Assembly: GCA_002712005.1 (NCBI GenBank)
Contig: PASP01000004.1
Coordinates: forward strand, 373,485 to 437,484
Length of the DNA stretch: 64,000 nt
From: Halobacteriovoraceae bacterium
Lineage (GTDB): Bacteria; Bdellovibrionota; Bacteriovoracia; Bacteriovoracales; Bacteriovoracaceae
Reading direction: 5' to 3'
Position numbers and translations under genes: made by a program. Positions 1 through 64,000 of the stretch are shown here, piece after piece; within the stretch, counting starts at the first letter, position 1, and each line of letters opens with the position of its first letter. The notes beneath the pieces are model-generated. The model was not told the origin of the DNA. It worked only from the letters and a program-made list of their open reading frames with translations, and ran no database searches.

Positions 1-408
1 ACGACGTGCAAATTTCTTTGGATTTTCTTTCTCACCATCTTCTTCTTTGTCTGTAACAGAACCTTTGTAAGTTTTAGAGAAAGGAGTTTTGTAAGCTTTA
101 ACAACAGCTTCACGCTCTTCATCTTCACCAAGAGCAACAAACATGTGACGTAGGTGAGAATCAGAAATCTTAAGACGACGAATAAGCTCTTTGTTGTTTT
201 CGTTATTCGCTTTAAAGATGAAATAAACAATGTGACCGCTTGGTACACCTTCTGTAGTTGGTTGCGCGAGAGTAACTTTTCCCCAATCATCTTCGATGAA
301 TACTTCACCGTCATGGGCCTTAACTACCTCGTGAACCAGACTTTTTAGACCGGCTACTTCTTGCTCATTAGCTTCCGGCGTTGCCACTAGGGCCAACTCA
401 TAGATCAT
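1..408 (-). CDS. rpsF: 30S ribosomal protein S6 (partial, C-terminus outside window)
   Basis: This is the N-terminal 136 residues of ribosomal protein S6, which binds the 16S rRNA central domain as a heterodimer with S18. The reading frame stays open to base 1. The N-terminus MIYELALVATPEANEQ fits the S6 start, and an acidic stretch with EDDWGK followed by GHIVYFIFKAN fits the S6 fold. The ATG is at 406-408 behind a perfect AGGAGG (414-419). The usual S6 ends near 95-140 residues, so only a short tail is missing. That tail is the part RimK extends with glutamate in other bacteria, and a rimK homologue lies at 12831-14012. A leader hairpin precedes the gene (423-463). Confidence 0.93.
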   Translation of the reverse strand, partial: MIYELALVATPEANEQEVAGLKSLVHEVVKAHDGEVFIEDDWGKVTLAQPTTEGVPSGHIVYFIFKANNENNKELIRRLKISDSHLRHMFVALGEDEEREAVVKAYKTPFSKTYKGSVTDKEEDGEKENPKKFARR

Positions 409-422
409 AAAAACCTCCTGGA

Positions 423-463
423 CTAAACGGCTTAAAGACGACATGCCTAAAAGCGGGGTTTAG
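423..463 (-). promoter_or_regulatory. rpsF leader hairpin, possible S6:S18 autoregulatory site
   Basis: In the mRNA sense CTAAAC (463-458) pairs with GTTTAG (428-423), and an inner GCTT/AAGC pair (454-451 with 433-430) follows with unpaired C residues between. The element ends a few bases before the AGGAGG of rpsF and contains an AAGCCG run. Many bacteria carry an S6:S18-binding leader with a conserved CCG upstream of rpsF. This hairpin is in the right place, but the match to that family is not proven. Confidence 0.3.
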
Positions 464-576
464 TGAATTTCAAAGCTCGCACCTTAACACTAAATATTGG
501 AAATTAATAGCGGAAATTAGGTTTTTTTACGCAATGCTCGGATCCGTACAAACCTATAATTAGATACTTAGAAGTA

Positions 577-1026
577 CTATTGGGAGACTTTTTCTAAAAT
601 TTTTCGAATTCGTGCCTCATTGGCCCCTAAGTCGGACTTTCCAACGCGACTCTCAGAGCGAAAATGAAGTTCCCCCATCTCCTCATGGTAGTGAAATTCA
701 ATATCATCTACGAATCCAAAGATTTTACTCTTTGCAGTAAAATGAAGATAGGGACCCTCTTTTTTAACGAGTTTCCAGCCCATGGCCTCCCCTTCTTTTA
801 CTATTTCATCCAGAATCTCTTCATTGATATGTTCAGAGGTTATCCAGTCGATTTCATCTTTAACCTGATCGCTATGAAAACAGTGGTCCTCAGACTCACA
901 AGTTCTTAGGACTCCATCTCTTAATCCAGTATCTACTGTCATCTTCTGACTTTCTTTTCCTAAGAAGTAGAAACGCAGAAGTAGGGCCATAAGAACAAGG
1001 GAAATTACAATGATGAACTTTTTCAT
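577..1026 (-). CDS. DUF1499 family exported protein
   Basis: The protein is 149 residues with an N-terminal hydrophobic segment (about residues 3-22) that anchors or exports it. The rest matches the DUF1499 pattern: a cysteine-containing start (RTCESEDHCF), a central KIFGFVDDIEFHYH and the hallmark FRSESRVGKSDLGANEARI near residues 118-140. The family has no established biochemical function. The ATG at 1024-1026 has only a weak Shine-Dalgarno (AGAG). The gene stands alone between rpsF and a divergent lipoprotein gene. Confidence 0.8.
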   Translation of the reverse strand: MKKFIIVISLVLMALLLRFYFLGKESQKMTVDTGLRDGVLRTCESEDHCFHSDQVKDEIDWITSEHINEEILDEIVKEGEAMGWKLVKKEGPYLHFTAKSKIFGFVDDIEFHYHEEMGELHFRSESRVGKSDLGANEARIRKILEKVSQ

Positions 1027-1173
1027 ATCTCTATTTTAGAGTCCTTCGTACAAAAGTAAAAAAGAAAAAGGCCGTATTTGGTTTCAAAATTGAAATAGTA
1101 GCGATTTCTTAGGTTCGATACGCCATCCTTGCCCTATATCTCTCATATTCCACCTCTAACCAGGAGTATTCCT

Positions 1174-2991
1174 TTGAGATCCTTATCCTATTTTCTGCTT
1201 TTGCCCGTCCTCCTCATTCCAATTTCATGTCTCAAAAAGAATGAATCACCAAAGAAGCATCCCTTTCCTGGACCCCCAAATTTAACAAAAGAAGAAATCA
1301 CCATCAGTGATGAAACCGACTCAGACCGAGATGGACTTTCCAATGTTTGGGAGAAAGATAATAGCCTTTCTAACCAAATCGCTCACTTTCCCTCCCTTTC
1401 TCTTGGAGATGCTCCCCTAACAGAGCTAACTCTAGTCAAAAAAACAAATAACTATGATGAATTTAAATGGCAAACTCAAGAGCATCTGAGAAATCGACTA
1501 CCTCTTCATTCCTACTTTGATCGACCAACAAGAACCAGCCTTGCCCAACAGATCTACAAAACCGACTACCTCCTGCAAGATTCACCTCTTGTTAACACCT
1601 ATATGGCCTTACCTAGCTTTAAGCTCTCTATGCCTACCTCTCACGAGCTCTTTAAAATGCAAACATTCATCGAAAATCATCAAGATGAATCTCTAGCTCT
1701 GCAAGTAAGAACCGAACTTTCTCTAAGATGGATCTACACTTCTGGAATAGAATCCCTTGCCGACATAAAAGCTGAATTAGGTTATTGGAAAGATGGCGAA
1801 TTTCATTCTCTTACGAGTCAGTTTGATTTAAAAAATAAGGCAAAAGAGAGAGTGAAGTTTGAGGTAAGACAACCTCAAGAACAAGCGATTCTATCCTTTA
1901 TGATCGAAGATAAAGAATTAATCCATCAAATATTAGAAAGCTCATTTCGTCTTTCACTAAGAATCTTAGACTTTAAAGTAAGAACATCTGAAGATTTTGA
2001 ATATCAATTCACGAAGCAGTGGAAATATGCAGCAGAGAAACTCCATCCTCTCTTTATCTCGACTTCAAGTGAAGATAGAGCGCTACTTTATTTAAAAGAC
2101 CCTCAAAAAACAAATCGGGAAAATTTAAAAACCCTCTATCCTCATATGAGTTTTAACTCTTCGGGTGAAATTGAATCCTTTATGGACCTCAATGGATATA
2201 GATCTTACCAAAATGACTTTTCCAAAATGAATCAAGAGCAACTTAATGAAGCCACTTGGTATGACTTACATCACCCTTCTATTAGTTTTATCAGTCATTT
2301 TACACAAACAGAAATTGCTCAGGCCGTATCTTTTCACAGAGAGAATAAGAAATTAGAAATTAAGAGTGACAAGGAAATTATGATTAGGAATCTTAAGGAA
2401 GAGGAAGTCATTACCTTTAAGCTACAAGGACAATACCTTATTCCCTCTCTTGTTCAAAAAGAAGGAGCTGGAAAAATTACCTATACTCAAACCCAGTGTC
2501 ATGAGCCCCAACCTCGGTGTCCTCTATGGAATCCTCATTGCCAAGGAAGTATTCCAAAGTCAGGGTCCAATTGTCGTACTCACTCTTTCGAGATTTCTTG
2601 TAAAACTAGGTTCAATGATCTCTCTTGGGAAGAGAAAAATTTAGATGATCCAGAAAGCCTTGAGTTAAAAGATCAATATGGCAAAAAAATAGAATTTGAA
2701 GAATTGAGTGAAATTGTTTTTGATGAACCTTTTTATCATGAGAAGGAAAATCAGATTTTCTTTCAAATCAAAATCACTCCAGAATTTATAAAAAGTTTCG
2801 GAAGATATATCAGAATAAATATTCGAGAGTTCTTTTCTCCTCGTCAATGGAACTTGGGAAGAGAAGATTATCAATGCGCAGAATCTCTGCCGCAAAATAG
2901 CCGTAATATTAAATATTTTATTGGAGAAGAAAATATTGAGATTGTCTCTCAAAGGGTGGAAGCGGATCTTGAAATTTCTAGATCTTTTTAG
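1174..2991 (+). CDS. Large lipoprotein of unknown function
   Basis: The protein is about 606 residues. The best start is TTG at 1174, because AGGAG (1162-1166) sits 7 bases before it and a clean lipoprotein signal follows directly (hydrophobic run ending LIPISC, with Cys as the lipidation site). The open frame continues upstream to an ATG at 1129, but that would place extra residues before the signal. Just after the signal is DETDSDRDGLSNVWE, a calcium-binding-like loop of the thrombospondin type 3 or OmpA-linker kind. A cysteine-rich patch (CHEPQPRCPLWNPHCQ and following Cys) lies near residues 440-475. I do not recognise the family. Confidence 0.75.
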   Translation: MRSLSYFLLLPVLLIPISCLKKNESPKKHPFPGPPNLTKEEITISDETDSDRDGLSNVWEKDNSLSNQIAHFPSLSLGDAPLTELTLVKKTNNYDEFKWQTQEHLRNRLPLHSYFDRPTRTSLAQQIYKTDYLLQDSPLVNTYMALPSFKLSMPTSHELFKMQTFIENHQDESLALQVRTELSLRWIYTSGIESLADIKAELGYWKDGEFHSLTSQFDLKNKAKERVKFEVRQPQEQAILSFMIEDKELIHQILESSFRLSLRILDFKVRTSEDFEYQFTKQWKYAAEKLHPLFISTSSEDRALLYLKDPQKTNRENLKTLYPHMSFNSSGEIESFMDLNGYRSYQNDFSKMNQEQLNEATWYDLHHPSISFISHFTQTEIAQAVSFHRENKKLEIKSDKEIMIRNLKEEEVITFKLQGQYLIPSLVQKEGAGKITYTQTQCHEPQPRCPLWNPHCQGSIPKSGSNCRTHSFEISCKTRFNDLSWEEKNLDDPESLELKDQYGKKIEFEELSEIVFDEPFYHEKENQIFFQIKITPEFIKSFGRYIRINIREFFSPRQWNLGREDYQCAESLPQNSRNIKYFIGEENIEIVSQRVEADLEISRSF

Positions 2992-3009
2992 AGAGCAATT
3001 TCAATACAT

Positions 3010-3041
3010 AGAGAAGGAGGGGTGAATATCCCTCCTTCTCT
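3010..3041. terminator. Strong hairpin between convergent genes
   Basis: A perfect 12-bp stem (AGAGAAGGAGGG, 3010-3021, with its complement at 3030-3041) closes an 8-base loop. It lies between the plus-strand lipoprotein ending at 2991 and the minus-strand gene ending at 3054. There is no long T-tract on either side, so it may terminate weakly or protect 3' ends. Its position suggests a shared bidirectional terminator. Confidence 0.65.
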
Positions 3042-3053
3042 GATTCGATATCT

Positions 3054-3746
3054 TTATAAAATGGTATTTACAGAATCACCATACATACTACGGACATGGA
3101 TTAAATTCTGCTCAGTGTAATCAAAGTCTGGGATTTCAATTTCATAAGTAAAGGGCGTCATTTTCATCGTACACAGGTCGCCCACTTTCTTCATGAGAGG
3201 AAATACGGTTAATGTATTTTCTCCATTATTTAAGACCCTAACTTCATCTAGTACAAAACAATCAGAGGGATTATGTCCCTTTAATCTGATTACACCTTCA
3301 TCTGGTGCTTTTTCGATATATTCAACGTTGGCAAAAATTTGATCTCTTCTTCTATCATCTCTTTCAGCAGCAACTGTAAATTCACCATGGGTTTCTGAAG
3401 GACTCCCCTCGTTAACGACAACTTCATAGTCTCCCTTATCTAAATTCCCTAATGGAATTGTTTTCACAAAGGGCATTATCGCTTCTGTACAGTAAGGATT
3501 ACCTTCTCCATAGAAAAAAGAAGTCATAACTAATTTAATTTTCTTATTATCAATCTCTACTTTGACATTAGGATTTTGATGACAAGAATTGGGCAAGTAT
3601 CCAGAGATCACGACTTCTGAATTATCACTCGTGTCATAACCTCTTGGAGAAAATACTCCTGACACGGGGACACGCTTAACCATAGGTGTTGATGCAAATA
3701 ACTGATTTGAAAGCATTAAGCTTAAAAAGATTGAAAAAAGTTTCAC
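3054..3746 (-). CDS. Exported protein of unknown function
   Basis: The protein is 230 residues, beginning with GTG behind GGAG at a 5-base spacing. A signal peptide (KLFSIFLSLMLSNQLFAS) is followed by a beta-rich, cysteine-containing mature part. Two similar halves can be suspected: SGYLPNSCHQNPNVKVEIDN and KGHNPSDCFVLDEVRVLNN both have a Gly, Pro, Cys core, so it may hold two copies of a small beta-sandwich. I do not recognise a family. It is transcribed divergently from another small exported protein, with a palindrome in the shared upstream region. Confidence 0.75.
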   Translation of the reverse strand: MKLFSIFLSLMLSNQLFASTPMVKRVPVSGVFSPRGYDTSDNSEVVISGYLPNSCHQNPNVKVEIDNKKIKLVMTSFFYGEGNPYCTEAIMPFVKTIPLGNLDKGDYEVVVNEGSPSETHGEFTVAAERDDRRRDQIFANVEYIEKAPDEGVIRLKGHNPSDCFVLDEVRVLNNGENTLTVFPLMKKVGDLCTMKMTPFTYEIEIPDFDYTEQNLIHVRSMYGDSVNTIL

Positions 3747-3782
3747 AATAGCTCCTTAGTAAGATTAGAATTTCCTACAGTT

Positions 3783-3801
3783 TAAACGGCCTAACCGTTT
3801 A
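3783..3801. promoter_or_regulatory. Operator-like palindrome between divergent genes
   Basis: TAAACGG (3783-3789) and its exact complement CCGTTTA (3795-3801) are separated by 5 bases. The palindrome lies in the 107-base region between two divergently transcribed exported-protein genes, where a dimeric repressor could control both. The 13-mer ACAGTTTAAACGG that includes its left arm (3777-3789) recurs at 21386-21398 upstream of nupC. Confidence 0.35.
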
Positions 3802-3853
3802 TTAGTTACTTCTAGCTTTTAGCTTTTGTGTAGTTTTCTACAAAAGGATATTT

Positions 3854-4300
3854 ATGAAACCTATGATCATTTTAGGACTACTCCTATTTAATACTCTAAG
3901 TTTTGCATCTCGCGACTCGGTTGCCTTCTTCTACAGAGCGGAAAAAGTTTCTGTGTTAATCAATGAATTAACTCCGTACGGACGACTGGGCTCACTTATG
4001 GATCTTTTTACTCAAACAGAGAATTTCAAGTGGGAAGACGAAGGCTTTAAAATGAGCTGCAGCCGCCATTACCGCGGAGCGGGTTGTCGTTTTCACTTCA
4101 CTCCTTTTGATGAACAAGAGAATATCCTTATAGAGAATCGCTCTCTCTATGCTGAATTTGATCTTCCCATTTTTGAGGATAAGGAAGAAGTCATAACAGA
4201 AGAATTCTATTTTGAAAGTTCGGCAAATGATAAATTTAGAATCACTCTCACAAATGACAAGATTATTTTTGAAGGCTCTAAGATTTTAAGAAATCACTAA
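3854..4300 (+). CDS. Small exported protein of unknown function
   Basis: The protein is 148 residues with a signal peptide (MKPMIILGLLLFNTLSFAS) cleaved near residue 18. The mature part contains two cysteines close together (SCSRHYRGAGCRF), probably a disulfide, and an acidic C-terminal half. It has a good start, with AAGGA 7 bases before ATG. It is divergent from the 3054-3746 gene. I do not recognise it. Confidence 0.72.
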   Translation: MKPMIILGLLLFNTLSFASRDSVAFFYRAEKVSVLINELTPYGRLGSLMDLFTQTENFKWEDEGFKMSCSRHYRGAGCRFHFTPFDEQENILIENRSLYAEFDLPIFEDKEEVITEEFYFESSANDKFRITLTNDKIIFEGSKILRNH

Positions 4301-4308
4301 TCAAAAAA

Positions 4309-4331
4309 AAGGGATCACTTAGTGATCCCTT
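4309..4331 (-). terminator. Rho-independent terminator of the thiolase gene
   Basis: A 10-bp perfect stem (AAGGGATCAC with GTGATCCCTT) and a 3-base loop are followed on the minus strand by eight T residues. It also lies just past the plus-strand gene ending at 4300, so it could act on both, but the T-tract favours the minus direction. Confidence 0.85.
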
Positions 4332-4361
4332 ACAAAATTGCTTATGTCGCTTTCACTGAAT

Positions 4362-5573
4362 TTATACTTTTTCCATTAACAGGGCACTTCCCTGACCAAC
4401 ACCAACACACATAGTTGCAAGAGCATACTTTTCATCTCTTCTTTTCATTTCTAGTGCCGCATGAAGAACAATACGGGCTCCACTGGCTCCTAGAGGATGA
4501 CCTAGAGCAATTGCTCCCCCATTAGGATTGATGAAATCTCCATCATCCGGAAGACCTAATTCTCTTAAAACAGCAAGTGATTGAGAGGCAAAGGCTTCAT
4601 TGAGTTCAATAACCCCAATGTCTTTTAAATTTACTTTCTTCTTTTCCAATAACTTCGTTACTGCATTCACAGGGCCCATTCCCATAATAGAAGGATTCAG
4701 ACCAGCTGCCTGGCCTCCCAAAATTCTTGCAATTGGATTCAGATTGAATTTCTTCACAGCTTCTTCACTAGCAATGATTAAAGCGACTGATCCGTCGTTA
4801 ATCCCAGATGCATTTCCAGCAGTCACAGTTCCACCAGGCTTGACCACGCCTCTTAGCTTGGCAAGAACTTCCGGAGAGCTGAGTCTAGGATGTTCATCTT
4901 TTTCCACATAGCGAACTTCTGGATCAGATTTTCTCTTGCGAGGAATCTCTACTGTGCAAATCTCTTTGGCCAAAACTCCGCTTTCAATAGCTTTAGCCGC
5001 TTTTTCTTGGCTTCGATGAGCAAAGGCATCTTGATCTTCTCTTGAAACACCATATTTTTCAGCAACATTTTCACCGGTCTTTGGCATAGATTCAGAGCCG
5101 TAAATTTCTTCCATTTTTGGATTGATAAATCTCCAACCCATGGTCGTATCTTGAAGCTGCATATTGCGATCAAATGCCGACTCACCTTTTCCCATAACAA
5201 AAGGAGAACGAGTCATATGCTCAACTCCACCAGCAATGACTAAATCACTTTCTCCTGCCCAAATATTTTTAGCCGCAAGACTTACAGTTTCCAAACCAGA
5301 TGCACAAAGACGATTTAAGGTCATTGCAGGAACATTTTCAGGGAGGCCAGCTAAGAGGGTCGCCATTCGAGCAACATTTCGATTATCTTCCCCTGCTTGA
5401 TTAGCACATCCCATAAGGACTTCATCAAAAGCAGTAGGATCAATATTGGGATTTCTTTTTAGGAGTTCAGCAATGGGAATAGCAGCAAGATCATCTGTTC
5501 TTACATCACTTAAAGCTCCATTATACTTTCCAAAAGGGGTGCGGATACCATCGCAGATATAGGCATATGTCAT
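4362..5573 (-). CDS. Acetyl-CoA acyltransferase (thiolase II family)
   Basis: The protein is 403 residues, normal for a thiolase. It carries out thiolytic cleavage of 3-ketoacyl-CoA or the reverse condensation of acetyl-CoA. The nucleophile is Cys90 (NRLCASGLE). The C-terminal signatures NGGAIALGHPLGASGAR (His359) and CVGVGQG (Cys389) are intact. I chose the second ATG (5571-5573) because AGGA is 6 bases before it and abuts the ATG at 5577-5579. The gene is monocistronic, with its own promoter and terminator. Two acyl-CoA dehydrogenase genes at 52681-54965 could supply the same pathway. The sequence alone does not separate a degradative 3-ketoacyl-CoA thiolase from an acetoacetyl-CoA thiolase. 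Confidence 0.95.
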   Translation of the reverse strand: MTYAYICDGIRTPFGKYNGALSDVRTDDLAAIPIAELLKRNPNIDPTAFDEVLMGCANQAGEDNRNVARMATLLAGLPENVPAMTLNRLCASGLETVSLAAKNIWAGESDLVIAGGVEHMTRSPFVMGKGESAFDRNMQLQDTTMGWRFINPKMEEIYGSESMPKTGENVAEKYGVSREDQDAFAHRSQEKAAKAIESGVLAKEICTVEIPRKRKSDPEVRYVEKDEHPRLSSPEVLAKLRGVVKPGGTVTAGNASGINDGSVALIIASEEAVKKFNLNPIARILGGQAAGLNPSIMGMGPVNAVTKLLEKKKVNLKDIGVIELNEAFASQSLAVLRELGLPDDGDFINPNGGAIALGHPLGASGARIVLHAALEMKRRDEKYALATMCVGVGQGSALLMEKV

Positions 5574-5607
5574 AATCATTCCTCATTGTTTTCAAATACG
5601 AGGCTGT

Positions 5608-5637
5608 ATTATACACATTAGAATGGTATCTTTTCCA
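5608..5637 (-). promoter_or_regulatory. Sigma-70 promoter of the thiolase gene
   Basis: The -10 is a perfect TATAAT (5613-5608), with TGGAAA (5637-5632) as the -35 at an 18-base spacing. The predicted start lies about 27 bases before the coding region. Confidence 0.55.
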
Positions 5638-5709
5638 GTTGATTAGCATAGACTAACCCACTGAAATTAATGAATGTCTTAGGAACTCTAGTCTTACTTT
5701 TAGTGTGGA

Positions 5710-6144
5710 TTAGAAAACACTGGAGAGATCTAGGATATCCACTTCTTCCTTACAAATCATTTCGATTTCACGGGGAAGATCAAATTCATTCTCACCTACT
5801 TTGATATAGGCTCCCCAAGTAAAATTACCGATATAGACCATAGAGAGATATTTATTCTTCCAAAATGCAGTAAATGTACTAACGTCGGCACCAAAAGAGA
5901 AACGATCTGTTTCTTCAGCTTTCATGACCACCATAGTAGGTCCAAAAGAGCGTCCGAAGTCCATTCTTAGGCCAGTCTTCTCTCCAAGCCCTTCCAAAGC
6001 GATATCAAGATAGAGCTCATCCCCTTGCTGAAAGTTGGGGTCATTCACATTAAAAGGCTGGTGACACTTATAAATCGTCATGGCCTTACTTGAAATACTT
6101 AAAACTAGAAAAAGTGAAGCAAATACTAATTTGATTGTTCTCAT
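5710..6144 (-). CDS. Small exported protein, third gene of the subtilase operon
   Basis: The protein is 144 residues with a signal peptide (MRTIKLVFASLFLVLSISSKA). The mature chain is beta-rich, has one cysteine near each end (YKCHQPF and MICKEEV) and no recognisable catalytic motif. Its ATG overlaps the TGA of the subtilase gene (ATGA), so the two are translationally coupled. Co-expression with an exported protease suggests a helper, inhibitor or substrate, but this is inference. Confidence 0.78.
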   Translation of the reverse strand: MRTIKLVFASLFLVLSISSKAMTIYKCHQPFNVNDPNFQQGDELYLDIALEGLGEKTGLRMDFGRSFGPTMVVMKAEETDRFSFGADVSTFTAFWKNKYLSMVYIGNFTWGAYIKVGENEFDLPREIEMICKEEVDILDLSSVF

Positions 6145-9038
6145 TGTGAATCCCCTAAAACTAGTGGCAATCTTTTAAAAACCACTGAGTTATCCCTCTC
6201 ACGACATAGAAGTAAATAATTATATTCTCCTTCTATCGCCTCTGGATTCAAATGAACACACTGGTCTGGAATATCTACAGACAATTGAACAGGTCTCATT
6301 AGTTTTCCCTCTTCATTAGCAACCATCGTATAAAGACGGCTTCCAAATATCAAAGTACTATTGATAAACGCTCCAGCTCTCTTTTGACCATTATCCCTAA
6401 CAATGACAGGTGATAATGTCTCAGCAAACTGTACCCCTGGAAAAGAGCTCTCTCTATTAATTCTTAATTTACTTTCTTGCCCTGAATGATTCTGGTAATG
6501 AACATAGTATCTTCCTTCCAAAAGATGAGAATTCTGTTCATCATCAAAACTGCCGATGATTCCAAAGATAGGATCTCTATAATTATGGGTATCAAACTCA
6601 ATCGTCGATTGAGAAGGAGAAAGAGAGGAGAATCCCTCTTTGAGAATATAACTTCTCGCCTTCTCTCGCGTAGGTTGAACCACAAAATTAGTCTGCTCAC
6701 TTACTTCACCTACCTTTTCCATACTCCACACAGGTAAGCTTGAATTTTGAGAAATATAAGAAGGTTCATTAATAAATAGAGGCTCTACTGACAGCGATGA
6801 GTCTGTATTAACAATTTGGTAGCGAAAATAACTCTTTGAAAATTCTTCACCTGAAGATAAGAGACCTTCAAGATAACCTGACTGCTGCCTAACAGAAGTG
6901 GTATTGAATGGCTTTTCAAAGGATAAGTCCTCCCAAGGAGCAATATCTAATTTTTCTTTGAGTTGATCTAATACAGCAGGTGTATTGATAACCCTTAGAT
7001 AGAATGCATTTTCCACCGGATTTAAATAATATAAGTGAGAACCGACGGCCTTTTCATCAATCCTCTCAAGGAGATCATCCGTATTATCCTCTTCAGGTAA
7101 GCGATATTGAGCATAGAATGCAGGAACCTTTAATGAGGCCCCATTATATTGTGTGTTCACAAATTGAACACTGCTTAAATCATCAGCTTCAAGGGGAAAT
7201 CCTTCCAAGCTTAAAATATCAAATTCAAAATTAAGTTTCTTATCTTGGAAATGGTAAGCATAGCCTAGTTTATTTTCTCCAGCTAAAATACCGTATATAA
7301 GATAGTCTTGATGGCCATCATGATTAAAATCATTTTTAAAGATTCTAATGATAGAGCTAAATTTCTTTGTATCCAGATCTTGGGTTATCCAATTAGAGTC
7401 TTTTGTTCTTTTAAGTAAAGTAACAACCGTTTTACTTTCCCCTTGAGATTTAGCCTTTAAAGTAAAGTACTCTGGAGATTGACCGTAATCTGTTTTCACT
7501 CTCTTTATCCTAGAGGTTTTATTACTTCCTCTAAAATAAAGAAGATCATTAAAATGAGTATCAATGACTTTTTCTGTTTTTAAATTTTCATGAGAAAGAT
7601 TTCTTGAAAAAACGATCTTCGTTCGATTAACAAAAGTCTTGTCTCCTTTTTTCAAAGTAACTTTTAAAATCTGATTTGTATCAAGGTGAAAATCCTTGAT
7701 TTTCCCCTCTATGAGAATTTTTTGATTAAAGCCACCATAGAGATCCATAACGTATTCTTTCTTTAAAATCTCGATCTCTTCATTATTCATTTCAACTTGA
7801 ACAAGAACGTCTGAAGCATCTCCCATATAACTTTTAATCTCCAATGGAAAAGAGAAGCTCCCATCTTTAATTAAGAAAGTTACATCAAGTAGATTCTTGA
7901 ACTCTGCTGATAGAAAAACTTCAGGTTTCTCCATTAGTGCCTTTTTCATATTCACTCGCCCAAACTGAGTAAATTTCTCTTCGGAGTCCGTCTCTTTTAA
8001 TGTACTTGAGTAGAGTCTCGCCCTAAGTTCATCATACGTGATCTCAGGATAGGCAAGCTTTAAACTTGCAGCAATAGCAGCAACAAAAGGAGCGGCCTGA
8101 CTGGTTCCATTTTTAACTTCATAACCTTTAATTCTAAGAACTCGTGATTCAGCAGAGTCCATAGGATATAAGGAAACAATGGACTCACCAGGCGCACTGA
8201 TATCAACCTTTCCACCAAAATTAGAAAATTCTGATATCTTACCTTGATTATCATAAGCTCCCACACAAATTACATTTTCTTCAGTACATGGATAAGTGGG
8301 AATCTCTTTATTGTTATTACCTGCAGCTACAACTATAGGAATATTCTTATCTGCAGCAGCTTTGAGCACGTTTTTCATTTTCGGAGTATGAATGAGGGCC
8401 GGCCAACCGATACTCATATTAATGACATCCGCACCCCTGGCCATAGAATAAGCAATTCCATCAGCAAACCAGTCTGTTACAAGTTTTCTGTTATAGACAA
8501 AGTGATTAATCTCTTCGTTGAGAACCTTTACTGGAAGTATTTTAACTTGAGGATTCGTAACACCTGCAATTCCTAATGAATTGGTATTGGCGGCAATAAT
8601 ACCTGCGACATGAGTACCATGACCGTCATCATCGGTGAGATTAGCACTTCCTTTAAGAATATTAATTCCTGAACATGGCTTTGTATCGAGATCTTCCTCA
8701 GTTGGACAGAGCTTCTTATCCACAAAGATTCGCCCCTTTAAATCGGGATGGTGGATATCTAATCCTGTATCTAATACCGCAACAACAACTTCTCTATCTT
8801 CATCAATCTTTGCTACAGCAGTAGGATTCAAATACTGAATATCGACAGAAGGTGTACCTACCACTTCTTGTTGAGTGAGTTCTCCTGTACTTCTAAAAAG
8901 AGATTGCCCCGTATTTTTCAAACCCCATTGTCTAGAAAAGAGGATATCCTCTTTTGAGAAATCTGAACCATAAACTGTAGGAAGAACAGTGAGAAGACTC
9001 ATGGTAGAGAGAATTTTTAAGATAGTGTTCTTTCTCAT
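6141..9038 (-). CDS. Exported subtilisin-like serine protease (S8) with long C-terminal region
   Basis: The protein is about 965 residues from the ATG at 9036-9038, which has GGGAG 8 bases upstream and overlaps the previous stop as TAATG. An open frame extends 7 residues further but lacks a ribosome site. A signal peptide (to about residue 24) leads into the S8 domain, residues 35-385. The catalytic triad is complete: Asp90 (VLDTG), His140 (GHGTHVAG) and Ser313 (GTSQAAP), with oxyanion Asn241 (AAGNN). About 570 residues follow, including an FG-GAP or VCBS-like turn (NDFNHDGHQDYLIYG). There is no obvious separate inhibitory propeptide. It is the middle gene of a three-gene operon. A role in digesting prey or in maturing surface proteins is plausible. 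Confidence 0.92.
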   Translation of the reverse strand: MRKNTILKILSTMSLLTVLPTVYGSDFSKEDILFSRQWGLKNTGQSLFRSTGELTQQEVVGTPSVDIQYLNPTAVAKIDEDREVVVAVLDTGLDIHHPDLKGRIFVDKKLCPTEEDLDTKPCSGINILKGSANLTDDDGHGTHVAGIIAANTNSLGIAGVTNPQVKILPVKVLNEEINHFVYNRKLVTDWFADGIAYSMARGADVINMSIGWPALIHTPKMKNVLKAAADKNIPIVVAAGNNNKEIPTYPCTEENVICVGAYDNQGKISEFSNFGGKVDISAPGESIVSLYPMDSAESRVLRIKGYEVKNGTSQAAPFVAAIAASLKLAYPEITYDELRARLYSSTLKETDSEEKFTQFGRVNMKKALMEKPEVFLSAEFKNLLDVTFLIKDGSFSFPLEIKSYMGDASDVLVQVEMNNEEIEILKKEYVMDLYGGFNQKILIEGKIKDFHLDTNQILKVTLKKGDKTFVNRTKIVFSRNLSHENLKTEKVIDTHFNDLLYFRGSNKTSRIKRVKTDYGQSPEYFTLKAKSQGESKTVVTLLKRTKDSNWITQDLDTKKFSSIIRIFKNDFNHDGHQDYLIYGILAGENKLGYAYHFQDKKLNFEFDILSLEGFPLEADDLSSVQFVNTQYNGASLKVPAFYAQYRLPEEDNTDDLLERIDEKAVGSHLYYLNPVENAFYLRVINTPAVLDQLKEKLDIAPWEDLSFEKPFNTTSVRQQSGYLEGLLSSGEEFSKSYFRYQIVNTDSSLSVEPLFINEPSYISQNSSLPVWSMEKVGEVSEQTNFVVQPTREKARSYILKEGFSSLSPSQSTIEFDTHNYRDPIFGIIGSFDDEQNSHLLEGRYYVHYQNHSGQESKLRINRESSFPGVQFAETLSPVIVRDNGQKRAGAFINSTLIFGSRLYTMVANEEGKLMRPVQLSVDIPDQCVHLNPEAIEGEYNYLLLCRERDNSVVFKRLPLVLGDSQ

Positions 9039-12000
9039 TACAATGTCTCCCTCATCCAAAATCCGTTAAATTCACCTGACTGAACTCCAAGAATTTCTTT
9101 GACTCTTTCAACAGGTCCATTCCAGTACTTACTCTTAATGGTTCCTAGGGTGTGAGACCGAATCGGTTCATTCAAAATTTCAGAATCTGTTCGAAACCCA
9201 TTAATCACACCATAGATATAGAGATGATCGATACCTATCATATGAATAAAGTCATCCATTTCGAGATCTTTCTTCATCTGCTGAGCAAGTTCAACAAGAC
9301 ATTGACCATGTTCACGAGAAAGATAATCTCTTTGATCCATTCTTTTACAAGCATCATTCTTATCTTTTAAAATATTCAGATTTCCACATTCAATCATTGT
9401 ACGTGCTGTACGAATGCGAGTTCTTCTTATCGAACGACATTCTCCTCTCCTCTGTCTCGCATATTCTCGAGAGAGTCCTGTCAATCTATCATTATCTAAA
9501 TTTCGTAGGGCCTGTATGCCACTCTCATAGATATTGATGTTTACATTGATGTCAAAGAGCTTTAATCCTTTTGCATTATCCAGGTCTCGAGAATCAAAGA
9601 GTTGAAATCCAAACTGCTCATTCAGATCTTTAATATATTTCTTTAATTTACGTTTACTTGCAGACCATCCCTCTTTACGAAAGCTTAATGAAAGAAGAGA
9701 GTTCTCCATCTTTCCATCTATATCTCTAGCCTCAAAACGAACTCCTTCTGTCTCACTTACTCCAAAGATACTTTGGCCTGGATTTTTAAAGGTTTCGCTA
9801 TCTAGACTTGGTTTAATGGGAAGATCTTTAAACCACTCCCCTAGGTAATAATTCAAAACTTCATAAACAAAGGCTTGATAATTAATTCCAGACTGAGATT
9901 GCTTATTTAAGATCACAAAATTAGCTGTCGGTCCTTGATCCGGAGTAACGGCTACATCTAGATTTCCTCTTAGATATTTTGACTTCCATACAAGTAAGGA
10001 AAACTTGGTTGAGTCGTCTTTGTAATCCCCTTCAATAATATGTGATTTTGAATTTACAGAAAGCATTTCACTTGAACCATCATCAAGAAGTTGGTGAAGT
10101 CCAAGAGTGTTAGTAAAGAGATGAGGATTATCCGATAAATCGGTATTGATATTAACATCTGTCACCTTAACGCTATACTTACCTTTAGAGCGTGTCTGGT
10201 TTAGTCTTAAAATAGGAATATATTTGCTCATAGCAACACTCATGAGTAGATTCTTTCCTCTTCCTCGGTCTTCATAGATTTGGATTGTACTTGCATCTTT
10301 TCTATAAATTTGGAGTCTCTTTACGAATACTCCAGAGATACCACCAGAGAGACTCACTCGAGTTCCCATTACACTTGCTCCGCCAGTTCCCATCAACTGA
10401 GGAGTAATTCTATCTGTAATGAGTAGAGTTTCCCCTACACCAAGACTCTGATTGACTTCCTCCAAAAGAGATTCAATAATCTCCATACGGGGATCCACTT
10501 CATCCTCTTCCAGCTCACGATCCAGGGATTCATTCTTAACTTCAGAAAGTTCATAGAATTTCTCTGCTAACTTCTTTTTAATAAGAGGAACAATTAAGTT
10601 CTTATAGGGTTCTTTAAATGATTCTTTTAATGTTTTAACCGGTTTGAGGTGAGTATATGTTCGCACAGCAGAAACTTCACCACTTACAGCAAGGGAAGAG
10701 AATTCAAGAGCATTTTCAATTCCTACAACTCCTCCTAAAGAGATTCCAACTCCAACGGTATCCGCAAGTTGAACAAGATTATCTGTTCCCAGATAATTAC
10801 CTACAACAATGTCTCGACTCATAATGAGACGACCATCTAGAGTTGGAGAAAACCATGTACCAACCCCAAATTCTTTAAATTCTCCAGTTTCTACAAAATG
10901 ATTGAGCCCATCCTCAAATTGATCTTTTAAGAATTCGAGTCTCTTTTCAGAGGGATCAAAAACTGAGAGTTTATCGTTCACTAAACTGATTAGATTACTT
11001 AAAGCCGCATTTTGGATTTTTGAAAAAGCAAAGTACTCAAAATCTTTAAATGGAGATTCGGGATCTCCATGCGCAAAACGAGTAGCATAACCTTTCCAAT
11101 CTTCTCTTACCAGCTGACCCCTAACGATTTCTCCTTCATAAGTTGGCTGAAGATTAACGCTAAAGGGTTCAAATTTAATATCTAATAATTCAAGTAGTGA
11201 GTTTCTTCGTGCTAAAAGTTTTTCTCTAACAATCCTGGCCACAGGCTCAGGAAAAGCTGCTTCATCAACGAATTGAAAGAATTCTTCTCTTGGAATTTCT
11301 TTTAATCTTCTGGCCATCCATCTCAAATCATCTAAAGTGGCGCTAAAACGTGCCGTTGGAAAGAAGTGAGGAAGGGTGAGATATTCATTATCTATTTTAC
11401 CTACAGTCCATGGGAACTTATTCACGGACTCCCCTAAATTGAGAAGAGCATAAGGTAGAATAAGAGAGCGTAAGGTACGTGATGTCAAAACCTTGGAAGG
11501 TACTCCCATGGCCACATTGTAATGATCTCTTTGATCTGGCCTTAATAGAGCAACATCGAAGAGAGTGATAGTTAATTGATCGTCTTTTAATTTCTTGTGA
11601 TCAAAGCCCAGCCAACGTGAAGGAGCTCCATAAGTTCCTTCTGGTAGTGACTTCGTTAGAAAGTGATCTCTTTGCTCTACGGAATCAAAGCGGATATTTA
11701 CTTTAGGATAATATTTAATCGTCGGAATGATATAACCTAACCTCTTAAGTAGAGCGTCTCTAAGAAGCGTTGTATGAAGAGTCTTACTCATCATAACTGT
11801 ATAAATCCCATCATCCTGAGTTCCCTCTTCCAATTGACCATTAAAACGCACAAGTCCTTGGTTGGAAGTAATAACTCCTTTAAAGTGAAGCTCAGAATTA
11901 GAAGATATATTTATGGAAACACCTGATTGATTTTCAGAAATAGGCTGAGAAGACCAAACTTCTGACTCTATGGGATTCAGTTGAGAAAGGTCTATATCTT

Positions 12001-12166
12001 CAGTTAATGAAAGGCGATAAATCTCTTCTGCGCTTAAACGTTTTCCTTGATAGATGAGATCATCAGATGGCTTTCTCTTGGACTTTAATGGTATACGCTC
12101 CTCTACTGCGCTCACTGGAGAACAGAAAATAAGGCTCAGGCACCATACCATCAAAAAGTATTTCAT
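9038..12166 (-). CDS. Very large exported protein of unknown function, first gene of the subtilase operon
   Basis: The protein is 1042 residues with a signal peptide (MKYFLMVWCLSLIFCSPVSA). The rest is soluble, without transmembrane helices. A C-terminal segment (about residues 920-985) is rich in arginine and has four regularly spaced cysteines (GECRS, IECGN, DACKR, GQCLV) likely to form two disulfides. A middle segment (DTVGVGISLGGVVGIENA, about residue 480) is glycine-rich and strand-like. I cannot assign a family. The ATG follows AAGGA, and the stop overlaps the ATG of the subtilase gene. The coupling suggests that it is a partner or target of the protease. Confidence 0.85.
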   Translation of the reverse strand: MKYFLMVWCLSLIFCSPVSAVEERIPLKSKRKPSDDLIYQGKRLSAEEIYRLSLTEDIDLSQLNPIESEVWSSQPISENQSGVSINISSNSELHFKGVITSNQGLVRFNGQLEEGTQDDGIYTVMMSKTLHTTLLRDALLKRLGYIIPTIKYYPKVNIRFDSVEQRDHFLTKSLPEGTYGAPSRWLGFDHKKLKDDQLTITLFDVALLRPDQRDHYNVAMGVPSKVLTSRTLRSLILPYALLNLGESVNKFPWTVGKIDNEYLTLPHFFPTARFSATLDDLRWMARRLKEIPREEFFQFVDEAAFPEPVARIVREKLLARRNSLLELLDIKFEPFSVNLQPTYEGEIVRGQLVREDWKGYATRFAHGDPESPFKDFEYFAFSKIQNAALSNLISLVNDKLSVFDPSEKRLEFLKDQFEDGLNHFVETGEFKEFGVGTWFSPTLDGRLIMSRDIVVGNYLGTDNLVQLADTVGVGISLGGVVGIENALEFSSLAVSGEVSAVRTYTHLKPVKTLKESFKEPYKNLIVPLIKKKLAEKFYELSEVKNESLDRELEEDEVDPRMEIIESLLEEVNQSLGVGETLLITDRITPQLMGTGGASVMGTRVSLSGGISGVFVKRLQIYRKDASTIQIYEDRGRGKNLLMSVAMSKYIPILRLNQTRSKGKYSVKVTDVNINTDLSDNPHLFTNTLGLHQLLDDGSSEMLSVNSKSHIIEGDYKDDSTKFSLLVWKSKYLRGNLDVAVTPDQGPTANFVILNKQSQSGINYQAFVYEVLNYYLGEWFKDLPIKPSLDSETFKNPGQSIFGVSETEGVRFEARDIDGKMENSLLSLSFRKEGWSASKRKLKKYIKDLNEQFGFQLFDSRDLDNAKGLKLFDINVNINIYESGIQALRNLDNDRLTGLSREYARQRRGECRSIRRTRIRTARTMIECGNLNILKDKNDACKRMDQRDYLSREHGQCLVELAQQMKKDLEMDDFIHMIGIDHLYIYGVINGFRTDSEILNEPIRSHTLGTIKSKYWNGPVERVKEILGVQSGEFNGFWMRETL

Positions 12167-12316
12167 CTAATATCCTTTATTAATTGAAAATTCCCTTATT
12201 TAGTAGCAAAATCGATGCCAAGACCAAGTGATTTTATCGACTATTTTCAATAACCTTGAACGGTGTCTGGATATAGAGTGTTTAAACTTTAAACAGCCCT
12301 TTAAATATAAGTCACT

Positions 12317-12325
12317 TGCTAATAT
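12317..12325 (+). promoter_or_regulatory. Extended -10 promoter of the rimB-rimK operon
   Basis: TGCTAATAT matches an extended -10 (TG-N-TAATAT, hexamer 12320-12325). No good -35 is seen, which is usual for extended -10 promoters. A small inverted repeat, GTCACT (12311-12316) and AGTGAC (12336-12341), brackets the element and could bind a regulator. The coding start is about 50 bases downstream. Confidence 0.45.
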
Positions 12326-12376
12326 ATTCTAAATTAGTGACGATAAGTTACTTAAATTACTTATTAAGGTTTGCTC

Positions 12377-12814
12377 GTGAAAAAGAAAGAAAAACCCGTT
12401 ATTGGATGGCGAGAATGGATGTCCCTTCCGTCATTACATATAAAGAAGATCAAGGTCAAAGTTGACACTGGTGCCAGAACGTCCTCACTTCATGCCTTTG
12501 ATCTCAAGTACACCACTCGCAAAGGTGAGGACTACGTAAGCTTTAAGGTTCACCCTATTCAAAAAGACTCTAAGACAACTGTTGAATGTAAGGCCAAGGT
12601 TTTAGAATATAGAAAAGTTAAAAGCTCCAACGGTCACACCGAGCAAAGACCAGTTATTATTGTGGAAGCAAAACTTCACGATCAAAAATGGCCTATTGAA
12701 GTAACTTTAACAAATAGAGATGAAATGGGATTTAGAATGCTCTTAGGTCGAGCGGCAATGAAGGGTCATTTCATTGTAGATCCAGGTAAATCATACTACA
12801 GCAAGAAATTATAA
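12377..12814 (+). CDS. rimB: RimB-like retropepsin family protease (COG4067)
   Basis: The protein is about 145 residues. It opens with IGWREWMSLPSLHI and VKVDTGARTSSLHAF, the signature of the COG4067 'ATP-dependent zinc protease' family, whose fold is a retropepsin-like aspartic protease with an Asp-Thr-Gly active site. The C-terminal GFRMLLGRAAMKG matches the same family. In Pseudomonas, RimB works with RimK in modifying ribosomal protein S6. The start is GTG at 12377, 7 bases after AAGG; an in-frame TTG at 12371 is too close. It is the first gene of an operon with rimK and an AspA/AstE-like gene. Confidence 0.88.
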   Translation: MKKKEKPVIGWREWMSLPSLHIKKIKVKVDTGARTSSLHAFDLKYTTRKGEDYVSFKVHPIQKDSKTTVECKAKVLEYRKVKSSNGHTEQRPVIIVEAKLHDQKWPIEVTLTNRDEMGFRMLLGRAAMKGHFIVDPGKSYYSKKL

Positions 12815-12830
12815 ATAAAGGAAGCAGACT

Positions 12831-14012
12831 ATGAAATTGGCCATTCTCTCCAGAGAAAAGAATAACTACAGCACAAAAAGATTAGTGGAAGCCGCTAAGC
12901 AAAGAGGACATAAAGTAAAAGTACTCGATACTCTTAAGTTCTCTATTGATGTAGAAAAAGGTCACCCTGATTTGTACTATATGCAAAAGAGGCTTTCTCA
13001 TTTTGATGCTGTACTCCCGAGAATTGGAGCTTCGATTACCTACTTTGGTACTGCTGTAGTAAGGCAATTTCAACAAATGGATGTATTTTGCGCTAATACT
13101 GCTGACTCAATTATCAATTCAAGAGATAAACTGAGAAGTTTTCAAATCATGAGTCGCCAAAATATTGGTCTTCCCCTTACGACCTATGTAAAGGATAAGT
13201 CTGATGTAAAAAAGGCCATCGAGCGTATTGGAGGAGTTCCTGTCGTTATCAAGCTTCTCGAAGGAACCCAAGGAATTGGTGTACTCTTGGCCCATACCAT
13301 GGAATCTGCGACTTCGATTATTGAACTTCTGCAAAGCCAAAAACAAAACGTTTTAATTCAAAAATTTGTAGCTGAATCAAAAGGTAAAGATATTCGTGCC
13401 ATTGTTGTTGGAGATCAAGTGATTGCAGCTATGCGAAGAGTTGCTCAAGGCCAAGAATTCAGAAGTAATGTCCATCGTGGTGGTAGAACAGAACAAGTTG
13501 AGCTTTCCGACGAATATAAAGAGACGGCCATATTAGCCGCTCGTAGTATGGGACTTGGTATAGCTGGAGTTGATATGCTTGAAGGTCATGATGGTCCTCA
13601 AATTATGGAAATCAATTCCTCACCTGGTCTTCAGGGTATTGAGACCTGTACTAATATTGATGTCGCAGGTGCATTCATCGATTATATTTCTTCATGGGTA
13701 GACTTCCCAGAATTTGATATCAAACAAAAACTCACTTTAAGTCGAGGTTATGGTGTTAATGAAATTATCATCAGCCCCCAATCAGAATATATTGGTCACT
13801 CTATAAAAGACTCGGGTTTATGGGAAAAAGATATCAATATTCTTACTCTCCATAGAAAAGGAAAAGTTATACCCAATCCAAGTGGAAATCGTGTCATTGA
13901 AGCTGGAGATAAACTCTTTTGCTTCGGAAGATTAGATGCAATAAAGAATTTAATTCCTGAAAAAACTCAAAAGAGAAGAAGACCAAAGCCTAAGAGGCTT
14001 AAAAAGAAGTAA
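12831..14012 (+). CDS. rimK: RimK-like ATP-grasp glutamate ligase with C-terminal TrkA_C domain
   Basis: The protein is 393 residues, about 90 longer than E. coli RimK. Residues 1-290 are the RimK ligase: N-terminal preATP-grasp, INSRDKLRSFQIM entry, GGVPVVIKLLEGTQGIGV ATP-binding loop, and the magnesium-binding MEINSSPGLQGIE near 259-271. Residues 305-375 (GYGVNEIIISPQSEYIG ... EAGDKLFCFGRLDAI) read as a TrkA_C (RCK_C) regulatory domain, which binds small ligands in potassium channels and transporters. A basic tail (KRRRPKPKRLKKK) ends the protein. RimK adds glutamates to the C-terminus of ribosomal protein S6. The extra domain suggests ligand control. ATG follows AAGGA. Confidence 0.92.
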   Translation: MKLAILSREKNNYSTKRLVEAAKQRGHKVKVLDTLKFSIDVEKGHPDLYYMQKRLSHFDAVLPRIGASITYFGTAVVRQFQQMDVFCANTADSIINSRDKLRSFQIMSRQNIGLPLTTYVKDKSDVKKAIERIGGVPVVIKLLEGTQGIGVLLAHTMESATSIIELLQSQKQNVLIQKFVAESKGKDIRAIVVGDQVIAAMRRVAQGQEFRSNVHRGGRTEQVELSDEYKETAILAARSMGLGIAGVDMLEGHDGPQIMEINSSPGLQGIETCTNIDVAGAFIDYISSWVDFPEFDIKQKLTLSRGYGVNEIIISPQSEYIGHSIKDSGLWEKDINILTLHRKGKVIPNPSGNRVIEAGDKLFCFGRLDAIKNLIPEKTQKRRRPKPKRLKKK

Positions 14013-14016
14013 TCCT

Positions 14017-15072
14017 ATGGCGAAAAAAGCTAAGAAGAATAGACCCTCTACCTCCTCTCCTTTCATGCAGTTCGGAAACGAATTAGTAGGTCCAGGAGAG
14101 CGTAAGAGAATTGATTTAGAAGTCGCTACTCTTTATGACTACACAAAGATCAATATCCCCATTGAGGTTATTCGCGGTAAAGAAGAAGGCCCAACCCTAT
14201 TTATTAGCGCTGCTGTTCACGGGGACGAAATTAACGGAATTGAAATCATTAAGAGAATACTTCAAAGCTCCAAGCTTGCTCGAATCAAGGGAACACTTAT
14301 TTGTATTCCCGTGGTTAATACTTTTGGATTTAATAATCTATCTCGTTATCTTCCCGATAGAAGAGATTTGAATCGTTGCTTTCCAGGAAGTGCTCGAGGC
14401 TCTCTTGGCTCACGTTTGGCCCACCTCTTTATGAAAGAAATCGTAAGTAAATGTAGTCATGGTATTGATCTTCATACAGGAGCTATCCATAGAAGCAATA
14501 TTCCTCAAATTAGAGCAAGTCTTGATAATGAGGAAGTTAAACAATTAGCAAATGACTTTGGTGTACCCATTATAATTAATTCCTCTTTAAGAGATGGCTC
14601 CCTTCGAGAGGCCGCGAGGAAGAAAAGGGTTAAGGTTCTTCTATTTGAAGGTGGAGAAGCTCTTCGTTTTGAAGAAGATGTAATCAAAGCTGGCTTAAAG
14701 GGATGCTTTTCTCTTATGAAGAATATTGGAATGCTTCCTCAAAAAGAAAAAATTAAGAAAAAGAAAAGAGTAAAGAAGAAATCAACTTATGTCGCTCAAT
14801 CAAGCCATTGGATTCGTGCCCCGCACAGTGGCTCAGTTAAGCAAATTAAGACTCTTGGAGACGAGGTTCAAGCCGGAGAAATTATAGCTGTTATTTCTGA
14901 TACTTTTGGAAATAACCCTTATAATGTTCGAGCAAAATCAAGCGGTATTATTATAGGAATGAGTACAATCCCCCTCGTGAATAAAGGGGATGCAATGGTG
15001 CATATTGCTTTATTTAGCGATTCATCAAAAGTAAGCGATCTTCTGCAAACAGACGACGAAGAGATTATCTAA
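14017..15072 (+). CDS. Succinylglutamate desuccinylase/aspartoacylase family deacylase (M14-like)
   Basis: The protein is 351 residues. The zinc site is visible as AAVHGDEINGIE (His and Glu) and GIDLHTGAIHR (second His). RYLPDRRDLNRCFPG and LLFEGGEA complete the family pattern (COG3608). A lysine-rich linker (about residues 240-260) leads to a C-terminal beta-barrel-like segment (APHSGSVKQIKTLGDEVQ ... AKSSGIIIG) of the biotin/lipoyl-hybrid kind common in this family. It starts 5 bases after rimK, so it is cotranscribed. Given its neighbours it may remove or process glutamate adducts, but the substrate is unknown. Confidence 0.88.
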   Translation: MAKKAKKNRPSTSSPFMQFGNELVGPGERKRIDLEVATLYDYTKINIPIEVIRGKEEGPTLFISAAVHGDEINGIEIIKRILQSSKLARIKGTLICIPVVNTFGFNNLSRYLPDRRDLNRCFPGSARGSLGSRLAHLFMKEIVSKCSHGIDLHTGAIHRSNIPQIRASLDNEEVKQLANDFGVPIIINSSLRDGSLREAARKKRVKVLLFEGGEALRFEEDVIKAGLKGCFSLMKNIGMLPQKEKIKKKKRVKKKSTYVAQSSHWIRAPHSGSVKQIKTLGDEVQAGEIIAVISDTFGNNPYNVRAKSSGIIIGMSTIPLVNKGDAMVHIALFSDSSKVSDLLQTDDEEII

Positions 15073-15075
15073 AAA

Positions 15076-15100
15076 GGTGCTAAAGACTTGCTTTAGCACC
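15076..15100. terminator. Bidirectional terminator
   Basis: A 10-bp perfect stem (GGTGCTAAAG with CTTTAGCACC) closes a 5-base loop between convergent genes. A T-rich run (15108-15113) follows on the plus strand and TTTTT on the minus strand, so it can end both the rimB-rimK operon and the lipoprotein gene at 15112. Confidence 0.85.
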
Positions 15101-15111
15101 CTTACAATTTT

Positions 15112-15957
15112 TTATTGAACGCCTAGTAACTCAGGTAAAATATGATCTTCTAATTGCTGAGGAGTTGTCCCCATCTTAGTAGAGATTTTATTCATGAGTT
15201 CTGTTTTAGCTTCATTATTTAATTCAGCTGCCGCAACTTCTTCAATTGTTACTCCAGCAATCTTCTCGATATCTTGAGTAAGAATCGCCTGATCTTCAGC
15301 AGTCAATTCTTCTTGTGCATCTCCTTTTTTCAACATAACTTCCACTTTTTCACCAAGTTTTGCTAGTTGAGTCGCCGTTTCAAGAGAGACTTTATACGTA
15401 TAAGAAATTTTTGAAACCTTTTCGTAAAGGGCCATTTCTTCTTTCTCGCTAGCTACAAGATTCACGTCATGAGTTTCAACTTCATCTTCGTAACGGTATC
15501 CTGTAGTTTCACCATAGAAGAAACCATCAAAAGAATTATAAGTAACGTCTTCATAGTCTTCACCATAGGCATCACCATCGTAGAAACCATAGGCCATATC
15601 TTCTTCCTCAATATCACGGAACTCTTGAGCAAGATCGTAACTATTACTATAATAAGCATAGTAAACAATAGAGCGAACATATTGTAAGCTTACAGCTTTA
15701 TACTCACCTCTAAGACCATCATAAATAACAAACCAATCTTCACTATCCCAAGTAGAACGTACTGTTTCATTTTGATAGAGAACAATTTCAGAATCAGGAT
15801 AAGTATTGTCAGCTGCATTTAAGCCGTTAACAAATTGAGTCGCACTAATATAAGGTGAACGATAGGCTCCAAAACTACTTGAAGATGAATTACATCCAGT
15901 TAAACCTAGAGCGGAAACTGCAATAACAGAACTTAGAATTAAATGTTTAATTTTCAT
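15112..15957 (-). CDS. Tyrosine- and acid-rich lipoprotein (paralogue 1)
   Basis: The protein is about 281 residues from the ATG at 15955-15957, 7 bases after AGGGA; an ATG two codons earlier abuts the ribosome site. The lipoprotein signal ends LTGC, followed by a serine run. The mature part begins GAYRSPYISATQFVNGLN, then WDSEDWFVIYDGLRGEYKAV, a Tyr/Asp/Glu-rich section (DGDAYGEDYEDVTYN) and a helical C-terminal half ending in LEDHILPELLGVQ. It is clearly a tandem paralogue of the gene at 16131. No function is known to me. It has its own extended -10 promoter, because a terminator separates the two genes. Confidence 0.85.
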   Translation of the reverse strand: MKIKHLILSSVIAVSALGLTGCNSSSSSFGAYRSPYISATQFVNGLNAADNTYPDSEIVLYQNETVRSTWDSEDWFVIYDGLRGEYKAVSLQYVRSIVYYAYYSNSYDLAQEFRDIEEEDMAYGFYDGDAYGEDYEDVTYNSFDGFFYGETTGYRYEDEVETHDVNLVASEKEEMALYEKVSKISYTYKVSLETATQLAKLGEKVEVMLKKGDAQEELTAEDQAILTQDIEKIAGVTIEEVAAAELNNEAKTELMNKISTKMGTTPQQLEDHILPELLGVQ

Positions 15958-15989
15958 AATCATTCCCTGTTAGATTTTTAATTTTGGGG

Positions 15990-15998
15990 AAGATAACA
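15990..15998 (-). promoter_or_regulatory. Extended -10 element of lipoprotein paralogue 1
   Basis: In the minus sense TGT-TATCTT (hexamer 15995-15990) forms an extended -10 about 33 bases before the start codon. No clear -35 is seen. The paralogous gene has a similar TGTGTAATATT in its upstream region. Confidence 0.4.
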
Positions 15999-16044
15999 CA
16001 AATCGTAAGCCAATAAAGTTCATTTGAAATATTTATAGCTATAA

Positions 16045-16072
16045 AAAAGCCCCCTAATTCAAGGGGGCTTTT
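16045..16072 (-). terminator. Rho-independent terminator of lipoprotein paralogue 2
   Basis: A stem of AAAAGCCCCC with GGGGGCTTTT and a short AT-rich loop is followed on the minus strand by a run of T residues. It separates the two tandem lipoprotein genes. Confidence 0.9.
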
Positions 16073-16130
16073 CGTATGTGGCAATTTTATAAATCTTAAT
16101 TAAATTAAGAAGTTAGATTATAACTTGGTC

Positions 16131-17000
16131 TTATTGAATCCCAAGAAGCTGAGGAAGGATTTCATCTTCAAGCTGTTGAGGAGTTGTTCCCATTTTTGTT
16201 GAGATCTTCTTCATAACTTCATCTTTCTTTTGGTTATCAAACTCAGCTGCAACAACTTCTTCAAGAGTTACACCAGTGATATTTTCAAGGTCAGACATAA
16301 GAGCGGCTTGATCTTCAGCAGTTAGTTCTTCTTGAGCAGCACCTTTCTTAAGCATTCCTTCAACTTTGTCTCCTAGCTTAGCAAGTGATGTTGCTGTTTC
16401 AAGAGATACTTTATAAGTGTAAGAGATTTTAGAAACTTTGTTATAAAGGGCCAATTCTTCTTTCTCACTAGCGATAAGGTTCACATCATGAGTCTCAACT
16501 TCGTCTTCATATTGGTAACCTGTTACTTCACCATAGAAATAACCATCGTATGAATTATAGGATACGTCTTCATAGTCTTCACCATAAGCATCACCGTCAT
16601 AGTTACCATAGTACATATCATCTTCTTCAATATTTCTGAATTCATCAGCAGCAGCATAGTTGTTGCTATAATAATCGTAATAAACAATAGAACGGATATA
16701 TTGTAGACTTACGGCCTTGTACTCACCTCTTAGTCCATCATAGATAACAAACCATTCCTCAGAGTCCCAAGTTGAACGAACTGTTTCATCTTCAAATAGA
16801 GTTACTTCTGAAGCGTTAATACCAGTAGTACCATCAACATCATTCAGTGAATTAACAAACTGAGTCGCTGTAATATAAGGAGACTGATATGCACCGTAAG
16901 TAGAAGTAGAACCACCTCCACCACCGCCGCCACCGCCGCTACAGCTGTTTAGAGTGATTGCAGTTGTCGTTAGTGCCATTGCTAATAATAATTTCTTCAT
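16131..17000 (-). CDS. Tyrosine- and acid-rich lipoprotein with poly-glycine linker (paralogue 2)
   Basis: The protein is about 289 residues from the ATG at 16998-17000, 9 bases after AGGAG. The upstream ATG three codons earlier touches the AGGAG and is unlikely. The lipoprotein signal ends LNSC, followed by a run of nine glycines after one serine, probably a flexible tether to the membrane. The mature part parallels the gene at 15112 closely: GAYQSPYITATQFVNSLN, WDSEEWFVIYDGLRGEYKAV, an acidic tyrosine-rich middle (DGDAYGEDYEDVSYNSYDG) and a helical end with KMGTTPQQLEDEILPQLLG. The acidic clusters could bind cations or a basic partner. Function unknown. Confidence 0.86.
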   Translation of the reverse strand: MKKLLLAMALTTTAITLNSCSGGGGGGGGGSTSTYGAYQSPYITATQFVNSLNDVDGTTGINASEVTLFEDETVRSTWDSEEWFVIYDGLRGEYKAVSLQYIRSIVYYDYYSNNYAAADEFRNIEEDDMYYGNYDGDAYGEDYEDVSYNSYDGYFYGEVTGYQYEDEVETHDVNLIASEKEELALYNKVSKISYTYKVSLETATSLAKLGDKVEGMLKKGAAQEELTAEDQAALMSDLENITGVTLEEVVAAEFDNQKKDEVMKKISTKMGTTPQQLEDEILPQLLGIQ

Positions 17001-17135
17001 TTCCAACATCTCCTCTTTTCATGTGTAATGAGTAATTGCTCTCCATCTCGATTGAGGCAATATTACACAGGTCAAGGTAGAAATAAATACTTGAGAAAAG
17101 TATATAAGTTTTTTTTAGAATTTCAGAGTTAGACA

Positions 17136-17173
17136 GGTATCACTCTGGCCCTAGTTGTTGTCAGAGTGATACC
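17136..17173. repeat. 12-bp inverted repeat downstream of rng
   Basis: GGTATCACTCTG (17136-17147) and its exact complement (17162-17173) flank a 14-base loop. It lies in the 206-base gap between the RNase G gene and lipoprotein paralogue 2, both on the minus strand. No T-tract follows on the minus strand; on the plus strand a T7 run starts only 10 bases past the stem. It may be a weak terminator or 3' stabiliser of the rng mRNA, or a regulator site. Confidence 0.45.
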
Positions 17174-17206
17174 AAAATGGGCTTTTTTTCTTAGACAGAT
17201 CGAAAA

Positions 17207-18778
17207 TTAAGAAAAAATTTCATACTGCTCTACGTGATAATTATTCTCAGAACGAATGGCGATTTGCTTTCCAAAGGTTGTTTCCAATGTTTCCACCATA
17301 TCCATTTCGTCTGAACATAGTCTGGCGGTCACTTCAGGATGAGCATAAATATTGACCTTATCTTGATCCGATTTTTTTAATACTTTTATGAGTTCGCGTA
17401 TCAGTTCATAACAGACTGTTGTAACTGATTTAACTACGCCAGTTCCTTCACAGTAGGGACAAGAATTACACATCAAACGAGTAAGAGTATCTCTCGTTCT
17501 CTTTCTTGTCATTTCAACCAGTCCGAGGCCCGATATAGGAAGGACATTTGTTTTAGAACGATCACGTTTAAGTGCTTCTAATAGTGAAGAATAAACTTGT
17601 TCACGATGATCTTCTTTTTCCATGTCGATGAAATCAATAATGATAATCCCACCACAGTTTCTTAACCTTAACTGGTAAGCGATTTCTTTTACTGCTTCTA
17701 AGTTTGTTCTTAGTATCGTTTCTTCTAAAGTCTTACGTCCTACAAACTTCCCTGTGTTAACATCGATAGAAACCAGAGCTTCTGTTTGATCAATATTTAA
17801 GGAGCCTCCCGAACGAAGGAAGACTTTATTAGAGAGTCCTCTTTCAATTTCCATATCAAGACCAAATTTCTCAAAAAGAGGAATATCATCTTCATAGAGA
17901 TTAAACTTACCTTTTAAATTCGGAAGAAATTTTGAAGTGAACTTTTCGACTTCTTTATAATTACTTTTTGAATCGACCCAAATTTCTTGAACATCCTCAT
18001 CAGTAATGTCTCTCAGTACTTTATGAACAAAGTTTAAGTCTTTGTAGCAAAGACTGGGAGCTTTTAGACCTTCAGAAGATTTTTGAATATCCTTCCAAAT
18101 TCGATTGAGCATATTATAGTCGGACTTTAGAGTTTTATAAGACTGTCCTTCTGCAACAGTTCTTGCAATCACCCCTTTTCCATCTGGTCGTATAGTTTCA
18201 AGAATTTCTTTCAAACGATCTCTTTCTTTTTCATTTTCAATTCTTCTAGAAACACCGGTATGTTCAATAAGAGGCATGAAAACAACATGTCTTCCGGCCA
18301 AAGTAATATGACGAGTAACTCTTGGGCCCTTTGTTGAAATAGGCTCCTTTGCTACTTGAACTAGAATCTCATCCCCTTCTTTAAGAAAGCTTTCAATCGA
18401 AACATCAGGACGAAATCTCATATTCACGTGGTCTGAAAGAGTAGAAAACTCATCGGGAATAACTTCTCCCATTTTCTCCCTCTGGCCAGCAAGCTCTTTG
18501 CGGGTTCGCTCCGCTATCTCTCTTTGCTCATCGAGGGTAGGAATATACGCATCATCAACATAGAGAAAAGCCGCCTTATCATGGCCAATATCAACAAAGG
18601 CCGACTGCATTCCTGGCAAAACTCTTAATACTTTTCCTAAGTAGATATTTCCTAGGGAGGGATGCTGGCCGCGGTTTTGCTCACCGCGAACCATGAGGAA
18701 ATCTAGAATTTCCCCATTTTCAACCAGCGCAGCACGACACTCACTGAGCGTCTGGTTGATAAACAGTTGTTTTTTCAT
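17207..18778 (-). CDS. rng: Ribonuclease G (RNase E/G family)
   Basis: The protein is 523 residues, close to RNase G length and lacking the long C-terminal scaffold of RNase E. It has the N-terminal S1 domain (GNIYLGKVLRVLPGMQSAFV, DIGHDKAAFLYVDD), the DNase I-like catalytic aspartates (VSIDVNTGKFVG and IIIDFIDME) and the zinc-link cysteines (CNSCPYCEGTG). It cleaves single-stranded 5'-monophosphorylated RNA and matures 16S rRNA. ATG follows AGGA. A good promoter lies just upstream, so it is probably transcribed alone. Confidence 0.95.
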   Translation of the reverse strand: MKKQLFINQTLSECRAALVENGEILDFLMVRGEQNRGQHPSLGNIYLGKVLRVLPGMQSAFVDIGHDKAAFLYVDDAYIPTLDEQREIAERTRKELAGQREKMGEVIPDEFSTLSDHVNMRFRPDVSIESFLKEGDEILVQVAKEPISTKGPRVTRHITLAGRHVVFMPLIEHTGVSRRIENEKERDRLKEILETIRPDGKGVIARTVAEGQSYKTLKSDYNMLNRIWKDIQKSSEGLKAPSLCYKDLNFVHKVLRDITDEDVQEIWVDSKSNYKEVEKFTSKFLPNLKGKFNLYEDDIPLFEKFGLDMEIERGLSNKVFLRSGGSLNIDQTEALVSIDVNTGKFVGRKTLEETILRTNLEAVKEIAYQLRLRNCGGIIIIDFIDMEKEDHREQVYSSLLEALKRDRSKTNVLPISGLGLVEMTRKRTRDTLTRLMCNSCPYCEGTGVVKSVTTVCYELIRELIKVLKKSDQDKVNIYAHPEVTARLCSDEMDMVETLETTFGKQIAIRSENNYHVEQYEIFS

Positions 18779-18813
18779 TATTAATCCTAATTTTTAAATT
18801 TTAATCCACATTC

Positions 18814-18843
18814 ATCTTACCATTTATCCGCCATTACCGGCAA
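18814..18843 (-). promoter_or_regulatory. Promoter of the RNase G gene
   Basis: -35 TTGCCG (18843-18838) and -10 TAAGAT (18819-18814) are spaced by 18 bases, with a TGG extension before the -10. The coding start is about 36 bases downstream of the -10. Confidence 0.5.
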
Positions 18844-18872
18844 TTAGAGGAAGCTTTCGTCTAGTTCCTTTA

Positions 18873-19403
18873 TTAAATAGGAAAAATGAAAAATTCTCGA
18901 ACAACGGTAAATTCAATCTCTGCCTGATTGAGATAATCAATAAATTTCTGCTTCTCTCTTTTTTTCTTTTCATTAGAACGAGGAATAACCATACAAAGGA
19001 CTCCGCCAGATTCAATATACTCTCTCCAATAGAGATAATTTTTAATATTGGCCTGGGCTTTAGATGAAACATCAATACAGCAGAATTCATATTTTCTTGT
19101 CCACGTAAATTCAGGTGGAGAAGCTATCTTATGGAGGTTAATTTGAATTTCTTGAAGCATAGACTCTAGCTCATTCAAATCAATTTCGTGATCCTCATCA
19201 GGCTCAGGCATTTCCATGGTCTCAATATGAGCGGTTGGAAATCTCTCTCTCAAGTAGAGACTTCCGTCTCCCCTTGCCGTTCCCACTTCCATAATAGAAT
19301 TCCAATTCTTGTACAAATTAAGGTCTCTAAGGAATTCAAAAAGATATTTATATTGAGTGATGTAAATTTCAGGTGAAGGTGAAAACTTTTTTACTAGGCT
19401 CAT
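18873..19403 (-). CDS. Methyltransferase-like protein of unknown substrate
   Basis: The protein is 176 residues. The motif SIMEVGTARGDGSLYLRERFP near residues 38-56 looks like the SAM-binding loop I of a class I methyltransferase, followed by an acidic second strand (IETMEMPEPDEDHEID) and GGVLCMVIPRSNEKKK, as expected for the strand after motif III. It is short, and no substrate can be named. Its ATG overlaps the stop of the upstream methyltransferase gene by 4 bases. Confidence in the fold is moderate. Confidence 0.7.
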   Translation of the reverse strand: MSLVKKFSPSPEIYITQYKYLFEFLRDLNLYKNWNSIMEVGTARGDGSLYLRERFPTAHIETMEMPEPDEDHEIDLNELESMLQEIQINLHKIASPPEFTWTRKYEFCCIDVSSKAQANIKNYLYWREYIESGGVLCMVIPRSNEKKKREKQKFIDYLNQAEIEFTVVREFFIFPI

Positions 19404-20062
19404 AGAGACCCTCTCTTCTTGGCCATGAGTATACTAAAGCCTTGGCAGTTCTCATCATTACGATTGAAAATAAAAGGTTCAAGATTATTATTTTTAAGGA
19501 TGCTTTCATATTCTTCCGGGGCTAAGCTCGCGTGATATACCTTCTGACCAGCGACCTCTCCCCACACTTCTCCTTCTTCGGGACCAACCGTTAAGAGAAG
19601 GCACCCTCCAGCTTTTAAGCTCTGACAAATGAGGGGCAAATTTCTTCTTTGTTGTTCGTGATTGAGATGAAAGAAAGCCCCCCAGGAAATAATGCCCTCG
19701 TATTTCTGATCGACAAGCTTGTAGTCTCTCATGTCACAGAAAATCCAATGATGATCTGGATAACGCTTTCGACAAATGGAGAGCATACTTTGAGAATAGT
19801 CAGCACCCGTGACTTTATGACCTTGGGATATTAGATAGGAGGCAATCGGCTCGCCTGCACCACAGCCTAAATCTAGAATATCAAGACCGTCTTCGGTGAC
19901 TTCGGTGACTAAGGAATTGGATATATGGTCGAGAAAGAGATCAATATATTCTTTCTCAAAGAGGCTTCGATCTCTATTTCTATCATAGGAATCCGCCCAC
20001 CGTTCATAGACTTCTAAAGTACTTTCTTCTCTTTTACGTAAATCTTCTTTCTCTTTTGACAT
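19400..20062 (-). CDS. SAM-dependent class I methyltransferase
   Basis: The protein is 220 residues. It shows the standard pattern: motif I LDILDLGCGAGEPIASYL (about 62-79), motif II GADYSQSMLSICRKRYP, motif III FCDMRDYKL, and EGIISWGAFFHLNHEQQRR. The N-terminus YERWADSYDRNRD is typical of ubiE/Methyltransf_25 type enzymes acting on small molecules. The substrate is unknown. It lies 27 bases after nupC and overlaps the next gene, so the three probably share a transcript. Confidence 0.85.
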   Translation of the reverse strand: MSKEKEDLRKREESTLEVYERWADSYDRNRDRSLFEKEYIDLFLDHISNSLVTEVTEDGLDILDLGCGAGEPIASYLISQGHKVTGADYSQSMLSICRKRYPDHHWIFCDMRDYKLVDQKYEGIISWGAFFHLNHEQQRRNLPLICQSLKAGGCLLLTVGPEEGEVWGEVAGQKVYHASLAPEEYESILKNNNLEPFIFNRNDENCQGFSILMAKKRGSL

Positions 20063-20089
20063 CCCTCTTATTATAGAAAGAAGCCTTCA

Positions 20090-21307
20090 CTAAATAAAGA
20101 GTCCTGCAATACAAGCGGTCATAAAACAGGCCAATGTCCCCCCTAACAGAGAATACATTCCTAATTTTGCCAGGTCTTGTCTTCGTTCAGGAGCAATCGT
20201 TCCAATGCCCCCTACTTGAATGGCAATAGAGCTAAAGTTAGCAAAGCCACAAAGGGCATAGGTAGAAATCACTACCGAGCGCTCTTTTAACTGAGGAATC
20301 ATCTGCTGGAGATCGAGATAAGCAACAAATTCGTTAATAATGAGTTTCTTTCCAAGCAAAGTTCCTACATTCAAAATATCTTCGCTTGGAACTCCCATCA
20401 AAAAAGCAAAGGGAGCAAAGAGGTACCCAGTGATGAGTTCCAGAGAAAGTTCAGGATAACCTACGAGGGCACCAACCCAACCTAAAGCTCCATTGAAAAG
20501 GGCAATCAAGGCAATGAAGGCCAACAACATCCCCCCAACATTTAAAGCAAGCTTAAGCCCGTCTCCAGCCCCAGTTGCCGCAGCATCAATAAGGTTGGCC
20601 GTTGTTTTAGGAAGATCTAGAGAAACTTCTCCCTTCGTAGAAGACTCTTCCACTTCAGGAATAAGGATTTTTGCACAAACCAGGGCTGCAGGAGCTGACA
20701 TAACGGATGCAGCAAGTAAGTGACCAGCATCAATTCCCATGCCCACATAGGCTGCGAGAACACCTCCGGCCACCGTGGCCATTCCACCGGTCATTAACGC
20801 CATAAGCTCAGAGCGGGTCATTTTTCCGATAAAAGGCTTAACAACTAAGGGAGCCTCTGTTTGTCCAGCAAAGATATTAGCAGCAGCCGATAGAGATTCT
20901 GCTCCAGAAGTTCCCATTACTTTAACCATCACCTTAGCCGTGGCCTTAATAATGATTTGCATAACTCCTAGATGATAGAGAATACTCATAAGCGAACTCA
21001 TGAAAATGATCGTAGGAAGGACCATCACAAAGAAAATGAATCCAAACTTTCCGGTATTCATAAGGCTACCAAAGATGAATTCAGAGCCTTCATTAGTATA
21101 AGAGAGTATCCCAGTAAAAAAGGAACGAGCCCCTTCAAATACGGTCTTCCCTACTGATGTTTTTAAGATAATGAGTCCCAAAAATATTTGAAGAAAGAGT
21201 CCTGAGATAACCGTTTTCCAATTTATCTTTTTACGATGGGAGCTAAAGGCATAGCCAACAGCGAGCATGGATAACAAACCAATTAAAGAAATCAAACGTT
21301 CCAACAT
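20090..21307 (-). CDS. nupC: NupC-type concentrative nucleoside transporter
   Basis: The protein is 405 residues with about ten hydrophobic segments, as expected for the CNT family of nucleoside/cation symporters in the inner membrane. Family signatures include FIFGSLMNTGKFGFIFF, GQTEAPLVVKPFIGKMTRSE, GGMATVAGGVLAAYVGMG and YALCGFANFSSIAIQVGGIG. It lies next to the deoA and punA nucleoside phosphorylase genes, which face the other way. Together they would import and split nucleosides, useful for a predator living on prey nucleic acid. Confidence 0.94.
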   Translation of the reverse strand: MLERLISLIGLLSMLAVGYAFSSHRKKINWKTVISGLFLQIFLGLIILKTSVGKTVFEGARSFFTGILSYTNEGSEFIFGSLMNTGKFGFIFFVMVLPTIIFMSSLMSILYHLGVMQIIIKATAKVMVKVMGTSGAESLSAAANIFAGQTEAPLVVKPFIGKMTRSELMALMTGGMATVAGGVLAAYVGMGIDAGHLLAASVMSAPAALVCAKILIPEVEESSTKGEVSLDLPKTTANLIDAAATGAGDGLKLALNVGGMLLAFIALIALFNGALGWVGALVGYPELSLELITGYLFAPFAFLMGVPSEDILNVGTLLGKKLIINEFVAYLDLQQMIPQLKERSVVISTYALCGFANFSSIAIQVGGIGTIAPERRQDLAKLGMYSLLGGTLACFMTACIAGLFI

Positions 21308-21446
21308 CGTCCCCTAAACTAAGTATTTAAAGGCCACACCTTACAATAGGTGATCAAATAAAAATAGCGATCTTTTCAACTTTACACAGTTTAAACGGAT
21401 TTTAGGGAGTCACAAAAAGACTATTATTCTAAAGCGTTAGCTAATT

Positions 21447-21926
21447 TTAGAAATCAAATTGGAGATTAAATGCCGATTGGCCAGCTGCACCTACACGGGC
21501 CAGCTCCGAACTAATTTCGTGGTGGCTATTTCTATGCCAACCAGAGCGCATCACAGTCGTAAACTCAGAGGCAGGAGCGGAGTCCTTTTTCAATTGTAGA
21601 GCACCTGTGGCATCGTAGTATTGAGCACTTTTATTTGCCTGACGCCAGGCCACGACTCCCACACCAATGATAATTCCAATAGCTCCACCTACTACAATAT
21701 TATCAAGATGCTCACTAGGCTCATCAACAAAGCTTAGAGTAGATAGACCAAGAATGGCTCCACCAAGACCAGAGCCACCAACAATATACATATCAGTCAT
21801 CGTCTCTTCGAGAATATCCCCATTTTGTTGAGCACTTACACTTGGCACAATGCCCATCATGAGGCTAAGGCTTGTAAGAAGAGGAAGAAGAGATTTTTTA
21901 ACGCATCTTGCAATAGTATTTTTCAT
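21447..21926 (-). CDS. Exported protein with glycine-rich hydrophobic segment
   Basis: The protein is about 159 residues from the ATG at 21924-21926. This start places a signal peptide first (KSLLPLLTSLSLMMGIVPSVSA, cut before QQ). The open frame reaches back to a GTG at 22007, which lacks a ribosome site. The middle is glycine-rich and hydrophobic (IVGGSGLGGAILGLST, IVVGGAIGIIIGVGVV), like glycine-zipper proteins, and the C-terminus is FNLQFDF, ending in an aromatic residue as outer-membrane strands do. Family unknown. Confidence 0.65.
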   Translation of the reverse strand: MKNTIARCVKKSLLPLLTSLSLMMGIVPSVSAQQNGDILEETMTDMYIVGGSGLGGAILGLSTLSFVDEPSEHLDNIVVGGAIGIIIGVGVVAWRQANKSAQYYDATGALQLKKDSAPASEFTTVMRSGWHRNSHHEISSELARVGAAGQSAFNLQFDF

Positions 21927-22024
21927 AAAGTGACTCGGCGAATAGTAAATAATTAGTTCAATCTTATAGTTATTAGAAGAGAGTTTAATCTCAGTAATAT
22001 TTGCCACCTAGGCTTTCCCTTTCT

Positions 22025-22054
22025 ATTATACTCCCTTTCCCTATTTACTGTGAA
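22025..22054 (-). promoter_or_regulatory. Strong promoter of the 21447-21926 gene
   Basis: -35 TTCACA (22054-22049) and a perfect -10 TATAAT (22030-22025) are spaced by 18 bases. The predicted start near 22018 would give a 5' leader of about 90 bases to the ATG at 21926. The -35 coincides with a TGTGAA half-site of the neighbouring repeat. Confidence 0.6.
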
Positions 22055-22092
22055 GGGAAACGTGAACTCCGTCAAATAATCAAAGATTCACG
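22049..22092. promoter_or_regulatory. Repeated TGTGAA/CGTGAA half-sites upstream of deoA
   Basis: TGTGAA (22049-22054), CGTGAA (22061-22066) and the inverted TTCACG (22087-22092) lie between the divergent 21447 gene and deoA. Direct and inverted spacing of the same hexamer is typical of a regulator site. A nucleoside-responsive repressor would make sense here, but no regulator gene is nearby. Confidence 0.3.
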
Positions 22093-22124
22093 ATTGATTT
22101 ACAAACTAGAAATAAGGATTTTCC

Positions 22125-23462
22125 ATGCATAGTGCGTATACCATTATTGCCAAAAAAAGAGATGGTCTCGAGTTAAGTGAAGAAGAAATCAAATGGTTCA
22201 TTTCTTCATTAATTGATCCCAAAGGCTCAGTAACAGATTATCAAATGAGTGCCCTTCTCATGGCCATTTACCTAAATGGGATGACCACAAAAGAGACCAA
22301 GGCCATTACCGACGTTATGCTCTATTCTGGAAAAACTCTCAACTTCAATGTAGATCACGTTGTCGATAAGCACTCAACGGGTGGAGTTGGAGATAAGACA
22401 AGTTTTATTCTTGGCCCTATTGCAGCAGCTTGTGGAGTTAATGTACCCATGATTGCAGGGCGAGGTTTAGGTCATACGGGCGGAACAATTGATAAGGTTG
22501 AGGCCATAAAAGGTTTTGATACTTCCCTTTCTCTCGATAAATTTCAAAAAATGGTGGAAAAAGATAAAATGGTCCTTATTGGTCAAACCGGAGAAATCGC
22601 TCCAGCCGATAAGAAGATCTATGCCCTAAGAGATGTCACGGCAACAATTGAATCTGTGCCTCTCATTACAGCATCTATTATGTCCAAGAAACTTGCTGAG
22701 GGTGCTCAAGGAATCGTGATGGATATAAAAGTCGGTAATGGGGCTTTTATGAAGAATAAATCGATGGCCAAGAAGTTGGCCAAATCCATTAGACAAACAG
22801 GTCTTCGTTTTGATCGCAATATGATGACTGTACTTTCGGATATGAATCAACCGCTAGGAAATGCTGTTGGAAATACCTTAGAAATTATCGAATCCATTGA
22901 AACCTTAAAAGGTAATGGGCCCAAAGACTTAACTGAACTCTCTATTCACCTGGCAGGTGGAATGGTCCATTTGGCCGGTCTTGCTAAAACTCACAACGCA
23001 GGAATTAGAAAAGCAAAAGAAGCCCTTAAGTCTGGAGCTGCTCTAGAAGAATTTAGAAAATTAATCAAACGCCAAGGTGGTGATCATAAGGTTATCGATA
23101 ACTACTCCCTACTTCCTCAGGCAGAATACCATTATGTGGTTACAGCTGCGCGAGGCGGATATATTAAAGGAATGGATAATCGCAATATTGGACTTCACTG
23201 TGTTTCCTTAGGTGGCGGAAGAATGAAAGCCGAAGATAGCGTAGACTTTGGTGTCGGCTTTACCTTCCACAAGAAAGTGGGAGCGAAGGTAAAAGAAGGA
23301 GATCCCATTCTAACGATTCATCACAACGAAGATCAAAAAGAATTAGCAGCTTCAATCGCTGACCAACTTCTGCAAAAAGATATTTCTTTCTCTAAAACCG
23401 CTCCAAAGAAATCACAAGAGCTTATTTATGAAACAGAAGTATCTTGGGCAAAGAAATCATAA
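22125..23462 (+). CDS. deoA: Pyrimidine-nucleoside (thymidine) phosphorylase
   Basis: The protein is 445 residues. It catalyses phosphorolysis of thymidine or uridine to base and (deoxy)ribose-1-phosphate. Diagnostic segments are DYQMSALLMAIYLNGM, VDKHSTGGVGDKTSF (phosphate-binding loop), GRGLGHTGGTIDKVEAI and SKKLAEGAQGIVMDIKVG followed by GAFMK. The C-terminal domain (GVGFTFHKKVGAKVKEGDPI) is also present. ATG follows AAGGA. It is first in an operon with punA. Thymidine-only or broad pyrimidine specificity cannot be settled by eye. Confidence 0.94.
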   Translation: MHSAYTIIAKKRDGLELSEEEIKWFISSLIDPKGSVTDYQMSALLMAIYLNGMTTKETKAITDVMLYSGKTLNFNVDHVVDKHSTGGVGDKTSFILGPIAAACGVNVPMIAGRGLGHTGGTIDKVEAIKGFDTSLSLDKFQKMVEKDKMVLIGQTGEIAPADKKIYALRDVTATIESVPLITASIMSKKLAEGAQGIVMDIKVGNGAFMKNKSMAKKLAKSIRQTGLRFDRNMMTVLSDMNQPLGNAVGNTLEIIESIETLKGNGPKDLTELSIHLAGGMVHLAGLAKTHNAGIRKAKEALKSGAALEEFRKLIKRQGGDHKVIDNYSLLPQAEYHYVVTAARGGYIKGMDNRNIGLHCVSLGGGRMKAEDSVDFGVGFTFHKKVGAKVKEGDPILTIHHNEDQKELAASIADQLLQKDISFSKTAPKKSQELIYETEVSWAKKS

Positions 23463-23486
23463 TTAGTCATTTTAGTGCGAGGAAAT

Positions 23487-24320
23487 ATGAACCCTGAAAT
23501 CGTTTATAAAAACTTAGAAGAAACCACCCAATTTTTAAAAGATAAAATTGGTGGACGTGAAATTCATGCAGCCATTACTCTTGGTAGTGGATTAGGCTTA
23601 TTCACCGATAGCATGGAAAACAAACTTGTTATTTCTTATAATGACATCCCCCACTTTCATACGACAACCGTCGCAGGCCACTCTGGCGAAATGATTATTG
23701 GTGATATTTCTGGAAAAACTATTTTGGCCTTAAAAGGTAGAATCCATGCTTATGAAGGTCATAGTTTTGAAGAAGTTGTCTTCCCCACTCGAGTTATAAA
23801 ATCTCTTGGCATTAAGAATCTTGTTCTCACAAATGCCAGTGGTGGTATGAATCCAAAGTATAAAGAAGGTGATCTTGTTCTGATCAAAGATCATATTAAT
23901 TTAACGGGAAATAATCCTTTATTGGGTCCCAATCTAGAAAAGTTAGGCCCACGCTTTCCAGATATGTCTACGACTTGGACACCTGAACTGATTGAGGTTA
24001 TGCATTCAGCAGCCAATGGAATTAAATTTCCTCTTAAAGAAGGTGTTTACGTTGGTGTTCTCGGCCCTAGTTATGAAACTCCTGCAGAGATAAAAATGTA
24101 TCAAGCTCTCGGGGGAGATATGGTGGGAATGAGTACCGTAGCCGAAGCGATTGCTGCTCGTCACTGTGGACTTAAACTAGTTGGAATTTCTTGTATCACG
24201 AATATGGCAGCCGGAATTCATCAAGGTGAATTGGATCACGCCGATATTAAAGAGCAGGCCAACCGAATTAAAGAAGTGTTTGTTGACCTACTTAAAGAGT
24301 TCTTTCGTTATTTAAATTAA
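23487..24320 (+). CDS. punA: Purine nucleoside phosphorylase (trimeric type)
   Basis: The protein is 277 residues from the ATG at 23487, behind GAGGAAAT; an in-frame GTG at 23475 has no site. Features of the PNP_2 family are TLGSGLG (phosphate loop), HFHTTTVAGHSGEM, LKGRIHAYEGH, TNASGGMNPKY, GPSYETPAEI and GMSTVAEAIAARHCG with SCITNMAAG. It splits inosine and guanosine with phosphate. The gene directly follows deoA. Its last 9 bases overlap the convergent outer-membrane protein gene. Confidence 0.94.
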   Translation: MNPEIVYKNLEETTQFLKDKIGGREIHAAITLGSGLGLFTDSMENKLVISYNDIPHFHTTTVAGHSGEMIIGDISGKTILALKGRIHAYEGHSFEEVVFPTRVIKSLGIKNLVLTNASGGMNPKYKEGDLVLIKDHINLTGNNPLLGPNLEKLGPRFPDMSTTWTPELIEVMHSAANGIKFPLKEGVYVGVLGPSYETPAEIKMYQALGGDMVGMSTVAEAIAARHCGLKLVGISCITNMAAGIHQGELDHADIKEQANRIKEVFVDLLKEFFRYLN

Positions 24321-25052
24321 CGACGTTCTCCATGATACGCCTAGGGAATAGAAGCTAGAATTATATCCAGACTCTAAATCATATCCAAAAGAAAAGTCGA
24401 GCTGCAGATCTTTATGAACGAGATAGGCAGCTCCAGTATCCCAAGCATGACTCCATTGCTCTCCATCATGTTGAGCATACTCTTCTAAAAATACACTCCA
24501 TTTATCATCAAGGGCCATAGTCCAGTTGGCAATATAGCCATAAATGGGATGACCACCATCACCTGAATAGCTATGAGTAAGATTCAAATTTATGATCCCA
24601 GCTCTACCGATATTATGAATAGAAGAGAGAATATTTTCCGGACGAATTTCTTCGTTTTTAAAGTCGCCACTTCCTTTCATTTTCCATCGAGTTTGAAAAG
24701 CGAGTGAAGGTATCCAACCATCCGCCTCTGCTATGAGATTAACTCTCCCCCCGATCATCAGATTATCTATACCTGAGCCAATCCTTTCGTGGATACGATA
24801 ATTAATATTGGTACTCACTTCAAAACGCTCATCAAGGCCATAACGAAGAAAGTTATCACTCACCCAGTCGTCTGTTTTATTACTTTCTGAATAACGATTT
24901 AAGGTTACCCCACTTTGAACTTGAAATACTTGAGTACCAACAACTTCTGTTCCAATTGAAACCCCTGGTCTACCTGAAGTGATATTAGGTGAAGTCTGTG
25001 CCCAAGAAGTTGTGGATAAAAAAATCGTTAAAATAAAAATCATTTTATTCAA
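24312..25052 (-). CDS. Outer-membrane beta-barrel protein (Phenol_MetA_deg/transporter family)
   Basis: The protein is 246 residues with a signal peptide (MIFILTIFLSTTSWAQ). The mature chain alternates aromatic and polar residues as a small barrel does, starting TSGRPGVSIGTEVVGTQVFQVQSGV and ending SSFYSLGVSWRTSLI, with FRYGLDERFEVSTNINYR in between. This resembles the PF13557 family of outer-membrane channels. The start is probably TTG at 25052, because GGGAG is 6 bases before it; the ATG three codons later is 15 bases from that site. Convergent with punA and overlapping it by 9 bases. Confidence 0.78.
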   Translation of the reverse strand: MNKMIFILTIFLSTTSWAQTSPNITSGRPGVSIGTEVVGTQVFQVQSGVTLNRYSESNKTDDWVSDNFLRYGLDERFEVSTNINYRIHERIGSGIDNLMIGGRVNLIAEADGWIPSLAFQTRWKMKGSGDFKNEEIRPENILSSIHNIGRAGIINLNLTHSYSGDGGHPIYGYIANWTMALDDKWSVFLEEYAQHDGEQWSHAWDTGAAYLVHKDLQLDFSFGYDLESGYNSSFYSLGVSWRTSLI

Positions 25053-25209
25053 AGAAATCTCCCTTTTTTGATTCTAATTAAGAGGCTATAGGGTATTTTT
25101 CCTATGTCTAGGGCCAAAATCTTGGAATCTAAGGCTTTTTACTCTCTAATCGACTCTTTCGGTTAGTTTTGCCCCCCAAAATTATTTTTCTAATTCGCCG
25201 AATTTCCTT

Positions 25210-25215
25210 TATAAT
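25210..25215 (+). promoter_or_regulatory. -10 element upstream of the exonuclease gene
   Basis: A perfect TATAAT lies 30 bases before the first ATG. The -35 region (25187-25192, TTTCTA) is poor. GCCGAATT at 25197 partly resembles a sigma-28 -10, but the matching -35 is weak. Confidence 0.4.
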
Positions 25216-25244
25216 GAATAAAAAACGAATCTCTTATCGAACGA

Positions 25245-26681
25245 ATGTTCGAAGTGAAAGCTATGAAAAAAGAAAATCCTCCCAAAAAGTCGAAGAATTC
25301 AACTCCTTCTAATCAGGTTAAGAAATCTAAATTTGATGAGTCCGAAACGGATAACCTTCACGGGCTATCTTTGTTAAAAGACTTAGAATTTGTTGTATTT
25401 GACCTCGAAACCACGGGGGGAAACCATAAGTCAGATAAAATCATCGAAATTGGATTAGTTAAAGTTGTTAATCTTGAAATTGTTGACGAGAAGAATTACC
25501 TCATTAATCCTGAAATCAAAATTCCCGACTTCATTCAGAAACTAACTAATATTAGGCAAGATGATGTAAAAGACTCTCCTCTTATAGAAGAAGTCATAGA
25601 AGATGTTCTTGAGTTTATGGGAGATAGTATCCTTGTCGCTCACAATACCTCTTTTGATGTTCCCTTTTTTAACTCTGTATTGAGAAGACTCAAAAGAGAA
25701 GAGCTCGAAAATAGAAGTATTTGTACTAATCTCATGACTAAGTATCTTATTCCCAATCTTTTAAATTCAAATTTAAATTATATGAGTAAGATCTTTAATA
25801 TTAAACACTCCAAAGCGCACCGTGCCCTTGATGATGCAAAGGCCACTGCAGAACTCCTTCTCAATTATTTAAAAATCTTTATTGATAAAGATATTCAAAA
25901 GATAAACCATCTCTATTATCCGCGAAATCGTTACGAACTTGATCGCATTCATTTCAAGTCTGATCAGTCCAAGATTTCAGATATTGAAAAGAAGTTAAAG
26001 AAACTGAAAACTCCTTCTCTTATTACATTGAAAGGGGAAAATGGAATTATACTCTACTCCATACCTTATACGCAGAAAGACTCGGAGACCGAGTTCATTC
26101 TTGAGAAACTAAAGAGCTCACCATGGCTAACTGCTACTATTAAGCTCTTTGGTCCCTTCTTAGAAGTTCTCGTTCATTTCAATAATCTTTTTAGTAAAAT
26201 GGAACCTTCGGCAAGAGGTGAAACAATTCGTCTCATGTGGGAAAATTATTTACCAGGGATAAAGCTCCCCCCTAAAGGTCAAGAGCACCTCATTCATAAG
26301 TCTAATCTTGAACAAGACTTTGGAGACTTTGTCATTGCTCACCATTTAGTTCCCGAGCAAATGATCATTTTCCCCATTCAATCGCTACATGTGAAGAATC
26401 AGCTTATTTTTAGATACCCTGGACATAAGAAGAAACTTCTTCAGTATATAAACTCTAAATCCCAGCGCATGGTAAATAATAAGATGAAAAAACCTCATTA
26501 TCATCCGCTTCTGAATGCCTTTATTCAGCAATATCTTATGCTGGAAAAAGAAAAGTCTAATGGACTTTTTATTTTTAGAAGAAAAAAGCCTCAGGCCAAA
26601 TCAGATGAGTTTTTAGAGGAATTGGATCAATTCCTATCGGAGCATCCCAATAGCTATCAGTACCCCAGCGAGTATATTTAG
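25245..26681 (+). CDS. DnaQ-like DEDDh 3'-5' exonuclease with unknown C-terminal domain
   Basis: The protein is 478 residues. Residues about 45-215 form a DEDDh exonuclease: FVVFDLETTGG (D, E), LVAHNTSFDVPFF (D) and HRALDDAKATAELLL (H, D). This fold belongs to the DNA polymerase III epsilon/PolC family. The remaining 260 residues, starting near YPRNRYELDRIHFKSD, are basic and of no type I recognise; no GIY-YIG or polymerase motif is seen. The first ATG (25245) and the ATG six codons later (25263) both lack a strong ribosome site, so the start is uncertain. The 3' end overlaps the convergent crcB by 48 bases. Confidence 0.85.
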   Translation: MFEVKAMKKENPPKKSKNSTPSNQVKKSKFDESETDNLHGLSLLKDLEFVVFDLETTGGNHKSDKIIEIGLVKVVNLEIVDEKNYLINPEIKIPDFIQKLTNIRQDDVKDSPLIEEVIEDVLEFMGDSILVAHNTSFDVPFFNSVLRRLKREELENRSICTNLMTKYLIPNLLNSNLNYMSKIFNIKHSKAHRALDDAKATAELLLNYLKIFIDKDIQKINHLYYPRNRYELDRIHFKSDQSKISDIEKKLKKLKTPSLITLKGENGIILYSIPYTQKDSETEFILEKLKSSPWLTATIKLFGPFLEVLVHFNNLFSKMEPSARGETIRLMWENYLPGIKLPPKGQEHLIHKSNLEQDFGDFVIAHHLVPEQMIIFPIQSLHVKNQLIFRYPGHKKKLLQYINSKSQRMVNNKMKKPHYHPLLNAFIQQYLMLEKEKSNGLFIFRRKKPQAKSDEFLEELDQFLSEHPNSYQYPSEYI

Positions 26682-26993
26682 CCCAAATATGGCCAGTGCC
26701 TGTAGCGGCTGCCCAGACTTTACTGAGTAGGCAACTTCGTAAGAGAAAGTACTAAAAGTTGTAAGAGATCCTAATATTCCAAATCTTAAGAATGACTGGC
26801 TCCAAATAATATCATTGCCCATCATTTTCACAGATAAGAAGTATATAAAAGTTCCTAAAATATTAACAATCAGTGTTGCCCACCATAGAGGCAGACCACT
26901 CGAGTGAAAAGTAATCGAGAGAAGCCATCTCAAACTGGCCCCTAATCCACCACCTACAAAAACATAGGGAAAGAGCATCCATTTTTCCATCAT
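26634..26993 (-). CDS. crcB: Fluoride-specific ion channel FluC/CrcB
   Basis: The protein is 119 residues with four hydrophobic helices. Family signatures are VGGGLGASLRWLLS at the N-terminus, ATLIVNILGTFIYFL in helix 2 (with the conserved Asn) and FGILGSLTTFSTFSYE in helix 3, the Phe-box and sodium site. FluC forms a dual-topology dimer that lets fluoride leave the cell. A single gene implies a homodimer. Its start (ATGATG) overlaps the stop of the histidine kinase gene. I saw no fluoride riboswitch upstream. Confidence 0.94.
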   Translation of the reverse strand: MMEKWMLFPYVFVGGGLGASLRWLLSITFHSSGLPLWWATLIVNILGTFIYFLSVKMMGNDIIWSQSFLRFGILGSLTTFSTFSYEVAYSVKSGQPLQALAIFGLNILAGVLIAIGMLR

Positions 26994-28681
26994 ATCAATT
27001 TCCAGTCAGAAAGAGAGATTCGATTATTTTCAATTTCTAATTCAAGTCCTTGAACTTCAACCAGATATTGAATCAGTTTCGAGGAAATAATCTTAGAGGA
27101 CAATTCAATATCATGATTAAAAGTTAAGAGAATTCGATCTTTCTCTTCTTTATAAGACGCTTTAAGAACTTTGAGAGACTGATCTCCCAATACCAGGCGG
27201 TAGTGATTAAAGAGGGTAAGAACTTCTCCCAAAACGAGATAGAGAATCATAGAACATAAGGATAAATTAATATAACGCTTAAAGGGTTCCCCTGCTCCTT
27301 CGATATCAACCTCAATACGAACATCTGACTCAATCATTCTAAATCTTAAAAGATCCAATGACTGTCCGAGGGCATTGCGAATAGGCCCTTCTTTTTGCTG
27401 CTGATCCCTTGTTCGAGAAAACCCTAGAAAGATTTCGACTAGACTCTTACACCTCTTGGCCGAAGTCTTCATCTCATTGAGAGACTCTTTTTCTTCGGCC
27501 TCCCAGTCTTCTAACTCTAATAGTCCTATCGCCGCTAAAATTCCGGCAAGAGGATTATTTAACTCATGGGCAATTGAACTCGATATAATTCCCAATTCTT
27601 GGGAGGAAATACTTTTTAAACTCTGTCCCTCAGGTGCTTCTGAGTGAATCATATCTTGATTAAAAAAGAGAAAGAGAAAACAATCTAAATCATCTTTTTC
27701 TACATCGACTTTATTCACTTTAAAAAAGTCACCTGATACCTCGATAGTCTCTTCATCATTGTACTGTAAACAGTCTCGTGGTGATAAGTTTAAGCGAGTA
27801 AAAGCGTGATTATAGACGATCAAGTCCCCCTTAATATTAATCAAGGCCAAAGGCAGAGGGATTTTAGCTAGGGCCTCTTCCCATAGAGAATATTGGGCAT
27901 CTATTTTAGAAAGCTTAGGATGGAATCCCACATATTTCTCCAACCACTCAAGTAAGAGAGTCAGAGCAAACGATAGGGCCCTTGGCTCCTCGAGATCCTC
28001 CATTGGTTGATAAAAGAGAAAATGATCAAGGCCTAGCCAATCGAGAGGAAAGACCTCCCCTTTAGGATATTCATCTTTAAGCCCTAGAACTTCATCTATA
28101 GTGGCCAATTTTAATTCCTGCCACAACTGAAGCTCTTTAAAGCAATCGGCACAGTTTGAGATGAAATTTTCTAAATTTTCTTCACCAAAAAGGTCGCCAT
28201 CAAAACTGAGGAAGATCTCAATAATTTTGGAGATCATATCAGTATGGGCTCCCTGCTTATTCATAAGAAACTTTCCCGCATCTTTAAAAAGATCAGCACA
28301 GTGCCCCTGTGCTTTCTTTTGAATATCAAGCTTCTTTTGTTCATCAATGATGTGTTCAATCAGTTCTAAGGTTTTCCATATCTCTTTTGGATTCTTAGAA
28401 AGCGGACAGATCTTATAACGAAATTTTTCATCTACAGGATCAAAGCTTAAGAAGAATATCTTCGAATTCTTTTCCTTCAATGGAATACATTGTGAGTACT
28501 CCTCAGGACGCATAATAAAAATAATATTCTCTTTACTCCAATCAATATCAAAGAATGATTTTCGTACAGGACGAAGTGAAAATTGAGTTTCGAAGTCTTC
28601 ATCTTCAATAGGATACTTCGTATCCACGTAGATATTGAGATTAGAAAATCTATTATTTGAAGAGAGAAGATCGATGGACAT
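26990..28681 (-). CDS. Sensor histidine kinase with degenerate ATP-binding domain
   Basis: The protein is 563 residues and soluble. Residues 1-110 look like a degenerate receiver or input fold, and 266-340 fit a PAS-like domain (PLPLALINIKGDLIVYNHAF). The dimerisation domain is canonical around His372 (IISSSIAHELNNPLAGILAA). The part that should be HATPase_c (about 430-563) lacks the N box (NLLxNA), the DxGxG box and the G2 box; the segment SLCSMILYLVLGEVLTLFN stands in its place. It may be a phosphatase, a scaffold or a pseudokinase. Its start overlaps the M23 gene's stop (TAATG). No response regulator gene is adjacent. Confidence 0.78.
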   Translation of the reverse strand: MSIDLLSSNNRFSNLNIYVDTKYPIEDEDFETQFSLRPVRKSFFDIDWSKENIIFIMRPEEYSQCIPLKEKNSKIFFLSFDPVDEKFRYKICPLSKNPKEIWKTLELIEHIIDEQKKLDIQKKAQGHCADLFKDAGKFLMNKQGAHTDMISKIIEIFLSFDGDLFGEENLENFISNCADCFKELQLWQELKLATIDEVLGLKDEYPKGEVFPLDWLGLDHFLFYQPMEDLEEPRALSFALTLLLEWLEKYVGFHPKLSKIDAQYSLWEEALAKIPLPLALINIKGDLIVYNHAFTRLNLSPRDCLQYNDEETIEVSGDFFKVNKVDVEKDDLDCFLFLFFNQDMIHSEAPEGQSLKSISSQELGIISSSIAHELNNPLAGILAAIGLLELEDWEAEEKESLNEMKTSAKRCKSLVEIFLGFSRTRDQQQKEGPIRNALGQSLDLLRFRMIESDVRIEVDIEGAGEPFKRYINLSLCSMILYLVLGEVLTLFNHYRLVLGDQSLKVLKASYKEEKDRILLTFNHDIELSSKIISSKLIQYLVEVQGLELEIENNRISLSDWKLI

Positions 28682-29649
28682 TACTCACCTAGTGCTTGCG
28701 AAGCTTCAACCAGGCTATCCCCTTCTACGGCCAATTTATTCACAGTAACTCCCCAATGAAGGTGAGGTCCAGTAACTCGTCCTGTAGCTCCCGCATGTCC
28801 AATGATTGTACCTTCGGGAATGATTTCACCTTCAGAAACGAGTAATTTAGATAAGTGACCATAGGTAGTAAAAATCCCCATCCCATGATCGATTATGACT
28901 GTGTTTCCTGTATAAAAGAAGTGACGACTGATTGCGACCTTTCCTCTATTTGCCGTTTTAATGGGAGTCCCTACACCTGCACGATAATCCGTTCCAAGAT
29001 GCTGGGTTTGTTTCTTATTATTAAACACTCTCTTCGAACCATAAATACTGGTAACAAGAGATTTAATAGGAAGTTCAAAAGGTCCAAAGAAGTAAGGGGT
29101 AGCAGGTGAGCTATTATAAGCTTTTGATCTAATCTTTCTTTCTTTGGCAGCTCTAAGACTATCTTTCTTAGAGAGAAAGACTCTCTTCTTATCAACTTTT
29201 AGTCTTTCCGCTGGAAAAGACTTTTCTAGAACATTGAATTCAGCAATCTTTACTGGAGAACCTTTGCTGTCTTTATAATAACAATCAAAAGGTTTGAGAT
29301 CAGAAAAGTAAGTTTCAGAAACGAAGGCCCAAAGTTCGTGACCTCTTAAAAAATAATTTACCTTTTCTGTATCACAAGTCAGGACACCATTTTTCATAAA
29401 AGGTCCTTTAACGCGAAGAAGAGAGACTTCCCCAGGTCGAACCGTTCCCTTATAGAGATCAAAACTCTTCGGTGCCTCTACTTTCTTCTCATTAACTTGA
29501 GTTGTTTGAGTATCACTTTCCTTTTTTACACCATCTAAATTCTTCTTTTCGATTGGCCTTATTCCAGCACAGCTGGCCAATAAAACAAGAGGGGTTAGCA
29601 ACTTGAATGAATTGAGAAGGTATGATGAGACTGAAGTATATTTATGCAT
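28681..29649 (-). CDS. M23 family metallopeptidase lipoprotein
   Basis: The protein is about 322 residues. The ATG at 29647-29649 is preferred because AAGGAAG lies just upstream; the frame extends 9 residues further without a site. The lipoprotein signal ends LVLLASC. The C-terminal LytM domain has intact zinc ligands: HLGTDYRAG (His, Asp) and GPHLHWGV (His-x-His), with TTYGHLSKL between. M23 enzymes cut peptide cross-links in peptidoglycan. The N-terminal half (about 60-190) is a beta-rich domain seen in similar Bdellovibrio-type proteins. It overlaps the kinase gene by one base and follows xseA. Confidence 0.9.
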   Translation of the reverse strand: MHKYTSVSSYLLNSFKLLTPLVLLASCAGIRPIEKKNLDGVKKESDTQTTQVNEKKVEAPKSFDLYKGTVRPGEVSLLRVKGPFMKNGVLTCDTEKVNYFLRGHELWAFVSETYFSDLKPFDCYYKDSKGSPVKIAEFNVLEKSFPAERLKVDKKRVFLSKKDSLRAAKERKIRSKAYNSSPATPYFFGPFELPIKSLVTSIYGSKRVFNNKKQTQHLGTDYRAGVGTPIKTANRGKVAISRHFFYTGNTVIIDHGMGIFTTYGHLSKLLVSEGEIIPEGTIIGHAGATGRVTGPHLHWGVTVNKLAVEGDSLVEASQALGE

Positions 29650-29698
29650 GAACTCTTCCTTTATAATTGAGATCAAAAATTGAGCGCTAGGAAAATAT

Positions 29699-30985
29699 CT
29701 AGTCTGCTTTAACGAGATTTCCTTTTCCGTCTTGAAAATGAATCTTTAGCGATTGCCCAGCTTCTACTTTATTGAATTTTTTCATATTCGTTATGACTTT
29801 TCCAGATTCATCTTCGAGATAAGTATATCCACGTCCTAGCACATTTTTAGGATCTAAAACTCGAAGTACAGAATACTGTTTCTCTAATCGGTTTTTATGG
29901 GATTCTATTTTCCTAGGATAGGCCTGTAAACGATGCGAGGCTTCTTCTAGCCTCATTATATAGTCATGATATCCTGTAAACTCGAGGAGACGATGGTCTA
30001 TTTTGCATCGTTCCACTCTTCCCTGCAGTAAATAGAGCTTCGACTCCAATTTTCTCAATAGCCGTTCAGGACTCATCGCAGCAAGTCTCTTATCCATTTT
30101 CCATGTAAGGGCCTCTCCAAAATCAGCCAGATTTTTTTGAGTTTGCTTCATACGCATTTTGAGCTTTGTTTGGGCTTCACTCAAAATTTCCGCAGCAGCT
30201 GTAGGGGTCTCGCAACGTTTATCAGCGACAAAATCAGAAATTGAATAATCCACTTCGTGTCCAACTGCCGAAATAATGGGTATAGGACAATTATAAATAT
30301 CCCAAGCTAGAGCCTCATCATTGAAGCACCAAAGATCTTCTAGGGAACCTCCTCCCCTAGTGAGAACAATGACATCAAGTTTCTTATCCTCTGGGGCATT
30401 GAGATGAAATTTAATAAGTTGAGAGAGGGCCTTTCTTAAAGAGGCAGGCGCTTTATCACCTTGAACCATGGCCGGATAAAGAACAATATCCATCCATAAA
30501 CTTCTTCTTTCAAGTACATTTACGAAGTCATGATAGGCCGCACTTCCATGAGCAGTAATCAATCCAACTCTTTTAGGATATTGAGGTAGGCTTTGTTTAT
30601 GCTCGAGATCAAAGAGCCCTTCACCGGCCAGTCTCTTCTTTAACAATTCTAGTTGCTCTTTAAGGTCACCCTTCCCTGCTGGAGCAATTCTTTTGGCAAC
30701 AAGCTGAAAAGTTCCTCTCTTTGCATAAACTCCAAGAGGTCCTTGGGCTACGATTTTATCTCCATTTTTCATGGAACGTACAAATGGATTTCTCATTGCA
30801 TCCATTCGAAACAGACTACAGCTAAGGGATGACTGAGCATCGGAAAGTGTAAAATAATAATGTCCCGCTCCTGAAGAGGAAAGGTTACTGACTTCACCAA
30901 CCACTTCAATGGACCTAAATTGGCCTTCGAGAACATTTTTAACGGCCTGGACGACCTGAGATACTGACGGAATATTATTATTCAT
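29699..30985 (-). CDS. xseA: Exodeoxyribonuclease VII large subunit
   Basis: The protein is 428 residues, in line with XseA. It starts with the OB-fold (VGEVSNLSSSGAGHYYFTLSD), then the catalytic domain (RVGLITAHGSAAYHDFVNVL, VIVLTRGGGSLEDLWCFNDE, PIISAVGHEVDYSISDFVAD), a coiled-coil and the final GRGYTYLEDESGKVI. With XseB it degrades single-stranded DNA to acid-insoluble oligonucleotides. No xseB is seen in the window. A perfect inverted repeat covers its start codon. It is probably the first gene of xseA-M23-kinase-crcB. Confidence 0.95.
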   Translation of the reverse strand: MNNNIPSVSQVVQAVKNVLEGQFRSIEVVGEVSNLSSSGAGHYYFTLSDAQSSLSCSLFRMDAMRNPFVRSMKNGDKIVAQGPLGVYAKRGTFQLVAKRIAPAGKGDLKEQLELLKKRLAGEGLFDLEHKQSLPQYPKRVGLITAHGSAAYHDFVNVLERRSLWMDIVLYPAMVQGDKAPASLRKALSQLIKFHLNAPEDKKLDVIVLTRGGGSLEDLWCFNDEALAWDIYNCPIPIISAVGHEVDYSISDFVADKRCETPTAAAEILSEAQTKLKMRMKQTQKNLADFGEALTWKMDKRLAAMSPERLLRKLESKLYLLQGRVERCKIDHRLLEFTGYHDYIMRLEEASHRLQAYPRKIESHKNRLEKQYSVLRVLDPKNVLGRGYTYLEDESGKVITNMKKFNKVEAGQSLKIHFQDGKGNLVKAD

Positions 30986-30994
30986 TCCGTCAGT
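30963..30994 (-). promoter_or_regulatory. Hairpin enclosing the xseA start codon
   Basis: In the mRNA ACTGACGGAAT (30994-30984) pairs perfectly over 11 bases with ATTCCGTCAGT (30973-30963), leaving a 10-base loop. The start codon occupies 30985-30983, so its first two bases and the whole ribosome-binding stretch (GACGGA) are in the stem. Such a structure should repress initiation unless something opens it. Confidence 0.6.
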
Positions 30995-31025
30995 TTATCA
31001 TTGGGAAAACCTTATTGAATAGGGC

Positions 31026-32432
31026 CTACTTCTTCACCATATTCTGAATAAGAGGGTAAGCTTTTAAATATTTAACGGCCTGAATAACTTGAAAGTCTTC
31101 AGATGGACCACTAATAGGCTTGTCCTCTTCACTTTCACCTTTCTTTTCTTTTTCTCTCATTGCTTTAATTTTAGCTATTCTCTTTTGTCTTTGCTCTTTT
31201 TCTTTCTTAAGACGTCGGGCCTTTTCTTCTTTTGTCTCGATCGTTGCTGTTAAGTGATTTCTTAAATCAGCTTCTCTTACATAACGAGACTCTTTTTCAT
31301 GTTCTGAAATCCAAGCTCCCTCATACTCACTAATGAAAATGTCAGGCTTTATTCCAACAGCTTGAATTTTTCTATCTTTAGGAGTCATGTATTGAGCAAT
31401 CGTGAGTTTCACTCCCTGCTTATCATCTATTTTGGCAATAGACTGAACTGACCCCTTACCAAAAGACTGGCTTCCCATAACGATGGCCCTTTTATGATCC
31501 TGAAGAGCACCTGCAACAATCTCTGAGGCAGAAGCACTTGCACCATTAATCAAGACGGCCAATGGTTTTTTCAGTTCTTTAAAACCAGTCTTCTTTACGT
31601 AACGAATATCTTTTTGCTTAGGATCTCTTGATTCAGTAGAAACAACAATTCCATCTCTTAAGAAAACAGAAGAGACATTGACTGCTTCATCTAAGAGCCC
31701 ACCAGGATTACTTCTTAAATCAAGTACAATCCCTTTGATACCATTTTTTGTTTTCTTTTCCATTTGTTTCAATGCTTTTGCTATTCCACTTCCAGCATCC
31801 TTTTGAAACTGAGTTAATCTAACATAAGCATAATTATCTTCTAGGATCTCATGCTTAACTGCAGAGATCTTAATTGCCTTTCTTTTAAGATCAAATCTTT
31901 TAATTCCTTCAACACCTTCTCTTGAAACGCCTACCGTGATCTTTGAGCCTGGCTTTCCTCTCATTTTATCAACGGCTTCCTCTAAAGTGAGCCCAAGTGT
32001 TGATTCATGATTAATTTCTACAATCTTATCACCAGCTTTGATACCAGCTTTAAAGGCAGGAGTATCATCAATTGGTGTAATGACAACAAGAACTCCATCC
32101 TTTTGGGAAACCTCAATACCAAGACCTCCAAATTCACCTTGGGTATCTTCCTGCATTTTTGAAAATACCTTTTCATCAAGAAAAGTCGAATGTGGATCTA
32201 GAGTATTCATCATCCCTTTGATCGCACCTTCAATTAATTTTTCAGTGTCTACAGGTCTATAATACTGACTCTCAATAAGATAGAGCACTTTATTAAAGAG
32301 CTCTAATTTCTCAAAACGAGATTTACCATTGCTATCTTTTGCGAGGGCAGGAAGTGATTGTGAAGCCAACCCTAAAAGAGAAACCGTAGCTGTAACAGCA
32401 ATCAAACTTCCCACTTTCTTTGAGAATTTCAT
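31026..32432 (-). CDS. ctpA: C-terminal processing peptidase (S41 family)
   Basis: The protein is 468 residues with a signal peptide, so periplasmic. The order is N-terminal domain, PDZ (ITPIDDTPAFKAGIKAGDKI, about 115-135), and S41 catalytic core with VLDLRSNPGGLLDEA, nucleophile Ser in GASASASEIVAGAL and general base Lys in SQSFGKGSVQ. A lysine- and glutamate-rich segment (about 385-435) separates the core from a short C-terminus. Such proteases cut the C-termini of periplasmic proteins and control peptidoglycan hydrolases. ATG follows AAGGA. It lies 23 bases behind the EnvC-like gene, so it may regulate that protein. Confidence 0.94.
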   Translation of the reverse strand: MKFSKKVGSLIAVTATVSLLGLASQSLPALAKDSNGKSRFEKLELFNKVLYLIESQYYRPVDTEKLIEGAIKGMMNTLDPHSTFLDEKVFSKMQEDTQGEFGGLGIEVSQKDGVLVVITPIDDTPAFKAGIKAGDKIVEINHESTLGLTLEEAVDKMRGKPGSKITVGVSREGVEGIKRFDLKRKAIKISAVKHEILEDNYAYVRLTQFQKDAGSGIAKALKQMEKKTKNGIKGIVLDLRSNPGGLLDEAVNVSSVFLRDGIVVSTESRDPKQKDIRYVKKTGFKELKKPLAVLINGASASASEIVAGALQDHKRAIVMGSQSFGKGSVQSIAKIDDKQGVKLTIAQYMTPKDRKIQAVGIKPDIFISEYEGAWISEHEKESRYVREADLRNHLTATIETKEEKARRLKKEKEQRQKRIAKIKAMREKEKKGESEEDKPISGPSEDFQVIQAVKYLKAYPLIQNMVKK

Positions 32433-32455
32433 TTTATATCCTTTATATATATAGA

Positions 32456-33517
32456 CTAAGATTTAGTTGTATAATTTCCTGTACTGGCCAGAGCCTTATC
32501 ATCTAATAAATGAATCGTTGGCTGGGCCTTATCTTTCTTTCTTACTTCAAAATAAAGTTTCCCTTCTCGTCTATTTTTACGAGAAGTGTAGCCAATAACT
32601 TGGCCAACCTTTACTTTCATTCCTTTTTTCACTTTAGGTCCAAAGTCACCAAAGCATACACTAATTGTTTCTTTTCCATGATCAATCATGATTACATTCC
32701 CATAAGGAGCAAGTGATCCATTGTGAATGACCTTGCCTGAACGTGGAGCTAGAACGGGTAATGTTTTTTGATCGAAAAAGAAAGTTACACCCTTTTTCTT
32801 GAAGTCTAATTTCGTATGTTTTTGAAGCGGTGGTTTAAATGTTCCTAACTGAGAACGAAGTGCTCCTGTTTTACTCGTCCTTGTCTTCTTAACCTTAGCT
32901 TTCTGCCATTGGGCCATGTATTTTTCGTAATTCTTTTTAGTATTGAGATAGTTTTCGGCATTCTTATTCTTCTCTTTCTCTAAAGTAGAAATCACATCGA
33001 GAAGAACATTCTGTTCGTTCGTGTACTTTGCAAGACTCTTCTCAACCGCAGATAGATTAATCTTAACCGCTTCCGTTTTCACGATTTGCGAGTCGTAGAA
33101 CTTCATTTCTTTTTTTAATGAAGTCATGAGTACCTTTTGTGTTAAAAGATCCGATGCTTCTTGCTCTTTTCCCATCATATTCACAACATAGGTACTCAGA
33201 ATATTTTTGATTTTCTTCTTTTCTTCGGTGAGATTACTTAAAGAGTCATAAACCCTTTTCTTTAAACTATAGAGTTCTTTTTCAAGCCCATTCTTACGAT
33301 CATTAATTTTTAAGTATTCTTGATTTGTTCTTTCTAACTTTTTTTCAAAGGTTGAGATCTCACGAGTAATACTACTCAACTTACGTTTTTCTAAGGCAAT
33401 TTTCTTGTGAAGTTTAGAAGGAGAAGTTAGAGCAGCAAAGGAAGTGCTACTTAAGAAAATAGCTAAAAGAGAGCTAAGAAAAAATATCTTTCTGTTCTTT
33501 TCACCTATCGTTAACAT
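32456..33517 (-). CDS. EnvC-like murein hydrolase activator with degenerate LytM domain
   Basis: The protein is 353 residues. A signal peptide (to about 28) is followed by a long coiled coil (about 32-210) and a C-terminal LytM fold starting at VLAPRSGKVIHNGSLAPYGN. The zinc ligands are missing: the His-x3-Asp site is absent, VCFGDFG stands where the metal-binding YGHLS lies, and LYFEVR replaces HLHFEVR. EnvC of E. coli has the same architecture, is catalytically dead and activates amidases after a signal from FtsEX. The gene overlaps ftsX by 7 bases, which supports the assignment. Confidence 0.88.
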   Translation of the reverse strand: MLTIGEKNRKIFFLSSLLAIFLSSTSFAALTSPSKLHKKIALEKRKLSSITREISTFEKKLERTNQEYLKINDRKNGLEKELYSLKKRVYDSLSNLTEEKKKIKNILSTYVVNMMGKEQEASDLLTQKVLMTSLKKEMKFYDSQIVKTEAVKINLSAVEKSLAKYTNEQNVLLDVISTLEKEKNKNAENYLNTKKNYEKYMAQWQKAKVKKTRTSKTGALRSQLGTFKPPLQKHTKLDFKKKGVTFFFDQKTLPVLAPRSGKVIHNGSLAPYGNVIMIDHGKETISVCFGDFGPKVKKGMKVKVGQVIGYTSRKNRREGKLYFEVRKKDKAQPTIHLLDDKALASTGNYTTKS

Positions 33518-34290
33518 ACTTTTTTTCGATCTCCTATAATGAGATAAAAGGCCATTGAGAAAACAACTGCTGCCAATAGAGGGAGCATGATCATTTTATA
33601 GTAAAGAGTTGAAAGAATAACTCCAGCGAGTAAAGGAGCTTGAGAATAGCTTAATGTTTTAAGATAGATTTGTTTCTTACGTTGATATTGCTCATATATA
33701 AAAGATTCTTCTTTCAATGAACGATAAATCATTCCTAATGAAATGAAGTAAGCGATTCCGGTTAAAATGGCCAAAAAGAGCAATTTATTTTCGAAGTAAA
33801 GAGACTTACTCTCAACTTCTTTAACCTCAGGAACTTTAATGGCTCCCATTGTCACTTCATTCTTTCCCGTTAACCTTGTTAAATAACTTCTAATTAACTC
33901 TTGAGATCTCAACTTTAAATCTGGAGAGAGAGAAACTTTTATTCCTCCGTAATTTAAATCCATTAAATCACTATCCCACTCAATACTAGCTTGACTCAGA
34001 ATAGATTTAATTTGAGAACTCACATTTTCTTCAGACAGAACAAATACTTTTTCTACTCCAGGCAATTCTAAAAGTTTTCTCTTCACATAATTGGAGTTAA
34101 TTTTATTAGGCATGATGGCATAGAAATAAGGATTCGTTTCCGATTGAATCACGACCTTATTTTCAAAGAGGTTCTCTACTCTTGGCCCCATCAAACATAG
34201 AGCTAATACTGTTAAAGAAGTCGCTGCCCAAACCATTCCAGACCATGGACGATGAGTGATTCCTTTTATGAATAGGCTTAAATAAAACAT
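33511..34290 (-). CDS. ftsX: Cell division protein FtsX-like permease
   Basis: The protein is 259 residues, shorter than E. coli FtsX (352). It has one N-terminal helix (about 18-35), a periplasmic domain (36-165) and three helices toward the C-terminus (about 168-188, 212-228, 232-252), the FtsX layout. The sequence is divergent, and the assignment leans on context: ftsE overlaps it by 13 bases upstream and the EnvC-like gene by 7 bases downstream. FtsX passes ATPase-driven signals through the membrane to the periplasmic activator. Confidence 0.82.
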   Translation of the reverse strand: MFYLSLFIKGITHRPWSGMVWAATSLTVLALCLMGPRVENLFENKVVIQSETNPYFYAIMPNKINSNYVKRKLLELPGVEKVFVLSEENVSSQIKSILSQASIEWDSDLMDLNYGGIKVSLSPDLKLRSQELIRSYLTRLTGKNEVTMGAIKVPEVKEVESKSLYFENKLLFLAILTGIAYFISLGMIYRSLKEESFIYEQYQRKKQIYLKTLSYSQAPLLAGVILSTLYYKMIMLPLLAAVVFSMAFYLIIGDRKKVC

Positions 34291-35048
34291 GCATGCCCCG
34301 AATATATAATTCTACCTTTATCCATATGTACCATTCTTCCTGTAAACTTTTTGGCCAAGTCTTTATTGTGAGTGGCCCAAATGACTGACAGTCCCTGCTT
34401 CACATTATACAAATTGAGAATATCAAAAATTCTTTTGGCATTTTCATAATCTAACGCTGCGGTAGGCTCATCAGCTAGCACAATATCTGGCCTTGTGAGC
34501 ATAGTACGTATAAAAGCTATCTTCTGCTTAAGTCCACCATTAGCATCTTTCACCTTTAAGTGTAGGCGATCATAAACCCCCAACATTTTAGTGAGTTCTA
34601 CAAGGTCGGATTCAAATTCTTTCTTGTTTTGATAAACTGATGAATCGTAAGAAGTGAAAAGATTCTTTTCACAGCTTTTGTTATCAAAGAGTTTTAGGTC
34701 TTGAAAAATAGGTGAAGTAAAAACGTGACGAGGATCTGGACGCTCAATCTTCCCTCTATGAGGACGATAGATCCCAGCAAGGGTTTTGAGAAAAGTGGTC
34801 TTCCCTGCTCCGGAAACACCTGTTAAGAAGACGATTTCTTTTTGGTGAAGTTTAAAATCAACTCCATTCAAAGCACGTATATTATCAAAGTGCACATGAA
34901 CATCTTGCATAGCTAAAAGCCTAGGTCCAATTCCTGCGCCTTGATTAAGAGAATGATTTGAATGAATGGAAGATCTTTGATTAAAACGTTTTTGAGCCGA
35001 CTTATTTTGCCCCAAACCGCTTTGCAAATCCCTTTGAAGATTAAACAT
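34278..35048 (-). CDS. ftsE: Cell division ATP-binding protein FtsE
   Basis: The protein is about 256 residues. After a 45-residue polar extension not found in standard FtsE, the ABC domain has Walker A GVSGAGKTTFLKTLAG, a Q-loop PIFQDLKLFDN, Walker B DIVLADEPTAALD and the switch His in WATHNKDLAKK. The signature LSGGQ reads NGGLKQK here, a partial match. I chose the ATG at 35046-35048; the frame also opens at a TTG four codons earlier that sits too close to AAGGA. It drives FtsX in remodelling septal peptidoglycan. Confidence 0.9.
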   Translation of the reverse strand: MFNLQRDLQSGLGQNKSAQKRFNQRSSIHSNHSLNQGAGIGPRLLAMQDVHVHFDNIRALNGVDFKLHQKEIVFLTGVSGAGKTTFLKTLAGIYRPHRGKIERPDPRHVFTSPIFQDLKLFDNKSCEKNLFTSYDSSVYQNKKEFESDLVELTKMLGVYDRLHLKVKDANGGLKQKIAFIRTMLTRPDIVLADEPTAALDYENAKRIFDILNLYNVKQGLSVIWATHNKDLAKKFTGRMVHMDKGRIIYSGHACFI

Positions 35049-35128
35049 TTTTGATACCAATCCTTAGTATTTCTCCTTAAACCATCCTGGCCTAAGGGTC
35101 GTCACACACTCTTATAGTGTACCTCGTG

Positions 35129-35155
35129 TAAAGGACTTAAGTAAAGGGCCGAGTA
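35129..35155 (+). promoter_or_regulatory. Sigma-28 (FliA)-type promoter reading toward the HD gene 3' end
   Basis: TAAA (35129-35132), 15 bases, then GCCGAGTA (35148-35155) match the FliA consensus TAAA-N15-GCCGATAA in spacing and in 10 of 12 positions. A transcript from it would start near 35162 and run antisense into the HD gene. A 58-codon open frame begins there (35162-35338) but lacks a ribosome site. Confidence 0.4.
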
Positions 35156-35243
35156 GGCACTATGAAAGAACTAAGCCCCCAAAATGACACCACTTTTAAT
35201 GAGATATCACCGTGCGAGGGCGTTCTTGCTGAGAATGATGAGA

Positions 35244-36716
35244 TTAGCCGACTTCTTCAGACGGTCTTACATTCTCAATTACCCCTTCTTTTACTAAGAG
35301 ATCATGGGTTTTCTGTGAACAAAATACATTGGGAATAAAGTTCATCGTATTTTTTAGACGAGAAATAACCGAGTTTTCTACTTCGGCCAAGAGCTTAACG
35401 TCACCGTTTTCGTAGCTAATCTTTACTGGATCCCTTTCTAACAAGACATTGGTTGCCTTATTTTTAGTGACAAGGCTCTTTGAAGATTGAACGAAAATAA
35501 TTTGTTTCTGAGGAAGATCAGCTATAAACCAATCATCCTTCTCTCCTTTTTTCTCAATCACCTTGCTGATTTCTTCAACTTTAGCTTCTGCCCTTTTCAT
35601 ATATTTACTTAGTTCTTCTGGATCATCTTGGCTGACCAAACGTTGCTTAAGTTCTTCACAACGAACATGGCGTGCCCCTTGAGCAAAGAGTAAGGTTTTC
35701 GCCATATTCTTCATTCCAAATTCTTTATCACGATCAAAAGCCCCACTATGGTACTGCTCATGAACAATGCTCATGAAGTAAGAATCTTGAAAGTTCCAAA
35801 ATTTTACAGGGTCTTTTTCAATTTGCTCTAAAAGGTCGCTATAACGACTCATCACCCCTTTTTCTAGGAAGTAGTAACAAAGCCCTTCAGCTATAGCATC
35901 ATACTTAGCTCCGCGAGAACTTCTAATAACTTGAGAGTACCAAGCAAATCGAGACTGTAGAAAGTCTTCTACACAGTGAAGGGCATTATGTTTGATCGTC
36001 AATATGTCTTGGCCACCAATTGTCTTTGGTTCAAAATGATGAAGAAGATAGTCTCTATCATAGCTTCCATATTTCAAGCCTGTGTAATGGGCATCACGAA
36101 GAAGATAGTCCATGCGATCACAGTCTATTTCAGAATGAAGAATCTGGTTGGCCATGATAGAAGGGTCTACTCCCTTAACGAGATCTGATATACGTTGAGG
36201 ATCATAGCCATATTTTTTTAAGATGTACGTTATCCCTCCAGGATAATCCGTATTCTTAATAATATAGGCTCCAAGATTTTCGTGGTCATCCTTGAGACCT
36301 TTCCCTCCGGCAATATGAGTCGTTTCCCCAAAACGGATATAGGCCATTTCAGTAGTATGGGAAAAGCAGAAAGTTCCTAAGTCATGCATCAGTGCACCTA
36401 GGCGAATCATTTGGTGCCAGTCTTTTTCCTTTGAATGGAAGTCGGAGTCCATGAGTTCTTGATCACTCACTGCGCGGTCACAAGATTTAATAATATGATG
36501 AGCATTATTCATCACGCCAATCGAGTGTCCAAAGCGCGAATGCTCTGCCCCTGGAAAAACATAGAAGGAATAACCCAGTTGTTTAATCCAGCGAAGTCTT
36601 TGATAAAAAGGAGAATGGATAATCTCTTTTTCCACAGGAGTCATATGTATAAACCCATAGATTGGGTCAAAAACAATATGCTGCTTCTTTTGAGGGGTAG
36701 TACTAAACATTTCCAT
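35244..36716 (-). CDS. HD-domain phosphohydrolase (COG1078, SAMHD1/dGTPase-like)
   Basis: The protein is 490 residues. The metal-binding HD signature is complete: GAEHSRFGHSIGVMNNA (first His), LGALMHDLGTFCFSHTTE (His-Asp) and HSEIDCDRMDYLLRDAHYTG (second Asp), preceded by YQRLRWIKQLG. This is the COG1078 family related to dNTP triphosphohydrolases and SAMHD1. The substrate, a dNTP or another phosphoester, cannot be told. ATG follows AAGGA at 6 bases. A terminator-like hairpin lies only about 26 bases upstream of its start. Confidence 0.9.
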   Translation of the reverse strand: MEMFSTTPQKKQHIVFDPIYGFIHMTPVEKEIIHSPFYQRLRWIKQLGYSFYVFPGAEHSRFGHSIGVMNNAHHIIKSCDRAVSDQELMDSDFHSKEKDWHQMIRLGALMHDLGTFCFSHTTEMAYIRFGETTHIAGGKGLKDDHENLGAYIIKNTDYPGGITYILKKYGYDPQRISDLVKGVDPSIMANQILHSEIDCDRMDYLLRDAHYTGLKYGSYDRDYLLHHFEPKTIGGQDILTIKHNALHCVEDFLQSRFAWYSQVIRSSRGAKYDAIAEGLCYYFLEKGVMSRYSDLLEQIEKDPVKFWNFQDSYFMSIVHEQYHSGAFDRDKEFGMKNMAKTLLFAQGARHVRCEELKQRLVSQDDPEELSKYMKRAEAKVEEISKVIEKKGEKDDWFIADLPQKQIIFVQSSKSLVTKNKATNVLLERDPVKISYENGDVKLLAEVENSVISRLKNTMNFIPNVFCSQKTHDLLVKEGVIENVRPSEEVG

Positions 36717-36741
36717 TTTCTATCCTTGAAAATATAAAAAA

Positions 36742-36760
36742 AGGGCCAATAGCTGGCCCT
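36742..36760 (-). terminator. Terminator or attenuator upstream of the HD gene
   Basis: AGGGCCA/TGGCCCT is a 7-bp stem with a 5-base loop, followed on the minus strand by seven T residues. It ends the small basic-protein gene. It also lies within the possible leader of the HD gene. Confidence 0.8.
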
Positions 36761-36766
36761 CTAACT

Positions 36767-36796
36767 ATTTTATGTTTTTTTTGTATTCTACTGCAA
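36767..36796 (-). promoter_or_regulatory. Possible promoter of the HD gene
   Basis: TTGCAG (36796-36791) and TAAAAT (36772-36767) are spaced by 18 bases and overlap the 3' end of the small gene. The predicted start is at the base of the terminator hairpin, which would then act as an attenuator in the HD leader. Confidence 0.35.
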
Positions 36797-37006
36797 CTTT
36801 TTACTTTTAGACTTACGAATTCTTGTTTTTTTCTTTGGCTTATTTAGCCTAGCATTAATAAATTCGAAGGCATGGTGTGCTTCTCTTCTTAGTCCATTTT
36901 CGTTAATGAAGCGATAGAGATCTTCAAGGTCCTTAGACTTTCTAAAAGTCTTTAAGCTCTTGACCCCTTCGGACTCCGTAGAGATTTCTTCTTGTATTTC
37001 TGACAT
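36788..37006 (-). CDS. Small basic-tailed protein of unknown function
   Basis: The protein is 72 residues. The N-terminal half is acidic (SEIQEEISTESEG), the middle helical (KDLEDLYRFINENGLRREAH, AFEFINARL), and the last 20 residues strongly basic (KPKKKTRIRKSKSKKLQ), suggesting RNA, DNA or ribosome contact. It has a very good start (GAGGAG 6-7 bases before ATG), its own promoter and its own terminator, so it is a real gene despite its size. Confidence 0.75.
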   Translation of the reverse strand: MSEIQEEISTESEGVKSLKTFRKSKDLEDLYRFINENGLRREAHHAFEFINARLNKPKKKTRIRKSKSKKLQ

Positions 37007-37033
37007 ATATTGCTCCTCAAGTTGAGATTCTAG

Positions 37034-37062
37034 ATGATACTTTTTTAATATTAAATTAACAA
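37034..37062 (-). promoter_or_regulatory. Promoter of the small basic protein gene
   Basis: TTGTTA (37062-37057) and TATCAT (37039-37034) are spaced by exactly 17 bases, about 28 bases before the start codon. Confidence 0.55.
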
Positions 37063-37071
37063 TTTAAATAT

Positions 37072-37098
37072 GCGCCTTCACTACTTAAGTTCAGGCGC
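37072..37098 (-). terminator. GC-rich hairpin after the NtrC-type gene
   Basis: GCGCCT (37072-37077) and AGGCGC (37093-37098) form a 6-bp stem with a 15-base loop, followed on the minus strand by ATATTTAAATTG. It lies just past the activator gene and is a plausible but weak terminator. Confidence 0.4.
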
Positions 37099-37108
37099 TT
37101 AGTAGGAA

Positions 37109-38659
37109 TTAAGCCTCTTGTTGATTACCAATCATTCCATAAGAATGAAGCTTGTTATAAAGAGTCTTAACTGTAATCCCTAGCATTTTAGCTGTTTTCG
37201 TCTTATTTCCACCAAGGTGCTCAAGAGTTAAACAGATATGACGTTTTTCAAGTTCATCTAAAGTCATTTCTGAGTAGCGTACAACATCCTCATCTTCAGT
37301 TTCCTCTTCAATTCTTGATTCAGTTACTGAGTCTGCAAGGTGATCACGCTCAACAATCATTCCATCAGAAAGGATATAAGCTCTCTCGATTACATTTTGA
37401 AGTTCACGAACATTTCCTGGCCAGTTGTATTCTTTAAGGGCCTTAACTACACCTGGTGATAGTGACTTCTGCTCTTCCGCCTTCTTATGAAGGTTAAGAA
37501 AATATGTTGCAAGAGTTTCAATATCTTCCACTCTTTCTCTAAGTGAAGGAATCTTTAGAACCATAGTATTTACATTGAAAAGAAGATCTTCTCTAAACTC
37601 ACCTTTGGCCACGAGCTCATTAAGGTCTTTCGTTGAAGAAACCATGAGTCTTACATCTGCTCTATAAGGCATATGTCCACCAACTCTGAAGGCCATCTTC
37701 TCATTGATAAAGTTATAAATCTTTGATTGTAAATGAAGTGTTAATCTATCGATATTGTTAAGAAATAGAGTTCCACCATTAGCAAGCTCAAGGAGACCAT
37801 TTCTTACTCTAACATCTTGGAAAGATCCATTTTCTTCACCGAAAATTTCTCTCTCTAGTGCAAGTTCGTCTAGAGCTGAACAATCAATACTTAAGAAAGA
37901 GTGCTCTGCTCTTTTTGATCTACAGTGAACACGACGAGCAACCATTTCTTTACCAACTCCACGCTCACCAATCATAAGAGCATTTACATCAGCAGCTGCT
38001 ACTTTATCAGCAAGGTGAATAAGTCTCTTCATTGTTTCAGACTTACCTGCAATTTCTTTTTCAATAATTTTAAAGCTTGTATTAGCGACAATTCCAGAAC
38101 CTTTCTCTTCGATTTCTTTTTCTTTTAGTTCAATTTGTCTTAATAGTGATTCGTTAAGATGTTTAGCTGCAAGATACATCTTCATATTTGCTAGTGGGTG
38201 ATGAAGTTCATTAAGAATTTCAAGTACTGCTGTCATATCATCACGTCCAAATTCTTTTTCAGACTCGATACACTGGAAGTGAATCGTAGCAATAACGATT
38301 CCCTCATGAAGAACTGGAATAGCAAGCTCAGCTCTTACCCCTTCTTCTTTTGCATCTGCAAATAGAGGATCTCTTTCTGTATTATTTGAGAAGTAAGGTC
38401 TTTTTGTACGAATTACGTGACCTGAAGGACCAACACCTTTTTCTAGAGTGATTCCTTTCTTAACTTGTTTTCCATTTTTTGAGATTACTTTAACTGAACC
38501 ATTTTCTTGTACAAGATAGATAAGAGTTTTATCTACTCCAATGAAGTCATGAAGAAGCTTTCCTAAGTGTGGGAAAAATACTGACTCATCGAGTGATGAA
38601 AGTAGGATTGAAGAAATTTCTTGAATCTTTGTTAAGTTTTTAGCCACTGAATCCATCAT
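37109..38659 (-). CDS. GAF-AAA+-Fis protein, NtrC-type activator with lost Walker B and GAFTGA motifs
   Basis: The protein is 516 residues from the ATG at 38657-38659, 8 bases after AGGAG; the frame runs 15 residues further back without a site. Residues 25-160 are a GAF domain (GVGPSGHVIRTKRPYFSNNT), 200-440 the AAA+ domain and 470-516 a Fis-type helix-turn-helix (NKTKTAKMLGITVKTLYNKL). Walker A is intact (GERGVGKE, 231-238). The GAFTGA sigma-54 contact loop is GSFQDV (278-283), the Walker B DE is NN (301-302), and the second arginine-finger position is Asn. It should bind DNA but probably cannot activate sigma-54. It follows tolB and has its own promoter. Confidence 0.88.
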   Translation of the reverse strand: MMDSVAKNLTKIQEISSILLSSLDESVFFPHLGKLLHDFIGVDKTLIYLVQENGSVKVISKNGKQVKKGITLEKGVGPSGHVIRTKRPYFSNNTERDPLFADAKEEGVRAELAIPVLHEGIVIATIHFQCIESEKEFGRDDMTAVLEILNELHHPLANMKMYLAAKHLNESLLRQIELKEKEIEEKGSGIVANTSFKIIEKEIAGKSETMKRLIHLADKVAAADVNALMIGERGVGKEMVARRVHCRSKRAEHSFLSIDCSALDELALEREIFGEENGSFQDVRVRNGLLELANGGTLFLNNIDRLTLHLQSKIYNFINEKMAFRVGGHMPYRADVRLMVSSTKDLNELVAKGEFREDLLFNVNTMVLKIPSLRERVEDIETLATYFLNLHKKAEEQKSLSPGVVKALKEYNWPGNVRELQNVIERAYILSDGMIVERDHLADSVTESRIEEETEDEDVVRYSEMTLDELEKRHICLTLEHLGGNKTKTAKMLGITVKTLYNKLHSYGMIGNQQEA

Positions 38660-38724
38660 CTGCTTATCTCCTAGACATATATAACAATTAGTTTTCAACT
38701 TCAACGCTATGCGTAACTAGGAAA

Positions 38725-38753
38725 ATAATACACCGCGTCTGAATATTTTACAA
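38725..38753 (-). promoter_or_regulatory. Promoter of the NtrC-type gene
   Basis: TTGTAA (38753-38748) and TATTAT (38730-38725) are spaced by 17 bases. A second, later candidate (TTGAAG 38704-38699 with TATATG 38681-38676) would start inside the ribosome site and is less likely. Confidence 0.5.
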
Positions 38754-38801
38754 GAGTAAAATGCTCGGGTGTTTAATTTTTTGATGCTTTTTTCGTGTTT
38801 A

Positions 38802-40148
38802 CTAGTACTTAGACCATCTAGGAGTTGAACAGTTTCCGAAATTTTCGGTGACCTGCCCTAAAATCTCCCCTTCACGGGTCATAATGTATATATTTTGAAC
38901 GGCCTTACTTTGGGAGAGGACTCTCTGGCTGCTAAAAGCGATAAACTGTCCATCATTTGAATAGGTAGGGTCTTCATTTGAGCCAAAATCCTTCGTTAAA
39001 CGGTAGAGATTACGTCCATCTTGGTCGATTCTGAAAATATCAAATTTCCCATCCATCCAAGAGGCAAAGGCCACTTCTAGTCCGTCAGGTGAAAAGCGTG
39101 GAGTTGCGTTATAGTCCCCTACAAAGCCTCTACGCTTTACATCCTTCTCTTCAGCCCTTGGATCTGCAATGTAGATCATGGGCTTTTTAGAGCCTGATCG
39201 CCCGGAAAGAAAGACCATTCGAGTCCCTTCACTATTAAAGCTAGGATCAACATCAGGGGCAAAGTGTCTAGTTATTCGACGAGTTTTTCCAGTATTCAGA
39301 CTAAGGGCATAAATCTCAGCATTTCCTTCATGACTCATCGTTAGAGCGATATGTTCTCCATCAGGCATGAAAACAGCACCCGAATTGATCCCTTTTCGAG
39401 ATGAAACAACTCTAGAATTTCTTGTCTCTAAATCCATCACATAGAGATTCACATTTCGATTCTTATTTCTATTATTCTTTATCAAACTATAAAGAACCTT
39501 TTTCCCATCAAAGCTTAGGGCCGGAGAAATGACTGTCCCTTGATGTCTCGTAAGTTGAATAGGATTTCTTCCATCAAAATCCATCATATAAAGTTCTTTA
39601 ACCTGCTTGCTTCTTGTTGTATTTCGATCAGAGACAAAAATAATTTTTGAATTGAAAATGGAGTCCGTCTTTTTAATTGCTTTGAAAATTCTATCGGTTA
39701 ATTGATGCCCCTTCTCTCTTAAGTTATTAGCAGAAAAAGTATCTCTAACCATGGTCATTTTCTCTTCTGTAGCAGCATCGTATAGAGTCCCCTCTACAGT
39801 AACTTGTCCACCTGGAGCCAATTCGTAATTGGAGAGAATAAGATATCTAAGATTCTTTTTCTTTAATTGCGAAAAGTCTTTATCTTTTGCAGCAGAAGAA
39901 TATTCACTTGCTTTCATCACATCAAAATACTGCTTATAAAAGCTAAAATCATTTTGAAAAAGAGACTGCATTTCATTGATTATTTTCTTTTGAGTAGAAT
40001 TGGCATTACTAGGAATATTATGGGGAACAAAAACCATTTTATCCTTTTCAACCTCGGCCTCTCCGACAGCAACGATAGTTAAACCTTCGTCAGCAAAAGA
40101 AAAGGGGTTAAAAGAAATTAACGTGAGTAGAATTAACCATAATTTCAT
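38802..40148 (-). CDS. tolB: Tol-Pal system periplasmic protein TolB
   Basis: The protein is 448 residues with a signal peptide (KLWLILLTLISFNPFSFA). An N-terminal alpha/beta domain (about 25-165) is followed by a six-bladed propeller of WD40-like PD40 repeats: ISPALSFDGKKVLYS, GAVFMPDGEHIALT, VDPSFNSEGTRMVFLS, TPRFSPDGLEVAFAS, EDPTYSNDGQFIAFSS and STPRWSKY. TolB bridges TolA and Pal during outer-membrane constriction. It is last in tolQRAB; no pal gene follows, unlike the common order. Confidence 0.95.
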   Translation of the reverse strand: MKLWLILLTLISFNPFSFADEGLTIVAVGEAEVEKDKMVFVPHNIPSNANSTQKKIINEMQSLFQNDFSFYKQYFDVMKASEYSSAAKDKDFSQLKKKNLRYLILSNYELAPGGQVTVEGTLYDAATEEKMTMVRDTFSANNLREKGHQLTDRIFKAIKKTDSIFNSKIIFVSDRNTTRSKQVKELYMMDFDGRNPIQLTRHQGTVISPALSFDGKKVLYSLIKNNRNKNRNVNLYVMDLETRNSRVVSSRKGINSGAVFMPDGEHIALTMSHEGNAEIYALSLNTGKTRRITRHFAPDVDPSFNSEGTRMVFLSGRSGSKKPMIYIADPRAEEKDVKRRGFVGDYNATPRFSPDGLEVAFASWMDGKFDIFRIDQDGRNLYRLTKDFGSNEDPTYSNDGQFIAFSSQRVLSQSKAVQNIYIMTREGEILGQVTENFGNCSTPRWSKY

Positions 40149-40163
40149 ATAAAATCCTTCATT

Positions 40164-40988
40164 TTATAAAGGGAATCCCAATAGGATATCTCCCCTCACT
40201 GTTCTATTTGATACTTTCGATTCAGGGGCAGGAAATGGAGACGCTTCCTTAACAGCTTTAAGAGCACGAGAATCATATTCGGACTCTCCACTCGTTTCAA
40301 AGATCTCCGCTCTAACTAACTGACCTCTTTCATCTATAAATACTTTGATTCGACATTGTAATTCTTTATCTGCAAGGTAGCTGGGAAGCTTCCAAAAGGG
40401 TCTCACTAAATTAGATACCTCAGTCGCATAGGCTTGAAGCTCTGTTAAGTTTTCAGAACTCCCATTGCCCACAAGCGCTTGCCCATTACTTACCTTATTT
40501 CCTCTATTGATAAGTCCTTTGAGTTTATTCATTGTTTTGGTATCAAATCCCTGATCTTCGGCTTCCGCTTGAGTTGTCTTCTTACGAGGCTTCTCCTCCA
40601 CCTTGGACTTACTATACTTTTTCATTAAGTCAGAAAAAGAAGGTTTCTTAACAGCTGCTTTATTCTCTTTAATAAATTCCTTCCCCGTCGCAGGAGCTGG
40701 AGCTTCTTTCTTCGGCTCAGCCTTTGGTTTAGGCTCTACTTTAGGAGCACTCTTTGCTGTGACACCTGCTTTCTGTAAGGCCTTCAATTCTTGTATCGTT
40801 AATTTAGGCATGGAAACGACATCAACACGAACGGATGATTGTACGAGCTTAATATTCGCTTTCTTTTGCTTCTCACCTTTTTCCCATTGCCAGTAACTAA
40901 GAGCTACCATAACAAGAAGGATTCCGACATGAATGGCAGAAGACTTCTTAGTATAAAATGAAAATGGTTTTAATTTTAAAGTACTCAT
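40164..40988 (-). CDS. tolA: TolA/TonB-like envelope protein
   Basis: The protein is 274 residues. An N-terminal helix (AIHVGILLVMVALSYW, about 19-34) anchors it in the inner membrane. Residues 70-150 are rich in Lys, Ala, Pro and Glu (KVEPKPKAEPKKEAPAPA) and span the periplasm. The C-terminal 90 residues fit the TonB/TolA C-terminal fold (LQCRIKVFIDERGQLVRAEI, SRALKAVKEASPFPAPE). Gene order between tolR and tolB identifies it as TolA. It starts 3 bases after tolR with only a weak ribosome site, so translation is likely coupled. Confidence 0.9.
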   Translation of the reverse strand: MSTLKLKPFSFYTKKSSAIHVGILLVMVALSYWQWEKGEKQKKANIKLVQSSVRVDVVSMPKLTIQELKALQKAGVTAKSAPKVEPKPKAEPKKEAPAPATGKEFIKENKAAVKKPSFSDLMKKYSKSKVEEKPRKKTTQAEAEDQGFDTKTMNKLKGLINRGNKVSNGQALVGNGSSENLTELQAYATEVSNLVRPFWKLPSYLADKELQCRIKVFIDERGQLVRAEIFETSGESEYDSRALKAVKEASPFPAPESKVSNRTVRGDILLGFPL

Positions 40989-40991
40989 TGA

Positions 40992-41408
40992 TTAGTTAGG
41001 CTCTATTTCTGTAACGAGGGCTATATTAGTAATTCCAGAATTTTTCAAATAGGACATAAGCCTGGCAACATTTCCATACTTTATGCCATAGTCTGCTCTC
41101 AAATAAAGGATTTCCGATTTTGCTTCTTTGAAGCGACCTTTAACTAGATTTATGACCTCATTCTTCAATACTTTATCTTTTCCAAGAAAGAGCTCTCCAG
41201 ATAAGGTCATACTCAATACGACTTGCTTTGTAGTAAGATTCATTGGATTAACTTCTTTAGTCTTAGGAAGTTCCAATTTAATTCCATTTAGCATCAGTGG
41301 AGCCGTAATCATAAAGATGACTAATAGCACGAGCATCACATCTACTAACGGCGTAACGTTAATATCTGCGATAGCTCCTTTCTTATTTTTATTTAAATTA
41401 GCGCCCAT
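40992..41408 (-). CDS. tolR: TolR/ExbD biopolymer transport protein
   Basis: The protein is 138 residues, normal for TolR. ADINVTPLVDVMLVLLVIFM carries the conserved Asp in the single transmembrane helix that takes part in proton flow. The periplasmic part ends YLRADYGIKYGNVARLMSYLKNSG, as in the family. It works with TolQ to energise TolA. Confidence 0.95.
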   Translation of the reverse strand: MGANLNKNKKGAIADINVTPLVDVMLVLLVIFMITAPLMLNGIKLELPKTKEVNPMNLTTKQVVLSMTLSGELFLGKDKVLKNEVINLVKGRFKEAKSEILYLRADYGIKYGNVARLMSYLKNSGITNIALVTEIEPN

Positions 41409-41426
41409 GAATTTCCTTCTTATCTT

Positions 41427-42107
41427 CTAGAGGATGGTTCTTTCAATACTATTGAGAAGGTCTTGTTCAAATGATTCCATTTCTGTATTCATATCGCTCA
41501 AACGATTATTGAAAACATTGAAAAACCATACGGCGGGAATAGCTGCAGCAAGACCTACGGCAGTAGCGACAAGAGCTTCAGCAATCCCTGGGGCAACAGC
41601 ATCAAGAGTAGCCCCACCTGAGCCTAATCCTGTAAATGAATTAATAATTCCCCAAACGGTACCAAATAAACCAACAAAAGGGGTTACAGATCCTATACTC
41701 GCCAATGTAGAAAGTTTCTTTTCCATTTCTAGATTTACAGAATTAACTCCTTTTTTCATTGCTCTTTGAATAGACTCTAAACCAAAGTGCTCATAGTGAA
41801 GTTTGAGTTTTTCTTCTCCAGCTTCTTCTATGAATAAAGTAAATTCTTTATAACCTTCATTGAAAATAGACTTATAGGGGGAATGAGGTTGAGCCTCGGC
41901 TCCCTGAGCCGCTTCCCTTAAGGTACGACTCTGACGGTACATATCCATGAATTTCTTATTACTTTCTTCTAATTGAGAAAATAATTTCTTCTTCATGAAA
42001 ACAATTGCCCAACTTAAAACGGAAGCAACAATTAAAAGAAGTAATACTCCTTTCACAACTAAACCAGACTCTAAGATGATTTTAAAAATATCTAATTCAC
42101 CACTCAT
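41427..42107 (-). CDS. tolQ: TolQ/ExbB/MotA-type proton channel protein
   Basis: The protein is 226 residues with three hydrophobic helices (about 16-36, 128-152, 165-190). Signatures are LASIGSVTPFVGLFGTVWGI and APGIAEALVATAVGLAAAIPAV, where helices 2 and 3 form the channel. It is the first gene of tolQ-tolR-tolA-tolB, with a promoter about 41 bases upstream. Confidence 0.95.
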   Translation of the reverse strand: MSGELDIFKIILESGLVVKGVLLLLIVASVLSWAIVFMKKKLFSQLEESNKKFMDMYRQSRTLREAAQGAEAQPHSPYKSIFNEGYKEFTLFIEEAGEEKLKLHYEHFGLESIQRAMKKGVNSVNLEMEKKLSTLASIGSVTPFVGLFGTVWGIINSFTGLGSGGATLDAVAPGIAEALVATAVGLAAAIPAVWFFNVFNNRLSDMNTEMESFEQDLLNSIERTIL

Positions 42108-42147
42108 AGCGACACTCTCTCCTTGAGTTATAACTAATTACACGACC

Positions 42148-42176
42148 AGTATAACAAAGACTCTTCAACATTTCGA
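42148..42176 (-). promoter_or_regulatory. Promoter of the tolQRAB operon
   Basis: An extended -10, TGT-TATACT (hexamer 42153-42148), lies 17 bases from TCGAAA (42176-42171), a moderate -35. Confidence 0.55.
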
Positions 42177-42267
42177 TCACAGGCAAGGTCAAACTTTTGT
42201 AAATTATCTGGGCAAACTTGAGTGAACGAGTAGGATGCTTACTTTTTCCTCTTGGGAAGAAGGAAGA

Positions 42268-43107
42268 TTATAGTGGAATTTTTTTGAATCTTTTCGAATT
42301 AAAGTAGATCAAAGTCAGGACAGAGAAGACCCCTATCTCTAATCCGCCAATTGATTTTTCGAAAATAAAGGGCGAATAAAGTCCCTTCCATAGTGGACCG
42401 AGTCCAAAAAGAGCACATAGTGGTGCAATCATTAGAAGAATCAATAAAAAAGAGTGAAGCCAGACGTAACCACCTCTTAGCCTCAAGCAATAGAAAACAA
42501 GAATAAAGAAGAATACAATCTCTAGCGACCAGTTTAGACCGTAGAAATAAGTCCATTTATTAAATAAAAAGGCCATGAGAGAAAAGAGCACAATTTCAAT
42601 GTACCAATTTTTCCTCTTTAAAGGGAGTTCATCATTAAGAGTAAGAAGAAGAAGTCCATCAAGACCAAAGAAGAGACATACTCCAATGTAGTTTAAGAGC
42701 ACCGATGAAAGCTCCCATTCGAATTCCTCCCTCCATACGGGCCTTCCCAATAGGGCCATGCCCAATAAGAAGATCGAAATGGCGACATAAATCTCTGTTC
42801 TAAAGATACCCTTCTTATATTGAAGAAGATGAATTAAAGGCTTTCTCTCAAAAGACAGAATTCCTGTAAAACGAGAGATCACGAAAAAGGCGGTTGATTT
42901 TGAGAATATGAGTATCCACCACGATTGAAAGAAGATCCAATCTTGAATATCGGCCAATCGATGATCCAGTAAGAAATGAAAGAAAGCTATAACAGAGAGA
43001 ACAATAAGATAAATTAAGGCGTGAAAAAGATAATAGCCTGTAAAATAGTAGAGATGTTTCGAAAAGTTAGGCTCCACATAGGGAAGGCCAGGTAATTTAT
43101 CTTTCAA
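42268..43107 (-). CDS. Multi-spanning membrane protein of unknown function
   Basis: The protein is 279 residues with about eight or nine hydrophobic helices and many aromatic residues. It begins with TTG at 43107, 6 bases after GGGAAG. No transporter or enzyme motif is visible. It is the last gene of the sppA-lapB cluster, 19 bases after the 303-residue exported protein, so it may join it in an envelope function. Confidence 0.75.
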   Translation of the reverse strand: MKDKLPGLPYVEPNFSKHLYYFTGYYLFHALIYLIVLSVIAFFHFLLDHRLADIQDWIFFQSWWILIFSKSTAFFVISRFTGILSFERKPLIHLLQYKKGIFRTEIYVAISIFLLGMALLGRPVWREEFEWELSSVLLNYIGVCLFFGLDGLLLLTLNDELPLKRKNWYIEIVLFSLMAFLFNKWTYFYGLNWSLEIVFFFILVFYCLRLRGGYVWLHSFLLILLMIAPLCALFGLGPLWKGLYSPFIFEKSIGGLEIGVFSVLTLIYFNSKRFKKIPL

Positions 43108-43126
43108 TAATATCTTCCCTCGAAAT

Positions 43127-44038
43127 TTAGAGAACCTTTTTATTCTGAGGCTTAAGCCAGTTCTTCTGTAATTCAGGGCTAGGATAAATCTTTAGATACT
43201 TTTGGTAAAGAATATTTGATTTAACGAGATTATCAATTTTGCCAAGCATAAGATAATAACCATTCCACCATTTTATATTATTCTTCAGCAACTTATTCAT
43301 TCTCGTCGTGACGCTATACTGTTGCTGGAAGTTGAAGCCTTTATCAAAGATTAATTCATCATACTTCTCTGAAATCTTTTCGAGCAGAGATTTATCCCAT
43401 TTCTTTTCATAGGAATTACTGCCCAAAAATGAGTCTAGCCCTTTTACGCTTGCATAATCCTTAAAGTAGCCTTTTTGAAGTCGCACATAGTCTTCTAGTA
43501 AAAGAAGCGAAATTTCGAGTTTACTTAGATCAAGAGTCCTTATAAAAGGAACGCTAACCAAGAAAATAATCTCATTAGCGTTACTTGGTAAAGCAAAGTG
43601 AGTGACATCAGGAGTATTAACCAACAAAATTTTAAACTTTAGTTCATAGATTCCAAGTTTTTCCAAAAACTCTTTGAAGGAATCCTCTAGACCATATTCT
43701 GGTTTTTTAAAATTCCATTTCAAAACAGTTGCATTTTTAACAATCCAATATTCGGAAAAGAAACTCCAAAAGTCTTCCTTGCTTGGAAGATCATAGAGTG
43801 CCACTTTTTTTCGATTCAAGGCCTTCTTTTCTTTGATAATTTTATTCTTCTTTGTTTCGGCTTCTTTGCCCAGTCGGTCCTTTTCTAGCACTTGCTTAAT
43901 GCGATCAAATTCGATGGGCTCTACTGTTATATTAACGGCATCATCTTTAGCTTTTTCCTGAGCATATGTAGGAGCTAAGATGGAAGCGAATAGGAGACTT
44001 TTTAAAAATATGTCCAGTCTAAAGTATTTATTCATCAT
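43127..44038 (-). CDS. Exported protein of unknown function
   Basis: The protein is 303 residues with a signal peptide ending near residue 26 (ILAPTYAQE). A charged linker (RLGKEAETKKNKIIKEKKAL, about 55-75) leads to a mostly helical domain rich in aromatic and lysine residues. No known motif is seen. It overlaps the SH3-like gene by 4 bases (ATGA), so the two are translated together. Confidence 0.75.
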   Translation of the reverse strand: MMNKYFRLDIFLKSLLFASILAPTYAQEKAKDDAVNITVEPIEFDRIKQVLEKDRLGKEAETKKNKIIKEKKALNRKKVALYDLPSKEDFWSFFSEYWIVKNATVLKWNFKKPEYGLEDSFKEFLEKLGIYELKFKILLVNTPDVTHFALPSNANEIIFLVSVPFIRTLDLSKLEISLLLLEDYVRLQKGYFKDYASVKGLDSFLGSNSYEKKWDKSLLEKISEKYDELIFDKGFNFQQQYSVTTRMNKLLKNNIKWWNGYYLMLGKIDNLVKSNILYQKYLKIYPSPELQKNWLKPQNKKVL

Positions 44039-44439
44039 TGAACCTTTGACTCCCCTTGAACATATTGATCATTGAGTTTTCCCCAATAATACATTTCAGA
44101 GATCGATAGATTTAATGAGTTAAAAAACTTGGGATATTTATCCGAAATACATTTCTCTTTCTTATTGGATAAGTAAATTCGATCGATATATCCAAGATAA
44201 GGACCCACCTTAACCTTGAAGTAATTACCCGATAAAATCTCATTACCCTTTTCTTTAACGATCTTTACAGGATGGCCACATTCAATCGTAGATAGCGATT
44301 GAGAATAACGAGAAGGATTCTTGTGAACATGACCAAAGAGGTGATTAAAATAAACCACTCTTGATATCTCTTCTTTTGCCTCTACTCTTGAAAAGAATAT
44401 AAAAGACATTATGAATAGAATTTTCGAATATTTAATCAT
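44035..44439 (-). CDS. Exported SH3-like protein
   Basis: The protein is about 134 residues from the ATG at 44437-44439; the frame runs further into the lapB 3' end but lacks a site. A signal peptide (KILFIMSFIFFSRVEA) is followed by a domain of bacterial SH3 kind: IECGHPVKIVKEKGNEI, NYFKVKVGPYLGYIDRIYLS. Such domains bind cell-wall peptides. The C-terminal 30 residues are variable. It lies 5 bases after the lapB stop. Confidence 0.7.
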   Translation of the reverse strand: MIKYSKILFIMSFIFFSRVEAKEEISRVVYFNHLFGHVHKNPSRYSQSLSTIECGHPVKIVKEKGNEILSGNYFKVKVGPYLGYIDRIYLSNKKEKCISDKYPKFFNSLNLSISEMYYWGKLNDQYVQGESKVQ

Positions 44440-44444
44440 CTCAA

Positions 44445-45674
44445 TTAAACCTTCCAACGGAATTGAATCGTTTCCCATTCATGGCACTGAGGACAACGCC
44501 AAAAGATTTCATCCGAATTATATCCACAGTTTTCGCAATAATGTTTTGTTAATGACTGGTGGAGATTCTCAAGAAGGGCATCAACTTGATCGACGACTTC
44601 TTCTCTCTTTCCCAATTGGATTAAGATTTTAATATATTCTGTTTTTACAACATCAGAAGCATTGGGATGAGACTCCATATAAGCTTTTAATACAGAATAG
44701 GCCTGTTCCATTTTTCCAAGTTGCTTGAGAAGTCGTACTTTAGTCAGTACAACAGAGGGTGACTCATCCAAATCGTGATCATTCATCTCTAAAAAGAACT
44801 CTTTGAGAAGTTCTAATCTTTGCTGATAAGATTCTTTGGTTCCTTCGTCCCCTTTAAAGCCCTCACTAAGTGATTCAAAAATAAACGAAGTATACATTGG
44901 ATGCTCTTTCAGCAATTCGATCATTAGATCCTTTGCTTGATCCATATTTCCCATAGTGAGATAGAGCCTCAGCCTTAAAATCTTTGCCGATACAGAAGGA
45001 GCAAATCGGAAGGCATCTTCTAAATCTTCATTACATTGGGAAAAGTCACCTTTTTCAAATAATGCCTTAGCCTTTTGAACTAAGATATGGGAGATCGTTT
45101 CGGCTTGATTCTCATGGCCAACTTTAGAGAGCATGATGCGGTAATTATAAGCTTGGTCCCAATTTTCAATATCTTCAAAAATTCGACACAGAGATTGAAT
45201 CACTTCATATTGATCCCTATTAATGCGTAGAACATCTTTATAGGTATCGATGGCCTTGTCGACAAAGCCTCCCTTATCGAAATCAATCGCCAACTCTTTT
45301 AAAGAACGTAAACGATCAGCTTCACTTATATTTTCTCTAGCGATAAGGCTGCGATGAATTGAAATGGCCTTATCAATTTCCCCATTGCTTCTAAAAAGTC
45401 CCCCTAACGCAAAATACGTATCAATAGTTTCTCTATTAATATCTACGGCATTAAGAAACTCTTTAATGGCCAAGTCCTTATTACCTGAGATGAGGTACTG
45501 AGTTGCATTCAAAAAGACTTTCGATTGAGCTTCAAATATAGAATTTCTATATTTTTTAGAAAGCTTAACTCCTGTGTCTTTTTCGGAGAGGTAATGATAA
45601 ATCAATACGAGGGTAAGCCCAACGGCTACCGTGGCCAACAAGTGATCCTGTAACCATGCTAAATATACTTCCAA
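44445..45674 (-). CDS. lapB: LapB/YciM-like TPR protein
   Basis: The protein is 409 residues. An N-terminal helix (LLATVAVGLTLVLIYHYL) anchors it in the inner membrane, about eight TPR motifs follow, and the C-terminus is a rubredoxin-like metal site (YCENCGYNSDEIFWRCPQCHEW, CxxC twice). This architecture matches LapB, which in E. coli controls LpxC stability and LPS synthesis. The start is TTG at 45674 behind AAGGAG. It is 36 bases after sppA. Confidence 0.88.
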   Translation of the reverse strand: MEVYLAWLQDHLLATVAVGLTLVLIYHYLSEKDTGVKLSKKYRNSIFEAQSKVFLNATQYLISGNKDLAIKEFLNAVDINRETIDTYFALGGLFRSNGEIDKAISIHRSLIARENISEADRLRSLKELAIDFDKGGFVDKAIDTYKDVLRINRDQYEVIQSLCRIFEDIENWDQAYNYRIMLSKVGHENQAETISHILVQKAKALFEKGDFSQCNEDLEDAFRFAPSVSAKILRLRLYLTMGNMDQAKDLMIELLKEHPMYTSFIFESLSEGFKGDEGTKESYQQRLELLKEFFLEMNDHDLDESPSVVLTKVRLLKQLGKMEQAYSVLKAYMESHPNASDVVKTEYIKILIQLGKREEVVDQVDALLENLHQSLTKHYCENCGYNSDEIFWRCPQCHEWETIQFRWKV

Positions 45675-45710
45675 CCCGACTCTCCTTAGCGGCTGACAAA
45701 ATTATGTATT

Positions 45711-46688
45711 CTACTGATAAAGCAATATGGGTGAATTATCCATATGGCCTTCGACTTTTCCAGTCATCTTACCCAAAAACTGAGAAAAGAGATTTAAATT
45801 GGTTGAGGCTTCATCAATATTGTCCATAATGGCCCAAAGACCTTTCTTTTTCTTCTTTTCAATATACTTAAGACCAAACTCTTTTTCTATCTTTAGCTCT
45901 TCATGAATCTTGCGACCAGCTTGCCATAAACTTGCCACCTCATCGACTAGGCCAAGATCTCGAGCTTGTTCCCCTGAAAAGATTTGACCTTGGGCCAGCT
46001 CTCTCAGGTCTCCTTTAATTTTTCCTTTTCTTGTTCTTTCGATATCGCGGATAAATTGATTATGAACCCCAGAGATCATATTATTTAAAATATCTCTTTC
46101 TTCTTGAGTAAGACCTCGATTAGGTTGACCCATATCTTTGTAACGTCCGGCTTTGATATTGACTTGTTTCACCATGGCCCATTCATAGAGTTTCGATAAA
46201 TCTAAATTTTGCATGATTACGCCAATAGAGCCTGTAATCGTCCCGGCATTTGAATAAATTCTTCTGGCTCCCGCTCCTAAGTAATAACCTCCAGAGGCGG
46301 CAACAGAGCCAAAACTCGCATATATCGGCTTCCCTTTTTCCCCTTCCGAGTCTTCATATTCTTGATCAATTCTTCTCATTTCTTCATAGATCTCCTGAGT
46401 AGGAGCAACAGCCCCCCCAGGGGAATTGATTCTCATAATAATAGCTTTGGTCTCTTTGTCTTCATAAGCTCGCTCCAGGAGCTCTATGATTTTCTTAGAC
46501 TCCATAATCACGCCATTAACTTCAACAACAGCAATACTCTTACCTTCTTTTAAATCACTGAAGTTAATTCCTTCACCCTTTCCAGAAAGATTCTTAATTG
46601 TATAGGAAGCAAATATCATTAAAAGTACGAAGGAAAGGAAGACGACAAGTAGAATTCCTAAAACAGCTTTATTATTTTTTGTGGTCAC
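45711..46688 (-). CDS. sppA: Signal peptide peptidase SppA (S49, short form)
   Basis: The protein is about 325 residues from the GTG at 46686-46688, 7 bases after GAGGAG; the frame also opens at TTG 46703, which lies upstream of that site. One N-terminal membrane helix (about 10-32) is followed by the S49 core: IIMRINSPGGAVAPTQEIYE, the nucleophile Ser in GSVAASGGYYLGAG and the base Lys in AGRYKDMGQPN. The short form works as an octamer and degrades leftover signal peptides in the inner membrane. Confidence 0.93.
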   Translation of the reverse strand: MTTKNNKAVLGILLVVFLSFVLLMIFASYTIKNLSGKGEGINFSDLKEGKSIAVVEVNGVIMESKKIIELLERAYEDKETKAIIMRINSPGGAVAPTQEIYEEMRRIDQEYEDSEGEKGKPIYASFGSVAASGGYYLGAGARRIYSNAGTITGSIGVIMQNLDLSKLYEWAMVKQVNIKAGRYKDMGQPNRGLTQEERDILNNMISGVHNQFIRDIERTRKGKIKGDLRELAQGQIFSGEQARDLGLVDEVASLWQAGRKIHEELKIEKEFGLKYIEKKKKKGLWAIMDNIDEASTNLNLFSQFLGKMTGKVEGHMDNSPILLYQ

Positions 46689-46830
46689 AGAGTCACTCCT
46701 CAATCTTTATATAAAGACTCAAATTCAACGAATATACCTTTATAGTCTCCCAAATTATCGTTTTTCCGTAAACATAAGGCTTTTTTACCTGTGCAGTTTA
46801 CTCAAGAACCTATCAAGGCATGAAGAATTC

Positions 46831-46857
46831 TAAAGAAATCCCGTTCCTAACCGATAA
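46831..46857 (+). promoter_or_regulatory. Sigma-28 (FliA)-type promoter of the 46903 gene
   Basis: TAAA (46831-46834), exactly 15 bases, then ACCGATAA (46850-46857) match the FliA consensus TAAA-N15-GCCGATAA in 11 of 12 positions. The predicted start is near 46864, about 40 bases before the coding region and its strong AGGAGG. Confidence 0.65.
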
Positions 46858-46902
46858 GATGAGAGGATAGAGGCTACAAATCATGCGGCCTTAGGAGGAA
46901 AG

Positions 46903-47223
46903 ATGAAGTTTCGCCATGCTATGCTTGTCACATTTCTATTAGGACTTTTTGCTTTTAGCGCTCACAGTGAAGAGTACAAGGCACCTAAACTTCAATTCAA
47001 ATCCAACCATAATTCTAAGAAGTATGATGTGGCCAAAGAAAAAGATTTTAGAGAGTTTGAAGAAAACTCCTACCGCGTTCAAGAAAGTGATTATTCTGAT
47101 CGTAACTTAGCTTCAGAGGTTGAGCCTATGGACGCTGATGATGCTGAAGGGAGAAATCCATCTTCTCAAAAAGAAGAGCCTGCTCCAGAAATGCAACCCA
47201 AAACATGGAAATATAATAGATAG
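46903..47223 (+). CDS. Small exported hydrophilic protein with a sigma-28 promoter
   Basis: The protein is 106 residues. The signal peptide (MLVTFLLGLFAFSAHSEE) is cut near residue 22. The mature part is charged, low in hydrophobic residues and probably disordered: KFKSN-type basic start, an acidic middle (EVEPMDADDAEG) and a Pro/Glu-rich end (EEPAPEMQPKTWKYNR). No family is recognised. It has an excellent AGGAGGAAAG-ATG start and sits behind a FliA-type promoter, so it may be made in the motile attack phase. It ends one base from the convergent rlmN. Confidence 0.78.
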   Translation: MKFRHAMLVTFLLGLFAFSAHSEEYKAPKLQFKSNHNSKKYDVAKEKDFREFEENSYRVQESDYSDRNLASEVEPMDADDAEGRNPSSQKEEPAPEMQPKTWKYNR

Positions 47224-47224
47224 T

Positions 47225-48283
47225 CTAGCTCCAAAGATTGAGCTTATCTTCCATGGATTTTAGCTGTCCACAGGCAGCTAAAATATCATCCCCTTTCGTC
47301 GTTCTCACCGTACAAGTAATTCCTTCTCTATTAAGACTCTCCATAAACCAACGAATCTTATTATTACTAGGTCTTTTGAACTTGCTATCCGGATATTCAT
47401 TAAAAGGAATAATATTAACTTTAGATTCTCTCTTATCGAGAAGGTCAATAAGACCATCAAGATCTTCCTGACGATCATTGAATTCATCAATTAGAATATA
47501 TTCATATGTAATTCTTCGATTGGCCTTGAGTGGAATCTTCTTAATCGCTTCAAATAATCGAGTTAGATCAAAGGCCTTATTAATAGGCATGAGCTCTGTT
47601 CTAATTTCATCGTGAGAAGCATGGAGTGAGATCGCAATATTGACGGGAGGAAAGTCCCATAATTTTTCGATTTGGGGAACGAGACCTGATGTGGAGAGAG
47701 TAATCCTTCTCTGACCGAGTCCAATCCCCTTCTCTTCCATAAAGACTTGGGTAGCCGTTTTTACATTTTCATAATTATGGAGAGGTTCCCCTTGGCCCAT
47801 ATATACGATATTTGTAAGACGAGAGTCTTCATCGACATTTTCTTTCAACCATTTAGTTACGGCCACAAATTGCCCTACAACTTCTTCTGCTTTTAAATGC
47901 CTCTTCAGTCCCATCGTTCCTGTATGACAAAACGTACAGCCAATGGCACATCCCACTTGAGAAGATAAGCATAGAGTTAAACGTGACTGTGCTGGAATGG
48001 CCACTGTCTCAACAGTTTGAGCATCTTTCATACCAACAAGAAACTTTCGAGTTCCGTCTTTAGAAAGACCGTGCCAAACGACCTTTGGAAGTTCCGTGTC
48101 CATTTCTTCAAGAATATGGGCCTTCACTTTCTTAGAAACATTTGACCAGCTTTCAATATCAAAATTCCAATTATGATAGAGCCAATTATAAACTTGAGAA
48201 GCCGCAAATTTAGGTAGCCCATTTTCTACAAAATAGGATTGTAGCCCAGAGAGCGTGAATGAGTAGAGAGAGGGTTTATCCAT
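47225..48283 (-). CDS. rlmN: Dual-specificity rRNA/tRNA methyltransferase RlmN
   Basis: The protein is about 352 residues from the ATG at 48281-48283; 34 more codons are open upstream but contain the likely promoter. It is a radical-SAM enzyme that methylates C2 of A2503 in 23S rRNA and A37 in some tRNAs. The iron-sulfur motif is SQVGCAIGCTFCHTG. Other signatures are IVYMGQGEPLHNYENV and RRITLSTSGLVPQI, with ISLHASHDEIRTELMPIN and a late Cys (AACGQL) that forms the methyl adduct. Confidence 0.95.
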   Translation of the reverse strand: MDKPSLYSFTLSGLQSYFVENGLPKFAASQVYNWLYHNWNFDIESWSNVSKKVKAHILEEMDTELPKVVWHGLSKDGTRKFLVGMKDAQTVETVAIPAQSRLTLCLSSQVGCAIGCTFCHTGTMGLKRHLKAEEVVGQFVAVTKWLKENVDEDSRLTNIVYMGQGEPLHNYENVKTATQVFMEEKGIGLGQRRITLSTSGLVPQIEKLWDFPPVNIAISLHASHDEIRTELMPINKAFDLTRLFEAIKKIPLKANRRITYEYILIDEFNDRQEDLDGLIDLLDKRESKVNIIPFNEYPDSKFKRPSNNKIRWFMESLNREGITCTVRTTKGDDILAACGQLKSMEDKLNLWS

Positions 48284-48311
48284 AATATATTTCCAATAAT
48301 TTATGTGGCCA

Positions 48312-48340
48312 TAAATAGCTTGGAACTGAATAAAAATCAA
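48312..48340 (-). promoter_or_regulatory. Promoter of rlmN
   Basis: TTGATT (48340-48335) and TATTTA (48317-48312) are spaced by 17 bases, between the upstream terminator and the rlmN start. Confidence 0.4.
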
Positions 48341-48353
48341 TGGATATGAAAAA

Positions 48354-48376
48354 TCTAGTGGGTTTTCCCCACTAGA
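48354..48376 (-). terminator. Rho-independent terminator of the EEP gene at 48416
   Basis: A 9-bp perfect stem (TCTAGTGGG with CCCACTAGA) and a 5-base loop are followed on the minus strand by TTTTT. Confidence 0.88.
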
Positions 48377-48415
48377 AAGCCGCAATTTTGCTTAGATGTA
48401 ATAAAATAGATTGAT

Positions 48416-49276
48416 TTAAGGGAGGGAAACCTCTACCTCTAGCGCCTTGTGATCACTTCCTTCGACATCTTTATGTACCTTAGAAGAGTTTAATTTTAGG
48501 CCTTTAATGAAAACGTGATCGAGAGGTTTTCCAAAAGTTTCCATTCTTCCAGCTCCAAAAGGAACTTCTTTTAATCCAATTCGACTTAAAGATGTTCTCA
48601 TCACGTTAAGTTTTTTCTTACTCCAAGTATTGAAATCTCCACCAAAAACCACAGGACCCTTGTGTCGAGATATCAAAAGAGCAGCTTGTTGAATTTGGTC
48701 TTCCAACTTAGCAGCACTTACAAAATTTACTCCATGAATACTTAGAGTGAGAAGGTCCTCATCTGTAGCTTCAAGATCAAACTTGGCGATAGAAATCATT
48801 TTAGGTGTTTTAACCATGGGCTCATGGTGACGACTTCTCTGCCACTTAACTTCCATCGCTCGGTAACGTGAAGCTGTCGCTGTCCCCGATCGGGCCCAAC
48901 CATCTTCTGAATCAAAGAACGAAGTGGCCACATGATAAGTTCTCTCAGTGTCGGCCTCTAATACAGGCTTCATTCTTTTGTTCGTAATCACTTCTTGAAG
49001 AAGAAGAATATCTTTTCCTGCCGTAAGTTTCTTATAATCCTTAACGAAGGAGTCTTTCTCACCTTTGTAGAGATTCCACACTAAAATTTTTATTTTTTCT
49101 TTGTCGATTGTATATTCGTCGGCATGTGCGCGATTTATTGTATACTCGACCTCGCTATCTTTTGCGGGAATATAGCGCTTAGCATGAGTCTGCGTACTTA
49201 TGAAGAACGAAGAAATCACCGCGAGAATAGTTGAACCAATGAGAGGCTTTCTCATTGTTGAAGTTGAGCGTAACAT
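48416..49276 (-). CDS. Secreted endonuclease/exonuclease/phosphatase-family enzyme (1)
   Basis: The protein is 286 residues with a signal peptide ending near residue 32 (ISTQTHAKR). The EEP fold motifs are present: KILVWNLYKG (Asn), ILLLQEV (metal-binding Glu), ITIHGVNF-type LSIHGVNF (His), VVFGGDFNTW (Asp, Asn) and the final GSDHKALEVEV (Asp, His). The family includes DNase I, sphingomyelinases and phosphodiesterases. The substrate cannot be named. It is divergent from a paralogue at 49433. ATG follows AAGGG. Confidence 0.88.
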   Translation of the reverse strand: MLRSTSTMRKPLIGSTILAVISSFFISTQTHAKRYIPAKDSEVEYTINRAHADEYTIDKEKIKILVWNLYKGEKDSFVKDYKKLTAGKDILLLQEVITNKRMKPVLEADTERTYHVATSFFDSEDGWARSGTATASRYRAMEVKWQRSRHHEPMVKTPKMISIAKFDLEATDEDLLTLSIHGVNFVSAAKLEDQIQQAALLISRHKGPVVFGGDFNTWSKKKLNVMRTSLSRIGLKEVPFGAGRMETFGKPLDHVFIKGLKLNSSKVHKDVEGSDHKALEVEVSLP

Positions 49277-49311
49277 CCGTGTACCCTTTATTTAAAATTT
49301 AAGATAGAAGT

Positions 49312-49341
49312 ATTATCTATGACTTAAATTCAAAATGTAAA
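49312..49341 (-). promoter_or_regulatory. Promoter of EEP gene 1
   Basis: TTTACA (49341-49336) and GATAAT (49317-49312) are spaced by 18 bases, about 36 bases before the start. Confidence 0.45.
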
Positions 49342-49432
49342 CTCAAAGACCCTTACAGAGGCGCAGTTGGCGAATATATGCTTAGAAACTCATCAAATCT
49401 AAATAAAACCTATAAAGGAATCTAACTTTACT

Positions 49433-50263
49433 ATGAATCACTTAAACTCTCTTTCCTTTCTTCTCACCATGTGGCTTCTCTGCGTTAATTCTTCCCAAGC
49501 GGCAGAATCTTTCTTTGCCAAAGACATGATTCGCAACCTCTTTGACATAAAGGTAAGTGAAAAGAGAGTTATTTCTAAAGAGAAGAAAGAGAAGTCTGTT
49601 CCCTTTCAAACTCATGACCAAAATGGCCTTCAGATTCTAGTGTGGAATATCTATAAAGGAGACCTCTTTAATAAGCTCCCTTTACCCTTAAAATATGAAG
49701 ACTATGAATTTATCTTAATCCAAGAATTTTCAGAAAATATAAACGATTCCTTTCTTCCCCATGCTCATTCCTACTTTCTTCCAACCTTCACTTGGGAAGA
49801 AAAGAAGACAGGAGTTGCCCTCTTTTCAAAGTGGCCACTTGAAATAGTAAAACCCATTCATACCTACTATCGAGAGCCTTTTATTCTCACTCCTAAATCA
49901 ACTCTAATTGCAAAGTTCAAAGATATTCTCCTCGTTAATACCCATGCTTTGAATTTTGTTTCACAAGAGGAATGGGAGTTTGAACTCAAGAATGTGGCCA
50001 AAGAAATTAGAGGTCATTCTAAAATTATATGGGGTGGTGACTTTAATACTTGGAATAGCTCACGTATTCAATTTTTAAAGGTGTTGATGGATCAGCTTGG
50101 ACTCGAAGAAGTTATCTTCAAAAAAGATAAGAGAACGACTCACTTAGGCTATCCCATTGATTTTATCTTCGTGAAAGGAATGAAAATAGAAAGTTCTCAA
50201 AGTTTAGAATCAGAAGATTTTTCTGATCATAATCCTATATCAGTAGAGCTTAAACTCAATTAA
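49433..50263 (+). CDS. Secreted endonuclease/exonuclease/phosphatase-family enzyme (2)
   Basis: The protein is 276 residues with a signal peptide (SFLLTMWLLCVNSSQA). It is a paralogue of the divergent gene at 48416: ILVWNIYKGDLFN, FILIQEFSEN, VNTHALNFVS, IIWGGDFNTWNSSRIQ and FSDHNPISVELKLN carry the same catalytic residues. As in its partner, WNxYKG replaces the more usual WNI or YNV lead. The shared intergenic region is 156 bases. The 3' end overlaps the convergent 50256 gene by 8 bases. Confidence 0.86.
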   Translation: MNHLNSLSFLLTMWLLCVNSSQAAESFFAKDMIRNLFDIKVSEKRVISKEKKEKSVPFQTHDQNGLQILVWNIYKGDLFNKLPLPLKYEDYEFILIQEFSENINDSFLPHAHSYFLPTFTWEEKKTGVALFSKWPLEIVKPIHTYYREPFILTPKSTLIAKFKDILLVNTHALNFVSQEEWEFELKNVAKEIRGHSKIIWGGDFNTWNSSRIQFLKVLMDQLGLEEVIFKKDKRTTHLGYPIDFIFVKGMKIESSQSLESEDFSDHNPISVELKLN

Positions 50264-50666
50264 AGAGTTTACTGAAGAATCCACCTTTACCAGCATCAGG
50301 ATTCTCAATCCTATTTCCTCTATTTTCTAGATTCGTCAGTAAATCATCTGACTTAAAGCTGTTTACCAATGCTTCATTATAATCTTCTACAGAAACGAGA
50401 GAAACTGATTCAGATCCAAATCTCTGACAAATTCTGAAAGCAAATTTTTGAATATCTTCCATTTGAGCAAAGTATCCAATATGTCCTGTCTCTAAGATTT
50501 TTGGCTGTCCTGGCATAAGTTCTTTATAAAAATCTTCCAAAGTCGATTCATCGACGAGACCCTTATCATTAAAGATCGAAATTATTTCATGGCCATTGAT
50601 ATCCGCATCACTGAGGTAGGGGCCATAAATCACAACAAGAATAGATGAGTCTCGTTCTATACTCAT
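50256..50666 (-). CDS. Cytoplasmic protein of unknown function, coupled to the TIM-barrel gene
   Basis: The protein is 136 residues without a signal or membrane segment. SSILVVIYGPYLSDADINGHE and SVSLVSVEDYNEALV suggest alternating strands and helices. The C-terminal 25 residues look flexible, with a final GGFFSKLFN, a short amphipathic or docking peptide. Its ATG overlaps the stop of the glycosidase-like gene by 4 bases, so the two probably act together. I do not recognise the family. Confidence 0.72.
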   Translation of the reverse strand: MSIERDSSILVVIYGPYLSDADINGHEIISIFNDKGLVDESTLEDFYKELMPGQPKILETGHIGYFAQMEDIQKFAFRICQRFGSESVSLVSVEDYNEALVNSFKSDDLLTNLENRGNRIENPDAGKGGFFSKLFN

Positions 50667-52444
50667 ACAAGTACTCCAAAGTCTAAAGATAGAGAGCCTT
50701 CGGGTAAGAGTTCACACTCTATTTCCTTTTGACCATGCTGAAAGCTCACTTTATTTTCATCAACAACTTTTAGTAATCTAAAGTGCGATGGAATGATAAA
50801 TTTAACCTTCTTCTTATAAGAACTTGGATTAAAAATTCCCATTCTACGCACTTCTTCAAATTGGAGCTCTTGGGTATTACTTGATCTCACTTTCCAGGAT
50901 ATTTGCACTCCCTCTGGTGGAATGACGATAAGATGACCTAAATCGAAAGTACTAATTACTCTATGCCAGAATTCGATGGCCTTCTTCTCATCAAGATCGA
51001 CTAAATCATCCCCATTGAAAACGAGAAGCCTTCCATCCCCTAGTCGAGTATTCACTAAGGTTGTATGAAGTTTTACTTTTTCAATATCTAATTCATTTTC
51101 AATAAAGAAAGCTTCCAACTTTTTTTGAAACTCTCTTTCTAGTCCAGCACGATTAAGGATAATCTTGGCCCCACTCATAAAAGCTTTCAGCATATTATGG
51201 AAGAGTCCTTTATCCATATTCAAACCGTGAAAAAAGAAGACACGATCCATATGAGAATCTTCATTGAAGGAGAATTCATTGGAGCCCATATCGGAATAGC
51301 ACCATGAATAGTACTTTTGTAGATAATCCCATAAGCCTAAATCCGCCCAGCCGATAGTATCAGGTAAGAACTCGGGGCCAAGATCATAGACTTCGAAGTA
51401 CACTTTTGGCGCAAATTGCGACACAGATTCATCTTCAAAAGAATTCTTTGAAAAATGTTTTTCAACAAATGAATGAGTCACAAGTTGGTCGAGCATCTTC
51501 CCGAGTACACCTTTTTTTAGGCGACCGGGTATGAGGGAACTTGAAGTTATGGCATTTAAAGACATTCCCTCTAATAGGTCATGTCCATATTGAACAAGGG
51601 AGTCACTTTGATGAATTCTTTTAAAGAAATCTTCCTGGCCACCACCAAGAAAACTAACTTTAACCTCTCCTTCCCAATTGCCAGACATTCTTTCTTGTGA
51701 AGCCATGAGGTAAATACTTTTGATCATCGTATAAAACTCATGGTGAAGAATATGTTCTGTTTCAGCATCAAGAGTATCTAAACTATTTTGCAACTCAGGA
51801 TCTTCACTCTCATCAAATTCACTTCTCTTATTTTGTAAAAATCGAGAAAACCCTTGTTGGTAAACATGAGAATGATCTTTTAAGTAACTTACGAGTCCAT
51901 AGTCGAGAGTGACTTGGCAACAATCCATTGACCAGATATCACTGGCAATTCCTTGAGTTACAAAATATTCGCCAAGGGCCTTCACAAAGTGGTCATAGGC
52001 TTTATAAACTCTGGGATCAAAGAAAGAATAGAGTTTATTAAGATTTCCTTCCTGATCAACTGCGGCTACGACTCTTCCTTTCTCATCTAACATTGGAGTT
52101 CGTGCCAACAAAGCTGGAAGACCTCCATTGGTTAAAAAAGGACATGGCCCTATGGGCACAAGAAAAATGACTTCCTTAGCGCATTCTCTTGCTATATCGA
52201 CTAATTTCTTGAGATCTGTTTCTGGACGCTCTGAAGCAAAGTCATACTTGTCCCCAGTGTCTGAATGAAAGGCCCAATTAATGGGAACGTAAATCTTATT
52301 CACCCCAACAAGGGATTCAAGCTTTACCTTCCACAATGACGCAGATGTTTTCCAATAGAAGAACCAATTCTCCCCCGGAAAAACCGCATCTTCATCCCTG
52401 AGTACTGGTGTCGTAAGCGACAAATTGACCTCATTTGCTAACAT
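50663..52444 (-). CDS. Glycoside-hydrolase-like TIM-barrel protein (GH35/GH42-like)
   Basis: The protein is 593 residues, without a signal peptide. The first 130 residues follow the GH35/GH42 beta-galactosidase pattern: GVNKIYVPINWAFHSDTGDKYDF, then LKKLVDIARECAKEVIFLVP and IGPCPFLTNGGLPALL. A later part (about 400-460) with FHGLNMDKGLFHNMLKAFMSG resembles the trimerisation domain of such enzymes. The expected acid/base Glu (often NE) after strand 4 is not obvious; VTLDYG and DCCQ stand near there. It may be an inactive or divergent glycosidase. Being cytoplasmic, it would act on imported or internal glycans. ATG follows AAGGAAG. Confidence 0.68.
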   Translation of the reverse strand: MLANEVNLSLTTPVLRDEDAVFPGENWFFYWKTSASLWKVKLESLVGVNKIYVPINWAFHSDTGDKYDFASERPETDLKKLVDIARECAKEVIFLVPIGPCPFLTNGGLPALLARTPMLDEKGRVVAAVDQEGNLNKLYSFFDPRVYKAYDHFVKALGEYFVTQGIASDIWSMDCCQVTLDYGLVSYLKDHSHVYQQGFSRFLQNKRSEFDESEDPELQNSLDTLDAETEHILHHEFYTMIKSIYLMASQERMSGNWEGEVKVSFLGGGQEDFFKRIHQSDSLVQYGHDLLEGMSLNAITSSSLIPGRLKKGVLGKMLDQLVTHSFVEKHFSKNSFEDESVSQFAPKVYFEVYDLGPEFLPDTIGWADLGLWDYLQKYYSWCYSDMGSNEFSFNEDSHMDRVFFFHGLNMDKGLFHNMLKAFMSGAKIILNRAGLEREFQKKLEAFFIENELDIEKVKLHTTLVNTRLGDGRLLVFNGDDLVDLDEKKAIEFWHRVISTFDLGHLIVIPPEGVQISWKVRSSNTQELQFEEVRRMGIFNPSSYKKKVKFIIPSHFRLLKVVDENKVSFQHGQKEIECELLPEGSLSLDFGVLV

Positions 52445-52600
52445 TAAAGGCTTCCTTACCTTAAATTGAATAATGGATTAATTTTAGCAACTTAAAGAAA
52501 ATGTTGGCAAATCTTAATAGTCTTCCTAAGGAAGAAAACCCATATCCCTAGACCGATCGTACTATTTAACGCCGTTTTATTAGATATGGACCGCTGTTTC

Positions 52601-52630
52601 TTGTCAGATTTCCTGGGGCTTTGCTAGTAT
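52601..52630 (+). promoter_or_regulatory. Promoter of the acyl-CoA dehydrogenase operon
   Basis: TTGTCA (52601-52606) and an extended -10 TGC-TAGTAT (hexamer 52625-52630) are spaced by 18 bases. This is one of the best promoter matches in the window. The coding start is about 50 bases downstream. Confidence 0.65.
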
Positions 52631-52680
52631 CTCTTGAATTTTAAATTATTTAATGCACAACCCCATCAAGGATCTTGCTC

Positions 52681-53817
52681 GTGTGGTACTTCTCTGACGA
52701 AGAAAAACAATTACAAAAAGTTTGTAGCGACTTTGCTCGCAATGAAATCGCTCCTCATGCTGAAAAGCATGACACTGAAGAAACCTTTAATATTGAAGCG
52801 TTTAGAAAAATGGGAGAACTCGGTGTTCTCGGTATCACTGCTGATCCTGAATATGGTGGAGCAGGTATGGGTGCCCTGGCCGCGACAATGGTCATGGAAG
52901 AGTTTGGTAAAGCTTGTCCAGGTCTTACTCTCAGTTATCTTGCCCACTCTATTCTTGCAGTCAACAATATTGAAAATAATGCTTCTGCTGAACAAAAAGC
53001 AAAGTATCTTCCCAAATTGGTTACCGGAGAACATATCGGTTGTATGGGAATGAGTGAGCCAGAATATGGTTCGGATGCTGTGGGAATTCAAACTCGTGCT
53101 AAGAAAGACGGAAATGATTACATCATTAACGGAACGAAAATGTGGATTACCAATGCTCAGTATTCTGACATTGCCTATGTCTATACTCGTACCGGAGAAG
53201 ACCGTAAGAATCTTTCGACTTTTATTTTAGAAAAAGATAAGGGTCATTATGAAGTTGGTAAACCGATCCATAAAATGGGAATGCGTGGCTCTCCAACTGG
53301 TGAACTTATTTTTGATAATGTTCGTGTCCCTTCAGAACAAATGGTTGGTGAAGAAGGTTCTTCGATTTATCACATGATGAAAAATCTTGAGATTGAAAGA
53401 CTCACTATTTCTGGTATTTCACTTGGGATTGCCCAAGCCTGTGTAGATCAGTGTATTAAGTATGCAAATGAAAGACAGCAGTTTGGGAAGAATATTGGTG
53501 AATTCCAGCTTATCCAAAAGATGATTGCTGAGATGGCGACAGAGACTGAGATGATGAGAAACTTCCTCTATAATCTCTGCTATCGTTATGACCAAGGTGA
53601 AAAAGGACCTGTTACGGCAGCGATGGCCAAGCTTCAAATTCCAAAGATGGCAACGAAGATTGCTCTTGATGCTATTCAGCTTCACGGTGGTTATGGCTAT
53701 TCACGTGAGTTCCCTGTTGAGCGTCTCATGAGAGATAACAAACTCAATGAAATCGGAGCGGGAACCAATGAAGTTATGATTATGATCATTGCTAAAAATC
53801 TTCTTTCTCAAAAATAA
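52681..53817 (+). CDS. Acyl-CoA dehydrogenase, isovaleryl-CoA dehydrogenase-like
   Basis: The protein is 378 residues from GTG at 52681, 8 bases after AAGGA. It is an FAD enzyme that oxidises acyl-CoA to the enoyl-CoA. The family signatures are GCMGMSEPEYGSDA and KMWITNAQYSDIAYVY, with GYGYSREFPVERLMRD at the end. The usual catalytic Glu near the C-terminus (EGT) is absent: the sequence is NEIGAGTNEV. Instead Glu239 sits in LEIERLTIS, where isovaleryl-CoA dehydrogenases carry their base. A role in leucine degradation is therefore likely. First gene of acd1-acd2-pgi. Confidence 0.93.
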   Translation: MWYFSDEEKQLQKVCSDFARNEIAPHAEKHDTEETFNIEAFRKMGELGVLGITADPEYGGAGMGALAATMVMEEFGKACPGLTLSYLAHSILAVNNIENNASAEQKAKYLPKLVTGEHIGCMGMSEPEYGSDAVGIQTRAKKDGNDYIINGTKMWITNAQYSDIAYVYTRTGEDRKNLSTFILEKDKGHYEVGKPIHKMGMRGSPTGELIFDNVRVPSEQMVGEEGSSIYHMMKNLEIERLTISGISLGIAQACVDQCIKYANERQQFGKNIGEFQLIQKMIAEMATETEMMRNFLYNLCYRYDQGEKGPVTAAMAKLQIPKMATKIALDAIQLHGGYGYSREFPVERLMRDNKLNEIGAGTNEVMIMIIAKNLLSQK

Positions 53818-53831
53818 ATTTAGGAAAAAAT

Positions 53832-54965
53832 ATGAATGAATTTCAAACAGAACTTAAGAACTCACTCGAACGTTTTCGTCTCGACCATATCGAGCCTCAT
53901 GCCGAACATGATGATGCTGAAGAAAACTTTCGAATGGATGTCTTTAGAGGTTTAGGAGAACTTGGCGTCTGTGGAATGACGGTAGATGAAAACTATGGTG
54001 GTCTTGGTCTTGGGTATACAGACCTTTGTATTGCTCTCGAAGAAATTGCCAAGTCTTCAGTCTCCTACGCAGTTACCGTTTCTGTAAGTCTTATGGTTCA
54101 AGGAATCATTCAAAAGTTTGGAAATGAAGAACAAAAGAAGAAGTACCTTCCTGATCTCACATCAGGTCAGGAAATTGGTGCTTTCTGTCTTTCAGAATCT
54201 TCTTCCGGTTCAGATGCAAAATCCCTTAAAACGACGGCAAAGAAAGTTGAGGGCGGCTATATTCTCAATGGAGCTAAGATGTGGATTACATCTGGTGGCA
54301 TCGCCAAGACTTATGTCGTTATGGCCAGAACAGGGGAAGAAGGAGCAAAAGGAGTAAGTGCATTCATTGTTCAAGATGGAACAGAAGGACTCTCCTTTGG
54401 AAAGAAAGAAAAGAAAATGGGTTGGAAAGTATCCCCCACTAGAGAAGTCCTCTTTCAAAATTGCTTTGTCCCTGAAGAAAATCTTCTTCTAGGAGAAGGA
54501 CAAGGATTTAAAGTGGCCTTAGGTGGGCTAGATGCAGGAAGAATTACCATTGGTTCAATTGCTGTAGGACTATCTGACCGTGCAGTATCCGAATCAGTAA
54601 AATATTCACTTGAAAGACAACAATTCGATCAACCTATTTTTGATTTTCAGGGTCTACAATTTATGATCTCTGATATGGCCTGTGAAATGGAAGCTTCTAG
54701 ACTTCTTGTTATGAAGGCTGCCGAGCTTCTCGATGCTGGAAAAATTAATAGTAAATTATGTTCTATGGCCAAGCTCAAAGCTACAGATGTGGCCATGAAA
54801 GTTACAACGGATGCTGTACAAGTCCATGGTGGAGTTGGATACACTACAGAATATCCTGTTGAGCGTATGATGAGAGATGCGAAAGTACTCCAAATTGTAG
54901 AAGGTACGAATCAAATTCAAAGATTAGTTATCGCTCGTCATTTAAAAAAAGAATTCCAAGGATAA
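53832..54965 (+). CDS. Acyl-CoA dehydrogenase, short/branched-chain type
   Basis: The protein is 377 residues, starting 14 bases after the first acyl-CoA dehydrogenase with AGGA before its ATG. It has GAFCLSESSSGSDA for flavin and substrate contact, KMWITSGGIAKTYVVMAR, and the standard catalytic Glu357 in QIVEGTNQIQR. The N-terminus is shorter than most. Together with the first gene it could cover two chain types, with the thiolase at 4362 completing beta-oxidation. The substrate is not determined. Confidence 0.93.
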   Translation: MNEFQTELKNSLERFRLDHIEPHAEHDDAEENFRMDVFRGLGELGVCGMTVDENYGGLGLGYTDLCIALEEIAKSSVSYAVTVSVSLMVQGIIQKFGNEEQKKKYLPDLTSGQEIGAFCLSESSSGSDAKSLKTTAKKVEGGYILNGAKMWITSGGIAKTYVVMARTGEEGAKGVSAFIVQDGTEGLSFGKKEKKMGWKVSPTREVLFQNCFVPEENLLLGEGQGFKVALGGLDAGRITIGSIAVGLSDRAVSESVKYSLERQQFDQPIFDFQGLQFMISDMACEMEASRLLVMKAAELLDAGKINSKLCSMAKLKATDVAMKVTTDAVQVHGGVGYTTEYPVERMMRDAKVLQIVEGTNQIQRLVIARHLKKEFQG

Positions 54966-54968
54966 AAC

Positions 54969-56228
54969 GTGAATATAAATTTCTACCCCGAAACAAAGCT
55001 TGATTCTTCATGGAGTGAACCCTCTAAAATTCAAGAGAACTGGAAGCGCTTTCTTCAGACGATCGATGATCCCAAAACAGGTTTCTTCCATATCACTCAC
55101 AAAGAAGAACTTCTCAATTCTTGTGTAGAAATATTTGAAAAGTTTCAGTCTCGTAAGAACTTTATTCAAGTAGGGATTGGCGGAAGTAGTCTAGGCCCAG
55201 AAATGCTTGTGAGCGCTTTGGGAGATGGACAAAAAAGATTTGAATTCATCAATAATATTGACCCAGACCATATCTCGAGACAACTCACCCATTTAAAACC
55301 TGCGGAATGTCTGTTCTACTTTGTTAGTAAAAGTGGCTCTACTGCCGAAATGAGTGCAGGAATGGCCATTATTACGAATTGGTTAAATGAACATGGCTTT
55401 ACAGAGAAAGATTATGCAAACTTCTTTGTCTTTGCCACAGATCCTATTCAATCTCATCTTCTCGATCTGGGTAAGAAGTGGAATGTGACCTGCTTAGAGG
55501 TACCAAGTAATGTTGGTGGTCGCTTTAGTGTTCTCACACCAGTTGGATTTCTTCCCGCTCTATTTGCTGGAATTGATCCCTCAGAGCTCCTTAGAGGGGC
55601 AAATGATTCAAAAAAAGAATTACTTCACACCACTTTGTCTGAAAATAAATTAATCAAAGCAGCCAATTTCATTATGGCCTTAAAAGATGAAGGTGTTGTT
55701 CAGACGGTTCTCATGCCGTATTCTTCTCGACTTCGTGATCTCTCTTTTTGGTTTGTTCAACTTTGGGCAGAGTCACTGGGAAAGAAATTAAAAGAAGGAG
55801 GAGAAACTGGCCTCACTCCTATTCCAAGTTATGGAGCTACAGATCAGCACTCCCAAGTTCAGCTCTTTATGGAAGGTCCTCGAGATAAAGCTCTTATCTT
55901 TGTTGAAGTTGAAAAGTTTGAAAAAGACTTCTCTTTAAAGACAGATATCGACTCTCCTTCACTGGTAAAGCTTGCACCTTATAGCCTCTCCCAACTCATG
56001 AAGGCCGAATTCCAAGGAACTCTCAAGGCCATGGAAAAGAACGAGAGACCCTATATTAAACTAAGCTTATCTACCCTTGATGCCTATAATCTTGGCCAAA
56101 TCATCCTCTTTCTTGAGTGTCTGACAGTTTTGACAGGTAGAATGCTAGGCATCAACCCCTTTGACCAACCAGGAGTTGAAGCTGGAAAAGTCTTTGCTTT
56201 CCAGTGGTTAGAAGGCTTATCCGACTAG
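54969..56228 (+). CDS. pgi: Glucose-6-phosphate isomerase
   Basis: The protein is 419 residues, in the range of the shorter bacterial form. It interconverts glucose-6-phosphate and fructose-6-phosphate. Signatures are FIQVGIGGSSLGPEML, FYFVSKSGSTAEMSAG (phosphate site), NVGGRFSVLTPVG, WFVQLWAESLGKK and SYGATDQHSQVQLFMEGP. It begins with GTG 3 bases after the second dehydrogenase stop and lacks a clear ribosome site, so translation is likely coupled. Its pairing with acyl-CoA dehydrogenases is unusual. Confidence 0.95.
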   Translation: MNINFYPETKLDSSWSEPSKIQENWKRFLQTIDDPKTGFFHITHKEELLNSCVEIFEKFQSRKNFIQVGIGGSSLGPEMLVSALGDGQKRFEFINNIDPDHISRQLTHLKPAECLFYFVSKSGSTAEMSAGMAIITNWLNEHGFTEKDYANFFVFATDPIQSHLLDLGKKWNVTCLEVPSNVGGRFSVLTPVGFLPALFAGIDPSELLRGANDSKKELLHTTLSENKLIKAANFIMALKDEGVVQTVLMPYSSRLRDLSFWFVQLWAESLGKKLKEGGETGLTPIPSYGATDQHSQVQLFMEGPRDKALIFVEVEKFEKDFSLKTDIDSPSLVKLAPYSLSQLMKAEFQGTLKAMEKNERPYIKLSLSTLDAYNLGQIILFLECLTVLTGRMLGINPFDQPGVEAGKVFAFQWLEGLSD

Positions 56229-56270
56229 AAAAATCATCTTTTATTTCCCATTGGGAAAAGATTGTTTGGC

Positions 56271-56299
56271 TTGAAAAGAACGGGTAGTAGGGATAGAAT
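56271..56299 (+). promoter_or_regulatory. Promoter of the dgcB-mutL-miaA-ppsR operon
   Basis: TTGAAA (56271-56276) and TAGAAT (56294-56299) are spaced by exactly 17 bases, 49 bases before the coding start. Confidence 0.65.
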
Positions 56300-56348
56300 T
56301 AAGCTTATTTTCATAATGGCTTAACCTACTGAAATCAAGGAAATATTG

Positions 56349-57260
56349 ATGGCCAATGACGATTCTACAGTCGTTTTAACGGATATAAAAGCGGCCCTAG
56401 CAGCTGCTGAAAATGAAGCTGCAGAAAAGCCCGCGGCCCTACTGGTTGTTGGCGGTGATCTTAACGGAACTATTTTTGATCTAACAGGCGAAGAAGTTAC
56501 TGTTGGACGTAACCCAGATAATAATATTCCTCTCGAATTTAATGGAATTTCTCGCTACCACTTTAAGCTAAAGGCCATCGAAGGTGGACATAGTGTTGTG
56601 GACGCAGGTTCTAGAAATGGAACCTTCTTAAATAATAAAAAAATTGAAGCAGAAACTCCTCTCAATAAAGGGGATATGGTTAAGCTCGGAAATATTGCTC
56701 TTAAGTATCTTCCAAAAGGAGATCCAGAGAGACTGACTTACGATAAATTACAAAAAGAAGCTAACACCGACAGCCACACGGGTTGTTATAATAAAGGCTA
56801 CTTTAATAATGCTCTCGATTTAGAAGTAAAGAAATCAAAAATTACTGGAAATCCCCTTTCCCTTATTGTTTTTGATCTCGATCATTTTAAGAAACTTAAT
56901 GATAATTACGGACACGATGCCGGTGACTACGTACTTAAAGATGTAGCTGCTCAAATTAGAGCGGGTGGTGTTCGTGATCAAGATATTTTTGCTCGCTACG
57001 GTGGAGAAGAGTTTGTTATTCTTCTTCCTAAGACAAACCTAAAGCAATCTTTTGAAATTGCAGAACGTCTTAGAAAGCTGATCGAAAATCATGAATTTAA
57101 TTATGAAGGCAACAGACTTCCAGTCACTATGTCTGTTGGAGTTGCCGACTATCGTCAAGGAGTGACGACAGGTACTGACTTATTTAAACGTGCCGATGAA
57201 GCTGTTTATAAGTCTAAGCAAGGAGGAAGAAACCAGGTTAATTTCTATCGCGCTTCATAA
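56349..57260 (+). CDS. dgcB: FHA-GGDEF diguanylate cyclase, DgcB-like
   Basis: The protein is 303 residues from the ATG at 56349 (AAGG 8 bases upstream). An N-terminal tail with Ser/Thr (NDDSTVVLTD) precedes an FHA domain (TVGRNPDNNIPL, ISRYHFKL, AGSRNGTFLNN; about 50-115) and a GGDEF domain (about 140-300). The active site is YGGEEF, with metal-binding VFDLDHFKKLNDNYGHD, so it should make c-di-GMP. An inhibitory RxxD site (RDQD) lies five residues before it. In Bdellovibrio, DgcB has the same order, needs its phosphorylatable tail to signal through FHA, and is required for prey invasion. A Ser/Thr kinase gene lies 3.5 kb away (60829-62904). Confidence 0.9.
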   Translation: MANDDSTVVLTDIKAALAAAENEAAEKPAALLVVGGDLNGTIFDLTGEEVTVGRNPDNNIPLEFNGISRYHFKLKAIEGGHSVVDAGSRNGTFLNNKKIEAETPLNKGDMVKLGNIALKYLPKGDPERLTYDKLQKEANTDSHTGCYNKGYFNNALDLEVKKSKITGNPLSLIVFDLDHFKKLNDNYGHDAGDYVLKDVAAQIRAGGVRDQDIFARYGGEEFVILLPKTNLKQSFEIAERLRKLIENHEFNYEGNRLPVTMSVGVADYRQGVTTGTDLFKRADEAVYKSKQGGRNQVNFYRAS

Positions 57261-58963
57261 TGGAACTGGATTCTTCTCAAAGTCAAAACTCAAAAATTCA
57301 TCTCTTACCTGAACATCTTATCGATCAGATTAAGGCCGGCGAAGTCATTGAACGTCCGGCCAGTCTAATCAAAGAAATCATTGAAAACTCTATTGATGCA
57401 GGCTCTACTCAAATTGAGCTTCATCTCATTAATTGTGGAATTGATCTTATTAGTCTTGAAGATAACGGGAAAGGAATGTCCTTTGAAGATCTCCCCTATG
57501 CTTTTTGTCGTCACGCTACTTCTAAGATTGAACGTTTTGAAGACCTCTATAAACTCTCGAGTTTTGGATTCAGAGGAGAGGCCTTGGCCTCTATTTCTGC
57601 AATCTCTAGAATCACTTGCACTTCTCATCCTGAACATGACCCCGAAAATGGGGGAAAGATTATCATTCATGGAGGAGAGACGAAGGCGCATGCTCAACAG
57701 CCGGGCTCAAAAGCAGGAACCTCTCTCTTCATTAAAGACTTATTCTATAATACTCCCGCTCGATTAAAATTTATTAAATCTCAAATCTCAGAAAAGAATG
57801 CTCTTAAAAGGGTCATCCAATCTTTCATCCTAAGTAATCCTCATGTTAGTTTTTCCATCAAGTGGGATAACGCAGATAAAGAGTTCTATCCGGCGACTGG
57901 TGAAGATTTTCAAAAAAGAATCGCTCAGGTTTTTTATAAGAGTAAGAATCAACATGAGCTCTATGAATTTAGTGCTGAATATGAAGGCCACACCGTTCGC
58001 GCTTTCTTTAGTACCACATCCACGAAGGGCAATAGTTATAAGAAGCAGTATCTCTTTGCTAATCATCGTTTATTCACAGATAAACAGATTCATCAGACCA
58101 TCATAAGAAATTGCGAGGGACTCTACCCTCAAGGAGAGATGGGGAATTATTGCGTTTTCTTAGATGTTCCCCCCAACCTCATCGATGTCAATGTACACCC
58201 AAACAAAACGCAAATTAAGTTTTTCAAATTACCGGTGCTCACCGCCCTTTTAAGTTCAGAGTTAAAGAAATTAAAAGCCACTCACAACCAAAACTTCGCT
58301 GATGAACAATCTCAGATGAGTTTTGAAAATTATTCATCACCTAACCAAGCGCTTTCTCATACTCATTCTTCAGCAGAGACTTCGAAAAACTTTCAAAGCT
58401 ATGCACAAAGCTTAGGGCAATTCCAAAGGCCTGTAAGACCTCAAATGGGAGATATGAGTCCCCAGGATGACTCTTCTTCTCTTCATGAAGCTAAACTTAT
58501 CTCATCCGAGCCCTCCCCTATTCAGCAGGTCACAGATGATAAAGGGAATCTCTATCTCATTCACAAGTTTAAATTCATGATGAATTTCTTAGAAGAGAGG
58601 ACTCAAATACAAAATGATGACCTCAACGACTATATTCCTCTTTTAATTTCTAGTCCGATCCGGATTAAAGAAGAAATTCTACCTTCTCTTCACTTAGAGA
58701 AAGAATTAAAGAAACTCCTTCAATATGGAATTCAAGTAGAACAGATGGATAAATTCTCTTTAGTGTTGAGAAGCTATCATAAGAGTTATCTCGATTTCCC
58801 CATTGAAGATTTCCTTGTTCACTATTTTAATGAAGGACTCAAGTTGGACTTTCTCCTTAAGACATCATTTCAATTTAATAAGAAATGGTGCCTTCCCCTA
58901 TTAGATGAAAATCAAGGTGTACTCCATATTAACGCTGAAACCTTAGAGAATTTATTTTCATGA
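57260..58963 (+). CDS. mutL: DNA mismatch repair protein MutL
   Basis: The protein is 567 residues, shorter than most MutL. The N-terminal GHKL ATPase is complete: LIDQIKAGEVIERPASLIKE, ENSIDAGSTQIEL, SLEDNGKGMSFED, HATSKIERFEDL and SFGFRGEALASISAI, with VDVNVHPNKTQIKF at the end of the domain. A polar linker (about 335-420) follows. The C-terminal dimer domain lacks the DQHA(x)2E(x)4E endonuclease motif: KFKFMMNFLEERT stands there instead. It starts within the dgcB stop (TAATG). Confidence 0.95.
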   Translation: MELDSSQSQNSKIHLLPEHLIDQIKAGEVIERPASLIKEIIENSIDAGSTQIELHLINCGIDLISLEDNGKGMSFEDLPYAFCRHATSKIERFEDLYKLSSFGFRGEALASISAISRITCTSHPEHDPENGGKIIIHGGETKAHAQQPGSKAGTSLFIKDLFYNTPARLKFIKSQISEKNALKRVIQSFILSNPHVSFSIKWDNADKEFYPATGEDFQKRIAQVFYKSKNQHELYEFSAEYEGHTVRAFFSTTSTKGNSYKKQYLFANHRLFTDKQIHQTIIRNCEGLYPQGEMGNYCVFLDVPPNLIDVNVHPNKTQIKFFKLPVLTALLSSELKKLKATHNQNFADEQSQMSFENYSSPNQALSHTHSSAETSKNFQSYAQSLGQFQRPVRPQMGDMSPQDDSSSLHEAKLISSEPSPIQQVTDDKGNLYLIHKFKFMMNFLEERTQIQNDDLNDYIPLLISSPIRIKEEILPSLHLEKELKKLLQYGIQVEQMDKFSLVLRSYHKSYLDFPIEDFLVHYFNEGLKLDFLLKTSFQFNKKWCLPLLDENQGVLHINAETLENLFS

Positions 58964-59934
58964 TCTCTTTGCCTTTGATTGTTATTTCTGGAGCAACCGC
59001 AACGGGAAAAACATCTCTCTCTATTGAAATAGCAAAGTCTCTTATTGATAAAAAATATCAAGCAGAAGTCATTAATTTTGACTCTCTTCTTTTTTTTAGA
59101 GAACTCAATATAGGAACAGCAAAGCCTACTCAAGAAGAGCAAAGCGGAATTCCCCATCACTTAATGGATATTTGCTCCGTTCAAGATGAAATGAATGCGA
59201 ATCGATTCTGCCAAAAGGCCATCGATATTATCCGTGAGCTTCACGATAAAGCTGTTATTCCCATAATCGTTGGAGGAAGTGCATTCTACATTAGGGCCCT
59301 CATTAAAGGTATGTACGAAGGCACTACAATTTCTGAACAAACAAAAATCGATGTTCAAAAAATTTTAGAGGAAAAAGGTTTCTCTTATATTCGTGATCAG
59401 CTCAAAGAAAGAGACTATCAAAGCTATATTGATCTGCACGAGAATGATGAATATAGAAATATTCGGGCCTTTGAATACCTCCTACAAACCGCAAGTCCAA
59501 TTTCTGAACAGAAAAATAAGATCGATGATCCCTATGATTTTTCAAAGAATCAATTTCCCGATTGGAATATTCATCATATCTACTTAGAACTTCCCAAAGA
59601 AGAACATTGGCCTCTCATGAAATTGAGAACAGAGAAAATGATCACAGATGGTCTAATTGATGAGGTCAAAACAATTCTCGAACAAGGGATTAGTGAGAAT
59701 GAAAAACCACTCCAGTCTATTGGTTATAAAGAAACTATAGAATATATTCGAAGTAGCTCTAATGATATTCCAGCTCTTATCGAAAAAATTTATATAGCGA
59801 CTCGGCAATTGGCCAAGTCCCAAAAGACCTTTTTTAAGAAAATAAAACCAAAATATAATTATCACCCTCTCAAAGATAGAGATAGAATCCTTCAAGAGGC
59901 CATTTCGTTTATTGAAAAAACTAACAAAGAATAA
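58960..59934 (+). CDS. miaA: tRNA dimethylallyltransferase MiaA
   Basis: The protein is 324 residues. It transfers a dimethylallyl group to N6 of A37 in tRNAs reading UNN codons. The P-loop is SGATATGKTSLSIEIA, followed by NFDSLLFFRELNIGTAKPT (catalytic Asp), GIPHHLMDI and VGGSAFYIRALIKG. The usual DSRQVYRG is changed to DSLLFFRE, a conservative variant of the tRNA-contact strand. It overlaps mutL by 4 bases, the common mutL-miaA order. Confidence 0.94.
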   Translation: MISLPLIVISGATATGKTSLSIEIAKSLIDKKYQAEVINFDSLLFFRELNIGTAKPTQEEQSGIPHHLMDICSVQDEMNANRFCQKAIDIIRELHDKAVIPIIVGGSAFYIRALIKGMYEGTTISEQTKIDVQKILEEKGFSYIRDQLKERDYQSYIDLHENDEYRNIRAFEYLLQTASPISEQKNKIDDPYDFSKNQFPDWNIHHIYLELPKEEHWPLMKLRTEKMITDGLIDEVKTILEQGISENEKPLQSIGYKETIEYIRSSSNDIPALIEKIYIATRQLAKSQKTFFKKIKPKYNYHPLKDRDRILQEAISFIEKTNKE

Positions 59935-59937
59935 ATT

Positions 59938-60810
59938 ATGACAGAAAGAAGAAGACTTAAAATTATTATTATATCTGATGGAACAGGAGAAACAGCTACA
60001 GCGATCTCTCGAGCCGTTATGACTCAGTTTTCAGATAAAGATGTCTATTTTACTCGTTATAAGAATGTTAGATCTAAGGAACAAATTGACGCTATTTTTA
60101 CCGAAGCTGCGATACATCACGACTTAATTATCTATACGATTGTATCCGCGGACCTTAGAGAATATATCTCTGAAGTATCTCGTATAAAACATGTTCGAAC
60201 TCTAGATGTCTTAGGTCCGGCGCTGACGACATTCGGTAACTACTTTGAGCAAGAGCCAAAAAGTCAGCCAGGATTACTCCATCAAGTCAATGATGACTAC
60301 TTTAAAAGAGTAGAGGCCATGGAGTTTACCCTTAACCACGATGATGGCAGAAACCTGAACTCCCTTCATTTAGCGGATGTGGTTCTTGTTGGAATTTCAA
60401 GAACATCTAAAACACCTCTTAGTCTCTATCTCAGTCTTAATGGAATAAAGGTCACAAATGTTCCTCTCATTCTTGGAACACCGTTACCTGAGTCTTTATT
60501 TAAAATTGACCAAAGAAAGATCTTTGCCCTTACGATAGATGCTGAGGCATTAAAACAAATTCGCCAAAATAGACTCTCTCGCCTTGGTGCTGAGTCTGTT
60601 ACTGGTGATTATGCTGATGAAAGTAAAGTATTAGAAGAACTTGAATGGGCCAATCAAATTTTTAAAGAAAATAAGAGATGGCCAGTGTTTAATGTGACAG
60701 ACAAAGCTCTTGAAGAGACAGCTGCTGAAATCATGAGGCTACTCAATATGAGAAAAAATAATATTTTTAAACAGAAGGCTGCCGTAGAAGAATCTAAGAA
60801 AGATTCCTAA
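59938..60810 (+). CDS. ppsR: PEP synthase/PPDK regulatory protein (DUF299, PpsR)
   Basis: The protein is 290 residues. It is a bifunctional ADP-dependent kinase and Pi-dependent phosphorylase that inactivates or activates phosphoenolpyruvate synthase or pyruvate phosphate dikinase. Signatures are IIISDGTGETATAISRAV at the N-terminus, the P-loop LVGISRTSKTPLSLYL near residue 150, YLSLNGIKVTNVPL, and RLSRLGAESVTGDYAD. It starts 3 bases after miaA. No ppsA or ppdK gene is in the window. Confidence 0.93.
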   Translation: MTERRRLKIIIISDGTGETATAISRAVMTQFSDKDVYFTRYKNVRSKEQIDAIFTEAAIHHDLIIYTIVSADLREYISEVSRIKHVRTLDVLGPALTTFGNYFEQEPKSQPGLLHQVNDDYFKRVEAMEFTLNHDDGRNLNSLHLADVVLVGISRTSKTPLSLYLSLNGIKVTNVPLILGTPLPESLFKIDQRKIFALTIDAEALKQIRQNRLSRLGAESVTGDYADESKVLEELEWANQIFKENKRWPVFNVTDKALEETAAEIMRLLNMRKNNIFKQKAAVEESKKDS

Positions 60811-60828
60811 CTACGACCAATGATAGTT

Positions 60829-62904
60829 TTAAAGGCCACAAAGATCTATTCTTTGCTCTTCGTGCTCAAATTTAACCTGAATTTTTCTTTCTAAGCTTGA
60901 GCCATTCTTTTTGAAATAGAGAGTATATTCAATATTTCCTGAATTATCCGCAGGAGCTCTTCCGTCTCCACTAATCGGAAATGGAATCCCGATTTGAGAA
61001 CCCATAGGGAGTTTCTCTTTGCGAGGTTCACCATATAAGTTAAAAGTTAGAGTTCCATACATTTGGCACCCTCTCGAAACATAAGCATATCCAAATGCTT
61101 CATTTTCCATTTCGGGGATATCAATTGAAGTAATACTTCTATTATCGGAAATCATCATTTTCTTAACAAAGGGCTTATACCCAGGTCTTTCCACTCTCAG
61201 CCAAAACTCTTTACGAAGAGGAGCATCAATCTTTTTGAGATAATTAGGTTTTACTTCATCGCCATCGATAAAAGCGCGGTGATACTGATTATTGAAATTA
61301 GCAATTCTTAAACCACTACTTAGCTCTTTGGCCACACCAGTCACTTCTTGAGAAGCATCATTAAACGGATCTGGCTCTTGAGTAACCTTCTTATCTTCAG
61401 AAGCAGGCTGTCTATTTCCTATAATATTTTTAACAAAGGGAAGATCATTTCGTCCCATCCAACCAATTCCTACGATTACACAAAACATGATCGCAATTTT
61501 GATCAATTGATTTTTCTTCTGCTTCTTCAACTCAATGATTGAAGTTGCATTGGTTGCTCTCGTTGCTTTGCGACTACGTGTCTTACCTGATTTAGTATTT
61601 CTTGTTTTAGTGCTTCCACTATCTCCAACTTGAGGATAGCTAGAAGCAGGCTTCTTCTTAGCAGCAGGTGCTGATATTTTTAAATTATTAGGGTCAACTT
61701 CTTTTGCAGCATCAGACTTCTTCCCTAATTTAGGAGCGCCTGACTTAACTTTTGTTCTTGTTCTAGCTGCTGCCCTAATACTTGTTTTTGTAGAATCTTC
61801 TTCTTCAAATCCAAAGTCGAGAACTTGTTCTTTACCACGTGCTGGAGAAACAACATCATCACTAGATTCAGAAGAACGCGCACCGGTCCCTCCTTCCTGC
61901 TCTCTCTTCCAATCATTAACATAGGGCTTGATATCGATTTTACCAAATTCAAAAAGCTTTTCTCTATCTTTACGAATCTCTTCTTTAAAGAGTTCTTTTG
62001 CAAAATAAGAGAGATCACTTGAGTTGAAGTCAGGATAGTTAGCATAGAGAAACTTAATAAGCGCTCTATTGAACTGATCCATATTTTCAAATCGTTTATT
62101 GCGATCTTTTCTTAAGGCCTTTAAAACAATATCGTCGAGTTCTTTAGGAACATTGGGATTAATCTTAGATGGAGGGGGAACTTTACATTCCTGAATTTTC
62201 TTTAGTACAGCAAGATCGTTCGCTGCTTTAAATAGCTTGCGACTACAAAGCATTTCCCATAACGTAATCCCTACCGCAAACATATCGTAACGAGGATCAA
62301 GCTGATGACCTTCAAGATACTCTGGTGCAAGATAGGATAATTTACCTTTAATAGTACCCGCTTGAGTTGCTTCTGAGTTTGTTTCAGCTTTAGCAATTCC
62401 AAAGTCAATAATTTTCACAGACCCATCATAGGTCAACATAATATTATGTGGAGAGATATCTCTGTGAACAATATTAGCGGCTTTCCCACTTAGTTTATCT
62501 GTAAATGTATGGGCATATTGAAGACCTTGGCAGACCTGTGAAATGATATACACACTGATCTCAACAGGAAATACAAATTTCTTCTGTCTCAAGCGGTCTA
62601 AATATTCTTTTAAGTTTCGGCCATCGCAATATTCCATCGCGACAAAGAGTTGGTCTTTATGAATACCATAGTCATAAGTCTGAACAATATTTGGATGAAG
62701 TAAACCGAAGGTTACTTTAATTTCATCCATAAACATTTGTTTAAAAGAATCATCTGATGAATATTGAGGCTGAATCATTTTGATGGCCACAACCTTGTCA
62801 GCTTGCTCACCCAAGAACCGAGCACGACAAATCTTGGCCATACCACCGTCTACGAGGTGGTCCAAAATTAAATATCTACCAAATCTATCTTTCTTTTCGC
62901 TCAT
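60829..62904 (-). CDS. Membrane-bound Ser/Thr protein kinase (PknB-type)
   Basis: The protein is 691 residues. Residues 8-270 form an active-looking Hanks-type kinase: VVAIKMIQPQ (Lys), NIVHRDISPHNIML (catalytic Asp), KIIDFGIAKA (DFG) and SYLAPEYLEG (APE). A Ser/Thr/Lys-rich linker (about 340-460) leads to a transmembrane helix (IKIAIMFCVIVGIGWMG, about 469-485). The extracytoplasmic part contains a PEGA-like segment (AFIDGDEVKPNYL, LRVERPGYKPF). It could phosphorylate the FHA tail of DgcB, but this is inference. Confidence 0.92.
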   Translation of the reverse strand: MSEKKDRFGRYLILDHLVDGGMAKICRARFLGEQADKVVAIKMIQPQYSSDDSFKQMFMDEIKVTFGLLHPNIVQTYDYGIHKDQLFVAMEYCDGRNLKEYLDRLRQKKFVFPVEISVYIISQVCQGLQYAHTFTDKLSGKAANIVHRDISPHNIMLTYDGSVKIIDFGIAKAETNSEATQAGTIKGKLSYLAPEYLEGHQLDPRYDMFAVGITLWEMLCSRKLFKAANDLAVLKKIQECKVPPPSKINPNVPKELDDIVLKALRKDRNKRFENMDQFNRALIKFLYANYPDFNSSDLSYFAKELFKEEIRKDREKLFEFGKIDIKPYVNDWKREQEGGTGARSSESSDDVVSPARGKEQVLDFGFEEEDSTKTSIRAAARTRTKVKSGAPKLGKKSDAAKEVDPNNLKISAPAAKKKPASSYPQVGDSGSTKTRNTKSGKTRSRKATRATNATSIIELKKQKKNQLIKIAIMFCVIVGIGWMGRNDLPFVKNIIGNRQPASEDKKVTQEPDPFNDASQEVTGVAKELSSGLRIANFNNQYHRAFIDGDEVKPNYLKKIDAPLRKEFWLRVERPGYKPFVKKMMISDNRSITSIDIPEMENEAFGYAYVSRGCQMYGTLTFNLYGEPRKEKLPMGSQIGIPFPISGDGRAPADNSGNIEYTLYFKKNGSSLERKIQVKFEHEEQRIDLCGL

Positions 62905-63025
62905 TACTTAATAAACTCCTAGCCTATTTATCGGAGTTCTCTGCCAAAATATTGAGGAAAAACTTTTCAAGATAGAGAGATTTTTTTTAGTCGGATAAAA
63001 CTCTATAACTCACTAATTTTATGCT

Positions 63026-63568
63026 CTAATCTAAATGAACTTCCTTGAAACCAGGAAATTGAATAGCAATTTTTTTAGAACTCATTCCCCTACGACAAAA
63101 GGCATGAGTGCTATAGACTCCCATTTGATAACGAGCAAAATCAGGGTGCATTCTTAAATTTCTCTCAAAACCATTTAAAGCAAATGCCTCATATCCATAC
63201 TTTGCCATTTCAAGTTTAAACATACTTTTAGAAATATCTCTTGGGCGAAAAGCATAGCTTGAAGTAATGATAATATCGACACACTCTTCTAGGGAGAGCT
63301 TCTCATCTTCTGAGAACCAGCGATAGAAGGGAGACTCTTTATCTATATGGGCGTAAAGAACATCAAAGTACATAGTGAGTTCTTTGAACCAAGAAGATCT
63401 CTTTAAAACAAGTGACTCATCCCAAGTTTTATCTTGGTATTGTCCACCGACAAGTACAACCTCTCCTGTCATATATGTATTCTTCGTCATGGTCGAACAC
63501 GAGCCCACAAGAGTAAGAAGTACACATAAGAGAGTGGAAGTCCAAATTCGATCTACTGAAACTTTCAT
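63026..63568 (-). CDS. Lipoprotein of unknown function
   Basis: The protein is 180 residues. The lipoprotein signal ends LVGSC near residue 24, with STM following. The mature part is aromatic and helical (WFKELTMYFDVLYAHI, YRWFSEDEKLSLEECVDIII) and has further cysteines (EECVDII, AFCRRGM). No family is recognised. It has a good upstream promoter. Confidence 0.75.
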   Translation of the reverse strand: MKVSVDRIWTSTLLCVLLTLVGSCSTMTKNTYMTGEVVLVGGQYQDKTWDESLVLKRSSWFKELTMYFDVLYAHIDKESPFYRWFSEDEKLSLEECVDIIITSSYAFRPRDISKSMFKLEMAKYGYEAFALNGFERNLRMHPDFARYQMGVYSTHAFCRRGMSSKKIAIQFPGFKEVHLD

Positions 63569-63604
63569 AGATTACCTTATTCTAAAAGAAGTGATAGCTT
63601 ATCT

Positions 63605-63633
63605 ATTTTATTAAGAGTTGCCTCTTTGAGCAA
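63605..63633 (-). promoter_or_regulatory. Promoter of the 63026-63568 lipoprotein gene
   Basis: TTGCTC (63633-63628) and TAAAAT (63610-63605) are spaced by exactly 17 bases, about 37 bases before the start codon. Confidence 0.5.
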
Positions 63634-63655
63634 TATAAAGCTTTAAAGAGAGTAA

Positions 63656-64000
63656 TTAGTCTGACTTTTTGGCCTTTTTAAGAGAGCTAAATTTTAAATC
63701 GAGCCACTGTGATACATCCCTTATTAGATCGGATGTAATATGGGAGTGTAGTAGATCATGATCCGAGACTTCATAGAATTGGATCGTCGAATCATTAATC
63801 GCCCGAGAAAAGAGCTCAGTTATTTTGTAGTCATAAACCTTATCTCTTCTACTAATTCCTATAAAAATAGGAATATTTAAATAATAGGCACTCGTCCTGA
63901 GAAGGCTTGAGTTTCTTTTAAATTCCCAGAAGGTATTCCAAGAAAAACGATGATTAACAAGAGGATCACGATCGAATTCTTGAGCGAGTAAGGGATCACT
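63656..64000 (-). CDS. Alpha/beta hydrolase (partial, C-terminal part)
   Basis: 115 codons are open from the window edge to the stop at 63658-63656. The segment NIPIFIGISRRDKVYDY fits the strand carrying the catalytic Asp of monoacylglycerol-lipase or S33-type hydrolases, and QFYEVSDHDLLHSHITSDL the loop carrying the catalytic His. It ends with a lysine-rich tail (SSLKKAKKSD). The nucleophile and N-terminus lie outside the window, so the exact type is uncertain. Confidence 0.75.
   Translation of the reverse strand, partial: SDPLLAQEFDRDPLVNHRFSWNTFWEFKRNSSLLRTSAYYLNIPIFIGISRRDKVYDYKITELFSRAINDSTIQFYEVSDHDLLHSHITSDLIRDVSQWLDLKFSSLKKAKKSD

Follow-up and report, generated by a model that had tools for sequence, protein, structure and literature searches.

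The window, a 64,000-nucleotide stretch of the genome of a Halobacteriovoraceae bacterium, carries on its reverse strand a gene for a GAF/AAA+/Fis-type regulator, which is followed by a gene for a small basic protein and lies between tolB and an HD-domain gene (Table 1). The mechanical open reading frame of the regulator begins at a TTG at 38704, and we placed the start at the ATG at 38659, which has AGGAG upstream. Pfam searches identified a GAF domain, the sigma-54 activator domain Sigma54_activat (PF00158; 157.9 bits, cut-off 20.2), AAA_lid_14, and a C-terminal Fis-type helix-turn-helix (HTH) domain (HTH_8; 45.3 bits). The best NCBIfam match is nifA (TIGR01817), at 273.1 bits against an equivalog cut-off of 528.85, and the protein is not assigned to NifA. 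An annotation drawn from domains alone would name it a sigma-54 activator.

Table 1. Features of the regulator locus, in window coordinates and in the order of transcription
Feature	Position	Strand	Basis
tolB, upstream neighbour of the regulator	38802..40148	-	ORFs, Pfam, family gene order
Sigma-70-like promoter, TTGTAA-17-TATTAT	38725..38753	-	conserved across the family
Candidate dyad operator TTACGCATAGCGTTG, 8 nt downstream of the −10 hexamer	38702..38716	-	family comparison
Regulator CDS, GAF / AAA+ (Sigma54_activat) / Fis-HTH, 516 aa	37109..38659	-	ORF, Pfam, PDB alignment, 114 family orthologues aligned
GAF domain, about residues 18–150	38210..38608	-	Pfam GAF_2/GAF; AlphaFold2 model
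Walker A GERGVGKE, kept	37946..37969	-	K in 112/114 family rows
GSFQDV for GAFTGA, residues 278–283	37811..37828	-	PDB and family alignment; model
NN for the Walker B acids (LDE to LNN), residues 301–302	37754..37759	-	PDB and family alignment
Asn362 at the second arginine-finger position (YRLN to FNVN)	37574..37576	-	PDB and family alignment
Fis-type HTH, residues 466–509, most conserved part	37133..37264	-	Pfam; family alignment
Conserved basic small protein, 72 aa, next gene 3' of the regulator	36788..37006	-	114/114 family genomes
Terminator-like hairpin, 3' of the small ORF and 5' of the HD-domain gene	36740..36762	-	consensus scan: 3 in region, 5.9 expected in shuffles
HD-domain gene, downstream neighbour	35244..36716	-	family gene order, Pfam

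The original prediction held that the GAFTGA loop, the Walker B acidic pair, and one arginine finger had been replaced, and that Walker A, the fold, and the HTH were kept. Alignment to ZraR, NifA, and NtrC1 from the PDB bore out both statements; it runs through the motifs with no insertion, and the residues had not been misread. Two of the features typical of sigma-54 activators, the GAFTGA loop and the Walker B acids, are absent, and of the two arginine fingers the first (R356) is kept and the second is N362. The sensor II motif WPGNVREL and the HTH are intact in the same alignment. AlphaFold2 produced a confident model (mean pLDDT 86.8), which in Foldseek matched AAA-only chains of FleQ, NtrC1, FlrC, and PspF (TMt 0.83–0.91), and the L1-loop region is modelled as two strands (274–279 and 282–287). 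The source genome encodes rpoN, which was found in 56 of the 59 genomes searched, and GAFTGA is retained in five of the eight proteins that score above 80 bits for PF00158 in this genome; therefore, the loss is specific to this gene and does not reflect a genome-wide loss of sigma-54. Judged from sequence, sigma-54 activation by the regulator has very likely been lost, and the proposal that it is a GAF-containing DNA-binding regulator that cannot act as a normal sigma-54 activator is supported. Elsewhere in the source genome, a second degenerate PF00158 protein of about 318 aa, also without GAFTGA, is encoded directly upstream of flgB-like flagellar genes (L224, G000:C16, about 177588–178034), and an HTH search returned frames of about 330 aa resembling it in many family genomes.

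The regulator was matched at 1e-62 or better in 125 of the 129 genomes of the family Bacteriovoracaceae, and the family alignment comprised 114 rows (113 fetched sequences and the window). Eleven matched genomes lie outside the alignment (G004, G070, G090, G116, G117, G126, G127, G128, G130, G132, and G145); in G004, the C-terminal half of the regulator was seen as locus L018. The four genomes with no match at this threshold are also outside it, and one of them, G025, carries a very divergent copy in the order tolB, regulator, small ORF, ftsE. Within the alignment, GAFTGA is absent from 112 of 114 orthologues: 53 of them have other residues in its place, and in the remaining 59 the loop is shortened or missing. 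The two exceptions, G034 and G097, have GAFTGA or GSFTGA and retain everything, and the seven outgroup rows, which represent other families in the phylum, all have a canonical sigma-54 loop. The congeners of the source genome share both NN and a degenerate loop, and the state of the window protein is not due to chance. The lysine of Walker A persists almost throughout (Table 1). Walker B reads DE in three rows, with its first acid D in 36 and its second E in 10; the first arginine finger is R in 78 of the 114 rows and the second in 46, compared with 7/7 for the second in the outgroups, and one large clade of the family retains both the Walker B D and the second finger. Because nearly all rows lack the loop and about a third keep the first acid, the trait common to the family is the loss of the sigma-54 loop, whereas the hydrolysis residues have been lost in many rows but not in all. 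The Walker B loss noted at the outset thus stands for the window protein but does not extend to the whole family.

To place these losses, a family tree was built without the trait columns; it contains long branches. The 112 degenerate rows group to the exclusion of the canonical G034 and G097 (SH-aLRT 89, on a branch that is not starred), and the starred branches force at least two changes. This placement suggests, with moderate tree support, a single origin of the loop loss followed by separate deletions. The family alignment shows descent from a bacterial enhancer-binding protein (bEBP) with L1/GAFTGA lost, and it is fairly likely that in most family members this protein was uncoupled from sigma-54 while its chromosomal place stayed unchanged.

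Upstream of the regulator, a block of the form CTTGTAAA - TTCAGACGCA.TGTATTAT is conserved across the family, and a candidate dyad operator with the consensus TAAYGCnnnGCRTTA lies at the expected start site of the sigma-70-like promoter. The dyad was scored in 111 of the 114 genomes, no promoter being anchored in the other three. A score of at least 9/12 was reached in 87 of the 111, compared with about 4.8 expected from shuffles and 4/109 in a control stretch; the consensus had been drawn by eye from the very sequences to which it was then applied, which accounts for part of this excess. More telling than the score excess is the fixed position, most dyads beginning 7–10 nt after the −10 hexamer. 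In 24 of the 111 genomes the score is 8 or less; the dyad of the canonical G034 scores 8/12, which is at the shuffle level, and no dyad above that level was found upstream of the seven canonical outgroup genes. At the Y/R position, variation in one half-site is independent of that in the other (Fisher p 0.49), which is more in keeping with a pair of protein-binding half-sites than with an RNA stem; an RNA stem-loop was rejected on this ground and because C-A pairs outnumber T-G pairs, 31 to 13. An operator in this position most simply suggests autorepression of the regulator. The original prediction had offered a repressor or a decoy; the first fits a candidate dyad over the gene's own start site, but a decoy occupying the sites of a paralogue is not supported, since the next best HTH in the source genome is only 43% identical.

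We then considered whether the dyad marks further targets. In the source genome it is not enriched (7 occurrences versus 18 for a control pattern), and so a regulon is not visible; its exact variant, searched for in 20 genomes, is likewise not enriched in the 13 that belong to the family. Seventeen loci examined around exact-variant sites have no gene in common, and 12 of the sites lie inside ORFs, as if they occurred by chance. No convincing second copy of either the upstream block CCGAGCATTTTAGTCTTGTAAA or the −10 block was found in the source genome, and a search of the window for a sigma-54 promoter gave only chance-level matches. Two observations were made alongside these searches: the source genome contains TTAACACGCAGTGTAATAT (L215, G000:C15:251913-251931), a match to the conserved −10 block with three mismatches, and G040, a genome of another family, has two intergenic palindromes, TAACGCATTGCGTTA / TAACGCATTGCGTAA, at L198 and L199 (C5 and C130).

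The dyad and the conserved promoter could belong to another regulator, with the GAF protein acting at other sites. This would accord with a dyad that is nearly unique to the regulator promoter in the source genome and with a near-invariant HTH, which could imply more targets. Against it, the dyad stands directly before the regulator gene family-wide, and its decay is weakly linked to divergence of the HTH, genomes with more HTH changes having weaker dyads (rho −0.30, n = 111, relatedness not corrected). We regard this reading as possible, although autorepression through the dyad is the one we prefer.

The gene order around the regulator is well kept: tolB lies upstream in 107 of 113 genomes and the HD-domain gene downstream in 101 of 113, with contig ends accounting for part of the missing cases, and the order tolQRAB, regulator, HD, ftsE, ftsX, envC, ctp recurs over loci of up to 13.5 kb. 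In G097 the downstream order is kept, and no tol genes were seen upstream of the regulator. Between tolQ and a TPR/LapB-like gene (window 42268-44478, reverse strand), genes of 279, 303, and 147 aa also occur in an order conserved across much of the family, two of them without a Pfam match. The adjacency to tolB from which the Tol system had been proposed as a target is therefore real and conserved, but the proposal itself found no direct support: tolB precedes the regulator in the same orientation, the genes served by the conserved promoter would be the regulator and the small ORF, and none of the six dyad matches in the window (at most two mismatches) falls at a tol gene's own promoter. In a broader form, the regulator would control the adjoining envelope and division genes (tolQRAB upstream and ftsEX-envC downstream) at sigma-70 promoters, with autoregulation secondary. 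The gene order, kept over much of the family, speaks in its favor, but the promoters of the fts genes are likewise devoid of dyad matches within two mismatches, and the terminator-like hairpin separates the small ORF from the HD-domain gene; we consider such control rather unlikely.

To determine how selection acts on the gene, we compared close pairs of orthologues. dN was well below dS in 10 of 10 pairs over the whole gene (dN 0.004–0.056, dS 0.17–2.44), and likewise in all ten within the AAA domain, and dN/dS was low in each domain; as read from these alignments, purifying selection on the gene is strong. Mean pairwise identity in the degenerate rows versus the canonical outgroups (n = 7) was 0.41 versus 0.70 for the AAA core, 0.41 versus 0.26 for GAF, and 0.78 versus 0.68 for the HTH, in which 16 recognition-region residues are identical in 95 of 111 family genomes. 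From this comparison, constraint on the AAA core, once exceptional, has fallen to that of the GAF domain, and the HTH is the most conserved part. The pattern bears on the idea that the regulator works by protein contact, its non-hydrolysing subunits joining canonical bEBP hexamers and poisoning or tuning them as a dominant-negative sigma-54 modulator. The AAA fold and Walker A are kept, and the genome has rpoN and at least five GAFTGA-bearing bEBPs; nevertheless, the strongest constraint falls on the recognition helix rather than on the AAA interface, and the arginine fingers and Walker B differ between genomes, which makes hexamer mixing improbable. That the AAA domain is simply decaying on a dispensable gene, as the many different ways in which the loop, Walker B, and fingers have degenerated might imply, is hardly credible given long open frames in 114 genomes and the low dN/dS values, which together rule out a pseudogene.

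The small gene that follows the regulator in the family also follows it in two outgroups, G050 and G057. Its product has the pattern FR...DiENFYRfiheNgLRrEA and a lysine-rich end, and the model has a helical core (helices 18–22, 25–37, and 40–54); neither a Pfam family nor a PDB fold match was found for it. Relatives that share the conserved helical core, with lysine- or lysine/alanine-rich tails, some of them long, and with no Pfam model are scattered through the phylum (L230, L231, L233, L236, and L237); those in some outgroups stand away from the regulator, and in G043 one lies two frames from a tolB-like gene.

Collectively, these comparisons favor the view that a former sigma-54 activator has become a sigma-70-type, probably autorepressing DNA-binding regulator; it would repress its own operon and probably use ATP binding for assembly. 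In this mechanism, the GAF domain would sense a signal, and the AAA+ part, its Walker A being preserved, would still bind ATP and serve chiefly to set the oligomeric state. Because its Walker B reads NN, the window protein is expected to show little or no ATP hydrolysis. The Fis-type HTH would bind TAAYGCnnnGCRTTA at the regulator's own sigma-70 promoter and block RNA polymerase, resulting in autorepression of the regulator together with the small protein, and the regulator may also act at a few other promoters. Studies of better-known proteins bear on single steps. In the accessible portion of PMC4132715, PspF E108Q is described as assembling into hexamers even when nucleotide is absent, and the PspF loop substitution T86A as blocking engagement. 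The part of PMC10274813 available to us reports that R. capsulatus NtrC needs ATP binding but not hydrolysis, whereas Caulobacter NtrC was reported to require its Walker B residue; therefore, decoupling from sigma-54 does not by itself make hydrolysis dispensable. A more speculative and quite improbable view is that the regulator and the small basic protein form a two-gene module in which an ATP-bound, non-hydrolysing oligomer and its basic partner do not act as a simple promoter switch but assemble into a complex that organises DNA at the Tol/FtsEX envelope-division locus.

Decoupled bEBPs are an already known kind, represented by TyrR, HupR, VpsR, and Caulobacter NtrC. The NtrC proteins of Caulobacter and R. 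capsulatus are likewise of the NtrC AAA+/HTH type with the L1 GAFTGA loop deleted and are reported at sigma-70 promoters, but they carry a receiver domain and are partnered by a kinase (PMC10274813, accessible text). The regulator described here instead has a GAF domain, has also lost Walker B in many members, and is followed by a gene for a small basic protein. VpsR of V. cholerae also lacks GAFTGA, regulates sigma-70 promoters, and is reported to be ATP-independent (PMC10274813 and PMC3162934, accessible text), and its structure (PDB 7v2b) was among the Foldseek matches of our model; it differs in binding c-di-GMP and in being an activator (PMC10714721, accessible text), neither of which is indicated for the regulator. 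TyrR and DhaR of E. coli and HupR of R. capsulatus are EBP homologues that no longer interact with sigma-54 and are sigma-70 dependent (PMC3162934, accessible text). Their regulons are different, and for the present regulator intact as well as decoupled positional orthologues occur within one family. The sensor domains of TyrR, DhaR, and HupR also differ from that of the regulator. NifA/NorR-type GAF bEBPs share the GAF-AAA-HTH_8 domain order, but the regulator lacks the sigma-54 loop and scores under the TIGR01817 cut-off. We found no published account of this lineage, its in-place series, the candidate operator, or the small neighbour among the Bdellovibrio, Halobacteriovorax, and Bacteriovorax papers listed, most subscription journals being outside that coverage.

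The host family includes predators. For this family, the analysis puts forward a candidate operator and draws attention to an uncharacterised protein encoded next to the regulator. At one chromosomal place, it also presents a natural series that runs from an intact activator (G034 and G097) to forms with the loop substituted or deleted, Walker B changed, and fingers lost, all under continuous selection. The conversion of an AAA+ remodeller into a DNA-binding switch, the order of the losses, and the remaining use of the ATP site are therefore open to test.
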